Shown piece by piece: positions 1 to 64,000 of a stretch of 64,000 nucleotides of DNA. The DNA is taken from positions 496,001 to 560,000 of the forward strand of contig NZ_BJTG01000001.1 in the NCBI RefSeq assembly GCF_013340205.1, given 5' to 3'. The position numbers and the translations under genes are program-made. Source of the DNA: Anaeromyxobacter diazotrophicus. Lineage in GTDB: Bacteria > Myxococcota > Myxococcia > Myxococcales > Anaeromyxobacteraceae. How positions within the stretch are numbered: position 1 is the first letter of the stretch; the number at the start of each line of letters is the position of its first letter. The notes under the pieces are model-generated. The model worked only from the letters and a program-made list of their open reading frames with translations, searched no databases and had not been told where the DNA came from.

Positions 1-669
1 CCGGAGCTGCTGGCCGAGGCGCGCTACGGGCTCCCCGAGCTCGGCCGCGCGGCGCTCCCGGGCGCGCGCCTGGTCGCGAACCCCGGCTGCTACGCCACCG
101 CCATCGCGCTCGCGCTGGCGCCGCTCCTGCGCTCCGGCCTCGTCCTGGCGGAGGGCGTCGCGGTCGCCGCCATGAGCGGCGTCACCGGCGCCGGCCGCAA
201 GGCGAGCGAGGACTACAGCTTCTGCGAGGTGGACGAGGACCTGCGCGCCTACCGCCTCGGGCGCCACCAGCACGTGCCCGAGATCGAGCAGACGGTGGCC
301 CGCTTCGCCGGCCGCTGCGGGCCCATCTCCTTCACGCCCCACCTCGTGCCGATCCGGCGCGGCATCCTCGCGAGCTGCACGCTCCGGCTCGCGCCCGGCG
401 CCGAGCCGGCCGCGCTCGCCCGCGCCTACGACGTCTACGCCGGCGAGCCGTTCCTGCGCGTGCTGCCCGCCGACAAGGTGGCGGTGAAGGACGTGGCGCG
501 GACGAACCGGGTGCACCTCGGGGTGGCGGTGGACGCCCGGGCCGGGGTGGCGGTGGCGGTCTCCGCCATCGACAACCTGGTGAAGGGCGCCGCCGGGCAG
601 GCCGTGCAGGCGCTCAACGCGGTCATGGGCTGGGACGAGGCGCTCGGCCTCGACCTCCTGGGAGGCTAG
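1..669 (+). CDS. argC: N-acetyl-gamma-glutamyl-phosphate reductase, C-terminal part
   Basis: This is the 3' part of ArgC; the reading frame is open from base 1, so the start lies outside the window and 222 residues are visible. ArgC makes N-acetylglutamate semialdehyde from N-acetylglutamyl phosphate with NADPH in the cytoplasmic arginine pathway. The catalytic-cysteine motif NPGCYAT is present (Cys codon at 88-90), and RHQHVPEIEQ matches the conserved histidine region. The ATG at 172 is internal and should not be taken as the start. The stop at 667-669 lies one base before the GTG of the next gene, whose GGGAGG ribosome site is inside the end of argC, so the two are translationally coupled. 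Identification is firm from motif and context. Confidence 0.95.
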   Translation, partial: PELLAEARYGLPELGRAALPGARLVANPGCYATAIALALAPLLRSGLVLAEGVAVAAMSGVTGAGRKASEDYSFCEVDEDLRAYRLGRHQHVPEIEQTVARFAGRCGPISFTPHLVPIRRGILASCTLRLAPGAEPAALARAYDVYAGEPFLRVLPADKVAVKDVARTNRVHLGVAVDARAGVAVAVSAIDNLVKGAAGQAVQALNAVMGWDEALGLDLLGG

Positions 670-670
670 C

Positions 671-2788
671 GTGAAGATCCCGAAGGGCTTCCGCTTCGCC
701 GGCGCGGCCGCCGGGCTGAAGCCGCAGCGGCGCGACGTGGCGCTCGTCGTCTCCGACGTGCCGGCCGCGGCCGCCGGCGTCTTCACCCGGAACCGCGCCG
801 CGGCCGCGCCGGTGCTGGACGCCCGCCCGCGCGTGCCGGCCGAGGGCATGCGGGCGGTGCTCGCCAACTCCGGCAACGCCAACGCCCTCACCGGCCCGGG
901 CGGCCTCGACGACGTGAGCGTGCTGCGCAGCGCGGTCGCCGACGCGCTCGGCATCCAGAAGCGCGCGGTGCTCACCGCCTCCACCGGCGTCATCGGGCAG
1001 CGGCTGCCGGCCATGAAGATCCTGGCCGCGCTGCCGGGGCTGGTGGACGGGCTGGGCGACCACGCCGAGCTGGCGGCCGAGGCCATCATCACCACCGACA
1101 CCCGCGCCAAGATGACCGCCCGCGAGGTGGTGCTGGGCGGGAAGGCCGCCACCGTGAGCGCCATCTGCAAGGGCTCCGGGATGGTGGCGCCGCAGCTCGC
1201 CACCGTCATGTGCCTCGTCGTCACCGACGCGGCGGTGACGCCGCGCGCGCTGCAGGAGCTGCTCGCCCGCGCGGTGACGAAGACCTTCAACATGGTGAAC
1301 GTCGACGGCGACATGTCGACCAACGACACCGTGCTGGCGCTCGCCAACGGCCTCGCCGGCAACCCGCGCATCGCCGACCCCGGCCCCGACCTCGACGTGC
1401 TGGAGGCGGCGGTCACCGACCTGTGCGGGGAGCTGGCGCGCGCGGTGGCGGCCGACGGCGAGGGCGCCACCCGCATGGTGGAGGTGGTGGTCACCGGCGC
1501 CCCCTCCGAGGAGGCGGCCCGCGACTGCGCCACCTCCATCGCCGGCTCGCCGCTCGTCAAGGCGGCGCTCTTCGGCGCCGATCCGAACTGGGGCCGGGTG
1601 CTCGCCACCGTCGGCGCGCGCGCCGGATCGCGCGGCTGGCCCATCGACCCGTACCGCGCCCGGGTGGCGCTGCAGGGCGTCACCGTCTTCGACAAGGGCG
1701 CGCCAGTCGAGTTCGAGCGCGAGGCGCTCAAGGCGCGCCTGCGCGAGACGCGCGTCGACCTCGCCGTCGCGCTCGCCGACGGCGAGGCGAGCGCCACCGC
1801 CTGGGGCTGCGACCTCTCCTACGACTACGTCCGCATCAACGCCGACTACAGCTCGATGATCGTCCAGAAGCCGGACGGCATGCTGGCGAAGGAGGAGCGG
1901 GTCGCGAACTACAGCCCCGCCTTCAAGCGCACCCTGCTGGTCGAGGCGCTCAAGTACATCTCCGCCTTCTCCGGCCAGATCGCGGTGGTGAAGTACGGCG
2001 GCGCCGCCATGGTGAAGGAGAGCCTCAAGGAGGCGTTCGCCGAGGACGTGGCGCTGCTCAAGCGCGTCGGCCTGAAGCCGGTGGTGGTCCACGGCGGCGC
2101 GCTCGAGATCAACCGCACCCTGGAGCGCCTGGGCGAGCGGAGCGAGTTCGTGGACGGCCTGCGCGTCACCGACGCGGCCGCCCTGCCCATCATCGAGATG
2201 GTGCTCACCGGCAAGGTGAACCAGGAGCTGGTGGCGCTCCTCAACGCGCGCGACTCGGGCGCGGTCGGCCTGTCCGGCAAGGACGGCCGGCTGCTCGAGG
2301 CGCGGCGGCTCGTGCACGAGAGCGGACGCGACCTGGGGCAGGTGGGCGAGGTCACCGCCGTGAACACCGAGTTCCTGCGCATGCTGCTCGACAAGGACTA
2401 CGTCCCGGTCATCTCGCCCATCGGGCTCGGGCCAGGCGGCGAGAGCCTCAGCATCAACGCCGACGACGTGGCGGCGCACGTCGCCGCGGCGCTCGGCGCG
2501 AAGAAGCTCATCTACCTCACCGACGTCCCCGGCCTGCTCGAGTCGGCGCCGGACGGTGAGCTGGTGCGGCAGGTCACCGACGAGGACCTCCGCCGGCGCC
2601 TCGCCGCCGGGTCCATCACCGGCGGGATGAAGATCAAGGCCTACTCGATCCTGGAGGCGCTCTCGGGCGGGGTCGAGCGCGTGCACATCCTCGACGGGCG
2701 CCAGCCGCACACGGTCATCGCCGAGCTCTTCACCGATCGCGGGGTGGGGACGCTCGTCCAGCCGCAGCCCGCCGCGCCGGCCGCGTAG
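671..2788 (+). CDS. argJB: ArgJ-ArgB fusion: ornithine acetyltransferase + acetylglutamate kinase
   Basis: One uninterrupted 705-residue frame carries two arginine-pathway enzymes. Residues 1-395 are ArgJ, which recycles the acetyl group from N-acetylornithine to glutamate; the segment [15 protein letters not shown] contains the self-cleavage Thr, and the ArgJ end signature [17 protein letters not shown] is followed directly by residue 396 with no stop. Residues about 396-705 are ArgB, with [34 protein letters not shown] and GGMKIK. The ArgB glycine loop reads HGGALEIN instead of the usual HGGGPxIN. No ribosome site precedes Met396, so a separate ArgB start is unlikely. The start is GTG with GGGAGG upstream. 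ArgJ normally self-cleaves at the internal Thr, so the mature product may be an alpha chain plus a beta-ArgB chain. Confidence 0.93.
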
Positions 2789-2802
2789 CCAGGGAGGACG
2801 CC

Positions 2803-3282
2803 ATGCCCACCAAGGCCGATCTCCGCCGCCAGGCCGTGGCGCGCCTCCTCGGCGCCCGGCGCATCGCCACGCAGGACGACCTGCTCGCGGCCGTGCGCCG
2901 CGAGGGCTTCGAGGCCACCCAGGCCACCCTCTCGCGCGACCTGGCCCGGCTCGGCGCCCGCCGGGTGTCCGCGCCCGGCGGCGGCACGCGCTACGAGCTC
3001 CCGGCGGAGGAGCGCCGCGACGGGCTGGACGCGCTCGGGCTGCTCGTCGCGTCGGTGTCCAGCAACGGCTCCATGGTCGTCATCAGGACGCACCCCGGCA
3101 GCGCGCCGGCGGTGGCACGCGCGGTGGACCTGGCGCGGCTCCCCGAGCTGCTCGGCACCATCGCCGGGGACGACACCGTCTTCATCGCCCCGGTGAAGGA
3201 GGCGCGCGCCCGCGCGCTGGCGGAGCGCGTGCGGCGGCTGTTCCAGGGCGGCCCCGCCGCCGCCGGCGCGGCCAGTCCGTAG
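2803..3282 (+). CDS. argR: Arginine repressor ArgR
   Basis: A 159-residue ArgR-family regulator, close to the usual 150-170. The N-terminal winged-helix DNA-binding part (residues about 1-75) contains the family motif ATLSRDL. The C-terminal oligomerisation and arginine-binding part holds [11 protein letters not shown], where the paired Asp residues normally contact arginine. It lies 14 bases after argJB with a GGGAGG site before the ATG, so it ends an argC-argJB-argR operon and presumably gives arginine feedback on it. The TAG stop is itself the first part of a hairpin repeat found again at 11.5 kb. Family assignment is secure; the operator it binds was not identified because the operon promoter lies upstream of the window. 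Confidence 0.93.
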
Positions 3283-3305
3283 GGCGGGGGCTCGTCCCCC
3301 GCCGC
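3278..3305 (+). repeat. Dispersed hairpin repeat, copy A
   Basis: This 28-base stretch overlaps the argR stop codon and is repeated exactly, in inverted orientation, at 11511-11538. It contains an 8-bp stem (GGCGGGGG / CCCCCGCC) around the loop CTCGT. It may act as an argR terminator or be a REP-like element. No T-run follows. Confidence 0.7.
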
Positions 3306-3441
3306 CGTCGAGCTCGAGGCCTCCCGCCCGGCGCCGCAAGCCCCGGCGGGCGAGGGTGGCGCGAGCCCCCGGGTCGGCGGCGACTGGCCGCTCGAACCCG
3401 TACCCCCGCGTTCCGGCGTCCCGCGACCGCGGCACGTGGCT

Positions 3442-3447
3442 TGCGAT
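3442..3447 (+). promoter_or_regulatory. Possible -10 element for the chemoreceptor gene
   Basis: TGCGAT followed by CCGCCCCTCCC closely resembles the TACGAT-CCGCCTCTCCC sequence at 11681, upstream of another membrane sensor gene. Both lie about 36-42 bases before their start codons. This is a similarity argument only; no good -35 hexamer is visible. Confidence 0.3.
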
Positions 3448-3482
3448 CCGCCCCTCCCGGCGCCGCGCGCGCCGGAGGCTCC

Positions 3483-6050
3483 ATGTCGCTGCGCCAAGAG
3501 ATCCGCAAGGTCGGGCTGACGCCGGTGGCGGTGCTGGCGGCCGCGTTCCTGGTGGTCCTCGCCGTGGAGGCGTGGCGGGTCGGGTCGGAGGTGAACCGCA
3601 CGGTGGGCGAGCTGGCCCGCGGCGGGCTGGAGCGGGCGGTCTCGGACTTCCGGCTCACCTGCGAGACGGCGCAGGCCGACCTCGACCGCCGGCTCGCCGC
3701 CAGCCTGGCGGTGGCCGAGGACGCGCTGGCGCGCGGGGGCGGGTTCGGCCTGGCCGACGTCCCGGTGAGCTGGCGCGCCGTGAACCAGGTCGACGGCGCG
3801 ACGCGCGAGGTGACGCTCAAGCGCGCCCTGCTCGGCGCGGCGCCGCTCGAGCGGAACACCGACTTCGCCCGCCCGACCCCCCTCGTCGACGACGTGACCC
3901 GCCTCACCGGCGCCGCCGCCACCCTCTTCCAGCGCATGGACGAGGCGGGCGACATGCTCCGCATCGCGACCAGCGTGAAGACCAAGGCCGGCGCGCGCGC
4001 GGTGGGCACCTTCATCCCGGCGGCGGGCCCCGAGGGCCCGAGCCCGGTGGTGGCGGCGGTGCTCCGCGGCGAGCGCTACCAGGGCCGCGCCTACGTGGTC
4101 GACGCCTGGTACGTCACGGTCTACGCGCCGCTGCGCGGGCCGGACGGGCGCGTCGAGGGCATGCTCTTCGTCGGCGTGCGCCAGGACGCGCTCGAGGGCC
4201 TCCGCGCGGCCGCCGAGCGGCTGCGGGTGGGCGAGAGCGGCCGGCTGCTGGTGCTGGGCGCCAAGGGCAGCCAGCGCGGGCGGCTCCTCCTGGGCGGCGG
4301 CGGGCTCTGGCCGGAGGGCGAGGACCTCACCGCCCTCCAGGACGGCGCCGGACGGCGCTTCTTCGCCGAGGCGGTGGAGCGCGCGCCCGGGCTCCCGGCC
4401 GGCGCGGTCGCGCAGGACCGCTGGGTGCGGCCGGCGGCGCAGGGCCGCGCGGCCACCGCGCGGCTCGCCGCGTACACCTACTTCGCCCCCTGGGACTGGA
4501 TCATCGCGGCCGGGCTGGACGACGACGAGGCCGACGCGGCCGCCCGCTCGGTGCGCGGCTCGCTCTGGCGCATGGCGGCGGCGCTGCTCCTGCTGTCCGC
4601 GGCGGCGCTGGCCGGGGCCGCCGTGTACGCCCGCCGCGCGGCGGCGCGCGTCGCGGCGCCGGTCGAGGCGATGGCGGCCTCGGCGGAGCGCCTGGCGCGC
4701 GGCGACCTCGAGCAGGCCGTGACGCACCAGGGCGACGACGAGGTGGGCCGGCTGGCCGAGGCGCTGCGGGAGACGGTGGCCTACCTGCGGGAGGTGGCGG
4801 GCGGCGCGCACGCGCTCGCCGGCGGCGATCTGGGCGTGACGCTGACGCCGCGGTCCGAGGCGGATCGGCTCACCCAGCGCTTCGTCGAGGCGCAGCGCGC
4901 GCTCACCGACCTGATCTCCGAGACCGAGCGCCTCACCCGGGCCGCCCTGGAGGGCCAGCTCGCCGTCCGCGCCGATCCGGGCAAGGTCCGCGGCGCCTAC
5001 GCCGAGGTGCTGGCCGGGTTGAACCGCACCGTGGACGCGCTCTGCGCGCCGGTGGCGGACGCCACGGCGGTGCTGGCGCGGCTGGGCGCGCGCGACCTCA
5101 CCGCGCGGGTGAAGGCCACCTACCCCGGGGACCACGCCCGCCTCAAGGAGGCCCTCGACGCGACCAGCGGGGCGCTCTCGGCCGCGCTGGCGCAGGCGTC
5201 GGCCGCCTCGCGCGAGGTGGCGTCCGCCTCCGAGCAGATCGCCACCTCGAGCCAGCAGGTGGCGAGCGGGGCGCAGAGCCAGGCGAGCGTCCTCCAGGAG
5301 ACGAGCGCGGCGCTGGAGAGCGTCTCGGACCTCACCCGCCGCACCGCCGACAGCGCGCAGCAGGCGACCGCGCTGGCGGGCGAGGCCCGCCAGGCGGCCG
5401 AGCAGGGCCAGCGGGCGGTCGAGGCGATGGACGGGGCGGTGGCCGGCATCCGGGGCTCGGCCGAGAGCACCTCGCAGATCATCAAGGACGTGAGCGAGAT
5501 CGCGCTGCAGACGAACCTGCTCGCGCTCAACGCGGCGGTCGAGGCGGCCCGCGCCGGCGAGGCCGGGCGCGGGTTCGCGGTGGTGGCGGACGAGGTGCGC
5601 TCGCTGGCGCTGCGCGCCCGCGAGGCGGCGGCCAAGACCGAGAAGCTCATCCAGCAGTCGGTGGCGCAGGCCGAGGCCGGCGAGGCGCAGGCGCGCCAGG
5701 TGGCGGGGCGGCTCTCCGAGATCGCCGGGGCGGTGGACAAGGTGTCGGCCATCGTGGCCGAGATCGCCGGCGCCGCGCGCGAGCAGTCGAGCGGCATCGA
5801 GGGCGTCCACCGCGCCATCGCCGGCGTGGGCGACATCACGCAGCAGAACGCGGCCGGGTCGGACGAGTCCTCCGCCGCCGCCCAGGCGCTCTCACAGCAG
5901 GCGGCCGAGCTGGCGGCGCTGATCGGGCAGTTCCGGCTGGAGGGCGAGGCGGCCGAGGAGGCGCCGGCCCCCCGGCCCATCCCGCTCACCCGAGCGCTGC
6001 CACCCGGGCCCACTCCCGCCGCGAGCGATCGACGCAGTCCTCGATGCTGA
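3483..6050 (+). CDS. Methyl-accepting chemotaxis protein with Cache sensor
   Basis: An 855-residue transmembrane chemoreceptor. TM1 lies at about residues 11-29, followed by a large periplasmic region (about 30-360) of the double Cache (Cache3/Cache2) type, TM2 at about 363-383, a HAMP domain, a second HAMP-like linker and a C-terminal signalling hairpin. The conserved tip is visible around residue 680 ([31 protein letters not shown]). It should sense a small ligand outside the membrane and control a CheA kinase; no che genes are nearby. The ATG at 3483 is chosen because GGAGG stands seven bases upstream; an in-frame TTG at 3441 has none. The last 65 bases overlap the end of the convergent flavoprotein gene. 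Confidence 0.93.
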
Positions 6051-7197
6051 GCCCGGCGAACCAGTTGCCGGTGACGCAGAGCCGTCCGGCGCTGGTCAGG
6101 CGGTCGACCTCGGCCACCACCTGCTCGTGACCGAGCACCGGGGACGGCAGCACGCTGCGCTGCTCGGCCACGTCCTCGAGGTCCGCCGGGGCGACGCGCA
6201 GGAGGCGCGCGGCGCGGGCGAGCTTCGCGGCGCGGTCGAGCCCAGGCTTGAAGTGGAAGGCGAAGCCGCGCCAGGCGGCGTCCGGCACCGGGTCGCGCGA
6301 CACCACCGAGTGGAAGACGTCGTCCTGCGGGACGAGGAAGGTCGAGACGGGCAGGTGCGCCACCTTCGCCGCCGCCACCGCGAACCCGAGGCTCTCCACC
6401 TGCGCCTCCTTGACCCGCGCCACCACCTGCGCCAGCTCCGGCGCGGCGGCCGCCAGGACGCGGGCGGCCGCGCCGGGCGTGACGGCCAGCGCCACCACCC
6501 GGGCCTCGTGGCGCGCGCCGTCGGCGGTGACGGCGGCGTACCCGCCGGCGGTCGCCTCGAGCGAGGTCGCCGGCTGGCCGAGCCGCACCTCCACCCGGGG
6601 CTGCCGCGCCAGCGCCTCGGCCGCGCTGGCGAGCCCGCCCTGCAGGGTGAAGCTGCGCGGGTACTCCTGCCGGCGCGTGCTGCGCGTCTTGAAGAGCATC
6701 GCCGCCGGGAAGGCGTCCGCCGGCTGCGAGGGCACCGCCGAGAGCATCGGCCCGAGCACCTTGCCGTAGTTCCGCCGGCCCACGATGCTCGCGTAGTACG
6801 AGTAGACGGTCTGGCCGTCCTTCTTGGCCGTGAACATGCGCGGCGCGTGGACGGCGAGCTCGGGCCAGGAGAACTGGCGCAGCAGCATGGCGAGGTTCGA
6901 GCCCGGCAGGACCCGGTCGCCCTCGACCATCCGCATGTGGGTCCTGGCGCGGGGGAGCACCGCCTTCGCCAGGCCGCAGGCGTCGAGCACCTCGGTCAGC
7001 CCGACGTAGGAGTTGTAGCAGGTGTGCGCCCCGAGCTCGTACCAGAAGCCGCTCGCGCCGCGGTGGGTGGCGAGGCAGCCGCCGACCCGCGGCGCCTGCT
7101 CGAGCACCAGCACCGAGCGGCCGGCGCGGGCCGCCTCGTGCGCGAAGGTGAGGCCGCTGATGCCGCCGCCGATGACGAGGACGTCGTGCGTTCCCAT
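5986..7197 (-). CDS. FAD-dependent protoporphyrinogen oxidase-like protein
   Basis: A 403-residue flavoprotein of the protoporphyrinogen/amine-oxidase superfamily. The N-terminus has the dinucleotide-binding motif [21 protein letters not shown], an acidic end to the second strand ([10 protein letters not shown]) and the following GG segment. The C-terminus [20 protein letters not shown] matches the FAD-closing motif of HemY-type enzymes. A role in oxygen-dependent haem synthesis is plausible in an organism rich in c-type cytochromes, but related desaturases and other oxidases share the fold, so the substrate is not certain. The gene lies 75 bases downstream of the receiver gene on the same strand, and its 3' end overlaps the chemoreceptor gene tail to tail. 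Confidence 0.75.
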
Positions 7198-7272
7198 GCG
7201 GGCGGGGAGCCTCGCACGACGCGCCGCGGCGCGCCAGGGGCGCCGCGGTCGCAGCGCTGGGGCGACTGCGCG

Positions 7273-7644
7273 CTACGCCGCGAGCGCCTCCGCCACCACC
7301 CGTGACAGGTCGTCGAGGTGGAACGGCTTCTTCACGTAGCCGACCGGCCGCCCCGCCCCCTCGACCAGGCGCGCCTTCACCTCTTCGGGGGGGCTGGCCG
7401 AGACGAACAGCACCTTGGGGCAGCGCTCTCCGAGCGACCGCACCAGCTCGCCGAGGAGCGTCACGCCGTCCATGCCCGGCATCCGGTAGTCCACCAGCGC
7501 CAGGTCGGGGGGACGCACCCGGGCCAGCTCGAGCGCGCAGAGGGCGTCCGAGGTGCTCTCCGCCTCGTGTCCCATCTTGCGGACGGCGAGCTCGAGCGCC
7601 TTTCTCACGATGTCGGTGTCATCCACGATGAGGACGCGCGCCAT
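7273..7644 (-). CDS. Single-domain response regulator (receiver only)
   Basis: A 123-residue stand-alone CheY-like receiver. The acidic pair Asp8-Asp9, phospho-acceptor Asp52 (ALVDYRMPGMDG), the Ser in VLFVSAS and the Lys in YVKKPF are all present, so it should be phosphorylated. There is no output domain and no adjacent kinase, which makes it an orphan receiver, possibly a shuttle for one of the many kinases. The ATG at 7644 begins MARVLIVDD directly at the first beta strand; a longer open frame upstream has no conserved content. The ribosome site is weak (AAGGCAG). Confidence 0.9.
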   Translation of the reverse strand: MARVLIVDDTDIVRKALELAVRKMGHEAESTSDALCALELARVRPPDLALVDYRMPGMDGVTLLGELVRSLGERCPKVLFVSASPPEEVKARLVEGAGRPVGYVKKPFHLDDLSRVVAEALAA

Positions 7645-7802
7645 GGGTGCGGCTGCCTTTCGTCTCGAGCCCCGGCGGCGTCGAATGCGTCCGGCGTGCC
7701 GCAGCCAGCCCGCGCAACCTCGCGATTTCGCGCCCGGCCGTTCCTGCCGAGCCGAGGGTGTGGGACACCCCGGGGTGCGGAGGATCTCCCACCCCGCCCC
7801 GA

Positions 7803-8789
7803 TCAGCGGTAGCGGGCGAGCGAGCGCCTGACCGTCTCCGCGAAGTGCCTGCGGGCGGCCGGGGGCGCGATCACCTCGGCGTCGCCTCCGAAGGAGAGCG
7901 CGAAGCGGGTGGCCCAGTCCTCGTTGGCGCCCGGCACCTCCACCACCGCGCCGCCGTCCTCGTCGCGCGCGACGAGCACCACGCCGGGCCTCGACACCGC
8001 CCAGGCGGCGGCGCGCGGCGCCAGCCGGACGCGGACCGCCTCGCCCTGCGCCTCGGAGAAGAGCCGCGCCTTCGACAGCTGCGCCGCGCCGGGGGCCTCG
8101 AAGCGCGCGTCCGTGAGCGCGCACTCGCGGATCCGGTCGAGCCGGAACGGCAGCGGCCGGTCACGCGAGAGGTCGAAGCCGTACAGGTACCAGTGCCCGA
8201 AGCGCTGGGCGAGCGTCCAGGGGCGGACGGTGCGCTCGCTCTCCGCCTCGCGCGTGGCGGTGTAGTAGCGCAGCCGCACCTCGCGCCGCTCGCCGATGGC
8301 GCGCTGCAGCCGGCCCAGCACCGAGCCCGGCGCGGGCGGCGAGCCGGCGTAGAGCCGCCCCATGAGCTCGTCGAAGCTCTTGCGCCGGTCGCGCGGCACC
8401 GACTGCCGCAGCGCCGCCAGCGCGCGGTCCTTGCCCTCGCCGCCCAGCGCCTGGGCCGCGGCCCCGAGCGCCGCCGCCTCGCTCTCGGTGAAGCGCGGCG
8501 GGCGCGAGAAGCTCTGGTGCAGCGCCACGTACACGCGGTCGCCCTCGACGTACAGGTCGAGGAAGTCGTCGGGCGCGAAGGGTGGGCAGCCGACGCCGAG
8601 CAGGAAGTCGAGGTCCTCGAGCAGCTCCTTCTCGGTGATGCCGCACTTGGCCGCCAGCTCCTTCACCGGGATGCCGCGGTGCTGAACGGCGTAGGGGACG
8701 AGGAAGAGCACGCGGCGCAGCCGCTCGCGCGGGTCGGCCTTGGCGGCGGGCGCCTCGCGCTTCGCCGCCGCCTTGCGGGGGGCGCTCAC
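7803..8789 (-). CDS. WYL-domain transcriptional regulator (second of a pair)
   Basis: A 328-residue protein with an N-terminal helix-turn-helix region preceded by a Lys/Ala-rich tail, and a WYL domain with HWYLYGFDLSRDRPLPFRLDRI in the C-terminal half. Its GTG start overlaps the stop of the upstream WYL gene by four bases (GTGA), so translation is coupled. Paired WYL genes resemble PafB/PafC, which act together as a DNA-damage-responsive activator in actinobacteria; whether this pair does the same here is an inference. WYL domains bind nucleic acid or nucleotide ligands. The gene is followed by a 158-base gap before the receiver gene. Confidence 0.85.
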   Translation of the reverse strand: MSAPRKAAAKREAPAAKADPRERLRRVLFLVPYAVQHRGIPVKELAAKCGITEKELLEDLDFLLGVGCPPFAPDDFLDLYVEGDRVYVALHQSFSRPPRFTESEAAALGAAAQALGGEGKDRALAALRQSVPRDRRKSFDELMGRLYAGSPPAPGSVLGRLQRAIGERREVRLRYYTATREAESERTVRPWTLAQRFGHWYLYGFDLSRDRPLPFRLDRIRECALTDARFEAPGAAQLSKARLFSEAQGEAVRVRLAPRAAAWAVSRPGVVLVARDEDGGAVVEVPGANEDWATRFALSFGGDAEVIAPPAARRHFAETVRRSLARYR

Positions 8790-9805
8790 GCGAGCCGCTC
8801 CGCGAGGCGGTCGAGCACGGCCCTCGCCTGCTGCCGGAGCCGGGCCGGCGCCACCACCTGCGCGCGCTCCAGCGCCAGCACGTGCCGCAGGAGCGCCTCG
8901 GCGTTGGTGGCCACGAGCTCGACCACCACCGCCCCGTCCTCCTCCCGGAGCTGCGCCCGGGGGCCGAACGAGGCGCGCGCCTCCGGCGAGACCGGCCCCT
9001 CCAGCCGCACCGTGCACCGCTCCGGCGCGTGGATGGCGTACTCCCAGGTCTCGCGGGTGGCGAGCGCGTGCAGGTCGAACCCGGCCGGCACCGCGAAGTC
9101 GGGGGTGCGCGGCGCGGCCGCGTTCACCGACAGCTCCAGGATGCGCGCCAGGTGGAAGGTGCGGACGTCGCGGCGCAGGTGGCACCAGCCGACCAGGAAC
9201 CAGGCGGAGCCCGACTGGTAGAGGCCGTACGGGTCCACGTCGCGCTCGGTGCGCGCCCGCCGCTCGGCGCCCTGGTAGGCGAGGTGCACCCGCTTCTTCG
9301 CCATCACCGCCGCCGACAGCTCCTCGAGCTGCTGCGCCAGCGGGCCGCCGCCGCCGGGCCGCGCCGGGGCGGCGTCGTCGCTGGAGAGGTGGCGGGCCGC
9401 CAGCGCCGCCGTCTCGGAGGCGCCCGGCGCACGGGCGGCGAAGGAGAGCTTGTTGAGCGCGTGGGCCAGGTCCTTCGCGTACGGGAACGCACCCTGCGCC
9501 AGCGCCGCCGAGCCCGCCAGGTAGAGCAGGACCAGGTCCTCCGGCGGGAGCTCCAGGTTGGGGAGGTAGAACTCGTCGCGGTCGATGAGGTAGCCGGCCG
9601 GCCGGTCCTCGTCCTGCGCGTCCCACCGGACCGGGATGCCGAGCTCGAGCAGCTCGGCCTTGTCGCGCTCGAACTTGCGGATGGCGGCCTCCTCCGAGCC
9701 GCCGTAATCGCCCGGGAACTGCTCCTGGATCTCGCGCCAGGAGACCGGTTCCGCCGCGCGCAAGAGGAACGCGGCCAGATCGAGGAGACGCTCCGCCTTC
9801 TGCAT
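8786..9805 (-). CDS. WYL-domain transcriptional regulator (first of a pair)
   Basis: A 339-residue WYL regulator. The N-terminal helix-turn-helix (EPVSWREIQEQFPGDYGGSEEAAIRKFERDKAEL in part) is followed by a WYL core whose motif reads AWFLVGWCHLRRDVRTFHLARI. The ATG at 9805 is preferred over a GTG at 9817, since an AAGGTG element stands nine bases before it. With the next gene it forms a two-protein unit like pafB-pafC: both members have the same domain order but are diverged, so the pair probably works as a heteromer. The upstream region is shared with the divergent DUF1054-like gene, only about 86 bases away, so both may be controlled from the same short spacer. Confidence 0.85.
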   Translation of the reverse strand: MQKAERLLDLAAFLLRAAEPVSWREIQEQFPGDYGGSEEAAIRKFERDKAELLELGIPVRWDAQDEDRPAGYLIDRDEFYLPNLELPPEDLVLLYLAGSAALAQGAFPYAKDLAHALNKLSFAARAPGASETAALAARHLSSDDAAPARPGGGGPLAQQLEELSAAVMAKKRVHLAYQGAERRARTERDVDPYGLYQSGSAWFLVGWCHLRRDVRTFHLARILELSVNAAAPRTPDFAVPAGFDLHALATRETWEYAIHAPERCTVRLEGPVSPEARASFGPRAQLREEDGAVVVELVATNAEALLRHVLALERAQVVAPARLRQQARAVLDRLAERLA

Positions 9806-9856
9806 GGGGGGTGGCACCTTAACAGCAGCCGGCGGCTCCGGAGAAGCCGGACGTGG

Positions 9857-9862
9857 TAAGAT
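9857..9862 (+). promoter_or_regulatory. Possible -10 element (TAAGAT)
   Basis: TAAGAT is one of the few AT-containing hexamers in the spacer between the divergent WYL and DUF1054-like genes. It lies 29 bases before the start chosen for the latter. No convincing -35 is seen. Confidence 0.3.
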
Positions 9863-9891
9863 GCCTGCTTTCGCGCGGCCTGGGGGTGCCC

Positions 9892-10548
9892 ATGGCGGGG
9901 CTCGGGATCGGGCCAGAGGAGTTCGCGCTCTTCCGCATCGCGGACCCGGACCAGCGCGCCCGGGCGCTGGAGGACACCCTCGTCCCCGCGCTGGCGCGCC
10001 TCGGCGCCGAGCTGGCCGCCGGCCTCTCGCGGGTGGTCGGCACGCCGCTCGCGCCGGAGCCGGGGCGCCTGGCGCGGCGGCGCGACGAGCCGCCCGAGGA
10101 GGTGCTCGTCGCCTTCTGCGCCGGCGATCGCGGCTACCGCGCGGCGCCGCACCTGGCGCTCGCCGTGAGCCGCGCCCACCTCCACGCCCGGGTGGCGGCG
10201 CGCGCCGCCGCCGACCGCGGCGGCGGCATGCGCCGCGCCCTCCTGCGCGAGGCGCAGAGCCTCGCCCGCAAGGGCAAGCCCTTCCGCAAGCTCCGCAGCT
10301 ACGCGGGCTGGGAGCACGAGGAGCTGCCGGAGCTCGCGCCCGCGCACTCGGCCGCCTTCTGGTGCGAGCTCGCCGACGCGCTGGCGTCCGCGGCGAGCGC
10401 CGGCGTGGACGTCGGCGTGGCGTGGCCGGCCGAGGAGGCGCGCAGCCTCGCGGTGGGCGACGTGCTGGGCGTCTTCCGGGACCTGGCGCCGCTCTACAAG
10501 CTGCTCGCCGCCGGGGCGGCGGTGCCGGCCCCCGACCTGACCCGGTGA
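9892..10548 (+). CDS. Possible DUF1054 (YktB-like) protein
   Basis: A 218-residue soluble protein with no signal peptide or membrane segment. The pattern of a short N-terminal FALFRIADPDQRARAL segment, then LVPALARLGAELA and RRDEPPEEVLVAFCAGDRGYRAAPHLALAVSRAH, resembles the DUF1054/UPF0637 family known from Bacillus YktB, whose function is unknown. This is recognition by eye and only moderately sure. A GTG at 9853 is in frame, but the ATG at 9892 directly precedes the family-like region. It is divergent from the WYL regulators, which might regulate it. It is followed after 13 bases by the convergent end of a coiled-coil protein gene. Confidence 0.5.
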   Translation: MAGLGIGPEEFALFRIADPDQRARALEDTLVPALARLGAELAAGLSRVVGTPLAPEPGRLARRRDEPPEEVLVAFCAGDRGYRAAPHLALAVSRAHLHARVAARAAADRGGGMRRALLREAQSLARKGKPFRKLRSYAGWEHEELPELAPAHSAAFWCELADALASAASAGVDVGVAWPAEEARSLAVGDVLGVFRDLAPLYKLLAAGAAVPAPDLTR

Positions 10549-10561
10549 GCGGCCCGGGCCG

Positions 10562-11404
10562 CTAGGCGCTCTTCGCGCCGGGCTCCGCCGGGGCGGCGGC
10601 CGCGGGCGCCGCCTCGGCCAGGCGCCGCTCCTCGCGGGCGGCCTGGCGCACGGCGTCGAGCAGCTCCTCGTGGTCCTTGCGGAGCGCGTCGTGGCGGCGC
10701 CGCAGCTCGGCGTGCCGGTCGTTCGCGAGCTCGAGCTCGCTCTTCTGGACCATGTAGACGCGCTTCTCGGTCTCGAGCCGGCCGCGGATGGCCTTCACGT
10801 CCTTCTCCAGCTCGGCGACCCGCTTGCGCGCCTCCTGCAGCTTCGCCTCGGCCTTGTCGGCCCGCTCCGCCTCGGCGGCGAGCTTGGCAGGGTCGGCGCC
10901 GGCCGGGGCCGGGGCGGCGGCCACCGGCGCGGCGGCGGCCGGCGCGGGCGGCGGCGCGGCCGGCTCGGCGGCGCGGCGCTGCACCTCGGCGCGCACGCGC
11001 TCCAGCTCCTGCCGCTGCTTCTCGGCGGCGGCCTCGGCGGCGCGGACGCGCTCGCCCTGGTGCGCCGCCTCCTCGCGCGCCTCCGCCAGGCGGGTGGTGA
11101 GCTTGTCGATCTCGGTCCGGAGCAGCGCCGCCCCGCCGGCCTTCTTGGCGGCCTCGGCCTGCTCGAACGCCCTCTTCTTGGTGGAGGCGAGGTCGGCGCG
11201 GAGCCCGGTCGCCTCCTCGCGCCGCTCCTTCGCCTCGGCGCGCAGCGCGCCGACCTCCTTCTGCACCTTCTCGAGGTCGCGCCGCAGCTGCTCCGCCTCG
11301 GTCGCGCGGGCGGCGGCGACCTGCCGGACGGAGCGGTTCTGCAGGAAGAAGGCGACGGCGGCGAGCGCTGCGACGAGCGCGGCGAGGAGGGCGAGGCCGA
11401 TCAT
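10562..11404 (-). CDS. Membrane-anchored coiled-coil protein
   Basis: A 280-residue protein of unknown function. One N-terminal membrane segment (residues about 2-21, IGLALLAALVAALAAVAFFL) is followed by a long, highly charged Ala/Glu/Arg/Lys coiled coil. An Ala/Pro linker (about residues 140-170) splits it into two coiled-coil parts, and the C-terminal tail is also Ala/Pro-rich. The ATG at 11404 fits a GGAG site ten bases upstream and puts the membrane helix at the very start. Such proteins often act as structural or scaffold elements at the inner membrane, but nothing here identifies a partner. Low-complexity composition makes homology calls unreliable. Confidence 0.7.
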   Translation of the reverse strand: MIGLALLAALVAALAAVAFFLQNRSVRQVAAARATEAEQLRRDLEKVQKEVGALRAEAKERREEATGLRADLASTKKRAFEQAEAAKKAGGAALLRTEIDKLTTRLAEAREEAAHQGERVRAAEAAAEKQRQELERVRAEVQRRAAEPAAPPPAPAAAAPVAAAPAPAGADPAKLAAEAERADKAEAKLQEARKRVAELEKDVKAIRGRLETEKRVYMVQKSELELANDRHAELRRRHDALRKDHEELLDAVRQAAREERRLAEAAPAAAAPAEPGAKSA

Positions 11405-11510
11405 GGCGGACTCCGGCACGGGAGAGGTGGGAACCCGTGAAGTTACCACCGCTTTGGCCCGGGGCGTCAACGGGGAAACCCGAGGGCTGCCCCGGCCGCC
11501 GTGCCCCCCT

Positions 11511-11538
11511 GCGGCGGGGGACGAGCCCCCGCCCTACG
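11511..11538 (-). repeat. Dispersed hairpin repeat, copy B
   Basis: The reverse complement of this segment is identical over 28 bases to 3278-3305, next to argR. It forms the same 8-bp GC stem. In this position it lies between divergent genes rather than at a stop codon, so it is not simply a shared terminator. Confidence 0.7.
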
Positions 11539-11680
11539 AGCGCGGGGCCGGCGGGCGCCCGACCGCTCGGTTCGGCGAAAACCCGAGTGAGCGAGGGGGC
11601 ATGGGCTCCCTTCGCCCATCCGAGGCGCGCGCCACCCGCTCCGGGCCGGGATCGGATGCGGCGCGCCGCCGGTTCCGTAC

Positions 11681-11686
11681 TACGAT
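11681..11686 (+). promoter_or_regulatory. Possible -10 element of the sensor kinase gene
   Basis: TACGAT followed by CCGCCTCTCCC is shared, with small differences, with the region upstream of the chemoreceptor at 3483. It would start transcription about 35 bases before the kinase ATG. Confidence 0.35.
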
Positions 11687-11727
11687 CCGCCTCTCCCTCG
11701 CGCCGCGCGGCGCGAGCTTTCCCGCCC

Positions 11728-13278
11728 ATGCGCAGCCTCGCCGCCAGGATGTTCCTCGCCTTCGCCGTCGCGCTCGCCGCGTTCGGCCTGGCGGCGCTCT
11801 TCGCCGTCGGCCGCATGCACGCGCTCGGGACGGACCTGCGCCTCCTCAGCGAGGGGTACCTGCCCCTCACCCGCATCGCGGCGCAGATCGACGTGAAGGA
11901 CTGGGTGACCGCCCGCGCGCTCGAGGTGAAGGCGATGGACCCGGCCGCGCGGCGGGTGTTCCTGCCGGTGGCGCGGGCGCACTTCCCGGCGGTGGTGAAG
12001 GAGAAGCTCTCCGAGGCGCGCGCCGTGCTCGCCCGCGCCCGCGGCTTCGCCTCCGGCGCCGACGCCCGCTTCTTCGCCGAGGTGTCCGCCCGCGTCGACG
12101 CGCTCGACGCGCGCTGGACCGCCTACGACCAGGCGGCGGGGGCGCTCTTCGCGGCGCTGGAGCGCGGCGATGCCGGGGCCGACGACCCCGCCCTGGCCGA
12201 GCGGGTGGAGGCGGTCCGGCGGCTCGAGAAGGGGCTCTCCCTGGACGTGAAGCTCCTGCAGGCGGCGCTCGACGGCCAGGTGGCCGACCGGGTCCACGCC
12301 GCGGAGCGGGCCGACCGGCGGAGCGTGCTGCTGGTGGTGCTCTACTCGGTGCTGGCGGCCGCGGTGGGCCTCGGCGCCATGCTCATCGGGCAGCGCCTGC
12401 TCGCGCCCATCCGCGTCCTCACCGACGGCGTGAAGGCGGTCGCGCGGGGCGACCTCTCCCGCAAGGTGGAGGTGCGCAGCAAGGACGAGCTGGGGCTCCT
12501 CGCGCGCGAGTTCAACGCCATGGCGGCCTCGCTGGAGCGGCAGCGGGCGGAGCTGCTCCGCGCCGAGCGGCTGGCGGCGGTCGGCCGCATCTCCGCGCAG
12601 ATCACGCACGAGATCCGCAACCCGCTCAACGCCATCGGGCTGAACGCGGAGCTGCTGGCGGAGGAGCTCTCCGGCGCGGCCGGCTCGCCCGAGGCGCTGG
12701 CGCTCGTCCAGGCCATCGGGCGCGAGGTGGACCGCCTCGGCGGCGTCACCGAGGAGTACCTGCGCTTCGCCCGGCTCCCCCGGCCCGCCTACGCGCCGGA
12801 GGACCTGAACGAGGTGCTGGCGGCGCTGTGCGAGTTCGTGCGCCCCGAGCTGGCGGCGGCGCGGGTGGCGCTCCGGCTCGCGCTCGCCGAGGACCTGCCG
12901 CCGGTGCGCGCCGACGAGGGGCAGCTCCGGGCGGCCTTCCTGAACCTGCTCCGCAACAGCCGCGAGGCGATGCCGGGCGGCGGGGAGGTGACGGTCGCGA
13001 CGCGGCGCGCGGCGGACGGGGGGGCCGAGGCCGAGGTGCGCGACACCGGCCCGGGCATCCCGGCCGAGGCGCTGCCCCGCATCTTCGACCCGTTCTACTC
13101 GACGAAGGAGAAGGGCACCGGGCTCGGGCTCGCGTTCGCGCAGCAGGTGGTGCAGGAGCACGGCGGCACGATCCGGTGCGACAGCGCGCCGGGGGCGGGC
13201 ACGACGTTCACGGTGAGGCTGCCCCGGGGAGAGGATCGTTCCGGCGCGGCGGCGGGGATGGAGGCACTCGAGGCATGA
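11728..13278 (+). CDS. Membrane sensor histidine kinase
   Basis: A 516-residue kinase. TM1 (about residues 6-28) and TM2 (about 192-214) bracket a mostly helical periplasmic sensor of about 160 residues; HAMP follows. The phospho-accepting His is in QITHEIRNPLNAIG, and the ATP-binding domain has the N box NLLRNSREAMPGG, the G1 box DTGPGIP, the F box FDPFYSTK and the G2 box GTGLGLAF. The sequence type is that of NtrB/ZraS-like kinases that usually pair with sigma-54 activators, but no response regulator is adjacent. The ATG at 11728 gives a normal first membrane helix; in-frame starts further upstream lack conserved content. Its stop overlaps the start of the M16 peptidase gene (ATGA). Confidence 0.9.
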   Translation: MRSLAARMFLAFAVALAAFGLAALFAVGRMHALGTDLRLLSEGYLPLTRIAAQIDVKDWVTARALEVKAMDPAARRVFLPVARAHFPAVVKEKLSEARAVLARARGFASGADARFFAEVSARVDALDARWTAYDQAAGALFAALERGDAGADDPALAERVEAVRRLEKGLSLDVKLLQAALDGQVADRVHAAERADRRSVLLVVLYSVLAAAVGLGAMLIGQRLLAPIRVLTDGVKAVARGDLSRKVEVRSKDELGLLAREFNAMAASLERQRAELLRAERLAAVGRISAQITHEIRNPLNAIGLNAELLAEELSGAAGSPEALALVQAIGREVDRLGGVTEEYLRFARLPRPAYAPEDLNEVLAALCEFVRPELAAARVALRLALAEDLPPVRADEGQLRAAFLNLLRNSREAMPGGGEVTVATRRAADGGAEAEVRDTGPGIPAEALPRIFDPFYSTKEKGTGLGLAFAQQVVQEHGGTIRCDSAPGAGTTFTVRLPRGEDRSGAAAGMEALEA

Positions 13279-14648
13279 GGCGGTCGAGGACGACGGTGGG
13301 CGCGAGGGTGGGACCGCTGACGCGGACGGCCGGGCGTGGCCGGGCGGCGGCGCGGGTCGACCCGCGCTTCTGCGAGGTGCGGAGGCGGGTGCTGCCGAAC
13401 GGGCTGCGCGTCCTGACGGTGCCCGCGCCGGGGCTGCACTCGGCGATGATCGCCCTCTACGTCCGCGCCGGCTCCCGGCACGAGCGGCCGGAGACGAACG
13501 GCGTCTCGCACTTCCTCGAGCACCTCTTCTTCCGCGGCTCGCGGCGCTTCCCGGACACGGTCGCCATGAACGCGGCGGTCGAGAGCGCCGGCGGCAACCT
13601 GAACGGCATCACCGCCCGCGACCACGGCTGCTACTACACGCCCATCCACGCGGGCGAGCTCGAGACCGGGCTCGCCATCCTGGGCGACATGATCCGCCGG
13701 CCGCTGCTGCGCGAGATGGACGTCGAGCGCGAGATCATCCTGGAGGAGATCCTGGACGAGGTGGACGGCGACGGCCGCGACATCGACGCCGACAACCTCT
13801 CGAAGCGGCTCGCCTTCGGCGCCCACCCGCTCGGCTTCAAGATCGCCGGCACGCCGGACATCATCCGCGCGCTGGGCGAGGCCGAGGTGCGGGCCCACCA
13901 CGCCCGCTTCTACTGCGCGACGAACCTGGTGCTGTGCGTGGCCGGCCCGGTGCGGGAGGGCCAGGTGGTGGAGCTGGCCGAGGAGCACCTCGGCGCGCTC
14001 CCCCGCGGCAAGGTCTCGCGCGACGCGCCGCCGCCGCCCTGGCCGGACGGGCCGCGGCTCGAGCACGTCGAGCACGACGACGCGCAGTCCGAGCTGTGCC
14101 TCAACTTCCCCTGCCCGCCCGAGCACCACCCCGACTACCCGGTCCACCTCGTCATCCGGCGGATCCTCGACGACGGCCTCTCGTCGCGGCTGCCGTTCGA
14201 GGTGGTGGAGCGGCGCGGGCTCGCCTACTCGCTGCACGCGGGCATCGACGCCTTCGCCGACTGCGGCATGTTCGTGGTGGACGGCGCCTGCGCGCCGAAG
14301 AAGCTGCCGCGGGTGGTGTCCGAGATCCTGCGCGTCCTCGCCGACCTGGCGGTGCGGCCGGTGGGCGAGGAGGAGCTCTCGCGCGTCCAGCGCCGCCACC
14401 GGATGACGCTCGCCTTCTCGCTCGACAGCGCCGCGGAGCTGGCCGGCTGGTACGGCTCGGGCGAGGTGCTGCACGCGCCGGAGGGCTTCGAGGAGCGCTG
14501 CCGGCGGGTGGAGCGCGTCACCCCCGAGGACGTGCTGCGGGTGGCGCGCGAGACGTTCACCCGCGACAAGCTGCTCGGCGTGTTCGTCGGGCCCACCAGC
14601 GGCCGCGCCCGCCGCGAGCTGGAGAGGGCGGTCCGGGCGGCCTTCTGA
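13275..14648 (+). CDS. M16-family zinc metallopeptidase
   Basis: A 457-residue peptidase of the pitrilysin/processing-peptidase family. The inverted zinc motif HxxEH is present as SHFLEHLFFRG, with the third ligand expected in the EREIILEEILDEVDGD helix; the second half carries ERRGLAYSLHAGIDAF. The size is that of the single-subunit bacterial PqqL/MPP-type enzymes. An Arg-rich N-terminal stretch of about 25 residues precedes the conserved part; no signal peptide is evident, so the place of action is unclear. The ATG overlaps the TGA of the upstream kinase gene, meaning the two proteins are made together. The substrate cannot be inferred. Confidence 0.9.
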   Translation: MRRSRTTVGARVGPLTRTAGRGRAAARVDPRFCEVRRRVLPNGLRVLTVPAPGLHSAMIALYVRAGSRHERPETNGVSHFLEHLFFRGSRRFPDTVAMNAAVESAGGNLNGITARDHGCYYTPIHAGELETGLAILGDMIRRPLLREMDVEREIILEEILDEVDGDGRDIDADNLSKRLAFGAHPLGFKIAGTPDIIRALGEAEVRAHHARFYCATNLVLCVAGPVREGQVVELAEEHLGALPRGKVSRDAPPPPWPDGPRLEHVEHDDAQSELCLNFPCPPEHHPDYPVHLVIRRILDDGLSSRLPFEVVERRGLAYSLHAGIDAFADCGMFVVDGACAPKKLPRVVSEILRVLADLAVRPVGEEELSRVQRRHRMTLAFSLDSAAELAGWYGSGEVLHAPEGFEERCRRVERVTPEDVLRVARETFTRDKLLGVFVGPTSGRARRELERAVRAAF

Positions 14649-14700
14649 GGCGCCCGCCCGGTCGGGCCGCTTTTCACGCCCCCCCGGGCGGGCCCGCCGG

Positions 14701-14706
14701 TAGGAT
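14701..14706 (+). promoter_or_regulatory. -10-like hexamer six bases before the hemerythrin start
   Basis: TAGGAT ends at 14706 and the ATG is at 14713. With this spacing transcription would begin at or next to the A of ATG, giving a leaderless mRNA. No GGAGG-like site is present to offer an alternative. Confidence 0.5.
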
Positions 14707-14712
14707 GCCCTC

Positions 14713-15120
14713 ATGGCCGTCTCGTGGGACCCGACCCTGTCGACGGGAGTGCCGGCGATCGACGGCCAGCACGAGCAGCTCTTCCTGCACGTGGACGCCC
14801 TGCTGCAGGCCATCCGCAGCGGCCGCTCGCGCGAAGAGGTCGGCCGCACGCTCGCCTTCCTCGCCGACTACGTGCAGACGCACTTCACAGCCGAGGAGGC
14901 GCTCATGCGGGCCAGCGCCTATCCGGGGTACGCGGAGCACCACGCGGAGCACGAGGGGTTCTCGCGCGACCTGGCGACGCTCGAGGAGGACCACCGGCGC
15001 AACGGGCCGAGCGCCGGCCTCATCCTGCGCGTCAACGCGCGCGTGACGAGCTGGCTGCGCGAGCACATCCACCGGGTGGACCGCCCGCTGGCCGAGCACC
15101 TGCGCGCCGCGCGTCCTTGA
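14713..15120 (+). CDS. Bacteriohemerythrin
   Basis: A 135-residue single-domain hemerythrin that should bind O2 at a di-iron centre in the cytoplasm. All ligands are visible: His20, His57 and Glu61 (HFTAE), His76 and His80 (HHAEH region), and His118 and Asp123 (HIHRVD). Such proteins store, carry or sense O2 in microaerophilic and anaerobic bacteria. The gene has no ribosome-binding site but a TAGGAT hexamer exactly six bases upstream, so it is probably read from a leaderless transcript. It follows the M16 peptidase gene by 64 bases on the same strand, yet seems to have its own promoter. Confidence 0.95.
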   Translation: MAVSWDPTLSTGVPAIDGQHEQLFLHVDALLQAIRSGRSREEVGRTLAFLADYVQTHFTAEEALMRASAYPGYAEHHAEHEGFSRDLATLEEDHRRNGPSAGLILRVNARVTSWLREHIHRVDRPLAEHLRAARP

Positions 15121-15174
15121 CCTCGCGCGCCGCGCCCGGGGGCGGGGCCGTGGCGGCGGCGCGCCGGGCGATGC

Positions 15175-15180
15175 TAGGCT
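15175..15180 (+). promoter_or_regulatory. -10-like hexamer six bases before a GTG start
   Basis: TAGGCT at 15175-15180 is followed by six bases and then the GTG at 15187. This is the same geometry as upstream of the hemerythrin gene and suggests a leaderless transcript. Confidence 0.45.
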
Positions 15181-15186
15181 CCTGCC

Positions 15187-15486
15187 GTGGAGGACTTCGT
15201 CGAGCGCGTGGTGCGGCGGCTGCGGGAGGAGCCCGGCTTCAGCCGGAACCGCCACTTCCTCGCCTTCTCCTCGCCGGAGGGGCAGCGCGCGCTGCGCATC
15301 CACCGCCACCTGCGGTCGATCGAGCGGGACCTGGCGCGCGGCTCGAGCGCCACCGTCGAGCGCCAGGAGGCGCGCGTGCGCCTGACCCTCCGCTCGCCGC
15401 GGGGCCTCAGGACCGCCTGGCTGTCCGAGGCGGAGTTCCGGATCCTCTGCGCGAGCCCGCTCGTCCGGGCGGCCCTCGCCGCCTGA
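15187..15486 (+). CDS. Small conserved-looking protein of unknown function
   Basis: A 99-residue soluble protein that I do not recognise. It has no signal peptide, membrane helix or cysteine cluster; it is rich in Arg and Leu, with a charged N-terminal helix (VERVVRRLREEPGF) and a mixed alpha/beta look in the middle (ARVRLTLRSPRGLRTAWLSEAEF). Codon use matches its neighbours, and the frame fills the gap between the hemerythrin and dapF genes, which supports it being real. The GTG start lacks a ribosome site but has a -10-like TAGGCT six bases upstream. It converges with dapF, eight bases away. Confidence 0.6.
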   Translation: MEDFVERVVRRLREEPGFSRNRHFLAFSSPEGQRALRIHRHLRSIERDLARGSSATVERQEARVRLTLRSPRGLRTAWLSEAEFRILCASPLVRAALAA

Positions 15487-15494
15487 CGCGTCGC

Positions 15495-16286
15495 CTAGAG
15501 CGTCGTCTCGCCCTGGAAGACCCGCTCGGCCGGGCCGCGCATGAGCACGCCCACGCGGTCCGGCGCGACGGTGACGCGGAGCGCGCCGCCGGGCAGGCGC
15601 ACCTCCAGCGGCTCGCCGGCCGGCAGGAGCCCCGCCGTCACCGCCGCCACCGCGGCGGCGCAGGCGCCCGTGCCGCACGCGTCGGTGAGGCCCGCCCCGC
15701 GCTCCCAGACCACGAGGTCGAGGCCGCCCGGGCGCGGCGAGGCGAAGCCGGCGTTCACGCCGCCGGGCACCGCCTGCTCGACGAACGGACCGAGCCGCGC
15801 CGCGCGCTCGAGCGACGAGGGGCCGATGAACACCGCGTGGGGGTTGCCCATCGAGATGCGCTGGCCGACGAGCCGCTCCTCGCCCACCTCGAAGGTCTGC
15901 TCGCCCTCGTGCCGCGCCGGCCCCATCTCCACCGAGACCGCCTCGACCGCGCCCCCCGGGCCGAGGTGGAGCAGGCAGCGCCGCGGGCCCGCGTCGGTGT
16001 CGATGACGAGCTCGCCCGACAGCCCGCGCCGCTCCGCCAGGTGGCGCGCCACGCAGCGGATGCCGTTCCCGCACATGGCGGCCTCGGAGCCGTCCGAGTT
16101 GTAGAGGTGCATGTACGCGGCGGCGCCGGGGGTCCGGGGCGGCAGGATCGACAGGACGCCGTCGGCGCCCACCCCGCGGCGCCGGTCGCACAGGCGCACG
16201 GCGCGGGGGGCGCTCATCAGCGCGTCCGCCTCGACCACCACGAAGTCGTTCCCGAGCCCCTCGTACTTCCAGAAGGTGAGCGCCAT
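15495..16286 (-). CDS. dapF: Diaminopimelate epimerase
   Basis: A 263-residue DapF that interconverts LL- and meso-diaminopimelate for lysine and peptidoglycan synthesis. The two catalytic cysteines are in the signature segments EAAMCGNGIRC (Cys72) and LTDACGTGACA (near residue 213), and the N-terminal KYEGLGNDFVVV is typical. Length matches the family (about 270). The ATG at 16286 begins exactly at the family N-terminus. There is no ribosome site; TATCCT stands seven bases upstream, so an own leaderless transcript is possible in addition to read-through from argE, 26 bases upstream on the same strand. Confidence 0.96.
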   Translation of the reverse strand: MALTFWKYEGLGNDFVVVEADALMSAPRAVRLCDRRRGVGADGVLSILPPRTPGAAAYMHLYNSDGSEAAMCGNGIRCVARHLAERRGLSGELVIDTDAGPRRCLLHLGPGGAVEAVSVEMGPARHEGEQTFEVGEERLVGQRISMGNPHAVFIGPSSLERAARLGPFVEQAVPGGVNAGFASPRPGGLDLVVWERGAGLTDACGTGACAAAVAAVTAGLLPAGEPLEVRLPGGALRVTVAPDRVGVLMRGPAERVFQGETTL

Positions 16287-16293
16287 GCCGGGG

Positions 16294-16299
16294 AGGATA
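16294..16299 (-). promoter_or_regulatory. -10-like hexamer near the dapF start
   Basis: On the minus strand TATCCT lies seven bases before the dapF ATG, one base further than in the other candidate leaderless genes. It overlaps the 26-base gap behind argE. Confidence 0.3.
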
Positions 16300-16312
16300 C
16301 CGCGGCCCGGGG

Positions 16313-17428
16313 TCAGGCGCAGAACCGCCCGATGGCGCGGGTCAGGATCTCGGTGCACCGCTCGAGCTCGGCCACCGGCACGTGCTCGCCGGTGCGGTGC
16401 GCCACGCGGATGTCGCCCGGCCCGAAGACGCACCCCTCGGCCCCGAGCGCGATGAGCTCCGGCAGCTCGGTGCCGAAGGGGATGCTGCGGGCGGCCGCTC
16501 CGCTCTCCGCCTCGAGGAAGCGCACCAGCTCGGCGCCGGCGGGCGTCACCGCGGCGTCGTCGAGCCTGAGCGGCGTCCGGCGGACCGCGACGCGACCGCC
16601 CCCCTCGGCCGCGACCCGCGCGCCGGCGGCGTCGAAGAGCCGGAGCGCGCGCTCCGGGTCCTGGCCGGGGACCGGGCGCCACTCGAGCGAGAAGGTGCAC
16701 TCGCCGGCGAGGATGTTGCGCGCCTTGCCGCCGTGGATGACCCCGACGTTGAGGGTGGTGAAGGGCGGGGCGAAGAGCGGATCCGGGTCGTCCTTCAGCT
16801 CCTCCTGGATGCGCGCCACCTCCGCCAGGAGCCGGCCCGCGGCGTGGATGGCCGAGGCGCCCAGGTCCGGGAAGGCGCTGTGCCCCTCGACGCCGGTGAC
16901 GGTCACATCCACCGCGCAGTAGCCCTTGTGCGCGCGGACGGGGACGAGCGAGGTGGGTTCCCCCACGATGGCCTGCCGCGGGCGCACCCGCCCCTCGGCG
17001 AGCAGCATCTTCGCGCCGGTGCAGCCCACCTCCTCGTCGCTGGTGAAGAGCAGGTGGAGCGGCGCGCGGTGGGACGGCGCGCGCGCGGCGGCCGCGAGGG
17101 CGCAGGCGACGAAGCCCTTGGTGTCGGCGGCGCCCCGCCCGTACACCCGGCCGTCGCGGAGCGTGCCCGCGAGCGCCTCGTCCCAGGCCGGGTCGAACGG
17201 GACGCAGTCGGTGTGGCCGACCAGGGCGAGGCCGCCCGGCGCGTCCGGCCCCCGGCGCGCCACCAGGTTCGTCTTCGCGACGCCGGCCGGGTCGCGCCAG
17301 TCGAGGCGGCGCGTCTCGAAGCCGAGCGGCCGGACCAGCTCCTCGAGCAGGTCGACCACCGGCACGTTCGAGCGGCTGGAGGTGGAGTCGAGGGCGACGA
17401 GCCGCTGCAGCAAGGGGACGAGGTCCAT
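16313..17428 (-). CDS. argE: Acetylornithine deacetylase (M20 family)
   Basis: A 371-residue zinc amidohydrolase of the ArgE/DapE/CPG2 family. Metal and catalytic motifs are present: VGHTDCVPF, GRGAADTKGF, TSDEEVGCTGA and the C-terminal VAHRTGEHVP. The stretch IVGEPTSLVPVRAHKGY and LNVGVIHGGKARN match ArgE closely. It would release acetate from N-acetylornithine. Because the window also encodes ArgJ, which recycles the acetyl group, ArgE is formally redundant for the cyclic pathway; it may act on other N-acyl amino acids or as a bypass. A GGGAG site precedes the ATG. It lies between rapA (13 bases upstream) and dapF (26 bases downstream) in one operon-like row. Confidence 0.85.
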   Translation of the reverse strand: MDLVPLLQRLVALDSTSSRSNVPVVDLLEELVRPLGFETRRLDWRDPAGVAKTNLVARRGPDAPGGLALVGHTDCVPFDPAWDEALAGTLRDGRVYGRGAADTKGFVACALAAAARAPSHRAPLHLLFTSDEEVGCTGAKMLLAEGRVRPRQAIVGEPTSLVPVRAHKGYCAVDVTVTGVEGHSAFPDLGASAIHAAGRLLAEVARIQEELKDDPDPLFAPPFTTLNVGVIHGGKARNILAGECTFSLEWRPVPGQDPERALRLFDAAGARVAAEGGGRVAVRRTPLRLDDAAVTPAGAELVRFLEAESGAAARSIPFGTELPELIALGAEGCVFGPGDIRVAHRTGEHVPVAELERCTEILTRAIGRFCA

Positions 17429-17441
17429 GGGGCTCCCGGCG

Positions 17442-20129
17442 TCAGGCGGGGACGACCAGCGCGGCGGCGTCGAGCTCGAGGCGGGTCCGGCCGAGCGCGG
17501 CCTCGGTGACGGCGCGGTGCCGGCGGAGCGCGCGCAGGGCCGCCTCCACCGCCTCGCGCTCGGCGCCGCCCTCGAAGGCGGCGGTGACGAGGCGCTCCTC
17601 CTCGGCCTCGGCGTGCGCCGCCAGCGCGGCCAGCGCCTCCTCGCGCCGGCGCGCCAGCTCGCCCTGCGCCGCGCGCTCGGCGGCGAGCCGCGCTGCCTCG
17701 AGCAGCGGCGGCGGGACCGCCCCCACCCGCGCCTCCTCCGCCCCCTCCTCGCCCTCCAGCTCCTCGCTCAGCCCTGGGACGAGGCGGTTCCCCTCCGCGA
17801 GGTCCACCGCCAGCGCGATGGGCGCCGCCTCGAGGTAGCGCGAGGCCTGCCGCGACGGCACGCGCGCGCCGGGCTCGACGTCGGCCGGCGCCGGCCAGAC
17901 CACCTGCCAGCGGGTGTAGAGCGCGCCGCGCCGGGGCGCCGCCGCCGAGCGGAAGGCGGCGGTGCGGCCCACCTCGCCGTCGCGGACGAGCCCGAGCAGC
18001 GCCTCCACCAGCCGGTGCCCGGTGGCGAACCACTCCAGCTCGTCGCGCGCCACCGCGGTCTCGCGCCAGAAGCTGCCGAGGTGCGTGACCGGGTCGTCCG
18101 GGATCTCCATCCCGGGCAGGGCCTCGATGCGCAGGTGGGCGCCGAGGGTGAAGGCGACCTCGAACGGGTGGACGTTCTGGTCGGTGTCGACGTCCACCCC
18201 GACCCGCCGCGCCACGTCGGCGCAGGCGTCCTCGAGCTGCTCCTCCAGCGAGCGCGAGAGCGCGAGCAGCGCCTCCTGCGCGGCGTCGGCGCCGGCGGCC
18301 GGATCGGCGGGGGCCGCCTCGCCGAGGCGCCGGTAGGCGTTGCCCACCAGGCGCGACAGCTCCGGCAGCGAGGCGGAGCGGAGGTCGAGGATGGGGTCGT
18401 AGCCCTCGTGCTGCGCGCGCCGGCCCTCCGCCACCCGCTCGGCCAGCGCGCGGCGGAACTTCTCGCGCGCCTTGGCCGGCTTCTCGCGCAGCGCGGCCAG
18501 CTCCGCCGGCAGCGAGGCGAGCACGGCGTCGAGGCCGCCCACCGGCTCCGCGAAGATGCCGATCTCCTGCTCGTAGAGGCCGGCCAGGAAGGCGTCGTCG
18601 CCGGGCTCGCAGGGGACGTGGATCTCGACCGGCCGGTGCTGCCCCAGGCGGTCGAGCCGGCCGATGCGCTGCTCGAGCGTGAGCGGCGAGTCGGGCAGGT
18701 CCAGGCAGACGAGGTGGCTCGCGAACTGGAAGTTGCGCCCCTCGCCCCCGGACTCGCCGCAGAGCAGGATCATCGGTCCGTCCGGGTCGCGGAAGCGCGC
18801 CACCAGCCGGTCGCGCGCCTCGATGGTGCCGGCCTCGTCGTAGAGGAGCGCCTCCTTGCCGAGCCGCGCCACCGCCGCCTGCGCCGCGGCGAGCAGCGCC
18901 GGGTCGCCGGCGAAGACGAGCACCTTCTCGCCCTGCCCGGCGAGCTCGACGCAGAGCCGGGCGGTCGCCTCGAGCTTCTCGCCCGCGGCGACGTCGAGGC
19001 GCCGGAGCACCCGCTCGGTGAAGGCGCCCACCTTGGCGCGGCGGTTGCGGATGAGCCGGGAGGAGAGGCTGTAGCGGTCGGCCAGGTGGGCGAGGAGCGC
19101 CCCACGGTCGGCCGGGCCGTCCGCCTCGAAGGCCGGGTCGTCCGGCTCGAGCTCGGCGAGCCGCGCCCGCGCCGCGGCCGGGTCGCCGCCGGCGAGGAGC
19201 GCGCGCGCCACCTCGGCGTGCCGCTCGTGGCGGGCGAGCCGCGCCAGGAACGCGTCGAGCGAGGCGGTGGGGACCGGCTCCACCAGCGCGAGCAGGCGAA
19301 AGTACTCGCGCGGATCGAGCCGCACCGGGGTGGCGGTGAGGAGCAGGCAGCCGAAGGCGGCCTTGGCGATGGGCTCCACCGCGTCGTGGAGCGCGTCGTC
19401 GGCGAGGTGGTGCGCCTCGTCCACCACCACGAGATCGAGCGGCAGCTCGCAGGCGGCGTCGACGAGCGCGTCGTCGGCGCGCAGCCGCTCCTGCGAGACG
19501 ATGGCGAGCGGGCTCCGCGCCAGCGCCGCCTCGGGCCCGCCCAGCTCCTCGATGCGCTCGGCGGTGAGGAGCGTGAAGAGCGCGTTGAACTTGTGGAAGA
19601 GCTCGGCCAGCCACTGGAAGGCGAGGTGCTCGGGGACGATGACGAGCACCCGCTCGGCGAGGCCCAGCTGGCGCAGGCCGGCGAAGACGAGGCCCGCCTC
19701 GACCGTCTTGCCGAGGCCCACCTCGTCGGCGAGGACGAAGCGCGGCGCGCGGTCGGCGAGGATGCGGCCAGCGGCGCCCACCTGGTAGGGGAGCACGTGG
19801 ACGCGCGAGGAGAGGAGCGCGCCCAGGCTGTCCGCCCGGCGCAGCGCCTCGAGCCGCGCCACCATGGCGCGCAGCCGGAAGGACGAGGCACCCCCCGCCT
19901 GCCCGGCCGCGAGCGCGTCCATGGGCCCGGCCGCCCCCACCTCCTCGATGGGCGTGTCGAGCGGGACGGCGGTGAGCGCCGGGTCGCGGCCGGAGACCAC
20001 GGTGACGCCGTCGCGCCCGGCGAAGCGGACCGCCAGGCGCCGGCCGTCGTCTCCCACCTGGATCACGACGCCCACGCCCCAGCCGCGCTGGGCGCGGTGC
20101 ACCACCTTCATCCCCGGTTCCCAGCGCAT
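17442..20129 (-). CDS. rapA: RapA/HepA-like SNF2-family ATPase
   Basis: An 895-residue Swi2/Snf2 ATPase related to RapA, the protein that recycles RNA polymerase. Walker A is in ADEVGLGKTVEAG (near residue 136), the DExx box is DEAHH, motif III is LLTATPVRL, and the second RecA lobe ends with GESGGEGRNFQFASH and EQRIGRLDRLGQ, all RapA-like. The N-terminal 60 residues look like the RapA Tudor-like part (VVHRAQRGWGVGVVIQV). The C-terminal 350 residues are diverged and rich in Ala/Glu. The ATG is preceded by TACAGG at six bases and no ribosome site, suggesting a leaderless mRNA. A perfect inverted repeat lies in the promoter spacer. It heads the row rapA-argE-dapF. Confidence 0.88.
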   Translation of the reverse strand: MRWEPGMKVVHRAQRGWGVGVVIQVGDDGRRLAVRFAGRDGVTVVSGRDPALTAVPLDTPIEEVGAAGPMDALAAGQAGGASSFRLRAMVARLEALRRADSLGALLSSRVHVLPYQVGAAGRILADRAPRFVLADEVGLGKTVEAGLVFAGLRQLGLAERVLVIVPEHLAFQWLAELFHKFNALFTLLTAERIEELGGPEAALARSPLAIVSQERLRADDALVDAACELPLDLVVVDEAHHLADDALHDAVEPIAKAAFGCLLLTATPVRLDPREYFRLLALVEPVPTASLDAFLARLARHERHAEVARALLAGGDPAAARARLAELEPDDPAFEADGPADRGALLAHLADRYSLSSRLIRNRRAKVGAFTERVLRRLDVAAGEKLEATARLCVELAGQGEKVLVFAGDPALLAAAQAAVARLGKEALLYDEAGTIEARDRLVARFRDPDGPMILLCGESGGEGRNFQFASHLVCLDLPDSPLTLEQRIGRLDRLGQHRPVEIHVPCEPGDDAFLAGLYEQEIGIFAEPVGGLDAVLASLPAELAALREKPAKAREKFRRALAERVAEGRRAQHEGYDPILDLRSASLPELSRLVGNAYRRLGEAAPADPAAGADAAQEALLALSRSLEEQLEDACADVARRVGVDVDTDQNVHPFEVAFTLGAHLRIEALPGMEIPDDPVTHLGSFWRETAVARDELEWFATGHRLVEALLGLVRDGEVGRTAAFRSAAAPRRGALYTRWQVVWPAPADVEPGARVPSRQASRYLEAAPIALAVDLAEGNRLVPGLSEELEGEEGAEEARVGAVPPPLLEAARLAAERAAQGELARRREEALAALAAHAEAEEERLVTAAFEGGAEREAVEAALRALRRHRAVTEAALGRTRLELDAAALVVPA

Positions 20130-20135
20130 GGGCGG

Positions 20136-20141
20136 CCTGTA
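20136..20141 (-). promoter_or_regulatory. -10-like hexamer six bases before the rapA start
   Basis: On the minus strand TACAGG ends six bases before the rapA ATG at 20129. TGGACC stands 18 bases further upstream as a partial -35. The inverted repeat at 20143-20160 fills the spacer between the two. Confidence 0.45.
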
Positions 20142-20142
20142 A

Positions 20143-20160
20143 CACCCCGATCGCGGGGTG
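20143..20160. promoter_or_regulatory. Operator-like inverted repeat in the rapA promoter
   Basis: CACCCCG - ATCG - CGGGGTG is a perfect 7-bp dyad. It lies between the proposed -35 and -10 elements of rapA, a usual position for a repressor site. The bound protein is unknown; a 12-base palindrome made from the same half-sites, CACCCCGGGGTG, occurs at 7766-7777. Confidence 0.4.
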
Positions 20161-20212
20161 GTCCAGGAACTTGGGGCCTCTCCCCGGCCGCCGGAAGTTC
20201 GGCAGGCGGGCG

Positions 20213-20241
20213 TTGACAGCCCCCAGCCGCCAAGCTAGAAA
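20213..20241 (+). promoter_or_regulatory. Sigma-70-type promoter of the tRNA pair
   Basis: A perfect -35 TTGACA (20213-20218) is followed by a 17-base spacer and the -10 hexamer TAGAAA (20236-20241). The tRNA-Val gene begins at 20264, so the transcript would have a leader of roughly 16 bases. This is the best promoter in the window. Confidence 0.8.
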
Positions 20242-20263
20242 CCCCGCCTGCTCACGCCCGTGA

Positions 20264-20335
20264 GGGCGGATAGCTCAGCGGTAGAGCGTCGCCCTTACAA
20301 GGCGAGGGTCGCAGGTTCGAAACCTGCTCCGCCCA
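20264..20335 (+). tRNA. tRNA-Val (anticodon TAC)
   Basis: A 72-base cloverleaf: acceptor stem GGGCGGA/TCCGCCC, D arm GCTC...GAGC, anticodon stem TCGCC/GGCGA around CTTACAA (anticodon TAC, codons GTA/GTG) and T arm GCAGG TTCGAAA CCTGC. The CCA end is not encoded (the discriminator A is followed by AGTCC). It is co-transcribed with the tRNA-Asp gene 15 bases downstream. Confidence 0.96.
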
Positions 20336-20350
20336 AGTCCTTCCGAACTT

Positions 20351-20427
<77 letters not shown>

Positions 20428-20435
20428 GTCTACGA

Positions 20436-20472
20436 GGCTCCAAGGTTCCGACCTTGGAGCCTCTCTTTTTTT
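20436..20472 (+). terminator. Rho-independent terminator of the tRNA operon
   Basis: A perfect 10-bp stem (GGCTCCAAGG / CCTTGGAGCC) with a six-base loop is followed directly by TCTCTTTTTTT. It lies nine bases after the tRNA-Asp CCA and also separates the tRNAs from the convergent PAS kinase gene. It is one of only two stem-plus-T-run terminators seen in the window. Confidence 0.95.
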
Positions 20473-20482
20473 GACCGCACGC

Positions 20483-21796
20483 TCACCCCACCAGCTCGCG
20501 GGGCGCCACCTCGGGCTGCGCCCGCCGGACGTCGGCCTGGGTGACGGAGGCGGCCGGGAGGATCACGCGGAAGCGCGACCCCTGGCCGACCTCGCTCTCG
20601 ACCTCGATCGCACCGCGGAGCGCGGACACGATCTCGTGGCAGATGCTGAGCCCGAGTCCGGTGCCGACCCCGGCCGGCTTGGTCGTGAAGAACGGGTCGA
20701 AGATGCGGTGACGGTGCTCCGGCGCGATGCCGCAGCCGGTGTCGCGGATCTCCACCATGACCTTCCCGCCGGCCATTTCACGCATCGTGACGCGGATCTC
20801 GTGACGATCCGGGTGCCCCTCGGGGATCGCCTGGGCCGCGTTGACGAGCAGGTTGAGGAAGACCTGGGACAGCCGAGACTCGGACGCCAGGACCGGCGGG
20901 ACCGGCTGAAAGTCCAGCACGACCCGGGCCCGGCGGCGCAGCTCGAGGTCCGCGAGCGAGAGCGCAGCCCGCAGCGACGCCTGCGCCTGCACGGGCTCCC
21001 GGACGTCGTCCTCCACGCGCGAGAAGGCCTTGAGGTCGCGGACGATGTCCCGCATCCGCGCGGCGCCGGCGTGCGCGTCGCGCAAGGCGCCGACGCACTC
21101 GCGCGCGACGTCGGTGGTCGGCGCGGCGCCGTCCCCCGCAGCCGTGAGCGGCTCCAGGCGTTCCAGGCAGCAGTCGACGTTCGCGAGCACGTACGCGAGC
21201 GGGGTGTTGATCTCGTGCGCCACCCCGGCCGCGAGGGTCCCGAGGGACGCCATGCGGTCCGCGATCTGGAGCTTGATCGCCATCCGCTTCTTCTCGGTGA
21301 TGTCGGTGCAGGTGCCCACGAGCCGGGTCGCCTTGCCCGCCGCGTCGCGGGACGCCGCCCGGGCGCGCCCCAGCATCCACCTCCACTCGCCGGTGCCGGC
21401 CAGGACCCGGTGCTCGATCTCGAACACGTCCTGCGAGCCCTCCACCACCTTGACGACCTCCGCGTGGAACGCCGGCATGTCCTCGGGGTGGATGAACGGG
21501 ACGAGCTCCCGTCCGGTGCGGGGGGTCCGCTCGAGGCGATACCCGTAGGTCCTCGCCCACGACGGGTGGTAGAGCGTGTCGCGCGCGAGGTCCCAGTCCC
21601 AGACGATCTCGCTCGTCGCCTCGAGCGCCCAGCGGAGCCGATCCTCCGAAGCCTCGAGCGCTGCCCGCGTGACCGTGCATCGCCCGCGGAGCCGCCACTG
21701 CAGCGCGGCGGCCAGCGCGGCGCCGATCGAGCCGCCGAGGGCGAGGAGCGAGAGCGCCTTCACCAGGTCCGCGTCGCCACCGAGGAGGCCAGGCAT
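20483..21796 (-). CDS. PAS-domain sensor histidine kinase
   Basis: A 437-residue kinase. A single N-terminal membrane helix (about residues 13-33) is followed by a short linker and a PAS/PAC domain (about 45-170, with the PAC end LVGTCTDITEKKR). Then come a HisKA region with GVAHEINTPLAYVLANVD and an ATPase domain (NLLVNAAQAIPEG, DTGCGI, FDPFFTTKPAGVGTGLGLSI). The long insertion between the H box and the dimerisation helix 2 is typical of cyanobacterial/myxobacterial hybrid-type kinases. The start at 21796 has GGGAG nine bases upstream. There is no adjacent regulator. The signal read by the PAS domain is unknown; no haem or flavin residues can be assigned by eye. Confidence 0.9.
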   Translation of the reverse strand: MPGLLGGDADLVKALSLLALGGSIGAALAAALQWRLRGRCTVTRAALEASEDRLRWALEATSEIVWDWDLARDTLYHPSWARTYGYRLERTPRTGRELVPFIHPEDMPAFHAEVVKVVEGSQDVFEIEHRVLAGTGEWRWMLGRARAASRDAAGKATRLVGTCTDITEKKRMAIKLQIADRMASLGTLAAGVAHEINTPLAYVLANVDCCLERLEPLTAAGDGAAPTTDVARECVGALRDAHAGAARMRDIVRDLKAFSRVEDDVREPVQAQASLRAALSLADLELRRRARVVLDFQPVPPVLASESRLSQVFLNLLVNAAQAIPEGHPDRHEIRVTMREMAGGKVMVEIRDTGCGIAPEHRHRIFDPFFTTKPAGVGTGLGLSICHEIVSALRGAIEVESEVGQGSRFRVILPAASVTQADVRRAQPEVAPRELVG

Positions 21797-21954
21797 CGAG
21801 CTCGACTCCCTTCGAGGATGGACGCGCCCGCCGTCATCTCTAGCACGCCCGCCTCGTGGCCCGTCGCCCTCCGGCGCGGCGCGCCGGCCCGGCTCCGATG
21901 TGAGCGGCGCACGCATCCGCGCCCACCCGGCCGCGGGCGGCGCCCCGGCCCCGC

Positions 21955-22734
21955 TTACCGCCTGACCGGCTGGAAGGCGCGCGCGAAGTCGGCGAGCGGC
22001 GCGTACCCCTTCGCGAGCACGCCCGAGTGCGCGGGCGCGATGAACCGCACCTCGGCCGCCGCCGGGGCGAGCCGCGCGGCGAGCTTCGAGAGCGAGTCGC
22101 GGTTCCGCGCCGGGTCGGCGCTCGTGAGGCGCTTCGCCGGCGCGAGGGTGGCCTTGCTCGTCACCTCGGCGCTGTCGCCCATGAAGAGCACGCCGCGCGC
22201 GAGGAAGACGACGCTGCCCTTCGTGTGCCCGGGGACGGCGTAGGCACGGAAGGTGACGCCCGAGAGCTCGACGGCCTCGCCGTCGGCGAGCGCGCGGGTG
22301 ACGCGCACGCCGGTGTCCTTCGGGGAGAGCAGCCAGGTCAGCATCCGGATCTCGCGCCCCTCCGCCAGCGCGACGTCCGGCTCCAGCGCCAGGACCTGCG
22401 CCCCGGGGAAGGCGCGCGCGCCGCGGATGTGGTCGGCGTCGCCGTGGGTGAGGAAGACGGCCTTCACCGCGCCGGCGCCGAGCCCGCGCCTCGCGAGCGC
22501 CGCGCGGATCGCCCGGGCCGAAGCGTCGTTGCAGGCGTCGACGAGCGCGACCTCGCCCGGGCCGAGGTCCACCAGGTAGCAGGCGACGATGCCGTCCCTC
22601 ACCACCTCCACGCCCTCGAGCTTGCGCCCGTCCTCGATGCCCGACAGGCCGCGGAAGGAGGCGAAGACGATGGCGGCGAGGCAGAGCACGACGAGGAGCG
22701 CCGCGAGACCGACCCACCTCAGGAGACGCTTCAT
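21955..22734 (-). CDS. Exported metallo-beta-lactamase-fold hydrolase
   Basis: A 259-residue protein with an N-terminal membrane anchor or signal peptide (residues 5-27) followed by an MBL domain. The metal motif reads THGDADHIRGA, that is HxDxDH, with Asp in place of the second His of the classic HxHxDH; further ligands appear in AVPGHTKGS, FMGDSAE and the late PAHS. The HxDxDH variant occurs in several MBL subfamilies and does not by itself mean loss of activity. It should act outside the cytoplasmic membrane; the substrate is unknown. TAGGGT stands seven bases before the ATG. The gene is divergent from the Tat-exported metallophosphoesterase. Confidence 0.82.
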   Translation of the reverse strand: MKRLLRWVGLAALLVVLCLAAIVFASFRGLSGIEDGRKLEGVEVVRDGIVACYLVDLGPGEVALVDACNDASARAIRAALARRGLGAGAVKAVFLTHGDADHIRGARAFPGAQVLALEPDVALAEGREIRMLTWLLSPKDTGVRVTRALADGEAVELSGVTFRAYAVPGHTKGSVVFLARGVLFMGDSAEVTSKATLAPAKRLTSADPARNRDSLSKLAARLAPAAAEVRFIAPAHSGVLAKGYAPLADFARAFQPVRR

Positions 22735-22741
22735 GCCGCTG

Positions 22742-22747
22742 ACCCTA
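22742..22747 (-). promoter_or_regulatory. -10-like hexamer near the MBL gene start
   Basis: On the minus strand TAGGGT lies seven bases before the ATG at 22734. A GGAGGT sequence just upstream is too far from the ATG (about 16 bases) to be a good ribosome site, so a leaderless or very short-leader transcript is possible. Confidence 0.3.
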
Positions 22748-22983
22748 CCTCCACTGGCCCGGGGGCGCGGAGACGATTCTCCCCGCCGGTGACCTGCCGC
22801 CAGGGCCGAACGGCCGATCCGGCCGGGTCGGCGGCGCCTCGGGGTCGCCTCGCGCTCCTCGCTTCCACCGCGGATCCGAGGGCTTGGGCCTTCGCACCGC
22901 GGCACGGAACTGGCTGCTTCGCGCGAGCTCGGGGCGACGCTCGCCGTCGACGGCGGCCTCCGTCTCGAACCGAGGAGAACCCC

Positions 22984-25023
22984 ATGGCCCACGACGACGC
23001 GGGGAAGGCCAGGCTGCTCCTGTCCGGCGACGACGCGCGCCTGGTCCGCGGCCCCGAGGCGTCGCGGCTGGTCCGCGGCGTGACGCGGCGCGAGTTCGTG
23101 GCGTTCTCGTTCGGTGCGGCCGCCGCCCTCGCCTCGCTGGGCGGGCCGGGCGCCGGGTGCGGCAGCTCCAGGAGCCGGCGGCCCGCCGGCTACCCCATCG
23201 ACGCGACGGTCGCCCGGACCACCGAGCGCGTGCTGTCGTTCCCCATGCCCGCCAAGGTGGCGACGCCGGGCTCCGGCTCCGGGCTCGCTCCGGTCGAGCT
23301 CCCGCTCGTGTCGCGGTACGCGGCCTACGGCTACGGGGATCACGCCTTCGGGGGCGGGCTCGCCGTGGAGCAGCGCCTCGACCTCATGCCGGCCGGGTAC
23401 GCGATCCCGTCGGGACCCCGCCTCGCGCGCCTGGCGACCTTCTTCGCCATGAGCGACGTGCACATCACCGACAAGGAGGCGCCGAACCAGCTCATCTACC
23501 TGCAGCAGGCGGACGCCACCTTCGGCGGCCCGATGACGTCCCTCTACTCGCCGGTGATGCGCTACAGCACCCAGGTCCTCGACGCCGCCGTGCAGACGGT
23601 GAACGCGCTCCACCGCGAGACGCCGTTCGACTTCGGCATCTGCCTGGGCGACGTCTGCAACAGCAGCCAGTACAACGAGCTCCGCTGGTACCTCGACGTC
23701 CTCGACGGGAAGGTGATCGCGCCCAGCTCCGGCGCGCACCTCGGCGCGGACGCGGTGGACTACCAGCGGCCGTTCCAGGCGGCGGGGCTCGACCGGTCGA
23801 TCCCCTGGTACCAGGTGCTCGGCAACCACGACCACTTCTTCCTCGGCACCTTCCCGGTGGACGCCGTGCCCTCCCTCGGGATCCGGGAGGCCTACACCGC
23901 CGGCGAGGTCTGGGCGGCGGGGGACATCCTCGTCCCGCGCGGCCTGGCGCACTTCCCGTGCCTGTTCGACATCCCGGCCGGCCTCGCGCCCCGCACCTAC
24001 TACCCCGGCGTCCTCGACGGCTCGACCGCCGGCGGGGACGTCCGGGGCGCGGGCGCCGTGGCGTCCGTCGGCGCCCCGCCGCCGGTCACGGCCGACCCCG
24101 ACCGGCGCCCGCTCCTCCGCTCCGATTGGATCCAGGAGTTCTTCGACACCGCCACCGGTCCGGCCGGCCACGGCTTCGGCCTCGTCGATCCGTCGATGGG
24201 CAGCGGCTTCGCCTGCTACAGCTTCTTCCCCAGGCCGGGCATCCCGCTCAAGGTCATCGTGCTCGACGACACGCAGGCCGAGGGCGACGGCTCCCACGAC
24301 ATCCACGGCCACGGCTTCCTGGACGCCACCCGCTGGGCGTGGCTCCAGGCCGAGCTGGCCGCGGGCCAGGCCAGCGATCAGCTCATGATCGTCGCCGCGC
24401 ACATCCCCATCGCGGTGTCGGGCATCGGCACGGAGACCGAGTGGTGGGAGTCCGCGAAGGATCCGGACGCGACGGTCCAGAACGCGGTCACGCTGGCCGG
24501 GCTGGTGGCGACGCTGCAGGCCACGCCCAACCTGCTCATGTGGATCGCCGGGCACCGCCACCTCAACACCGTCAAGGCGTTCACGCCGCTGGCGGGCGGA
24601 CCCCCGGAGAGCGGGTTCTGGCAGGTCGAGACCGCCTCGCTCCGGGACTTCCCGCAGCAGTTCCGGACGTTCGAGATCCACCTCAACGGTGACTACTCCG
24701 TCTCCATCGTGACGACCAACGTGGACCCGGCGGTCGCCGAGGGGACCCCGGCCGCCGAGTCGCGCGCCTCCGGCATCGCCGCCATGCAGATCGTCCAGCC
24801 CGACGGGCATTACAACGCCCGGAACGTCCCGGCGGTGCTCGGCATCCCGGTCGAGAGCATGGACCCGACGCGGCCGCAGGACGGCTCCTCCGATCCGTCG
24901 ATCCGCTACGGCCAGGTGGCCGGCGTGCCGTACTGCGCGTCGTACAACGCGGAGCTGCTCAAGCCACTCGGCCCGGCGATGGTCGCCGCGCTCCGGGCGG
25001 CCTTCCCCGGCGCGGCCGGCTGA
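22984..25023 (+). CDS. Tat-exported metallophosphoesterase
   Basis: A 679-residue calcineurin-like phosphoesterase. A twin-arginine signal (TRREFVAFSFGAAAALASLGG, residues about 35-57, split here by a possible lipid site GAGC) sends the folded protein out of the cytoplasm. Metal motifs follow in order: FAMSDVHITD, CLGDVCNS, LGNHDHF, AAHIPI and AGHRHLN, giving a complete two-metal active site. The large insertions between motifs are reminiscent of the family annotated as TIGR03768; I name it from memory. GAGGAG precedes the ATG. It converges with a lipoprotein of the histidine-phosphatase type, so the two form an exported phosphatase pair. The physiological phosphoester is unknown. Confidence 0.85.
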   Translation: MAHDDAGKARLLLSGDDARLVRGPEASRLVRGVTRREFVAFSFGAAAALASLGGPGAGCGSSRSRRPAGYPIDATVARTTERVLSFPMPAKVATPGSGSGLAPVELPLVSRYAAYGYGDHAFGGGLAVEQRLDLMPAGYAIPSGPRLARLATFFAMSDVHITDKEAPNQLIYLQQADATFGGPMTSLYSPVMRYSTQVLDAAVQTVNALHRETPFDFGICLGDVCNSSQYNELRWYLDVLDGKVIAPSSGAHLGADAVDYQRPFQAAGLDRSIPWYQVLGNHDHFFLGTFPVDAVPSLGIREAYTAGEVWAAGDILVPRGLAHFPCLFDIPAGLAPRTYYPGVLDGSTAGGDVRGAGAVASVGAPPPVTADPDRRPLLRSDWIQEFFDTATGPAGHGFGLVDPSMGSGFACYSFFPRPGIPLKVIVLDDTQAEGDGSHDIHGHGFLDATRWAWLQAELAAGQASDQLMIVAAHIPIAVSGIGTETEWWESAKDPDATVQNAVTLAGLVATLQATPNLLMWIAGHRHLNTVKAFTPLAGGPPESGFWQVETASLRDFPQQFRTFEIHLNGDYSVSIVTTNVDPAVAEGTPAAESRASGIAAMQIVQPDGHYNARNVPAVLGIPVESMDPTRPQDGSSDPSIRYGQVAGVPYCASYNAELLKPLGPAMVAALRAAFPGAAG

Positions 25024-25051
25024 AGGCGCGGCGCCCCGGGGCCGGCCGCCG

Positions 25052-30157
<5,106 letters not shown>

Positions 30158-30184
30158 CCCCCGCGCCCGCGGAGGCTGCCCACG

Positions 30185-30229
30185 GCCGAGGAAGCTCGCG
30201 CGCTCCGGCGCGCGGCTCCTCGGCTTTTT
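30185..30229 (+). terminator. Rho-independent terminator after mdh
   Basis: GCCGAGGA and TCCTCGGC form the base of a long stem whose upper part (GCGCGC / GCGCGC type) continues with small mismatches; TTTTT follows directly. It lies 27 bases after the mdh stop and should end the icd-mdh transcript. Confidence 0.9.
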
Positions 30230-30330
30230 CGTGGCCGGAATCGGAGCGGACGCCCCTTCAGTGGCGCGCCGGGCGCGGCGCCCTGGTACAGGATGCGGGG
30301 CCACCCACTTCCCACCTACGAGGTACACGC

Positions 30331-30834
30331 ATGGCCAACATCACCCTCAAGGGCAACCCCATCCACACCAACGGCGACCTGCCGGCGACCGGCGGCAAGG
30401 CGCCCGACTTCAAGCTGGTGGCGGGCGATCTCTCCGACGTCTCGCTCGCCGCCTACCGCGGCAAGCGCAAGATCCTGAACATCGTCCCCAGCCTCGACAC
30501 CGCCGTGTGCGCGGTCTCGACGCGCAAGTTCAACGAGCGCGCCGGCGCGCTCGCGAACACGGTCGTGCTGGTGATCTCGGGCGACCTGCCCTTCGCGCAG
30601 AAGCGCTTCTGCACCACCGAGGGCCTCGCGAACGTCGTCCCGCTCTCGATGATGCGGTCGAAGGACTTCGCCAAGGACTACGGCGTGCTCATCCAGGACG
30701 GGCCGCTCGCCGGGCTCTCGGCGCGCGCGGTGGTCGTGCTCGACGCGGACGACCAGGTCGTCTACCGGCAGCTCGTGCCGGAGATCGGCCAGGAGCCGGA
30801 CTACGACGCCGCGCTGCGCGCCGCGGGCGCCTGA
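30331..30834 (+). CDS. tpx: Thiol peroxidase
   Basis: A 167-residue Tpx-type peroxiredoxin that reduces hydroperoxides with thioredoxin in the cytoplasm. The peroxidatic Cys60 is in the family motif PSLDTAVC, and the resolving Cys94 is in FCTTEGL, the atypical two-Cys arrangement of Tpx. A GAGGT site precedes the ATG. TACAGG at 30287-30292 may be the -10 element. The gene stands alone between the mdh terminator and a GC hairpin shared with the convergent octaheme cytochrome gene. Confidence 0.96.
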
Positions 30835-30849
30835 GCCGGCGGAAGGCGA

Positions 30850-30876
30850 CCCCCGCCGCCGGAGCGGCGGCGGGGG
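30850..30876. terminator. GC hairpin between convergent genes
   Basis: CCCCCGCCGCC and GGCGGCGGGGG form a perfect 11-bp stem with the loop GGAGC. There is no T-run on either side. Its place between the tpx stop and the cytochrome gene end suggests a bidirectional terminator or transcript-end stabiliser. Confidence 0.6.
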
Positions 30877-30888
30877 TGCCCGCCTGCT

Positions 30889-32244
30889 TCACCTCCGGGG
30901 CGCGGTGAGGGCCTTCACCCGCTCCGGCGGGTAGCCCAGCGCCTCGAAGTCCAGGGCGCCGCCGGCGCGGTGGCACGCGTCGCACGCGAGCGCCTGGGCC
31001 TTCGGCGCCACCTGGTGGTTGAGCGAGAAGAGCATCGACTCCTCCACGCCCTTCACGGCGCCGCTGAACTCCTGCTTCGTGTCCTCGGCGCCCTTCCGCG
31101 CCGCGGCGAGGGGATCGCCCTTCACCGCGTACAGCCCGGCCTTGATGAAGACCGGCTTCCCGGTGCGCGCGTCCCCGACCACGGTGTAGGTGGCGCGCTT
31201 CCAGGGGTAGATCTTCGCCGCCGGGTCCGCGCGATCGCCGAGCGGCTCGGGCGGGACCGTCATCTTCCGGTTCCACCAGCGGTACTCCGGCCGCACCCCG
31301 CTCGCCAGCTGGTTCGCCGGGCCGTAGAGCCCGGTCTTCTCGTTCAGGACGGGCTTCGTCCAGTCGCGGCGCACCACGGTCGGGAACTTCGGATCGCGCG
31401 CGATGGCGGGGATGTGGCACGTCTGGCAGGCGAGCCGCGCCGCGTGCCGCGTCAGGGTGGCGGCGTCGGCGCCGCGGTGGACGTCGGGGGCGTGACAGCC
31501 CGAGCAGGCGACCGCCACCTCCGGCGCCTCGTTCGCCTTGATGTCGGCGCCGCCGGCGGTGCGGTGGTTCTTCGTGGGGTGGCAGTCCACGCAGCCGATC
31601 CCCTTCGCGAGGTGCACGTCCACCGCGGGGGAGGTGGGCGCGACGCCGTGCTTCGCGTTGGGACCGCCGCCGGCGCCCAGGTGACAGCGCTGGCACATGT
31701 CGTCGGTGGGCCGCCGCACGGCGCGGGCCGCCGCGAGCACGTCCACCCCTTCGGCCGGACGGATCTCGAACTTGTCGCCCTGCTTCACGACCGTCCGGCG
31801 GTAGCCGGGCGCGTGGCAGAGGAGGCAGTCCACGTTCTCCTCGTCCGCCTGGGAGAGCTTCTCGACCGGGTTCGGCTTGGCGCCGAGCCCCGGGTGACAC
31901 TGAACGCAGCCACCTGGCTGCGCCGGCTTCGTGGCGTCGCTGGGCTGGAGGACCCCGGCCCAGTTATGCCCGACCACCGTGGCCGGCGGGGCTCAGTAGC
32001 TCACCATCATGCCGGCCGACTTCGCCTGCTGCGCGTTGGCGAGGAACGGCGCCGGCGCCTGCTGCTGGTAGTGCAGGCTGGTGACGAAGTCCTTCACCTG
32101 CTTCTCGTGGCAGCGCGCGCAGGTCCGCGTTCCCTCGTACGCCGCGATCGCGGCGTGCTTCGCCTCGGCGTCCGCCGCTCCTCGGGCGCTGCCCGCCGCC
32201 GCGACGAGCGTGAGCGCTCCCAACACTCGGGTCCAGCTCGGCAT
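30889..32244 (-). CDS. Octaheme c-type cytochrome with in-frame TGA (selenoprotein candidate)
   Basis: A 451-codon frame with one internal TGA at codon 84 (31993-31995). Before it are a signal peptide and haem motif 1 (CARCH, residues 42-46). After it, in the same frame, come seven more CxxCH motifs: CVQCH, CLLCH, CQRCH, CVDCH, CSGCH, CQTCH and CDACH. The eight haems suggest the octaheme tetrathionate-reductase-like group of periplasmic reductases. Around the TGA the protein reads MMVSY-stop-APPATVVGHNW; codon use and similarity to the rest continue, so this is a single gene. Readings are selenocysteine insertion, a nonsense mutation (TGG to TGA) or a sequencing error. A small hairpin follows the TGA. 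A strong GAGGAGG precedes the ATG. From memory, a related family is annotated as (seleno)protein ExtKL. Confidence 0.75.
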
Positions 32245-32417
32245 GTCCCCTCCTCGGCCAGTGTGGCGCTCGCGAGAGCGAGCCTCTTCTCGGGAGCCAC
32301 CTGGCGGAGGGGAGGTTTCGTGCGTTTTTGTCGCACCCGTGGATGATGGAGGGGCTCGAATCGAAAGGCCCCTCCCCGGCTCCCACCGGCGTCGGGCACC
32401 GCCCCGACGACTCCACC

Positions 32418-32609
32418 ATGCCCATCTACGAATACGCCTGCGAGCAGTGCCACGAGGTCTTCGAGGAGCTCGTGGTCCGGAGGTCCGACGAGGGCGAGGT
32501 GCGCTGCCCGGCGTGCAGCAGCGCCACCGTCGCCCGGGTGATGTCGAAGCCGGCCCAGTCCAGGTCCGGCGGCAGCTCGGCCGGCGGCGGGTGCGGGCCC
32601 GTCGGCTGA
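32418..32609 (+). CDS. FmdB-type zinc-ribbon protein
   Basis: A 63-residue protein starting MPIYEYACEQC, the signature of the FmdB/CxxC_CxxC_SSSS family. Two CxxC pairs (CEQC and CPAC) should bind zinc, and a flexible Gly/Ser tail follows. The role of these very common small proteins is not established; some are described as regulators. The ATG at 32418 gives the family N-terminus; an in-frame ATG earlier adds only unrelated sequence. No ribosome site is seen. It is divergent from the octaheme cytochrome gene. Confidence 0.88.
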   Translation: MPIYEYACEQCHEVFEELVVRRSDEGEVRCPACSSATVARVMSKPAQSRSGGSSAGGGCGPVG

Positions 32610-32651
32610 GGCCTCTAGCGTCGCCCGGTCGGGCGACCCGAAAGCTCCTGG

Positions 32652-33425
32652 CTAGTGCGCGGCCGCGGCGGGCTCGGCGGCGGGCGCGGGCGCCGGCGCG
32701 GGCTCGTCCGCGGCGGTGAGCGCGATCTCGATCCGCCGGTTCTGGCTGCGCCCCTCGACCGAGTCGTTGCCGGCCAGCGGCCGGTACTCGGAGAAGCCCA
32801 TCGCGCCCAGGATGGCCGGCGCGACCCCCTTCGACTGCAGGTAGCGCACCACCGTCACCGCGCGCGCCGCCGACAGGTCCCAGTTGTCCTTGAAGCCGGA
32901 CTTGCTGCCGGTCGGGACGTCGTCGGTGTAGCCCGCCACCACCACGTTCTTGCCCTTCAGGTTCGCGAACGCCTGCGCCACCGCGTCGAGCGCCCCGCGC
33001 CCCTCCTTGCCGAGCGCGGTCGAGCCGGAGGCGAACAGGACCTTGTCCTTGAGCTTCACGGTCATCTTCCCGCGCAGCTCCGAGATCTCCACCTGCCCGC
33101 TCGCGATCTGGCCCTGCAGCGAGGCGGTGAGCTGCTCGTACTGGGCGCTCTTCGCCTCGAGCGCGCCCTTCTCCTGCTGCAGCTTGGTCGAGGAGGCCTC
33201 GAGCTCGGCGATCTTCGCGTCCCGGGCCGCGAGCTGCTGCTTCGCGTCGGCGAGCTGCTTCTCGACCCCGCCGAGCTTCTGCTCGAGGGCGGCCGTCTTC
33301 TCCGACTCGCCCTGGTACTTCTGGCGGAACTGCTCGGCGTCGCGCTGCTGCGCCGCGAACTCGTCCTTCGAGACGCCGCAGCCGGCGAGGGCAGCGAGGG
33401 AGACGGCGATCAGGGTCCTACGCAT
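32652..33425 (-). CDS. OmpA-family lipoprotein with coiled coil
   Basis: A 257-residue envelope protein. The lipoprotein signal MRRTLIAVSLAALAGC ends in the lipobox LAGC; a coiled coil of about 100 residues follows (about 25-125), then an OmpA/MotB peptidoglycan-binding domain with LFASGSTAL, VAGYTDDVP, NWDLSAARAVTVVRYL and GRSQNRRIEI. The Ala/Pro-rich tail is typical of this genome. It should tether the outer membrane to peptidoglycan. GAGGAGG precedes the ATG at 33425, and the longer frame upstream has no conserved content. It is divergent from the NSS transporter. Confidence 0.9.
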   Translation of the reverse strand: MRRTLIAVSLAALAGCGVSKDEFAAQQRDAEQFRQKYQGESEKTAALEQKLGGVEKQLADAKQQLAARDAKIAELEASSTKLQQEKGALEAKSAQYEQLTASLQGQIASGQVEISELRGKMTVKLKDKVLFASGSTALGKEGRGALDAVAQAFANLKGKNVVVAGYTDDVPTGSKSGFKDNWDLSAARAVTVVRYLQSKGVAPAILGAMGFSEYRPLAGNDSVEGRSQNRRIEIALTAADEPAPAPAPAAEPAAAAH

Positions 33426-33529
33426 CGAGACCTCCTCGTGATGGGTTGGAGTCGGCGCCGTCTTACCGCTCCCGCGCCGGGGCGTCGAGCGCACGGCAGC
33501 CAAGCCCCCGGTCTGCGGCAAGTTTTTCT

Positions 33530-33559
33530 TTGACACACCCCGCCCGGGACGAGGAGGCT
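33530..33559 (+). promoter_or_regulatory. Possible promoter of the NSS transporter gene
   Basis: A T-rich tract is followed by a perfect -35 TTGACA (33530-33535). After 18 bases GAGGCT (33554-33559) resembles the TAGGCT-type -10 elements seen elsewhere here. The -35 is convincing; the -10 is weak. Confidence 0.4.
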
Positions 33560-33598
33560 ACGGCGGCTTCAGCCCCGCGCAGCGCCCCAGGAGCACGC

Positions 33599-34966
33599 AT
33601 GGCACCCCAGCCGAACGACACCCGCGACACCTTCGCCTCGACGCTCGGCGCCTTCACCGCCACCGTCGGCTCGGCCATCGGCCTCGGGAACATCTGGAAG
33701 TTCCCCTACCTGACCGGGTCGAACGGAGGCGCCGCCTTCGTGCTCACTTACCTGCTCGCGGTGGCGCTGGTGGGGGTGCCGGTGATGGTGGTGGAGCACG
33801 TCATCGGCCGCCGGATGCGGCTCGACGCGGTCCGCGCCTACCGCAAGGTCGTCCCGCACCAGCCGTACTGGCAGGTCATCGGCTGGGCGGGGCTCGCCTC
33901 CGCCGTCCTCATCATGGCCTTCTACACGGACGTCGCCGGCTGGGTGTTCGCCTACGTGTGGAAGTCGGCCGCCGCCGCCGTGGCCGGCCGGACGCTCGCG
34001 CCGCAGGAGTTCGGGGCGCTGGCGAGCGGCACGGTGGAGCCCATCGCGTGGCAGCTCGGCGTGCTCGTCCTCACCACCGGCATCATCGCCGCCGGGGTGT
34101 CGCAGGGCATCGAGAAGGTCACCAAGGCGCTCATGCCGCTCCTGTTCGCGCTGCTCCTCGTCTGCGACGTCCGCGCGCTGACGCTGCCCGGCTCCACGGC
34201 CGGCGTCGCGTACCTCTTCCGCCCCGACCTGTCGAAGCTCTCGGGCGCGGTGCTCCTGTCGGCGCTGGGGCTCGCCTTCTTCAAGCTCTCGCTCGGCATG
34301 GGGACCATGACCACCTACGGCTCCTACCTGCCGGACCGCGTCCGCATCGTGCCGAACGCCGCGCGGGTGGCGCTGGCCGACACCGCCATCTCGCTCCTCG
34401 CCGGCCTCGCCATCTTCCCGGCCGTCTTCGCCTTCGGCGGGACCCCCGCCGGCGGCCCCGGGCTACTCTTCGCCACCATCCCGCTCATCTTCAGCAAGAT
34501 GCCGCTCGGCGGCCTGTTCACGGTGGTCTTCTTCGTGCTCACCGCCATCGCCACCATCGGCGCGATGGTGAGCCTCATCGAGGTGCCGGTCGCCTTCCTG
34601 GTGGAGAAGGGGCACGTCCGGCGCCCGGTGGCCGCGGCGCTCACCGGCGCCGCCATGTTCGCGCTCGGCGTCACCGCCACCCTCTCGCAGAGCCCGGTGC
34701 TCTCGGGCGTGAAGCTCTTCGGGAAGAGCTTCTTCGACCTGTACGACTTCCTCTCCTCGAACGTGCTCCTGCCGGTGGGCGGCCTCGCCATCGCGGTGGT
34801 CGGCGGCTGGCTCGTCTCGCGGACCGAGTTCATGCAGGAGCTCGACAAGGGGTACGCCGGGGTGCCGTGGCACGGGCGCGCCGTCTACGCCTTCGTCCGG
34901 TACGTCGCGCCGGGGCTCATCCTCCTCATCCTGCTCTCGAGCCTGGGCGCGATCGGGCCGGGGTAG
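33599..34966 (+). CDS. Neurotransmitter:sodium symporter family transporter
   Basis: A 455-residue membrane protein of the NSS (SNF) family, the bacterial relatives of LeuT and MhsT, which import amino acids or related solutes with Na+. The signature region is clear: ATVGSAIGLGNIWKFPYLTG with the sodium-site residues, NGGAAF, then VEHVIGRR, and about eleven to twelve membrane helices. CAGGAG precedes the ATG at 33599. The substrate cannot be told from the sequence. It is not in an operon with a recognisable partner; the PAP2 gene downstream seems to have its own start signals. Confidence 0.92.
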   Translation: MAPQPNDTRDTFASTLGAFTATVGSAIGLGNIWKFPYLTGSNGGAAFVLTYLLAVALVGVPVMVVEHVIGRRMRLDAVRAYRKVVPHQPYWQVIGWAGLASAVLIMAFYTDVAGWVFAYVWKSAAAAVAGRTLAPQEFGALASGTVEPIAWQLGVLVLTTGIIAAGVSQGIEKVTKALMPLLFALLLVCDVRALTLPGSTAGVAYLFRPDLSKLSGAVLLSALGLAFFKLSLGMGTMTTYGSYLPDRVRIVPNAARVALADTAISLLAGLAIFPAVFAFGGTPAGGPGLLFATIPLIFSKMPLGGLFTVVFFVLTAIATIGAMVSLIEVPVAFLVEKGHVRRPVAAALTGAAMFALGVTATLSQSPVLSGVKLFGKSFFDLYDFLSSNVLLPVGGLAIAVVGGWLVSRTEFMQELDKGYAGVPWHGRAVYAFVRYVAPGLILLILLSSLGAIGPG

Positions 34967-35036
34967 GCGCGGTGGGGCGGCGCGCGGACCGCCCGGGACA
35001 GCCCCGTTCGCCTGCCGCGGCGCGGTCCGGGTGCGC

Positions 35037-35042
35037 GAAGAT
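35037..35042 (+). promoter_or_regulatory. Weak -10-like hexamer before the PAP2 gene
   Basis: GAAGAT ends six bases before the GTG at 35049, the same offset as in the other candidate leaderless genes. It departs from the TA...T pattern at the first base, so support is weaker. Confidence 0.25.
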
Positions 35043-35048
35043 GGCGCG

Positions 35049-35855
35049 GTGCTCGCGCCCCTGCTCGGCCTGCTCCTCGCGACCGCCCCGATGGACCTGC
35101 CCGGCGCGGCGCCCGCTCCGGCGGCCGCGGACGGCGGCGCGGGTCCGGCCGGCGCGCCGCTCCAGGTCTACCGGCTCCGCCCGGCGCTCGACGCCGCGGT
35201 CATGAGCGTCTCGGCCCTCGCCATCTCGGTCCCGTCCCTGCTGGCCTCGGAGATCATCCGCCGGCGCTGTCCCTGCGACCCCTCGGAGCTCCCCAGCTTC
35301 GACCGCGGGGCCGTCGGCAACCACGACGCGGCCGCGGACGTGACGAGCGACGTCACCGCGGTGCTCGCCATGGCCGGCCCGCCGCTCCTCGATCTGCTCG
35401 ACGTGGGCGCCGGCGAGGCGCTGTACACGGACGCGGCGGTCTTCGCGGAGACGCTGCTCGTCAACGGTGCGCTGGTCGAGATCGCGAAGTACGCCGTCCA
35501 GCGCCCGCTGCCGCGCACCTACGCCAGCGACCCGTCGCTCGTGAACGCCCCGGGCGGCTACCGCTCGTTCTACTCGGGCCACACCTCCACCGTGTTCGCG
35601 GCCCTGACCGCGTCCGCCATGACCCTGCGGCTGCGGTACGGCGAGCGCTGGTGGCCCTGGACGGTCGCCGGGGCGGTGGGGGCGAGCGTGGCGGTCGAGC
35701 GGGTCGCGGCGGGGCGCCACTTCCCGAGCGACGTGGCGGTGGGCGCGGTGGCCGGGACGGCCGTCGGCGTGCTCATCCCGTGGCTCCACGCCGAGGCGTC
35801 CCCGGTCGCGCTGGTGCCGGCGCCCCACGGCCTCGGGCTCGCGTTCCGGAACTGA
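35049..35855 (+). CDS. PAP2-family phosphatase, exported
   Basis: A 268-residue PAP2/acid-phosphatase-fold protein. The three phosphatase motifs are KYAVQRPLPR, the SFYSGHTS block and RVAAGRHFPSDV, so the active site is complete. The start at 35049 (GTG) puts the hydrophobic signal LAPLLGLLLATAP directly at the N-terminus; a GTG at 35031 would add six charged residues. Two hydrophobic stretches (about residues 45-70 and 190-215) may be membrane helices. It probably dephosphorylates a lipid or small phosphoester in the envelope. The antiporter gene starts 15 bases downstream. Confidence 0.88.
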   Translation: MLAPLLGLLLATAPMDLPGAAPAPAAADGGAGPAGAPLQVYRLRPALDAAVMSVSALAISVPSLLASEIIRRRCPCDPSELPSFDRGAVGNHDAAADVTSDVTAVLAMAGPPLLDLLDVGAGEALYTDAAVFAETLLVNGALVEIAKYAVQRPLPRTYASDPSLVNAPGGYRSFYSGHTSTVFAALTASAMTLRLRYGERWWPWTVAGAVGASVAVERVAAGRHFPSDVAVGAVAGTAVGVLIPWLHAEASPVALVPAPHGLGLAFRN

Positions 35856-35870
35856 GGCGCGACCGCTCCC

Positions 35871-37349
35871 GTGCCCACCCCCGAGCCCGCCACCACCGCA
35901 GTCGCGCTCCTCGCGGCGGCCATCCTGCTCGTGCTGAGCGCGCTCGTCAGCCGGACCTCGATCCGCGTCGGGCTGCCGCTCCCGCTGGCGTTCCTGGCGC
36001 TCGGCATGGCCGCCGGCTCCGAGGGGCTGGGCGGCATCCGCTTCTCCGACTACGGCCTCGCCTTCCGGCTCGGGACGGTGGCGCTCGCGCTCATCCTCTT
36101 CGACGGCGGGCTCAACACGCCCGTCCGCGCCCTGCGCGCCGCCGCCGGGCCGGCCGGGGTGCTCGCGACGGTGGGCGTGGCCGGGGTCGCGCTCGCCGCG
36201 GCGGGGGGCGCCCGCCTCGTCGGCCTGCCCTGGCCGCACGCGCTGGTGTTCGGCGCGGTGGTCTCCTCGACCGACGCGGCGTCGGTCTTCGCCGTGCTGC
36301 GCGGCGGCGGGATCCAGCTCAAGCACCGCGTGGCGCAGGTGCTGGAGGTCGAGTCGGGGCTGAACGACCCGATGGCGGTCATTCTCACCTTCGCCCTCAC
36401 CCGCATGCTCGCCTCGGGCGAGCCGCCGGGCCTGGCGCTCCTGGGCGAGACGCTGCTGCAGGTGGTGGTCGGCGCCGGCCTGGGCGTGGCCCTCGGCCTG
36501 GGCGGGCGGATGCTCCTGTGGCGGGCGCGCCTCACCTCGAGCGGGCTCTACCCGGTGCTGACGCTCGCCATCGCGCTGGCGGCCTTCTCGCTGCCGACGC
36601 TGCTCCGGGGCAGCGGCTTCCTGGCCGTGTTCGTGGCGGGCTCGGTGCTCGGCGAGCGCGCCCTGCCCCACCAGACCGGCATCCGCCGCGTGCACGACGC
36701 GCTCGCCTGGGTGGGGCAGATCGGCATGTTCCTCGTGCTCGGGCTGCTCGTCTTCCCGTCGCGGCTCGTGCCCATCGCGCTCGAGAGCGTGCTGCTCGCG
36801 CTCTTCCTCGCCTTCGTGGCGCGGCCGCTGGTGGTGGTCGCCTGCCTCGCGCCGTTCCGCTTCCCGGCGCGCGAGGCGCTCTACATCGGCTGGGTGGGGC
36901 TGCGCGGGGCGGTGCCGATCATCCTGGCGGTCTTCCCGGTGCTGGCGGGGGCGCCGGGCGCCGAGCGGATCTTCGACGTGGTCTTCTTCGTGGTGGTGGT
37001 GAACGCGCTCGTGCCGGGCTGGACGGTGCGGTGGCTGGCGCGCCGCATCGGGCTGGAGGAGCAGCGGGCGCCCACGCCGGGCGCCGTCCTCGAGATCAGC
37101 TCCGCGGTGCCGGTCGACGGGGAGATCCTGTCCTTCTACGTCTCGGGGGCGAGCGCCGTGGCCGGCTCGGCCGTCTCCGAGCTGCCCTTCCCGGCCGGCA
37201 CGCGGGTGCTGCTCGTGGCGCGCGAGCGGCAGATCGTGGCCCCGAAGGGCTCGACCGTGCTCCAGCCCGGCGACCACGTCCACGTCTTCTGCGAGCCCGG
37301 CGAGAAGGGGCTGGTCCAGCTCCTCTTCGGCGCGGAGGAGACGGAGTAG
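35871..37349 (+). CDS. K+/H+ (Na+/H+) antiporter, CPA1 type with TrkA-C domain
   Basis: A 492-residue cation:proton antiporter like NhaP2/CvrA. About twelve membrane helices carry the ion-binding segments VVSSTDAASVFAVL and ESGLNDPMAVIL, then GLRGAVPIILA. A C-terminal soluble part (about residues 400-490) is TrkA-C-like, a usual site of regulation by nucleotides or ions. The GTG start gives the normal N-terminus. It follows the PAP2 gene by 15 bases and may share its transcript. Cation choice (K+ or Na+) is not decided by the sequence; the soluble tail favours the K+-type NhaP2 group. Confidence 0.9.
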   Translation: MPTPEPATTAVALLAAAILLVLSALVSRTSIRVGLPLPLAFLALGMAAGSEGLGGIRFSDYGLAFRLGTVALALILFDGGLNTPVRALRAAAGPAGVLATVGVAGVALAAAGGARLVGLPWPHALVFGAVVSSTDAASVFAVLRGGGIQLKHRVAQVLEVESGLNDPMAVILTFALTRMLASGEPPGLALLGETLLQVVVGAGLGVALGLGGRMLLWRARLTSSGLYPVLTLAIALAAFSLPTLLRGSGFLAVFVAGSVLGERALPHQTGIRRVHDALAWVGQIGMFLVLGLLVFPSRLVPIALESVLLALFLAFVARPLVVVACLAPFRFPAREALYIGWVGLRGAVPIILAVFPVLAGAPGAERIFDVVFFVVVVNALVPGWTVRWLARRIGLEEQRAPTPGAVLEISSAVPVDGEILSFYVSGASAVAGSAVSELPFPAGTRVLLVARERQIVAPKGSTVLQPGDHVHVFCEPGEKGLVQLLFGAEETE

Positions 37350-37488
37350 CGCGTCCTCCCGCCGCCGGGGCTGCGCGTTCTCGCCGCGCCCCGGGCTCCC
37401 GGCGATCGGGGTCCCTCGCACCGGGACGCTTCCCGTTTTAGACGCGGTGCGCCATGATTCTCCAGTCTGCCCGGAGGGGGCGCACCGG

Positions 37489-38202
37489 ATGAACGCGCAC
37501 GTGGTCTACAGGGGCGAGCTGAGAGGCGGCCTGGGGGAGGCGCCTCGCGCGATCGCCACCTGCCTCGTCGACCTCGGGCTCCCCTGCCACCTCGCGTGCG
37601 CCGTCTGCTGGCGCGCGGGACCGCCCCAGGTCGGCGGGCTCGCCGCCGCGCGCAACCACCTCCTCGCCGCCGCGAGCTGCGCGCCGGCCGAGCGGCTGCG
37701 CGCCGTCTTCTACGGCGGCGACGTCTTCACCGCCCCGCACGCGTTCGCGGCGTTGCTGGCCGACGCCGGCGCCGCCTGCGAGGAGCACGGTCGCGCGCTG
37801 GAGGCGCTCGTCCTCTCGGACGGGGTGGGATGGACCGGCGAGGCCGTCAGAGATCTCGCCCGGCGAGGGGTCCGCCTGGTGCAGGTGACGCTCGAAGGGC
37901 GGGCGGAGGTGCACGACCGGCAGCGCCCGCTCGCCGGCGGGGCCGGCAGCTTCTCGCACATCCTCGCGTCGCTGCGGCGGCGCGGGGGGATGCCCGTCGT
38001 GGTCAGGATGAACGCGCTGGCGGGCGACGGCGAGGTGGACGCGCTCGCCGGGGTCCTCGACCGCGAGGGGCTGTTCGGCGGCGAGAACCCGGTCCGGCTC
38101 TTCGTGTCGCCCCCGGCCCCGTACCGCGAGCAGGTGCTGGAGCTGCTCGAGCTGGTCGAGCAGGTCCCGGCCGCCGCGCGGGCCGACCCGGCCCGTGCAT
38201 AG
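37489..38202 (+). CDS. Short radical-SAM protein
   Basis: A 237-residue protein with the CxxxCxxC cluster motif (CHLACAVC, Cys33, Cys37 and Cys40), a GG motif as VFYGGDVF, and strands matching the radical-SAM core up to about strand six (VTLEGRAEVHDRQRPLAGG, PVVVRMNALAGD). There is no SPASM or other C-terminal cluster domain. The sequence around VTLEGRAEVHD resembles anaerobic-maturase and peptide-modifying enzymes. A strong GGAGGGGG precedes the ATG at 37489. Its stop codon is part of the proposed -10 hexamer of the next gene, otsAB. The substrate is unknown; no obvious precursor peptide is next to it. Confidence 0.72.
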   Translation: MNAHVVYRGELRGGLGEAPRAIATCLVDLGLPCHLACAVCWRAGPPQVGGLAAARNHLLAAASCAPAERLRAVFYGGDVFTAPHAFAALLADAGAACEEHGRALEALVLSDGVGWTGEAVRDLARRGVRLVQVTLEGRAEVHDRQRPLAGGAGSFSHILASLRRRGGMPVVVRMNALAGDGEVDALAGVLDREGLFGGENPVRLFVSPPAPYREQVLELLELVEQVPAAARADPARA

Positions 38203-38205
38203 CTT
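38200..38205 (+). promoter_or_regulatory. -10-like hexamer six bases before the otsAB start
   Basis: TAGCTT contains the stop codon of the radical-SAM gene and ends six bases before the GTG of otsAB, suggesting a leaderless transcript beginning at that GTG. The same hexamer occurs upstream of icd and hypF. Confidence 0.45.
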
Positions 38206-38211
38206 CCGGCG

Positions 38212-40392
38212 GTGGGCCGCCTCCTCATCGTGTCCAACCGCCTGCCGGTGACGGTGAAGGCGGGCCGCGGCGGCGCGGTGGAGATCCAGCTCAGCACCGG
38301 CGGGCTCGCCACCGGGATGAAGGGGCCGCACGAGCGCCTCGGCGGGCTGTGGATCGGCTGGCCGGGGGACCTCGAGGGGCTGTCGGCCGCCGCCAGGGAC
38401 GAGGCGGACGCGCGCCTCGCCGAGCACCGGCTCGTGCCGGTGCCGCTCTCCGCCGACGAGATCGCGCGCTACTACGAGGGGTACTCGAACGCCATCCTCT
38501 GGCCGCTCTTCCACTACTCGGCGGCGCGCCTGCCGCCCGAGGTGAGCGGGTTCGACGTGTACGAGCGCGTGAACGCCCGCTTCGCCGGCGCGGTGGCCGA
38601 CCAGTGGCGCGAGGGGGACCTCGTCTGGATCCACGACTACCAGCTCATGCTGGTGCCGGCCATGCTGCGCGAGCGACTCCCCGGGGCGCGCATCGGGTTC
38701 TTCCTGCACATCCCCTTCCCCTCCTCCGAGATCTTCCGGCTCCTGCCGCAGCGGGAGCGCCTCCTGGAGGGGCTCCTGGGGGCCGACCTCCTCGGCTTCC
38801 ACACCTCGACCTTCGTCCGGCACTTCGCCTCCTCGGCGCTGCGGCTGGTGGGCGCCACCACCGAGGTGGACCGCGTCCGCTGGCGCGGCCGCGAGGTGCG
38901 GCTCGGCGTCTTCCCCATGGGCATCGACGCCGCCCACTTCGACGCGCTGGCGCGGTCGCCGGAGGTGGAGGAGCGCGCGCGCGCCCACCGGGCCGAGGGC
39001 ACGCCCATCCTCCTCGGCATCGACCGGCTGGACTACACGAAGGGGATCCAGCGCCGCCTGCTCGCCTACGAGGCGCTGCTGCGGGCCCACCCGGAGCTGC
39101 GGAAGAAGGTGCGCCTGGTCCAGGTGGCGGTCCCCTCGCGCGAGAACGTCGAGGCCTACCGCGAGCTGCGCGACGAGGTGGACGCGCTGGTGGGCCGCAT
39201 CCACGGCGAGTACGCCACGCCCGGTTGGTCGCCCATCCACTACCTGTACCGGGGCCTCGCCCCGCCCGACCTGGTGGCGCTCTACCGGGCGGCCGACGCG
39301 GTGCTGGTGACGCCGCTGCGCGACGGGATGAACCTGGTCGCGAAGGAGTTCGTCGCGGCGCGGCCGGACGGCGACGGCGTGCTCGTCCTGTCGGAGTTCG
39401 CGGGCGCCGCGGCGGAGCTGGCGGAGGCGCTGCTCGTGAACCCGTACGACGTGGAGCACACGGCCGAGGTGTTCCACCGCGCGCTCACGCTGCCCGAGGA
39501 CGAGCGGCGGACGCGCATGGCGCTCCTGCGCGAGCGCGTGCTCGGCCACGACGTGCACGGCTGGGCCCGCGCCTTCGTGGCGGCGCTCGAGCAGGTGGAG
39601 GCCGCCGGCGGGCGCGTCGAGACCGCGCCCTCCCCTCCGGCCGTCCTCCGCGCCGCGCTGGCGCGCGCCCGGGCGGCGCCGCGGCTGGGCCTGCTCCTCG
39701 ACTACGACGGGACGCTCGTGCCGTTCGCGCCCACCCCCGACCTGGCCGCGCCCGATCCGGCGCTGCTCGAGCTGCTCCGCGCGCTGGCCGCCCGCCCGGG
39801 GACGCAGGTGCACCTCGTCTCCGGGCGCCGGCGGGAGAGCTTGCAGCGGTGGTTCGGGGCGCTGCCGCTCGGCCTCCACGCCGAGCACGGGCTGTGGGCG
39901 CGACCGCGGGGCGGCACCTGGCAGGCGGTGCCCATCCCGGAGGCGCGCTGGCGCGCGCCGGTCCTCGGCATCCTGCGCGGCTTCACCGACCGGACCCCGG
40001 GGTCCATCATCGAGGAGAAGACGGCCGGCCTCGCCTGGCACTACCGCAGCGCCGACCCCGAGTACGGCGCGGCCCAGGCGAAGGAGCTGTCCCTCCACCT
40101 CACGGAGCTGCTGCGCGAGGAGCCGGTCGAGATCCTGCCGGGCGACAGGGTGCTGGAGGTGCGGCCGCGGGGGGTGGACAAGGGCCGCGCGGTGGGGCTC
40201 GCCCTCGGCGCCGGGGACGGCTCGCTCCTCGTGGCGATGGGCGACGACCGGACCGACGAGGACCTCTTCGCCGCCCTGCCGGAGGGGAGCCTCGCCATCC
40301 ACGTCGGGCCGGCGCCGAGCCGGGCCGCGCTGCGCGTGGCCGACGTGCGCGCGGCGCGCGCCGCGCTGGCGGACCTGCTCTCGCCCGCCTGA
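38212..40392 (+). CDS. otsAB: Trehalose-6-phosphate synthase/phosphatase fusion
   Basis: A 726-residue two-domain protein. Residues 1 to about 460 are OtsA (GT20), joining UDP-glucose and glucose-6-phosphate: [35 protein letters not shown], the [11 protein letters not shown] block and [14 protein letters not shown]. Residues about 490-726 are OtsB, a HAD phosphatase with [11 protein letters not shown] (Asp497 nucleophile, Asp499), VSGRRRESL, a Lys in [11 protein letters not shown] and [10 protein letters not shown]. The product, trehalose, protects against osmotic, drying and heat stress. Fusion gives both steps in one chain, as in plants, yeast and some bacteria. The GTG start has no ribosome site. 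Confidence 0.95.
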
Positions 40393-40459
40393 GCGCCACC
40401 GCGTGAGCCCTGGTCGGCACGCCCTGTTTGGCGTGCTCCCGCCGCGGCCGACGGGGGCC

Positions 40460-40465
40460 TAGCAT
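40460..40465 (+). promoter_or_regulatory. Possible -10 element (TAGCAT)
   Basis: TAGCAT lies 37 bases before the ATG of the small basic protein gene, which has its own GGAGG site. It belongs to the same TAG-N-N-T set of hexamers found before other genes here. Confidence 0.35.
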
Positions 40466-40501
40466 CGCGATCTCCCCCCTCACCCACGGAGGTCGTCCCG
40501 C

Positions 40502-40765
40502 ATGACGCGAGCCGAGATGTTCCGCTACCTGGCCGAGCGATCGGGTCTGAAGCGCGTGAAGCAGCCGCGGGCCAGCGCCAGCGCGGCGCACCGCGCCGAG
40601 GAGCCGCACAACGCCTCCGCGCGCGCAGGGCGCAGCGCGGGCTATGCCCTGGAGCCGAGCGGTGGACGCGTCTCGCGCAAGTCGACGCGCAAGTCGGCCA
40701 ACCGGCAGAAGACGGACGTGCAGTTCCGCATGAAGCGGCGGGTCCAGGAGCTCCAGCCCCACTGA
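40502..40765 (+). CDS. Small basic protein of unknown function
   Basis: An 87-residue protein that I do not recognise. It is rich in Arg, Lys, Ser and Ala, with a basic C-terminus (RKSTRKSANRQKTDVQ, MKRRVQEL) and no hydrophobic segment. The charge pattern would suit nucleic-acid binding, but no fold can be named. GGAGG precedes the ATG at good distance, and TAGCAT upstream offers a promoter, so the gene is likely real. A strong hairpin follows the stop. It stands between otsAB and cstA. Confidence 0.6.
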   Translation: MTRAEMFRYLAERSGLKRVKQPRASASAAHRAEEPHNASARAGRSAGYALEPSGGRVSRKSTRKSANRQKTDVQFRMKRRVQELQPH

Positions 40766-40789
40766 GCGCGAGCCCACCGTGAACGCGAG

Positions 40790-40825
40790 ACGGCCGTGGC
40801 CCCGGCACAGGCGGGCCACGGCCGT
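40790..40825. terminator. GC hairpin between convergent genes
   Basis: ACGGCCGTGGCCC and GGGCCACGGCCGT make a perfect 13-bp stem with a ten-base loop. There is no T-run. It lies between the small basic protein gene and the end of cstA and probably serves both strands. Confidence 0.65.
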
Positions 40826-40842
40826 CGTGCATCAGGCGAACG

Positions 40843-42699
40843 CTAGCAGCAGCGGATCGGCACGTCGGCCGGCACCGGCTTGCCGAACGCCTCCGGCGGC
40901 AGCGGGTGACCGTTGAGGGTGAGCCAGCAGCGGCGCGCCACGTTGACGAGCACCAGCACCACCCCGGCCATGAAGATCGTCATGAGGGTGGAGTCGAGGT
41001 AGCCCTGGAACGCCGTGGCCGGCTTGGCGGTCATGGGCCAGAAGATGTTCTGGATGGCGAGCCAGCCGGCGGTGAGGGTGGTGACCCCGACGAACACCAT
41101 CGGGATGGCGGTCAGGGCGGCGTATTTGGCCTTGCCCATGTTGACGAGGAAGGTGGTCCCGACCGCCAGCGCGATGGTGGCGAGCAGCTGGTTGCCGGTG
41201 CCGAAGAGCGGCCACAGGGTCGAGATGTTGCCGGTGTAGATGAGGTAGCCCCAGCTCATCACCACGAGCCCGGTGGCGATCAGGTTACCCGGCAGCCAGG
41301 CGCTGTTCGCGAAGGGCTTGTGCACCTTGCCGAGCAGCTCCTGCAGCACGTACCGCGCGACGCGCGTGCCGGTGTCGATGGTGGTGAGGATGAACAGCGC
41401 CTCGAACATGATGACGTAGTGGTACCAGTAGCCCATGAGCGTCTTCATCCCGGGGACGCCGGCGAAGATCTGGGCCATGCCCACCGCGAGCGAGACCGCG
41501 CCGCCGGTGCGTCCGGCGAGCGACTCCCCGACCGCGGTCGAGAACATGTCGAGGTTGACCGGCGTGTAGCCGAGCTTGGCGTAGGCGGCCGGGGCGACGT
41601 TGATCGCGAAGTAGTCGCCGGGGAAGAGCGAGCAGGCGGCGATGAGCGACAGCACCGCCACCAGGCCCTCGGCCATCATGGCGCCGTAGCCGATGAAGCG
41701 GGCGTCGCTCTCCTTGTCGAGCATCTTGGGCGTCGTGCCCGAGCTCACCAGCGCGTGGAAGCCGGAGATGGCGCCGCAGGCGATGGTGACGAAGAGGAAC
41801 GGGAAGAGCTTGCCCTTGATGATGGGGCCGCCGCCGTTCACGAACTGGGTGACGAGCGGGAACTTGATGTCCGGGTGCACCACGAACACGCCCACCACCA
41901 GCGCGAAGATGGTGCCGAGCTTCACGTAGGTGGAGAGGTAGTCGCGCGGCTCGAGCAGGAACCACACCGGGAGCACCGAGGCGATGAAGCCGTAGAGGCA
42001 CATCGCCACCGTCACCTGCTCCTTGGAGAAGGTGAGCGCGCTCGCCCACGAGGTCTGGGCCACGAAGCGGCCGGCCACCACCGCCGCGATGAGCGCGATG
42101 ACGCCGAACACGCTCGGCCACAGCACGTTCACCTTGCCGCCGGCGCCGTGGCTCTTCCCGAACATGGCGAGGCCCATGACGATGGCGATGGGGATGGTGC
42201 AGCCGATGGTGAAGATGCCCCACGGGCTGTGCGCCAGCGCGTTCACCACCACCACGCCCAGGCCCGCCAGGGTCACGAGCAGGATGAGCAGCACGGCGAA
42301 GGTGGCGACGAGCCCGGCGAACGGGCCGACCTCGGTGCGCGCCACGTCGGCGAGCGACTTGCCCTTGTGCCGGACCGAGGCGACGAGGACCACGAAGTCG
42401 TGGACGCAGCCGCAGAGGACGGCGCCGAAGAGGATCCACAGGAACCCGGGCGCGAAGCCGAACTGCGCGGCCAGGGTGGGGCCGACCAGCGGTCCGGCGC
42501 CGGCGATGGCGGCGAAGTGGTGGCCGAAGAGCACCCACTTCGGAGAGGCCACGTAGTTGTGGCCGTCGGCGTAGACGTGCGCCGGGGTGGAGCGGAGATC
42601 GTCGAGCGCGAGCGCCTTCGCCGAGATGAAGGCGCTGTAGTAGCGGTAGCCGACGGCGAAGACGAGCAGCGTCGCCAGCATGACCGGGAACGTGTTCAT
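40843..42699 (-). CDS. cstA: Carbon starvation protein CstA-type transporter
   Basis: A 618-residue membrane protein of the CstA/BtsT family with about 16 membrane helices; members import peptides or pyruvate. Family blocks are [17 protein letters not shown], the [28 protein letters not shown] segment (in parts), [17 protein letters not shown] and the late FGTGNQLLA. The length is between the long CstA (about 700) and shorter BtsT-type proteins. GGGAGGACGC precedes the ATG. A PAS histidine kinase lies directly upstream on the same strand; BtsT-type transporters are often controlled by two-component systems, so a link is possible but not shown. Confidence 0.93.
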
Positions 42700-42834
42700 G
42701 CGTCCTCCCTGCGAGAAAAGGCGGCGCGCGCCCCACGGCCGAGACGCTTCGCGCGCCGATACCGCTTTGGGCGCGGAGGATATCGGAAGCTCGAAGCGGC
42801 GTCGCCTATTTGCGCTGACGCACCGCGACGAAGG

Positions 42835-44034
42835 TCAGGGGCTGGCGCCGGCGTGCGCCTCCGCGCCGACCTCCGCCGGGAGCTCCACCTCGAAGGTCGC
42901 GCCGTGGCCGGCCTCGCTCGCCACGCGCACCGAGCCCCCGTGCGCCTCGGCGATCGCCCGGACCGTCCACAGGCCCAGCCCCAGCCCGCCGTAGTGCCGT
43001 GGGGCGGCCGCGCGGCTGAACCGGTCGAAGAGCGCCGGCAACCGCTCCGCGGCGATGCCGATCCCGCGATCCGTGATGGAGACCGCGGCCCGTCCGCCGC
43101 GGGCGGCGACGCGCAGCTGGATCGGCTGGCGGTCGCCGTACTTGAGGGCGTTCGCGAGCAGGTTCTCGAGCAGCACCTGGAGCAGGTGGCGGTCCCCGCT
43201 CACCACCGCCGGCGGCCCCGGCTCGAGCCGCACCGCGCACCCGGCGGTGGCGATCTCGGCGCGGTGCTCCTCGACGACGCGCTCGACGAGCGCGCGCAGG
43301 TCCAGGCGCTGCCGCGCGAGCTCGATCCGGCCGGGCTCCAGCGTCGCGACCCGGAGCACCGCGTCCACCAGGCGCGAGAGCCGGGTCGCCGAGTGCTGGA
43401 GGCGGGCCAGGCGATCGACCAGGCGGTCGTTCGTCACGCCCTCGCGCTCGGCCGTCCTCCGCACCAGGTCGGCGTGCAGCTGCAGCGCCGCGATGGGCGT
43501 CCGCAGCTCGTGCGCCGCCACGACCAGCAGCTCCTCGCGCGCCCGCAGCCCCTCCTCCTGCGCCACCATGGCGAGGCGGTCCTCCTCCGCCCGCTTGCGC
43601 TGGGTGAGATCGCGGGTCACCTTGCCGAACCCGATGAGCTCGCCCTCCCGCGTGCGGACGGCGGTGATGACCACGTTGGCCCAGAACCGCGAGCCGTCCT
43701 TGCGCAGCCGCCAGCCCTCGTCCTCGAACCTGCCCTCGCGCGCGGCGACCTCGAGCTCGTGCTCCGGCTTCCCGCGCGCGATCTCCTCGGCCGGGTAGAA
43801 CGCGGAGAAGTGCTGCCCGACGATCTCCTCCGCCCGCCAGCCTTTCATCCGCTCCGCGCCCGCGTTCCAGGTCGCGATGCGTCCGCCGGGGTCGAGCATG
43901 AAGAGGGCGTAGTCGCGCACCGACTCCACGAAGAGCTGCAGGGCGCCCTCCCGGAGGCGCTGGCGCTGGGCGGCTCCGTCCCGGTCTCCCCGGGGCTCGG
44001 CCTTCGCGGCCCGCTCTTTGCCCGCTTCGGTCAC
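42835..44034 (-). CDS. Soluble PAS-domain histidine kinase
   Basis: A 399-residue kinase without membrane helices. One PAS/PAC domain (about residues 35-150, with WNAGAERMKGW and the PAC end GKVTRDLTQRKRAEE) precedes a HisKA motif VAAHELRTPIAALQLHADL and the ATPase domain (ENLLANALKYGD, DRGIGI, GGLGLGLWTVRAI). The GTG at 44034 is chosen because GGAG stands six bases upstream; a GTG at 44118 would add 28 residues without conserved features. No regulator is encoded next to it. The cstA-type transporter downstream is 135 bases away on the same strand. Confidence 0.88.
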   Translation of the reverse strand: MTEAGKERAAKAEPRGDRDGAAQRQRLREGALQLFVESVRDYALFMLDPGGRIATWNAGAERMKGWRAEEIVGQHFSAFYPAEEIARGKPEHELEVAAREGRFEDEGWRLRKDGSRFWANVVITAVRTREGELIGFGKVTRDLTQRKRAEEDRLAMVAQEEGLRAREELLVVAAHELRTPIAALQLHADLVRRTAEREGVTNDRLVDRLARLQHSATRLSRLVDAVLRVATLEPGRIELARQRLDLRALVERVVEEHRAEIATAGCAVRLEPGPPAVVSGDRHLLQVLLENLLANALKYGDRQPIQLRVAARGGRAAVSITDRGIGIAAERLPALFDRFSRAAAPRHYGGLGLGLWTVRAIAEAHGGSVRVASEAGHGATFEVELPAEVGAEAHAGASP

Positions 44035-44255
44035 GTTGAACTCCGCCTGGACGGCGTGCGCGCAGCCTCGGCAGCGCCCCCAAAAGGCTAGGGCGGCCTC
44101 TGCGCGGCGACAAGGCACGATCCCTGGCAGCGCTCATTCGCCGCCCCGCCGCCGCACCCAAGAGGCGATGGGCTCACAGCCGACCCGACCCGCGTGGGCC
44201 TGACGCCCTCCCGGCGGGTTGGCGGGTGCGCCACCGCGTCCGCACCGTGAGGGGC

Positions 44256-45197
44256 ATGGCGGCGCTCGCGAACCGGGTCCAGAACGCCCTCGACGAGGGG
44301 CGGATCCTGATCCTCGGCGCCCAGATCCTGCTCGGGTTCGAGTACCGCGCCTTCTTCGAGCCGCGGTACGACGAGCTCCCCGCATGGGCGCACGCCGCCA
44401 AGCTGCTCGCCCTCGCGCTCCTCGTGGTCACCTTCGCGCTGGTCGTGCTCCCCACGCCGTTCCACCAGCTCGTGGAAGAGGGGTGCGACACGCTCCGCCT
44501 GCACCGGCTGGCGACGCGGGCGCTCGCGGCGGCGCTCCTGCCGCTCGCCGTCGCGCTGGGCCTCGACCTCGCCTCGGCCGCGCCCGCGGTGGACGGGATC
44601 GGCGCGGCGGCCGGCGTCTCGCTCGGGGCGGGCGGGACGGTGCTGGCGCTCGCGCTCTGGTACGCGCTGCCCGCCGCGCGGAGGCGGCGCTACGTTCAGG
44701 AGGACGCCGTGCCCGAGACGCCGCTGGCCGAGAAGATCAAGCACGTCCTCACCGAGACGCGCATGGTGCTGCCGGGCGCGCAGGCGCTGCTCGGGTTCCA
44801 GCTGGCGGTGACGATGATGGAGGCGTTCGCGCGGCTCCCGCGGGGCGCGCAGCAGCTCCACCTGGCGGACACCGCGCTGACGGCGCTGGCGGTGGTGCTG
44901 CTCCTCACGCCGGCGGCGTTCCACCGCCTGGCCGAGGACGGCGAGGAGACGGCGCGCTTTCACCGGCTGGCGAGCCGGTTCGTGCTGGCGGCGCTGGCGC
45001 CGCTGGGCGTGGCGCTGAGCGGCGACCTCGGGATCATCGGCTACCGGGTGACCGGTGAGCTCGCGCCGGCGGTCGGGCTGGCGGCCGGCGCGGCGGCCCT
45101 GTTCCTCGCGGCGTGGCTGGTCCTGCCGCTCGCGGCGCGGGTCGCCGGCCGGCACGCCGGGCACGCCGGGCGCGCCCCCGCCGGCGCCCGCGCCTGA
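44256..45197 (+). CDS. Membrane protein with two DUF6328-like repeats
   Basis: A 313-residue membrane protein made of two similar halves. Each half has an amphipathic start with an ILILGAQ or MVLPGAQALLGFQ motif, two to three further hydrophobic helices, TPFHQLVEEGCDTLRLHRLATR or TPAAFHRLAEDGEETARFHRLASR as the closing motif, and a last helix pair. The pattern resembles the DUF6328 family of unknown function, here duplicated. The ATG at 44256 follows GAGGGG closely; a GTG at 44226 is an alternative. It lies divergent from the PAS kinase and ends 22 bases before the convergent ethylene-receptor-like kinase. Confidence 0.75.
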   Translation: MAALANRVQNALDEGRILILGAQILLGFEYRAFFEPRYDELPAWAHAAKLLALALLVVTFALVVLPTPFHQLVEEGCDTLRLHRLATRALAAALLPLAVALGLDLASAAPAVDGIGAAAGVSLGAGGTVLALALWYALPAARRRRYVQEDAVPETPLAEKIKHVLTETRMVLPGAQALLGFQLAVTMMEAFARLPRGAQQLHLADTALTALAVVLLLTPAAFHRLAEDGEETARFHRLASRFVLAALAPLGVALSGDLGIIGYRVTGELAPAVGLAAGAAALFLAAWLVLPLAARVAGRHAGHAGRAPAGARA

Positions 45198-45219
45198 CGG
45201 GCGCGCGCCGGGTCCGCCC

Positions 45220-47655
<2,436 letters not shown>

Positions 47656-47797
47656 GCGCGCCCTCCCCGCGAGTCGAGGATGGGTCTAGCCGTCGCCCGG
47701 GGGCGAGGCCACCCTGCGCGGAGGGGCGGGAAAGGGGGCCCGGCGCCGCGGCCGGGGCCACGTCGCCGGGGGGGGGGACCGCCGGGGGCGGGCGCGG

Positions 47798-48418
47798 CTA
47801 GCTGGGCTGCGGCACGTCGATGTGGACCTCGACGCGGCGGTTCTTGGCCTTGCCGGCGGCGGTCTTGTTGTCGGCGATGGGCTTCGTCTCGCCCATCCCG
47901 AGCGCGGTGATCTGCGCCTCCTTCACTCCGCGGCCGAGCAGCACGCGCTTCACCGCGTCGGCGCGGCGGAGCGACAGCTCCTCGTTCTTCGAGGCGGTGC
48001 CGGTCGCGTCGGTGTGGCCCTCGACGCGGATGCGGTCGTCCGAGTACTTGGCGAGGATGTCCCCCACCTTCTCGAGCTGGGCGATGGCAGCGTCCTTCAG
48101 CACGGCGCTGCCGGAGTCGAAGAGGATCTCCGACTTCATGTTCACGAGCACGCCGTTCTCGGTGCGCTTCGTCTCCGCCACCTGCTCGAGCTCCTTCGCC
48201 TGCTTGTCGAGGTAGAGGCCGACCGAGCCGCCGGCCAGCGCGCCCACCCCGGCGCCGATGGCGGCGCCCTTCCAGCCGCCGAGCAGCGCCCCGACGCCGG
48301 CGCCGGCGGCGGCGCCGCCGCCCGCCCCGATTGCAGTGCGCTTGCCGGCGGTTTCGCAGCCGGCAGCGGTGACGAGGACGACGACGAGCGCCGAGACGAT
48401 CAAGGTCCGGTTCTTCAT
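47798..48418 (-). CDS. OmpA-family lipoprotein with glycine zipper
   Basis: A 206-residue outer-membrane lipoprotein. The signal ends in VTAAGCETA (lipid Cys near residue 21); a glycine-zipper segment (about 30-70, GAGGGAAAGAGVGALLGG) can insert in a membrane, and the OmpA C-terminal domain carries ILFDSGSAVL, VEGHTDATGT, LSLRRADAVKRVLL and KNRRVEVHI. The composition is like Pal/YiaD proteins that link outer membrane and peptidoglycan. GGAGGAG lies ten bases before the ATG. It follows the hybrid kinase and the binding-protein genes on the minus strand without clear operon links. Confidence 0.9.
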   Translation of the reverse strand: MKNRTLIVSALVVVLVTAAGCETAGKRTAIGAGGGAAAGAGVGALLGGWKGAAIGAGVGALAGGSVGLYLDKQAKELEQVAETKRTENGVLVNMKSEILFDSGSAVLKDAAIAQLEKVGDILAKYSDDRIRVEGHTDATGTASKNEELSLRRADAVKRVLLGRGVKEAQITALGMGETKPIADNKTAAGKAKNRRVEVHIDVPQPS

Positions 48419-48526
48419 GCGGGGTGTTCTCCTCCTGCGAGCCGGCCAGGTCAACGCCGGCCCGGGCGGCCGCATTCCGGGCGCCCGGGCCCACGTCGGC
48501 CGCGCTTGTGCGAGGAGGTGTGCGCC

Positions 48527-49657
48527 TCAGCGCGCGGGCACCACCTGCCCGCCCTTCGCGACGCCCCAGCCGATCTGCGCCTTCTTGATGCCCTCGTGGT
48601 CGTTCGAGCTGAACGGGCGGACGAAGCGCCCGATGGCCCCGTCGTAGGGCGCCTGGAGGTTCTCGAGCGCGGCCTTCACCTGGGGTCCCTGGGCGCTCTT
48701 CGCCTGGGCGATCGCCAGCGCGACGAGCTTCATCGCGTCGTAGCCCTGCGCCCCGGCCGGGCCCATGGGGATGTGGGCCACCCCGTACTTCTTGCGGTAG
48801 GCCTCGGCGAACTGGGCACCGCGGCCGGTGGCGCCCGCCTCGATGAACGTCTGGGGCATGAGCGTGCCCTCGCCGTACGGCCCCGCCCCCTCCAGGAACG
48901 CCGCGCTGGAGAGCTGCCAGGAGCCGATGATGGGCGCCTTCCAGGCGGCCTTCTCGAGCGCCCGCGCGACCTGCGCCATCTCGGCGCCCATGCCGTAGGA
49001 GAGGATGACGTCGGCGCCGGCCGCCTTGGCCTCCTTCACCTGGCGCGACATGTCCCGGTCGTTCACCTTGAAGATCCCGACGGAGACCGGCTTCAGGCCG
49101 CGCTTGTCGAGCGCCGCCTCGATCCGCGCCTTGCCCTGCTGCCCGTACGGCGTGTCGTCGCAGAACAGCGCCGGCCGCTTGAAGCCGCGCACCTCGACCG
49201 CCTCGCGCACGACCAGCGCCGACTGCGTGAGGTCGCTCGCCGCCAGCCGGAACACGTAGTTGTCGGGCGACTCCACGAACAGCTCGTTCACCTTGTTGCC
49301 GGTCGCCACCGCCACGATCAGCGGCACCTTGTGCTGGTTGGCGAGCGCGAGGGAGGCGTTGGCGACGCCGGTGTTGACCGGCCCCAGCACCGCCGCCACG
49401 CCCCGCTCGATCATGCCCTTGACGAGCTGGGCGCCCTTCTCCGGGTTCGCCTCGTCGTCCCCCTCCACCACGACGAGCTTCTTGCCCAGGACGCCCCCCG
49501 CCGCGTTGATCTCGTCGGCGGCGAGCCGGGCGCCCTGGAGCTGGGAGATGCCGCCGGCGGCGGCGTTGCCGGTGAGGGGTCCGTACACGCCGACGGCGAT
49601 GCTGCCCGGATCGGCCGCGGCGGCGGCGAGGGTGAGTGCGAGCGCTGCGAGGGACAT
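48527..49657 (-). CDS. Periplasmic branched-chain amino-acid-type binding protein
   Basis: A 376-residue solute-binding protein of the LivJ/Leu-Ile-Val type (Peripla_BP_6). A short signal peptide (about residues 1-16) precedes AVGVYGPLTGNAAAGG and LAADEINAAGGVLGKKL, followed by the VLGPVNTGVA and ILSYGMGAEM lobes. No LivH/LivM permease or ATPase gene accompanies it. It lies only 21 bases behind a chemoreceptor gene, so its likely job is to present an amino acid or similar ligand to that receptor rather than to an ABC importer. AGGAGC precedes the ATG. Confidence 0.9.
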   Translation of the reverse strand: MSLAALALTLAAAAADPGSIAVGVYGPLTGNAAAGGISQLQGARLAADEINAAGGVLGKKLVVVEGDDEANPEKGAQLVKGMIERGVAAVLGPVNTGVANASLALANQHKVPLIVAVATGNKVNELFVESPDNYVFRLAASDLTQSALVVREAVEVRGFKRPALFCDDTPYGQQGKARIEAALDKRGLKPVSVGIFKVNDRDMSRQVKEAKAAGADVILSYGMGAEMAQVARALEKAAWKAPIIGSWQLSSAAFLEGAGPYGEGTLMPQTFIEAGATGRGAQFAEAYRKKYGVAHIPMGPAGAQGYDAMKLVALAIAQAKSAQGPQVKAALENLQAPYDGAIGRFVRPFSSNDHEGIKKAQIGWGVAKGGQVVPAR

Positions 49658-49678
49658 GGGGGCTCCTGTTCGAGGTGG

Positions 49679-51826
49679 TCAAACCCGCGCGGCGGGCGCG
49701 CGGAGGGGAGCGGCGCGGGGCGCCGGGGAGAGCGACGGGGAGGGCTCGACCTCCTCGCCCGCGGCGAGCCGGAAGCGCCCGACGAGCTCCGCCAGCTCGG
49801 AGGCGCGGCCGGACAGCTCGGCCGCCGACGAGCTCGACTGCTCGGAGCTGGCGGCGTTCTGCTGGGTGACCTTGTCCATCTGGTTCACCGCGACGTTGAG
49901 GTGCTCGAGGCCGCGCGCCTGCTCGCGCGCCGCGGTGGCGATCTCGGCCACCAGGTCGGTGACGCGCGCGACGGCCTCGTCGATGCGGCCGAACCGCTCC
50001 TTCACGGCGCTCGAGGTGGCCTGGCCCTCCGCCGCCTGGGCCACCGACTCGCGGATGAGCTCCTCGGTCCGGCTGGCCGCCTGCTTCGACCGGAGCGCGA
50101 GCGAGCGCACCTCCTCGGCCACCACCGCGAAGCCGCGCCCCGCCTCGCCGGCCCGCGCCGCCTCGACCGCGGCGTTGAGCGCGAGCAGGTTGGTCTGGAA
50201 CGCGATCTCGTTCACCTCCTTGATGATCTGGGAGGTGCCCTCGGCGGCGGCGCGGATCTTCTGCATCGTCCCCGCCATCCGGGCGATCGAGGTGCCGCCC
50301 TCCTCGGCGGCGGTGCGGGCCTGCCGCGCCATCCCGTCGGCCTGGGCGGCGTTGTCGGCGGTCTGCCGGGTCTGCGCGGCGATCTCCTCCAGCGAGGAGG
50401 AGGTCTCCTCGAGCGAGCTCGCCTGCTCCGAGGCGCCCTGCGCCACCGCCTGCGACGAGCTCGCGATCTGGTCGGCCGCGCCCGAGACCTGGCCCACCGC
50501 CGCCGCCACCTGCGCCAGCGCCGCCTGCAGCGCGGCGGCGGTGGCGTCGACGGCCACCTTCATCCGGGCGTGGTCGCCCTGGTACTCCCCCGTGGCCCGC
50601 GCGGTGAGGTCGCGCGCCGCCAGCGCCTCGAGCACGCGGGCCGCGTCCTCGATGGGCGCGATGACCGCCTCGAGGGTCGCGTCGAGCCGCTCCACGATGC
50701 GGCGGAAGTCTCCCCGGTGCTGGGCGGGGTCGGCGCGGGCCGAGAGCCTGCCCGCCAGGGCCGCCTCCGCCAGGGCGTCCACGTCCCGGACCACCGCCCC
50801 CACAGCGGCCACGCACCCGTTCACGCTGCGCGCCAGCTCCAGCAGCTCGCCTCTCCACGCGGCGTCGATGGGCGGCGGCAGCTCGCCGCGCGCGACGCGC
50901 TCCATGCTCGCGGCGACCACGCGGACCGGGCCCACGAAGGCCTCCACCGCGCCGTTCAGGGCGTCCACCACCGGGCGGAACTCCGGGTGGACCGCGGCCG
51001 CGTCCGCGCGCACCTCCAGCTCGCCGGCGGAGGCGGCGGCGGCGACCCGCAGCGCCTCCCCCGCGACCGCGCCGAGCTGCCGCCGCACGTTCCTGCCGAT
51101 GAGCAGCGCCAGCGCCGCCAGCGCGAGGCCGGCCGCGCCGACGACGGCGCCGATGGTCCAGCTGGCGCGGCGCGCGCGGACCGTCGCCTCGTCCGAGTCC
51201 AGCTGCGCCGCCTGCTGCACGTAGTCGACGAGCCCGCTCACCTTCTCGGCCACCTGCTGGCGCGCGACGCGCGCGGCGGCGACCGCCTGCGCGGCCTCGC
51301 GGTCGAGCTCGGCGACCCGCGGGCCGTTGCTGAGCCCCTCCGCCAGGAGCCCGTCCCGCTGGCGCTGCTTCGCCACGATGAGCGCCACGCCGCGCTTCCA
51401 CTCCTCCCAGAGCGGCGTGACCGCGGCCCACTCCGCCTTCACGTCCTCCTCCTGCGGCAGCTCCTCGAACGCGCTCCGGGCGGCCTCGGCCGCGCGCTGG
51501 GCCTCGTCGAGCTCGGCGAAGAACCCCTGCCGGTCGTCGTCGTCGGCGCGCGGGTTGACGAGCCCCCTCAGCGCCCCCTGCATGGAGAGCATCGCCTCCA
51601 GGTACGAGCCCGCGGCCTGCGCCGCCGGCAGGCGCGCCGCGGCCAGCCGCGCGAGCGACGCGGTGGTGGCGCGCAGGGAGACGAGCAGCCCGCCGCCCAC
51701 GCCCACGAGGAGCGCGAGGGCGAGCCCGATGGCGAGCGTCACCTGGCCGCGGATCCGCAGCCTGCCCAGCGCCCGGGAGGGGTCCAGCCGGGAGGCGATC
51801 CGGATCGCGATGCGGGCAGCTTCCAC
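49679..51826 (-). CDS. Methyl-accepting chemotaxis protein
   Basis: A 715-residue chemoreceptor. TM1 (about residues 28-50) and TM2 (about 225-245) flank a helical periplasmic sensor of about 170 residues of the four-helix-bundle type. HAMP-like segments follow, and the signalling tip reads [20 protein letters not shown] (near residue 545). Its start is taken as the GTG at 51826 with GGGAGG seven bases upstream; the longer open frame has no conserved content. It is transcribed together with the LivJ-type binding protein 21 bases downstream. Four-helix-bundle receptors are known to dock periplasmic binding proteins (the Tar-maltose protein principle), which supports the proposed pairing. Confidence 0.9.
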
Positions 51827-52207
51827 GTGGTGTCCCTCCCGGCGAGGCGCGCCTGCGTCGAGCCACGCCTCAGCACGGCCCGTACCCGCCGCGGCGGCGC
51901 CGCGATCCGAGGCGGAGCGCGCGGTTTGCCTCCCCCTCGCTCCACCGTTGGGGCAGGTCGAGGCAGACCTTCCGTCAACCCAGGGTCGAGGCCGGTTCCC
52001 AGGCTCGGGGGACACCCGGACCGCGCGCCGGGCTCCCGGCCGCGGCGCCCGTGGGCCAGCCCGGCTGCCTGCTCCGCGACGCTACCGGACGCGCGCAGCC
52101 GTGCGCCCGCCGGAGAGGGACCCGCGGCTTGCCCGCGCGCCGGCCCGGCGCTATGAGCGGCGCGCGCCCGCTCGATCGGGCGCGCCACCCTTCACTGGAG
52201 GATGATC
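51827..52207. other. 381-base intergenic region between divergent genes
   Basis: No supported coding frame was found between the chemoreceptor gene and the small exported protein gene. Near the right end lie TATGAG (52152-52157, possible -10) and a 9-bp hairpin at 52162-52185. The left part is featureless GC-rich sequence that must hold the chemoreceptor promoter. Confidence 0.55.
52162..52185 (+). repeat. Leader hairpin before the small exported protein gene
   Basis: GCGCGCCCG and CGGGCGCGC form a perfect 9-bp stem with the loop CTCGAT. It ends 12 bases before the GGAG ribosome site and would lie in the leader RNA, where it could influence stability or translation. Confidence 0.45.
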
Positions 52208-52483
52208 ATGAAGCGTCTCGCCTTCGCCGCGCTCGCCGCCGCGCTCGCCCTTCCCGCCACCGCCCGTCAACCCAAGGCCTACCAGGTGACCGGCCAGGTC
52301 CTGGAGGTCTCGGACGACCTCATCGTGGTCCAGAAGGGCAAGGAGAAGTTCGAGATCGCCCGGACCGCCGACACGAAGGTCACCGGCGAGCTCAAGGAGG
52401 GGAGCAAGGCGACGGTCGAGTACCGGATGACCGCGACCACCGCCGAGGCGAAGGCCGACGGCAAGGGAGCGAAGAAGAAGTAG
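52208..52483 (+). CDS. Small exported protein of unknown function
   Basis: A 91-residue protein. Residues 1-19 are a signal peptide (MKRLAFAALAAALALPATA). The mature part is a short beta-rich unit with VTGQVLEVSDDLIVVQKGKEKFEIARTADTKVTG (in parts), like an OB-fold or DUF5666-type small domain that often binds metal or appears in periplasmic proteins; this is a guess. The C-terminal tail is basic (KADGKGAKKK). The ATG at 52208 has GGAG at seven bases; the ATG at 52202 is too close to that site. Confidence 0.65.
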   Translation: MKRLAFAALAAALALPATARQPKAYQVTGQVLEVSDDLIVVQKGKEKFEIARTADTKVTGELKEGSKATVEYRMTATTAEAKADGKGAKKK

Positions 52484-52531
52484 CCGGCGCGGGCTGCCCG
52501 TCGGGGCCCCCGGCCGTTTGGGGTGGTCGCC

Positions 52532-52560
52532 TCGACTTCCGATGTGCGTTCCGGTAGAAA
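52532..52560 (+). promoter_or_regulatory. Promoter of the cold-shock gene
   Basis: TCGACT (52532-52537), a 17-base spacer and TAGAAA (52555-52560) form a good sigma-70-like promoter. The -10 is identical to that of the tRNA promoter. The leader would be about 72 bases, with CCAGC/GCTGG and GGAC/GTCC pairings, as expected for cold-shock mRNAs. Confidence 0.6.
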
Positions 52561-52638
52561 AATCGACGCCCAGCTCATGAAGGGCTGGTCCGGACGGCCG
52601 TTGCAGGCGGTCCGCTCTAACGCAAGGAAGTACAGTAC

Positions 52639-52842
52639 ATGGCTACTGGTACCGTGAAGTGGTTCAACGACGCGAAGGGCTTCGGCTTCATCACGCAGGA
52701 GGGCGGCGGTGAGGACGTGTTCGTCCACCACACTGCCATCCAGTCCGAGGGGTTCCGCACCCTCGCCGAGGGGCAGAAGGTGGAGTTCGAGGTGAAGAAG
52801 GGCCCGAAGGGCCTGCAGGCCGCGAACGTCCGCGCCGTCTAG
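52639..52842 (+). CDS. Cold-shock protein (CspA family)
   Basis: A 67-residue cold-shock domain protein. The RNA-binding motifs are KGFGFITQ (RNP1) and VFVHHTAI (RNP2), at their normal places, and the N-terminal [14 protein letters not shown] is typical. Such proteins melt mRNA structure after temperature downshift or act as general RNA chaperones. AAGGAA precedes the ATG. The gene has its own promoter and a leader of about 72 bases, and a GC hairpin after the stop. Confidence 0.97.
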
Positions 52843-52872
52843 CGTCGTCGCTTCCGCTTCGACGTGAGATAC

Positions 52873-52905
52873 CGAGGGCCTGGTCTCCCAGAGACCGGGC
52901 CCTCG
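52873..52905 (+). terminator. GC hairpin after the cold-shock gene
   Basis: CGAGGGCCTGGTCTC and GAGACCGGGCCCTCG pair over 15 positions (one T-G wobble) around the loop CCA. There is no T-run, so termination would differ from the classic rho-independent type. Confidence 0.7.
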
Positions 52906-53086
52906 CCGCGTCTGGCGCCCGGGGCCGCCGCGCGACCGCCGGCCCGACCATCACGCACCGTGTCATCGCCCTGAGGGGTTCGCCCTCCGCGCGCCGCTGC
53001 GCGCGCCCCCGCCCGTCCTTACCTCGCGATCGGGAGCGGCCTCGTCCGTGGCGGCGTCGCCGGCTCCGACCGGGGGGGGACGGGAC

Positions 53087-54415
53087 ATGGCGAAGAGGAC
53101 GATCTCGCGGCGCCGCTTCATCCAGACGGCGGGCGCGGCGGCGCTCGGCGCGGGGCTCGGCGCCGCGGGGCTCGCGCCACGGCCGGCGCGCGCACAGCCG
53201 AAGTCGCTCAAGATCATGCAGTGGAGCCACTTCGTGCCGGGCTACGACAAGTGGTTCGACGGCGTGTTCTGCAAGCAATGGGGCCAGAAGCACGGCACCC
53301 AGGTCATCGTCGACCACATCTCGATCGGCGAGATCAACGCCCGCGCCGCCGCCGAGGTCGCGGCGCAGAAGGGCCACGACCTCTTCATGTTCCTCTCGCC
53401 GCCGGCGGCGTACGAGAAGCAGGTCATCGACCACGCCGAGATCTACCAGGAGGTGCAGAAGAAGCACGGCAAGGTGATCGACCTCGGCCACAAGTCCACC
53501 TTCAACCCGAAGACGAAGAAGTACTTCGCCTTCTCCGACTCCTACGTCCCCGATCCCGGCAACTACCGTAAGGATCTGTGGGAGCAGGTCGGGTTCCCGA
53601 ACGGCCCCAGCACCTGGGACGACCTGCGCAAGGGCGCCAAGGCCATCAAGGACAAGCTCGGGAACCCCTGCGGCCTCGGGCTGTCGCAGGAGCTCGACAC
53701 CAACATGGCGGTCCGTGCGCTGCTGTGGAGCTTCGGCGGTGCGGTGCAGGACGCGGAGGGGAAGGTCGTCATCAACTCCCCGCAGACCGTCGAGGCGCTC
53801 AAGTTCATGCGGGCGCTCTTCAAGGAGGCCGAGACCCCGGAGGTCTTCACCTGGGATCCCTCCTCCAACAACCGCGGCATCCTCTCCGGCAAGCTCTCCT
53901 TCGTGCAGAACGCGATCAGCGTGACGCGCACCGCGGAGAAGGAGAACCCGGAGATGTCGCAGAAGATCCAGCTCACGCCGGCGCTCCAGGGCCCGGTGCG
54001 CCGCATCGCGGCCGAGCACGTCATGGACTGCTACGTGATCTGGCGCTTCGCCGAGAACAAGGAGGGCGCGAAGCAGTTCCTCGCCGACTACATGGACGCG
54101 TTCGGCGAGGCGTTCAAGGCGAGCGAGTTCTACAACTTCCCCTGCTTCCCGCAGACGGTGCCGGACCTCGCCGCGCAGATCGCGAACGACCCGAAGGCGA
54201 AGCCGCCCGACAAGTACAAGGTGCTCGGGAACGTGCTCGACTGGGCCACCAACGTCGGCTACCCGGGCTACGCCACGGCGGCGGTGGACGAGGTGTTCAA
54301 CACCTTCCAGCTCCCCACCATGTTCGCCAAGGTGGCGCGGGACGAGCTCAGCCCCGAGGACGCGGCGCGGGCGGCGGAGCGCGAGATCAAGCGCATCTTC
54401 CAGAAGTGGGCGTGA
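53087..54415 (+). CDS. Tat-exported sugar-type ABC binding protein
   Basis: A 442-residue solute-binding protein of the CUT1 family (SBP_bac_1). A twin-arginine signal (SRRRFIQTAGAAALGAG, cut near ARA-QP at about residue 36) exports it folded. The mature protein has IMQWSHFVPGYDKWF at the start, the NGPSTWDDLRKGAKAI lobe and LWSFGGAVQDAEG. The ATG at 53087 begins directly before the Tat signal. ATPase and two permease genes follow within 31 bases of each other, so this is the first gene of a complete importer. The ligand is probably a sugar, polyol or glycerol-phosphate-like compound, but it is not determined. Confidence 0.9.
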   Translation: MAKRTISRRRFIQTAGAAALGAGLGAAGLAPRPARAQPKSLKIMQWSHFVPGYDKWFDGVFCKQWGQKHGTQVIVDHISIGEINARAAAEVAAQKGHDLFMFLSPPAAYEKQVIDHAEIYQEVQKKHGKVIDLGHKSTFNPKTKKYFAFSDSYVPDPGNYRKDLWEQVGFPNGPSTWDDLRKGAKAIKDKLGNPCGLGLSQELDTNMAVRALLWSFGGAVQDAEGKVVINSPQTVEALKFMRALFKEAETPEVFTWDPSSNNRGILSGKLSFVQNAISVTRTAEKENPEMSQKIQLTPALQGPVRRIAAEHVMDCYVIWRFAENKEGAKQFLADYMDAFGEAFKASEFYNFPCFPQTVPDLAAQIANDPKAKPPDKYKVLGNVLDWATNVGYPGYATAAVDEVFNTFQLPTMFAKVARDELSPEDAARAAEREIKRIFQKWA

Positions 54416-54446
54416 GCGGCGCTCCGGCTCCGGCCCAGGGAGGCGC

Positions 54447-55493
54447 ATGGCCGTCCTCGAGACGCGCAGGCTGAGCAAGACGTACCAGCGGGGCGAGGCG
54501 AGCGCGGTCGACGCGGTCGACCTCGTCTCGCGCGAGGGCGAGTTCCTCGTCTTCCTCGGGCCGTCCGGCTCGGGCAAGAGCACGCTGCTCCGCATGATCG
54601 CCGGGCTCGAGGAGCCCACCGGCGGGCAGGTCTTCATCGGCGGGCGCGACGTGACCCACCTCGCGCCGCGGCAGCGCGGCATCGCGATGGTGTTCCAGAG
54701 CTACGCGCTCTACCCGCACCTCACGGTCCGCGAGAACATCCGCTTCCCGCTCAAGGCGCAGAAGGTGCCGAAGGCGCAGCACGCGGGGAAGGTGGAGTGG
54801 GCGAGCGCGCTGCTCGGCATCGGCCACCTGCTCGATCGCAAGCCGCGCCAGCTCTCGGGCGGCGAGCGGCAGCGGGTGGCGCTCGCCCGCGCCATCGTCC
54901 GCGAGCCGGAGCTGTTCCTGCTCGACGAGCCGCTGTCCAACCTCGACGCGAAGCTGCGCGCCAGCGCCCGCGAGGAGCTGGCGCAGTTCCACGACCGCGT
55001 CGGCACCACCACCGTCTACGTCACCCACGACCAGGTCGAGGCGATGGCCATGGGCGACCGGATCGTGGTGCTCGACCACGGGGTGGTCCGGCAGATCGGC
55101 ACGCCGCGCGAGGTGTACGACGAGCCGGCCGACACCTTCGTCGCCACCTTCCTCGGCTCCCCGCCCATGAACCTGCTCGAGGCCGGCGACCTGGTGGTCG
55201 GCTTCCGGCCGGAGACGCTGGCGCCCGCGGCGCGGGTGGAGGTCCCCGCGGTGCGCTTCCAGCTGCGCGTCACGACCGTCGAGTACCTCGGCTCCGAGCA
55301 GGTCGCCTACGGGGTCTTCGAGGGGGGCCGCTTCGCGGGGGCGAAGGTCGTCTCGCGCCTGCCGACCTCGGCCGGCGCCTTCACCCCCGGCGCGCTGCAG
55401 GACTTCGCGGTGGCCCGGGATCAGCTCAGGCTGTTCGACAAGGCCACCACCCGCCGCAGCGCGCGGCGCGAGGCGGAGCTGGGATGGACCTGA
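54447..55493 (+). CDS. ABC importer ATPase (MalK/UgpC type)
   Basis: A 348-residue ATPase that powers the adjacent permeases. Walker A GPSGSGKST, the Q loop FQSYALYP, signature LSGGERQRVALARA, Walker B LFLLDEPLSNLDAK and the H-loop VYVTHDQVEA are intact. The C-terminal 110 residues form the TOBE-type regulatory part of CUT1 ATPases. GGGAGG precedes the ATG. The gene order binding protein, ATPase, permease, permease is less usual than ATPase last. Confidence 0.95.
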   Translation: MAVLETRRLSKTYQRGEASAVDAVDLVSREGEFLVFLGPSGSGKSTLLRMIAGLEEPTGGQVFIGGRDVTHLAPRQRGIAMVFQSYALYPHLTVRENIRFPLKAQKVPKAQHAGKVEWASALLGIGHLLDRKPRQLSGGERQRVALARAIVREPELFLLDEPLSNLDAKLRASAREELAQFHDRVGTTTVYVTHDQVEAMAMGDRIVVLDHGVVRQIGTPREVYDEPADTFVATFLGSPPMNLLEAGDLVVGFRPETLAPAARVEVPAVRFQLRVTTVEYLGSEQVAYGVFEGGRFAGAKVVSRLPTSAGAFTPGALQDFAVARDQLRLFDKATTRRSARREAELGWT

Positions 55494-55512
55494 CCACCCC
55501 GGGCGGCCCGGC

Positions 55513-56391
55513 GTGAGGCCCTCCACGCGGCTCGGCGTGGCGATGTTCGCGCCGGCGCTCCTCTACATCACGGCGCTCATCGGCCTGCCGCTCGCCCTCG
55601 CCTTCCTCTACAGCGTGGGCGACGTGACGGTCGGCTCGGTGGGCTGGCACTTCGTCGGGCTGCGCAACTTCGAGAGCGTGCTCCAGAGCCCCAGCTTCCG
55701 CCGCGCGCTCCTCAACTCCTTCGTCTTCACCGTCGCCACCCAGGTCATCGTCATCGTCTGCGCCAACGTGCTGGCGCTGGCGCTCGAGGCCCCGTTCCGC
55801 GGCCGGGGGGTGGTGCGGTTCCTGGTGCTCCTGCCGTGGGTGGCGCCCATCTCGCTCGGCGCCATCGGCTGGAAGTGGATCCTCGACTCCATCTACAGCG
55901 TCATCAACTGGACCCTCGTCCACCTGCACCTGGTGAAGCCCTTCGACGCGCCCATGTGGCTCGGCGACCCGGTGCTCGCCATGGCCTCGGTCGTGCTGGT
56001 CCACAGCTGGCGCATGATCCCGTTCTCGACCGTCATCCTGCTCGCCGGCCTCACCTCCATCCCGCGCGAGATCCCGGAGGCCGCGGCGGTGGACGGGGCG
56101 GGCTTCTGGCGCACCCACTTCACCATCACCCTCCCGATGATGGCGCCCATCATCAACGTGGCGGTGCTGTTCGGCGTCATCTTCACCTTCACCGACATGA
56201 CGGTGGTCTACATCCTCACCCGCGGCGGGCCCTACGACACGACGCAGGTGCTGCCGTCGCTCGCCTTCTTCACCGGCATCCTCGGCTCGGACCTGGCGGA
56301 GGGCGCCGCCATCTCGGTCTTCCTGGTCCCGATCCTGGTGGCGATCGCGCTGCTCATGCTGCGCGTGGCGCACCGCGCGGAGGTGGTGTGA
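55513..56391 (+). CDS. ABC importer permease 1 (MalF/UgpA type)
   Basis: A 292-residue inner-membrane permease with six to seven helices. The EAA loop that docks the ATPase reads EIPEAAAVDGAGFWRTHFTI followed by LPMM. The GTG start is 19 bases after the ATPase stop and lacks a strong ribosome site, so translation may depend on read-through coupling. Its TGA overlaps the next ATG by one base. Confidence 0.93.
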   Translation: MRPSTRLGVAMFAPALLYITALIGLPLALAFLYSVGDVTVGSVGWHFVGLRNFESVLQSPSFRRALLNSFVFTVATQVIVIVCANVLALALEAPFRGRGVVRFLVLLPWVAPISLGAIGWKWILDSIYSVINWTLVHLHLVKPFDAPMWLGDPVLAMASVVLVHSWRMIPFSTVILLAGLTSIPREIPEAAAVDGAGFWRTHFTITLPMMAPIINVAVLFGVIFTFTDMTVVYILTRGGPYDTTQVLPSLAFFTGILGSDLAEGAAISVFLVPILVAIALLMLRVAHRAEVV

Positions 56392-57248
56392 TGGCCGCGC
56401 CCGGCTCGGGCCCGCCGCGCTCGCCGGCCACCCGCGCCGGGCGCTGGGTGGTGGTAGTCGCGTTCTCGGTCCTGCTCGCGTTCCCCTTCTACTGGATGGT
56501 GATCACCACCTTCAAGCAGACCTCCGACCTCTACGACACCACGCACAACCCGTTCATCTTCGGCGCGGCGCCCACGCTCGATCACCTGCGCCTGCTCTTC
56601 GGCGAGACGCTCTTCCTGCGCTGGTTCCTCAACACGACGGTGGTCGGGGCAGCGGTGGTCGCGATCACGCTCGCGCTGGCGGTGCCGGCCGCCTACGCGC
56701 TGACGCGCCTCACAGGGAGCTGGGGGCCGCGGGTCGGGATGGGGATCTTCCTCACCTACCTCGTCCCGCCCACCCTCCTCTTCATCCCGCTCTCGCGGGT
56801 GGTGGCGCGGCTGGGCCTGCAGGACAGCCTGTGGTCGATCATCCTCGTCTACCCGACCTTCACCGTCCCGTTCTCGATCTGGCTGCTCATGGGGTTCTTC
56901 AAGTCGATCCCGCGCGACATCGAGGACGCGGCCCTGGTGGACGGCCTCACCCGGTTCCAGGCCTTCCTCCAGCTCATCATCCCCATCTCGCGCTCCGGCA
57001 TCCTCACGGTGGTCATCTTCACCTTCACCCTGGTGACGCAGGAGTTCGTCTACGCGCTCACCTTCATCTCGTCGGCCTCGCACCAGACGGTGGGGGTGGG
57101 CGTGCCCATCTACCTCGTGCGCGGGGACGTCTACTTCTGGGGCTCGCTCATGGCGGCCTGCCTCATCGCGAGCCTCCCCATCGCCTTCGTCTACAACCTG
57201 TTCCTCGACCGCTTCATCGCGGGGTTCACGGTGGGCGCGGTGAAGTGA
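56391..57248 (+). CDS. ABC importer permease 2 (MalG/UgpE type)
   Basis: A 285-residue permease, partner of the previous protein. Six membrane helices and the EAA loop DIEDAALVDGLTRFQAFLQL identify the CUT1 MalG-like group; the N-terminal FPFYWMVITTFK is typical. The ATG overlaps the preceding stop (TGATG). Its last 23 bases overlap the end of the convergent cytochrome gene. It completes the importer. Confidence 0.93.
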   Translation: MAAPGSGPPRSPATRAGRWVVVVAFSVLLAFPFYWMVITTFKQTSDLYDTTHNPFIFGAAPTLDHLRLLFGETLFLRWFLNTTVVGAAVVAITLALAVPAAYALTRLTGSWGPRVGMGIFLTYLVPPTLLFIPLSRVVARLGLQDSLWSIILVYPTFTVPFSIWLLMGFFKSIPRDIEDAALVDGLTRFQAFLQLIIPISRSGILTVVIFTFTLVTQEFVYALTFISSASHQTVGVGVPIYLVRGDVYFWGSLMAACLIASLPIAFVYNLFLDRFIAGFTVGAVK

Positions 57249-57819
57249 GCGCCGCCTCCAGCTTCGCCAGCGCCGACTCCGGCACCTTCGGCGGCGGCAC
57301 CGCGTTCCGGATCGGCGGGAGGCTCCGCAGGTAGGCCCAGATCGCGGCGAGGTCGGCGTCGGTGAGGTGGGCGAGCGACATCCAGGGCATGGGCGGGAGG
57401 ATGGGGCGCGCCCGAGGATCGCCGGTGTGCCGGCCGGTCCTCATGGCGGCGGCGAACTGCGGCTCGGTCCAGTCACCGAGGCCGGTCGGATCGGGCGTGA
57501 GGTTGCTGCTGTAGACCGTGCCGAACGGCAAGGCGAAGCTGGTGAAGTCGGGGCCGATCACGGCCGAGTCGGGCGGCGTGTACTTCCCGGCCGGATCCGG
57601 CCCGTCGGCGGGGTGGCCCGAGAGCCTCCGGGTCAGGTCCGGCGCGGGCACGCCGAGGGCGCGATCGACCTTCCACGGCGTGTGGCAGTCGTTGCAGCCG
57701 CCGAGCCGCACCAGGTACTCGCCCCGCTTCACCTGGGCCGGATCGGCGGCGCCCGCGGGCCCCGGCGCCGGGCTCGCGGCGGCGGCGAGGAGGAGCAACG
57801 GCGCGAAGGCGATCGACAT
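57226..57819 (-). CDS. Monoheme c-type cytochrome, exported
   Basis: A 197-residue cytochrome. A signal peptide (about residues 1-24) precedes one haem motif, GGCNDCHTPW; the axial Met is probably in MPWMSL or PPMPWM late in the protein. The layout RGEYLVRLGGCNDCH and DADLAAIWAYLRSLPPI is typical of cytochromes that accept electrons from periplasmic dehydrogenases. GGGAGG precedes the ATG. A GTGAC-N5-GTCAC dyad lies 31 bases upstream. It is not co-directional with the hydrogenase genes, which begin 167 bases away on the other strand. Confidence 0.92.
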   Translation of the reverse strand: MSIAFAPLLLLAAAASPAPGPAGAADPAQVKRGEYLVRLGGCNDCHTPWKVDRALGVPAPDLTRRLSGHPADGPDPAGKYTPPDSAVIGPDFTSFALPFGTVYSSNLTPDPTGLGDWTEPQFAAAMRTGRHTGDPRARPILPPMPWMSLAHLTDADLAAIWAYLRSLPPIRNAVPPPKVPESALAKLEAALTSPRPP

Positions 57820-57973
57820 GGAGCCTCCCAGGTCCGGCGCGTTCGTCGAGGTGACAGGGGGTCACGCTAACGAGCGGACCGCGGCGAGCCCGCCGCTCAC
57901 CGGGGGCGCTCCCATCGGGATGGAGGTCCCGGGCGGCGCGCGCGCTCCGTTTGGCGCCCGGCGGCGGGGGCGG

Positions 57974-57979
57974 TACAAC
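57974..57979 (+). promoter_or_regulatory. -10-like hexamer six bases before the hydrogenase protease start
   Basis: TACAAC ends six bases before the ATG at 57986, with TTTGGC (57950-57955) 18 bases upstream as a possible -35. No ribosome site is present. The arrangement fits a leaderless transcript that opens the hydrogenase maturation cluster. Confidence 0.45.
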
Positions 57980-57985
57980 CGTCCG

Positions 57986-58513
57986 ATGGCGCGCCTCGGC
58001 CTCTTCGGGATCGGCAACGTGCTCATGGGCGACGACGCGCTCGGGCCCTACGCGGTGAAGCTCATCGAGGCGGGGTACGAGCTGTCCCCCGAGGTCGAGC
58101 TGCGCGAGCTCGGCACCCCCGGCGCCGACCTCTCCATCCTGCTCGACGGCTTCGAGGCGGTGGTGGTGGTCGACACCGTCAAGCTGCCCGGCGCGCCCGG
58201 CGAGATCCGCGTCCTCGACAAGGCGGCGCTGCTCGCGAAGCGCCCGCTCCTCCCGGCGAGCCCCCACGAGCCCGGCCTGCGCGAGGCGCTCTTCGCGCTC
58301 GAGTTCCACGGCGGCGCGCCGCGCGAGGTGCGGCTCGTCGGGGTCATCCCGGGCCCGGTCGAGCTCGAGGTGGGGCTCTCGCCCGCCGTCCAGGCTGCGC
58401 TGCCGGCGGTGGTGGCGGCGGCGCTGGCGGAGCTCGCCGCGCTGGGCGCCCCGGCGCGGCCGCGCGCCGCGCCCACCGCGCCGGACCTGTGGTGGGAGCG
58501 GCGCGCCGGGTAG
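57986..58513 (+). CDS. [NiFe]-hydrogenase maturation protease
   Basis: A 175-residue endopeptidase of the HyaD/HybD/HycI (M52) family, which cuts the C-terminal tail from the large hydrogenase subunit after Ni insertion. The N-terminal GIGNVLMGDDALGPYAV has the nickel-binding Asp, and VVVDTVKLPG holds the second acidic site; a His follows in SPHEPGL. The ATG at 57986 gives the standard N-terminus. The large and small hydrogenase subunit genes are not in the window; hypF begins 93 bases downstream. Confidence 0.9.
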   Translation: MARLGLFGIGNVLMGDDALGPYAVKLIEAGYELSPEVELRELGTPGADLSILLDGFEAVVVVDTVKLPGAPGEIRVLDKAALLAKRPLLPASPHEPGLREALFALEFHGGAPREVRLVGVIPGPVELEVGLSPAVQAALPAVVAAALAELAALGAPARPRAAPTAPDLWWERRAG

Positions 58514-58534
58514 CGCGCGCCGCCGGGCGCGTGA

Positions 58535-58540
58535 TAGCTT
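58535..58540 (+). promoter_or_regulatory. Possible -10 element of the hypF operon
   Basis: TAGCTT here is the same hexamer as before otsAB and icd. Transcription would start near 58547 and the dyad at 58564-58581 would lie in the leader. Confidence 0.35.
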
Positions 58541-58563
58541 CCTCGCGGAAAAACCTCAGCCCT

Positions 58564-58581
58564 GGCGCACACCTGTGCGCC
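58564..58581. promoter_or_regulatory. Palindrome upstream of hypF
   Basis: GGCGCACA - CC - TGTGCGCC is a perfect 8-bp dyad 25 bases before the hypF GTG. It could be an operator downstream of the start site or an RNA hairpin in the leader. No regulator can be named. Confidence 0.5.
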
Positions 58582-58606
58582 CAGCGCCGGTCCTCCGGAA
58601 CGCTCC

Positions 58607-60916
58607 GTGCCCCCTCCTTCACCCCCGGCGGAAGGCCTCCGCATCACCATCCGCGGCACGGTGCAGGGCGTCGGGATGCGCCCGTTCGTGTACCGGGTGG
58701 CCGGGGTGGAGGGGGTGCGCGGCCGCGTCCGGAACGACGCGCGCGGCGTGACCATCGAGGCCTTCGCCGGCGCCGAGGCGCTGCGCCGGTTCGTGGCGCG
58801 GCTCGAGGCGGAGCGCCCGCCCGCGGCGCGCTTCGACGCGCTCGCCTGCGAGCGCATCCCGGACGAGCCGGTCGAGGGCTTCGCCATCGTGGAGAGCGAG
58901 GGCGCGGCCGCGGCGGCGCCGCGCGTCTCGATCCCGCCCGATCTCGCCACCTGCCCCGACTGCCTGCGCGAGCTCTTCGACCCGGCCGACCGGCGCTACC
59001 GCTACCCGTTCACGAACTGCACCAGCTGCGGGCCGCGCTTCACCATCGCCCGGGGCGTGCCCTACGACCGCGCGCTCACCACCATGGCGCCGTTCGCCCT
59101 CTGCCCCGCCTGCCGGCGCGAGTACGAGGACCCGCGCGACCGGCGCTTCCACGCCGAGCCGAACGCCTGCCCCGCCTGCGGCCCGCACCTCGCGCTGCTC
59201 GCGCCCGACGGACGGCCGCTGGCCGAGCGCGAGGAGGCGCTCGCCGCCGCGGTCCAGGCGCTGCGCGAGGGCCGGATCGTGGCGGTGAAGGGCGTGGGCG
59301 GCTTCCACCTCGCCTGCGACGCGCGCGCGCCGGCGGCGGTGGCGCGGCTCCGGCTGCGCAAGCGGCGCGAGGAGAAGCCGCTCGCGGTCATGCCGCGCGA
59401 CCTGGCCGAGGCGGAGCTCCTCTGCGAGCTCGGCGACGCCGAGCGCCGCCTCCTCACCTCGCCCGAGCGGCCCATCGTGCTCGCGCCGCGCCGCGACGGG
59501 TGCGACGTCGCGCCCGAGGTCGCCCCCGACACGCCGCTCCTCGGCCTGCTCTTGCCCTACGCGCCGCTCCACCACCTCCTGCTCGAGGGCGTGCGCCGCC
59601 CGCTCGTCATGACGAGCGCGAACCTGTCGGAGGAGCCCATCGCCTACCGCGACGGCGAGGCGGTGGCGCGCCTCTCCGGCGTCGCCGACCTCCTGCTCGT
59701 CCACGACCGCGAGATCGAGACCCGCGCCGACGACTCGGTGGCGCGGGTGGTGGCAGGCGCGCCGGTGCTGCTGCGCCGGTCGCGAGGGTACGCGCCGCGC
59801 CCGGTGCGGCTGGCGCGCGCGCTCGGGCGCCCGGTGCTGGCGGTGGGGGCGCTCCTCAAGAACACCTTCTGCCTCGGGGTGGGCGACGCGGCGCACCTCG
59901 GCCCGCACATCGGCGACCTCGAGAACCTCGAGACGCTCGCGTCCTTCGAGGGGGCGGTGGCGCGCCTGGAGCAGTTCCTGCGCGCGCGGCCGGCGCTCCT
60001 CGCCCACGACCTCCACCCCGACTTCACCTCCACCCGCTACGCGCTGGAGCGCGCGCGCGCGGAGGGCCTGCCCGCCGTCGCCGTACAGCACCACCACGCG
60101 CACGCCGCGGGCTGCATGGCCGAGCACGGGCTCGAGGGCCCCGCGCTCGCGCTCACCTGGGACGGCACCGGCCTCGGCGACGACGGCGCGGCCTGGGGCG
60201 GCGAGCTCCTGCTCGCGCGCTACGGCGGCTACGAGCGGCTCGCCACCTTCCGGCCGGTGGCGCTCGCCGGCGGCGACAAGGCCATCCGGGAGCCGTGGCG
60301 CGTCGCGCTGGCGGCGCTCGACGACGCCTTCGGGGGCGCCCCGCCGCTCGAGGCCCTGCCGCTCTTCCGGGCGGCGCCGGCGGGAGAGGTGGCGCTGGTG
60401 CGGCAGATGATCGCGCGCGGCTTCAACGCCCCGCCCGCGCACGGCGCCGGCCGGCTCTTCGACGCGGCGGCCGCGCTGGCGCTGGCCCGCCCGCGCGCCG
60501 GCTACGAGGGGCAGCTGGCGATGGCGCTCGAGGCCGTGGCCGGCGGCACCTCGCCTGGCCGCTACGCCTTCCACGTCGACACCTCGACGGCGCCCTGGCA
60601 GCTCGACTGGCGGCCGCTCGTGCGCGAGCTCGCCGGGGACGTGGTGGCCGGCCGGCCCGCCGGGCTTGTCGCGGCGCGCTTCCACGGGGCCCTGGTGGCC
60701 GCGGCCGCGGAGCTCGTCCGCCTCGCCGCGGCGCGGCACGGCCGCCTGCCGGTCGTGCTCTCCGGCGGCTGCTTCGCCAACGCCCGGCTCGCCGAGGGCA
60801 TCATCCACGAGCTGTCAGGTGTTTTTCAGGTATACCTGCCGCGCGCCGCCCCGCCTGGGGATGGGGGCATCGCGCTCGGGCAGGCGGTCGTCGCGGACGC
60901 GCGCGCTGGCGCGTGA
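58607..60916 (+). CDS. hypF: Carbamoyltransferase HypF
   Basis: A 769-residue protein that makes the cyanide ligands of the hydrogenase Fe centre from carbamoyl phosphate. Domains in order: acylphosphatase (GTVQGVGMRPFVYRVA, residues 10-90), two zinc-finger pairs (CPDC, CTSC, CPAC, CPAC; about 105-190), a YrdC-like domain (KGVGGFHLACDA, KRREEKPLAVM) and a Kae1-like domain (VQHHHAHAAGCMAEH with metal-binding His; late SGGCFANARL). All main sites are intact. It starts with GTG; a GGA element is just upstream. The hypC gene follows after 19 bases. Confidence 0.97.
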   Translation: MPPPSPPAEGLRITIRGTVQGVGMRPFVYRVAGVEGVRGRVRNDARGVTIEAFAGAEALRRFVARLEAERPPAARFDALACERIPDEPVEGFAIVESEGAAAAAPRVSIPPDLATCPDCLRELFDPADRRYRYPFTNCTSCGPRFTIARGVPYDRALTTMAPFALCPACRREYEDPRDRRFHAEPNACPACGPHLALLAPDGRPLAEREEALAAAVQALREGRIVAVKGVGGFHLACDARAPAAVARLRLRKRREEKPLAVMPRDLAEAELLCELGDAERRLLTSPERPIVLAPRRDGCDVAPEVAPDTPLLGLLLPYAPLHHLLLEGVRRPLVMTSANLSEEPIAYRDGEAVARLSGVADLLLVHDREIETRADDSVARVVAGAPVLLRRSRGYAPRPVRLARALGRPVLAVGALLKNTFCLGVGDAAHLGPHIGDLENLETLASFEGAVARLEQFLRARPALLAHDLHPDFTSTRYALERARAEGLPAVAVQHHHAHAAGCMAEHGLEGPALALTWDGTGLGDDGAAWGGELLLARYGGYERLATFRPVALAGGDKAIREPWRVALAALDDAFGGAPPLEALPLFRAAPAGEVALVRQMIARGFNAPPAHGAGRLFDAAAALALARPRAGYEGQLAMALEAVAGGTSPGRYAFHVDTSTAPWQLDWRPLVRELAGDVVAGRPAGLVAARFHGALVAAAAELVRLAAARHGRLPVVLSGGCFANARLAEGIIHELSGVFQVYLPRAAPPGDGGIALGQAVVADARAGA

Positions 60917-60935
60917 GCCGAGGAGGAGCTTCACC

Positions 60936-61229
60936 ATGTGTCTCGGGGTCCCAGGCAAGGTGCTCGAGGTGAACGGCCTCGAGGCGACGGTCGACTTCTT
61001 CGGCGTGAAGAAGCTGCTCCGCCTCGACATCGTCGACGAGCCGGTGGCGGTCGGCGACTACGTGCTGAACCACGTCGGCTTCGCCATCCGGCGCATCCCG
61101 CCGGACGAGGTGGGCGTGACGCTGGAGCTGTTCGAGCAGGTCCTCAAGGACGCCGCGGCGGGCGACCTCATGGCCGAGGACGTCCGCGGCGAGATGGCGG
61201 CCGGCGCCAAGGTCCCGGAGAAGGCCTGA
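60936..61229 (+). CDS. hypC: Hydrogenase chaperone HypC
   Basis: A 97-residue HypC/HupF chaperone. It begins MCLGVPGKVLEV with the essential N-terminal Cys2, which coordinates the iron carried to the hydrogenase large subunit with HypD. GAGGAGG precedes the ATG. The C-terminal 20 residues are longer than in E. coli HypC and Ala/Lys-rich. It lies between hypF and hypD in a tight operon. Confidence 0.96.
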   Translation: MCLGVPGKVLEVNGLEATVDFFGVKKLLRLDIVDEPVAVGDYVLNHVGFAIRRIPPDEVGVTLELFEQVLKDAAAGDLMAEDVRGEMAAGAKVPEKA

Positions 61230-61231
61230 CC

Positions 61232-62371
61232 ATGGCGCTCCAGGTGGAGGCCCAGGAGCTGAAGTTCCGCGACCCGGCCCGCGCGCGCGAGCTGGCGCAG
61301 GCGCTCGAGCGCGAGGTGAAGGCCATCGGCCGCTCGCCGGTGAACGTCATGCACGTGTGCGGCAGCCACGAGCAGGCCATCGCCCGCTTCGGCCTGCGCG
61401 CCGCCTTCCCGCGCGACCTCTCGGTCATCATGGGCCCCGGCTGCCCGGTCTGCGTCACCGACACCCCCGAGGTGGACGAGGCGGTGGCGCTCGCGGCCAT
61501 GGGCGCCCGCGTCTGCACCTACGGCGACATGCTGAAGCTGCCCGGCGCGCAGAAGTCGCTCGGCGACGCGCAGGCCGACGGCGGCAAGGTCGAGGTCGTC
61601 TACAGCGTCTCGCAGGCGGTGGAGGTGGCGAAGCGCCACCCGCTGGAGCAGGTGGTCTTCTTCGCGAGCGGGTTCGAGACCACCGCCGTCGCGACGGCCG
61701 CGGTGCTGCTCGCCGGCGTCCCCGACAACTTCTCGGTGCTCTCCTCGCACAAGTACGTGCCGGCCGCCATGGAGGTGGTGTCGGCCATGCCGGAGACGCA
61801 CATCGAGGGCTACATCGCCGCCGGCCACGCCGCCATCATCACCGGCTGGGAGATCTTCGTCCCCTTCGCGCGGAAGACCGGCGCGCCGGTGGTGGTGGCC
61901 GGCTTCGAGCCGCTCGACGTGCTGGCCGCGCTGGTGAAGCTGGTCGAGCTCATCAAGGAGCGCCGGCCCGAGGTGGCGAACATGTACCCGCGCTGCGTCA
62001 CCCGCGAGGGGAACCAGCCGGCGCAGGAGAAGCTCTGGAAGGTCTTCCAGACCACCACCGGCGACTGGCGCGGCATCGCGCGCGTGCCGTCGGGGAACCT
62101 GGACCTCCGGCCGGAGTGGGCGCACGTGGACGCGCGCAAGCGGTTCCGCATCGACACGAGCCTGGTCGGCGGCAAGGTCGAGAACGAGCTCGCGAAGCAG
62201 TGCCTCTGCGGCGACATCATGTCGGGGCTCAAGAACCCGCACGACTGCAAGCTCTTCGGCAAGGAGTGCCGCCCCGACTCGCCGGTGGGCGCGTGCATGG
62301 TCTCCTCGGAGGGCGCCTGCCGCATCTGGCACCAGTACGGCGGCATCCCCGATCTTCGAGAGGTGGGCTAG
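61232..62371 (+). CDS. hypD: Hydrogenase maturation protein HypD
   Basis: A 379-residue iron-sulfur scaffold that assembles Fe(CN)2CO with HypC. Conserved motifs are HVCGSHE (near residue 45), GPGCPVCVT, FFASGFETTAVAT and the C-terminal cluster ligands in KQCLCGDIMSG, GKECRPDSPVGACM and EGACRIW, which hold a [4Fe-4S] cluster. The ATG is two bases after the hypC stop, and the hypE ATG follows the stop directly. Confidence 0.97.
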   Translation: MALQVEAQELKFRDPARARELAQALEREVKAIGRSPVNVMHVCGSHEQAIARFGLRAAFPRDLSVIMGPGCPVCVTDTPEVDEAVALAAMGARVCTYGDMLKLPGAQKSLGDAQADGGKVEVVYSVSQAVEVAKRHPLEQVVFFASGFETTAVATAAVLLAGVPDNFSVLSSHKYVPAAMEVVSAMPETHIEGYIAAGHAAIITGWEIFVPFARKTGAPVVVAGFEPLDVLAALVKLVELIKERRPEVANMYPRCVTREGNQPAQEKLWKVFQTTTGDWRGIARVPSGNLDLRPEWAHVDARKRFRIDTSLVGGKVENELAKQCLCGDIMSGLKNPHDCKLFGKECRPDSPVGACMVSSEGACRIWHQYGGIPDLREVG

Positions 62372-63391
62372 ATGGCCGGTCCGGATCGCGTCGCCCTGAA
62401 GCACGGAGCGGGGGGGCGCGCCATGCGCGCGCTCATCGAGGACGTCTTCCTGCCGCTGGGGGGCCCGGTGGACGGCGTCGGGCTGTCCGCCATGGACGAC
62501 GGCGCCGCGCTGCGCGTCGGCGACCAGTGGCTCGTCGTCACCACCGACTCGCACGTGGTGCAGCCCATCTTCTTCCCGGGCGGCGACATCGGCCGCATCT
62601 CCGTCTGCGGCACCGTCAACGACCTCGCCATGATGGGCGCCACCGAGCCGCTCGGCCTCACCTGCGCGGTGGTGATCGAGGAGGGCTTCCCGCGCGAGGC
62701 GCTGGAGCGGATCCGCGACTCGATGAAGCGCGCCTGCGAGGAGGCCGGCGTCACCATCGTCACCGGCGACACCAAGGTGATGGGCAAGGGCGAGGTGGAC
62801 GGGATCGTCCTCAACACGGCCGGGTTCGCGCTCGCGCGGCGGATCGTGCGGGACGACGGGCTCCGGCCCGGCGACCGGATCATCGTCACCGGCACGGTCG
62901 GCGACCACGGCATGGCGGTCATGACGCGGCGCCGCGACCTCCAGATCGAGGGCGACCTGCGCTCCGACGTGGCGCCGCTGAACGGCCTCGTCCGGGCGGC
63001 GCTCCAGGCGGGCGGTGAGGCGGTGGTGGCCATGAAGGACCCCACCCGCGGCGGGCTCGCCTCGGTGCTGCACGAGTTCGCGCAGAAGGCGAAGGTCGGG
63101 GTGGTCCTCGACGGCCCGTCGGTGCCGGTCACCCACGAGGTGCAGGCCGCCGCCGAGATGCTCGGCATCGACCCGCTGGTGGTGGCGAACGAGGGCAAGG
63201 CGGTGCTGGGCGTCCGGCCGGAGGCGGTCGACCGCGTGCTGGCGGCGCTCCGGGCGCACCCGCAGGGGCGGCGGGCGGCGGTGGTGGGCACCGCCGTCGC
63301 CGAGCGCCCCGGCAACGTCATCCTCGACACCGGCCTCGGCCGGCGGCTCCTCGCCGAGAGCGACGGCGAGCCGCTGCCGCGCATCTGCTAG
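62372..63391 (+). CDS. hypE: Carbamoyl dehydratase HypE
   Basis: A 339-residue HypE that dehydrates the HypF-derived thiocarbamate on its own C-terminal cysteine. The C-terminus is LPRIC, the required PRxC ending. The ATP-binding start HGAGGRAMRALIEDVF, GDTKVMGKG and MKDPTRGGLASVLHEFA are the PurM/SelD-like motifs. It begins directly behind hypD. Confidence 0.97.
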   Translation: MAGPDRVALKHGAGGRAMRALIEDVFLPLGGPVDGVGLSAMDDGAALRVGDQWLVVTTDSHVVQPIFFPGGDIGRISVCGTVNDLAMMGATEPLGLTCAVVIEEGFPREALERIRDSMKRACEEAGVTIVTGDTKVMGKGEVDGIVLNTAGFALARRIVRDDGLRPGDRIIVTGTVGDHGMAVMTRRRDLQIEGDLRSDVAPLNGLVRAALQAGGEAVVAMKDPTRGGLASVLHEFAQKAKVGVVLDGPSVPVTHEVQAAAEMLGIDPLVVANEGKAVLGVRPEAVDRVLAALRAHPQGRRAAVVGTAVAERPGNVILDTGLGRRLLAESDGEPLPRIC

Positions 63392-63398
63392 GCCCGCC

Positions 63399-63743
63399 AT
63401 GCACGAGTACTCGCTCGTCGAGGCGCTCATCCGGCGCGTGGAGGAGGAGGCGCGGAGCCGCCGCGCCGTCGCCATCCACGGCCTCAAGGTGAGCCTGGGG
63501 GAGCTGGCCGGCGTCGACCCGGAGCTCTTCCAGACCGCCTTCGAGACCTTCCGCCAGGGCACGCTCTGCGAGCGGACCGCGCTCGAGGTGGTGCACTACC
63601 CCGCCCGCTGGGTCTGCCCCCGCTGCGGCAAGACCTTCGCGCGCGGCGACATCCTCCGCTGCGAGCCGTGCGGCGCGCCGGCCCAGCTCACCCCGCAGAG
63701 CGACGCCCTGCTCCTCGACGCCATCGACATGGAGATCCCCTGA
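63399..63743 (+). CDS. hypA: Nickel chaperone HypA
   Basis: A 114-residue HypA that delivers Ni to the hydrogenase large subunit. It begins MHEYSLVEALI with the Ni-binding His2, and has two CxxC pairs for zinc (CPRCGKTF and CEPCGAP). It starts seven bases after hypE; its TGA overlaps the hypB ATG (TGATG). Confidence 0.96.
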   Translation: MHEYSLVEALIRRVEEEARSRRAVAIHGLKVSLGELAGVDPELFQTAFETFRQGTLCERTALEVVHYPARWVCPRCGKTFARGDILRCEPCGAPAQLTPQSDALLLDAIDMEIP

Positions 63744-64000
63744 TGTGCACCACCTGTGGCTGCGGTGACCCCGAGCTCGTGCCGGTCGAGCTCCACGAGA
63801 AGATCCTGGCCGGCAACGACCGCATCGCGGCCCACAACCGCGAGCACTTCCGCGAGGCGGGGGTGCTGGCCCTCAACATCATGGGCTCGCCCGGCTCGGG
63901 GAAGACCGCGCTCCTCGAGGCGAGCGCCCGCGTGCTCGGCGGCGTCCGGCTGGGCGCCGTCTCGGCCGACCTCGCCACCGACAACGACGCCCAGCGCCTC
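63743..64000 (+). CDS. hypB: Hydrogenase nickel GTPase HypB, N-terminal part
   Basis: The first 86 codons of HypB; the gene runs off the right edge. The N-terminal MCTTCGCGD is the high-affinity Ni motif CxxCGC, without the His-rich stretch of some HypB proteins. The GTPase P-loop is GSPGSGKTALLEA. HypB acts with HypA in Ni insertion. The ATG overlaps the hypA stop, so translation is coupled. Confidence 0.96.
   Translation, partial: MCTTCGCGDPELVPVELHEKILAGNDRIAAHNREHFREAGVLALNIMGSPGSGKTALLEASARVLGGVRLGAVSADLATDNDAQRL

What the first reader, a model, noticed from the sequence alone, without database searches (positions are those of the whole stretch)
30889..32244. Octaheme cytochrome read through an in-frame TGA: likely selenoprotein
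Direct: one frame holds eight CxxCH motifs, with a single TGA (31993-31995) between motif 1 and the other seven. The frame is open on both sides for the full protein, no shift is needed, and the seven downstream haem motifs are all intact, which argues against an old pseudogene. Downstream, CCGGCC-ACGGT-GGTCGG can form a hairpin whose loop contains GGT, as in bacterial SECIS elements, but the loop begins only 12 bases after the TGA (17 in E. coli fdhF). Known family: octaheme tetrathionate-reductase-type enzymes have, to my memory, an active-site cysteine between haems 1 and 2, so Sec there would be catalytic. I also recall an annotated (seleno)protein family called ExtKL. Inference: Sec is the best of three explanations.
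Basis: partly seen in the sequence, partly recalled or inferred. Interest (0 to 1): 0.85.

Follow-up and report, generated by a model that had tools for sequence, protein, structure and literature searches.

The report
Selenocysteine octaheme cytochrome, tetrathionate-reductase type
A bacterial electron-transfer enzyme with eight haems has an in-frame UGA that very probably encodes the rare amino acid selenocysteine, at the place where nearly all relatives carry a conserved cysteine; selenocysteine forms of this enzyme were already catalogued, and this is a distant cousin that seems to have gained it separately.

Summary
A 451-codon frame (30889-32244, minus strand) holds eight CxxCH motifs and one TGA (31993-31995, residue 84) between haem motifs 1 and 2. 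The protein is a divergent relative of octaheme tetrathionate reductase (OTR; TIGR04315, 199.8 bits against a cut-off of 375; model versus 1SP3 Z 30.3). Selenocysteine is strongly supported. In the nearest relatives (57-58% identity) a TGT cysteine codon aligns ungapped with the TGA. Among 150 OTR-family sequences this column is 133 Cys, 15 TGA and 2 Ser; it corresponds to Cys64 of Shewanella OTR. The genome has selA, selB, selD (itself with an in-frame TGA), a UCA tRNA-Sec, and three further TGA-containing formate-dehydrogenase-like frames. In 13 Desulfobacterota relatives that I read, TGA sits in the same column, followed in most by a strong GGU-loop hairpin. The window's own SECIS is plausible but not above chance. 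The family's Sec form is already listed, without a site, as GenBank-annotated (PMC13188914, 2026), so this is a new member of a known kind. What this work adds is the site, a separate gain in an Anaeromyxobacteraceae genome, and co-loss of the residue with the haem-2 lysine in two relatives. Substrate and peptide remain unshown.

The parts
30889..32244 (-). Octaheme OTR-like c-type cytochrome gene, 451 codons plus TGA stop, with an N-terminal signal-peptide-like stretch (residues 1 to about 23, by eye)
31993..31995 (-). In-frame TGA, residue 84, predicted selenocysteine; TGT (Cys) in the nearest relatives L181 and L182
31953..31989 (-). Candidate SECIS hairpin; apical loop GGUCGGGCAUA starts 17 nt after the UGA, GGU at 31973-31975
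   Evidence: weak on its own (energy no better than synonymous controls; GGU-loop criterion met by 80 of 2000 controls)
32107..32121 (-). Haem 1 motif CARCH (residues 42-46)
   Evidence: sequence
31894..31908 (-). Haem 2 (expected catalytic haem) motif CVQCH (residues 113-117)
   Evidence: alignment to 1SP3; haem II is called catalytic in OTR in PMC4484225
31651..31653 (-). Lys198 codon, aligned with the near-invariant lysine of the GGGGxxVKHG motif of OTR (haem-2 ligand in OTR, from memory)
30846..30882 (.). Strong GC hairpin between the convergent tpx and cytochrome genes, possibly a shared terminator
   Evidence: by eye

Best explanation
The gene encodes an exported octaheme c-type cytochrome of the OTR superfamily. 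During translation SelB and tRNA-Sec decode UGA-84 as selenocysteine, probably guided by a hairpin starting a few bases downstream. The selenol takes the place of OTR Cys64, near the lysine-ligated catalytic haem 2, and would act as the redox-active or nucleophilic partner of that haem in reducing a small sulfur, nitrogen or selenium substrate; the other haems feed it electrons. Shown by computation: the read-through frame, the Cys/Sec column, the Sec machinery, the family and the fold. Inferred: actual Sec insertion, export, proximity to haem 2, and reductase chemistry. The substrate is unknown. The confidence given is for selenocysteine; for the catalytic role at haem 2 I would say about 0.65.
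For: Nearest relatives L181 (58%) and L182 (57%) read SAGMLVSYCPPPNTVAGHNW or a near copy against the window's SAGMMVSYUAPPATVVGHNW, with TGT at the TGA. Across 150 sequences the column is 133 Cys, 15 TGA, 2 Ser; the two Ser forms (L184, L062) also lack the haem-2 lysine, as expected of two residues of one active site. Genome G000 has selB (337 bits), selA (523 bits joined), selD with its own TGA (395 bits), tRNA-Sec UCA, and three FdhA-like frames each with one TGA. In a sample of 395 genomes of the phylum of L096, 31 of 78 listed above-cut-off TIGR04315 matches contain one TGA; in all 13 of those read, and in L096, TGA is at the same column, and eleven carry CUGGUGC-AGGU-GCACCAG with its loop 24 nt after it. 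The fold matches 1SP3; UGA-84 aligns with its Cys64. OTR reduces nitrite, hydroxylamine and tetrathionate, with haem II as the catalytic haem (PMC4484225).
Against: The window's own SECIS is not statistically distinguished. Only one genome shows TGA in this subclade; its sister sequences are Cys or Ser. A single-base sequencing or assembly error is not excluded without reads. Model confidence is low (pLDDT about 51-61) around residues 71-90, so the distance of residue 84 to haem 2 was not measured. No conserved operon points to a substrate.
Confidence: 0.9

Rival explanations
1. Sequencing or assembly error, or a polymorphic nonsense mutation, in a cysteine codon of an ordinary Cys-type octaheme enzyme.
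For: Only one genome carries TGA in this subclade; TGT to TGA or TGC to TGA is one base; haem proteins are rich in such codons (28 possible single-base TGA sites).
Against: About 1 in 28 of the possible TGA errors, or 1 in 122 of all nonsense errors, would land on this one codon; the organism decodes UGA elsewhere; the same column is recurrently TGA in another phylum.
Confidence: 0.06
2. A pseudogene in early decay.
For: A premature stop after 83 codons; the substrate and the need for the enzyme are unknown.
Against: All eight haem motifs, the conserved further histidines and Lys198 are intact, with nonsynonymous below synonymous change on both sides of the TGA.
Confidence: 0.02
3. UGA is read by near-cognate suppression (for example as Trp), or the downstream part is a separate gene started at an internal codon.
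For: A GTG-started 362-codon frame exists downstream of the TGA.
Against: No relative has Trp at this column; a separate downstream product would lack the signal peptide and haem 1, both of which are kept upstream; the gene ends with TGA as an ordinary stop.
Confidence: 0.02

Closest known systems
Octaheme tetrathionate reductase of Shewanella oneidensis (OTR, PDB 1SP3)
   Same: Eight CxxCH, same fold (Z 30.3, 370 residues aligned), conserved lysine, and a Cys (64) where the window has UGA
   Different: About 31% identity; Cys, not Sec; the window has extra residues between the site and haem 2
Sec-containing TIGR04315 cytochromes (GenBank-annotated, WP_331457571.1, listed in PMC13188914)
   Same: Same superfamily, one Sec; Desulfobacterota members read here have TGA at the same column
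   Different: The window protein is below the TIGR04315 cut-off, in another subclade and phylum, and probably gained TGA separately; the site of WP_331457571.1 itself could not be checked
ExtKL (NF040886), Geobacter Sec-containing multihaem cytochrome
   Same: A c-type cytochrome predicted to hold Sec
   Different: Pentaheme, inside the extHIJKLMNOPQS cluster (PMC5877670); no NF040886 hit here
Relatives L181, L182, L184, L061, L062 (one subclade)
   Same: Closest sequences, 45-58% identity
   Different: Cys (L181, L182, L061) or Ser (L184, L062) at the site

Membership tests
TIGR04315 (tetrathionate reductase family octaheme c-type cytochrome) | Score at or above the curated cut-off of 375 bits | tested here: not met
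   199.8 bits over nearly the full model; L181 207.8 and L061 193.5. A relative, not a member by NCBI's threshold.
OTR superfamily (homology and fold of 1SP3) | Full-length homology, eight CxxCH, same fold | tested here: met
OTR superfamily (homology and fold of 1SP3) | Lysine of the GGGG..K motif (haem-2 ligand in OTR, from memory) | tested here: met
   Lys198; K in 147 of 150
OTR superfamily (homology and fold of 1SP3) | Tetrathionate, nitrite or hydroxylamine reductase activity | not testable with these tools
   no assay
Bacterial selenoprotein | In-frame UGA aligned with a conserved Cys | tested here: met
Bacterial selenoprotein | selA, selB, selC, selD in the genome | tested here: met
Bacterial selenoprotein | SECIS hairpin: G in first two loop positions, 16-37 nt from UGA, loop 3-9 nt (PMC13188914) | tested here: inconclusive
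   A GGU loop at 17 nt but 11 nt long; a model-conforming 6-nt loop at 23 nt has energy no better than controls
Bacterial selenoprotein | Sec found in the protein | not testable with these tools
   needs mass spectrometry or 75Se
ExtKL (NF040886) | Match to the NCBIfam model | tested here: not met
   Not among hits at E up to 0.01; octaheme, and no ext-like neighbours

The most novel reading that the evidence does not exclude
Cys64 of OTR-type octaheme enzymes has been replaced by selenocysteine several separate times, which marks it as the chemically active partner of the lysine-ligated haem; the window protein is an independent, previously unlisted Sec subfamily, perhaps with a selenium or sulfur oxyanion as substrate.
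Probability: 0.5. Interest if true: 0.6.

Novelty: new member of a known kind. Interest (0 to 1): 0.5.

Why it matters
Selenocysteine generally replaces cysteines that do redox chemistry, so repeated Cys-to-Sec exchange at one column is evolutionary evidence that OTR Cys64 is catalytic rather than structural. The enzyme's natural substrate is unsettled (it reduces nitrite, hydroxylamine and tetrathionate), and a Sec/Cys comparison makes the role of that residue directly testable. It also suggests that annotation pipelines may truncate this gene, because it lies below the TIGR04315 threshold.

Tried and rejected
Single-protein scan of genome contigs found nothing; the alignment scan worked. Hairpin energy of the window against shuffles or synonymous controls gave no signal. 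The '1 TGA' reported for L018 is only its terminal stop. An early alignment put His at the site in L062; reading it and L061 by hand and realigning gave Ser in L062 and an ungapped Cys in L061. No conserved gene neighbourhood was found around the window gene, L061, L062 or the stretches around L181, L182 and L184: the gene stands alone. Foldseek and VIA gave no close match other than 1SP3. No open paper found describes the Sec site of this family; Mowat 2004 itself is not in the library, so the lysine ligation and the place of Cys64 beside haem 2 rest on memory.

Full report
Observation. The minus strand of 30889-32244 encodes 451 residues with eight CxxCH motifs and a single internal TGA at 31993-31995, codon 84, between motifs 1 and 2. 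The frame begins with ATG behind GGAGGGG and ends with TGA. GC at third positions is 0.94 before and 0.96 after the internal TGA, and in alignments with the nearest relatives nonsynonymous change is below synonymous change on both sides.

Family. NCBIfam places it nearest TIGR04315, the tetrathionate-reductase-family octaheme cytochromes, at 199.8 bits, well below the curated 375. A profile of 48 relatives finds 1SP3, Shewanella OTR, at 547 bits, with Cys64 of 1SP3 in the column of the window's UGA (the number 64 was counted from the printed alignment). The AlphaFold2 model (mean pLDDT 87.9) matches 1SP3 with Z 30.3 over 370 residues. The loop holding residue 84 is modelled poorly (pLDDT 51-61 for residues 71-90), so I make no distance claim.

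The UGA column. Twenty-nine homologues from the same order all have Cys. In 80 loci fetched from a collection of 84,980 species, nearly all have Cys; L096, a Desulfobacterales assembly, has TGA there. A search of 395 genomes of its phylum with TIGR04315 listed 78 matches over the cut-off, 31 of them with one TGA in the frame. In the 13 of those I read in full, TGA is at this column; eleven carry CUGGUGC-AGGU-GCACCAG, an AGGU loop 24 nt after the UGA, and two (L157, L158) a different hairpin, GCAACGAGGCUCGUUGC. The place of the TGA in the other 17 unread matches was not checked. Over all 150 sequences aligned at the end the column is 133 Cys, 15 TGA (the window, L096 and the 13) and 2 Ser.

The nearest relatives. 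A search of the order that holds the Geobacter assembly L061 gave L181 (58%) and L182 (57%): SAGMLVSYCPPPNTVAGHNW and a near copy, against SAGMMVSYUAPPATVVGHNW in the window, with TGT at the site. L061 (48-52%) also has Cys, eleven residues before the same Trp. L184 and L062 have Ser there, and both also lack the lysine at window position 198 (Arg and Ser in the alignment); L061 keeps Cys but has Tyr at 198. In OTR that lysine ligates haem 2 (from memory of Mowat et al. 2004, which papers in the library cite but which is not held). The window keeps both residues. Co-loss of the two in two relatives is what an active-site pair would show, but two cases are few.

Decoding machinery. The genome (4.83 Mb, 17 contigs, 100% complete) has selB, selA, a tRNA-Sec with UCA anticodon and selD, which itself has an in-frame TGA near its start. 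Three FdhA-like frames have one TGA each; two of them read as Sec-type active sites with a possible hairpin about 18 nt downstream. UGA is therefore read as Sec in this organism, as far as genes can say.

SECIS. The loop is longer than the 3-9 nt of the model in PMC13188914. Its energy is ordinary for such GC-rich sequence (z -0.24; 61 of 100 synonymous controls do as well in a model-conforming search), and 80 of 2000 controls have a GGU loop at such a distance, by a criterion I set after seeing the fold. This part is compatible, not evidence.

Evolution. In two trees the window groups with L061, L062 and, where included, L181, L182 and L184, away from the Desulfobacterota Sec forms. The Sec label needs 4 to 5 changes, and none of 200 bootstrap trees allows one. 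Changes may be gains or losses; a separate gain in the window's lineage is the simplest reading, since its sisters have Cys.

Setting. The gene stands alone: malate dehydrogenase and thiol peroxidase genes run towards it, and an FmdB-type zinc-ribbon gene runs away from it. No neighbour recurs around its relatives, so the substrate cannot be inferred from context. The same genome has a second, Cys-type octaheme relative, L040.

Prior knowledge. The review PMC13188914 (May 2026) lists 'Tetrathionate reductase family octaheme c-type cytochrome, TIGR04315, one Sec, WP_331457571.1, GenBank annotated' without a motif. Sec in this family was thus already annotated. I found no paper that names the site, the hairpin or the repeated gain, within an open-licence library that lacks many journals.

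Verdict. A selenoprotein at 0.9 confidence; a new member of a known kind, interesting because it points to OTR Cys64 as a catalytic residue and because it seems to have arisen separately.

Noticed in passing
G000:C6:335436, C4:77682, C10:25095 (L186, L187): Three formate-dehydrogenase-alpha-like frames in the window's genome each hold one TGA; two read as typical Sec sites with a possible hairpin about 18 nt downstream.
   Followed up: partly
L047 1501-2427: selD of this genome has an in-frame TGA near its start (a Sec-type SelD).
   Followed up: partly
L157, L158 (Desulfobacterota): Sec forms whose downstream hairpin (GCAACGAGGCUCGUUGC) differs from the CUGGUGC-AGGU-GCACCAG of the other eleven, perhaps a separate gain.
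   Followed up: no
L096 (Desulfobacterales assembly, G195): Has TGA at the Sec column but no tRNA-Sec over the cut-off was found in its held assembly; possibly incomplete.
   Followed up: partly
L184, L062: Both lost the Cys (Ser instead) and the haem-2 lysine together; L061 kept Cys but has Tyr for the lysine.
   Followed up: partly
L062 2791-6132: A Verrucomicrobia frame of 1114 codons in which the octaheme domain is followed by a further multihaem stretch.
   Followed up: no
L141, L142 (IMG/VR contigs): Octaheme relatives on two contigs labelled viral; may be host sequence.
   Followed up: no
G241:C15:17216-18403: A TIGR04315 relative with one in-frame TAG.
   Followed up: no
window 62474-63220: Weak selD-profile match (73.6 bits), probably another member of the AIR-synthase superfamily.
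   Followed up: no
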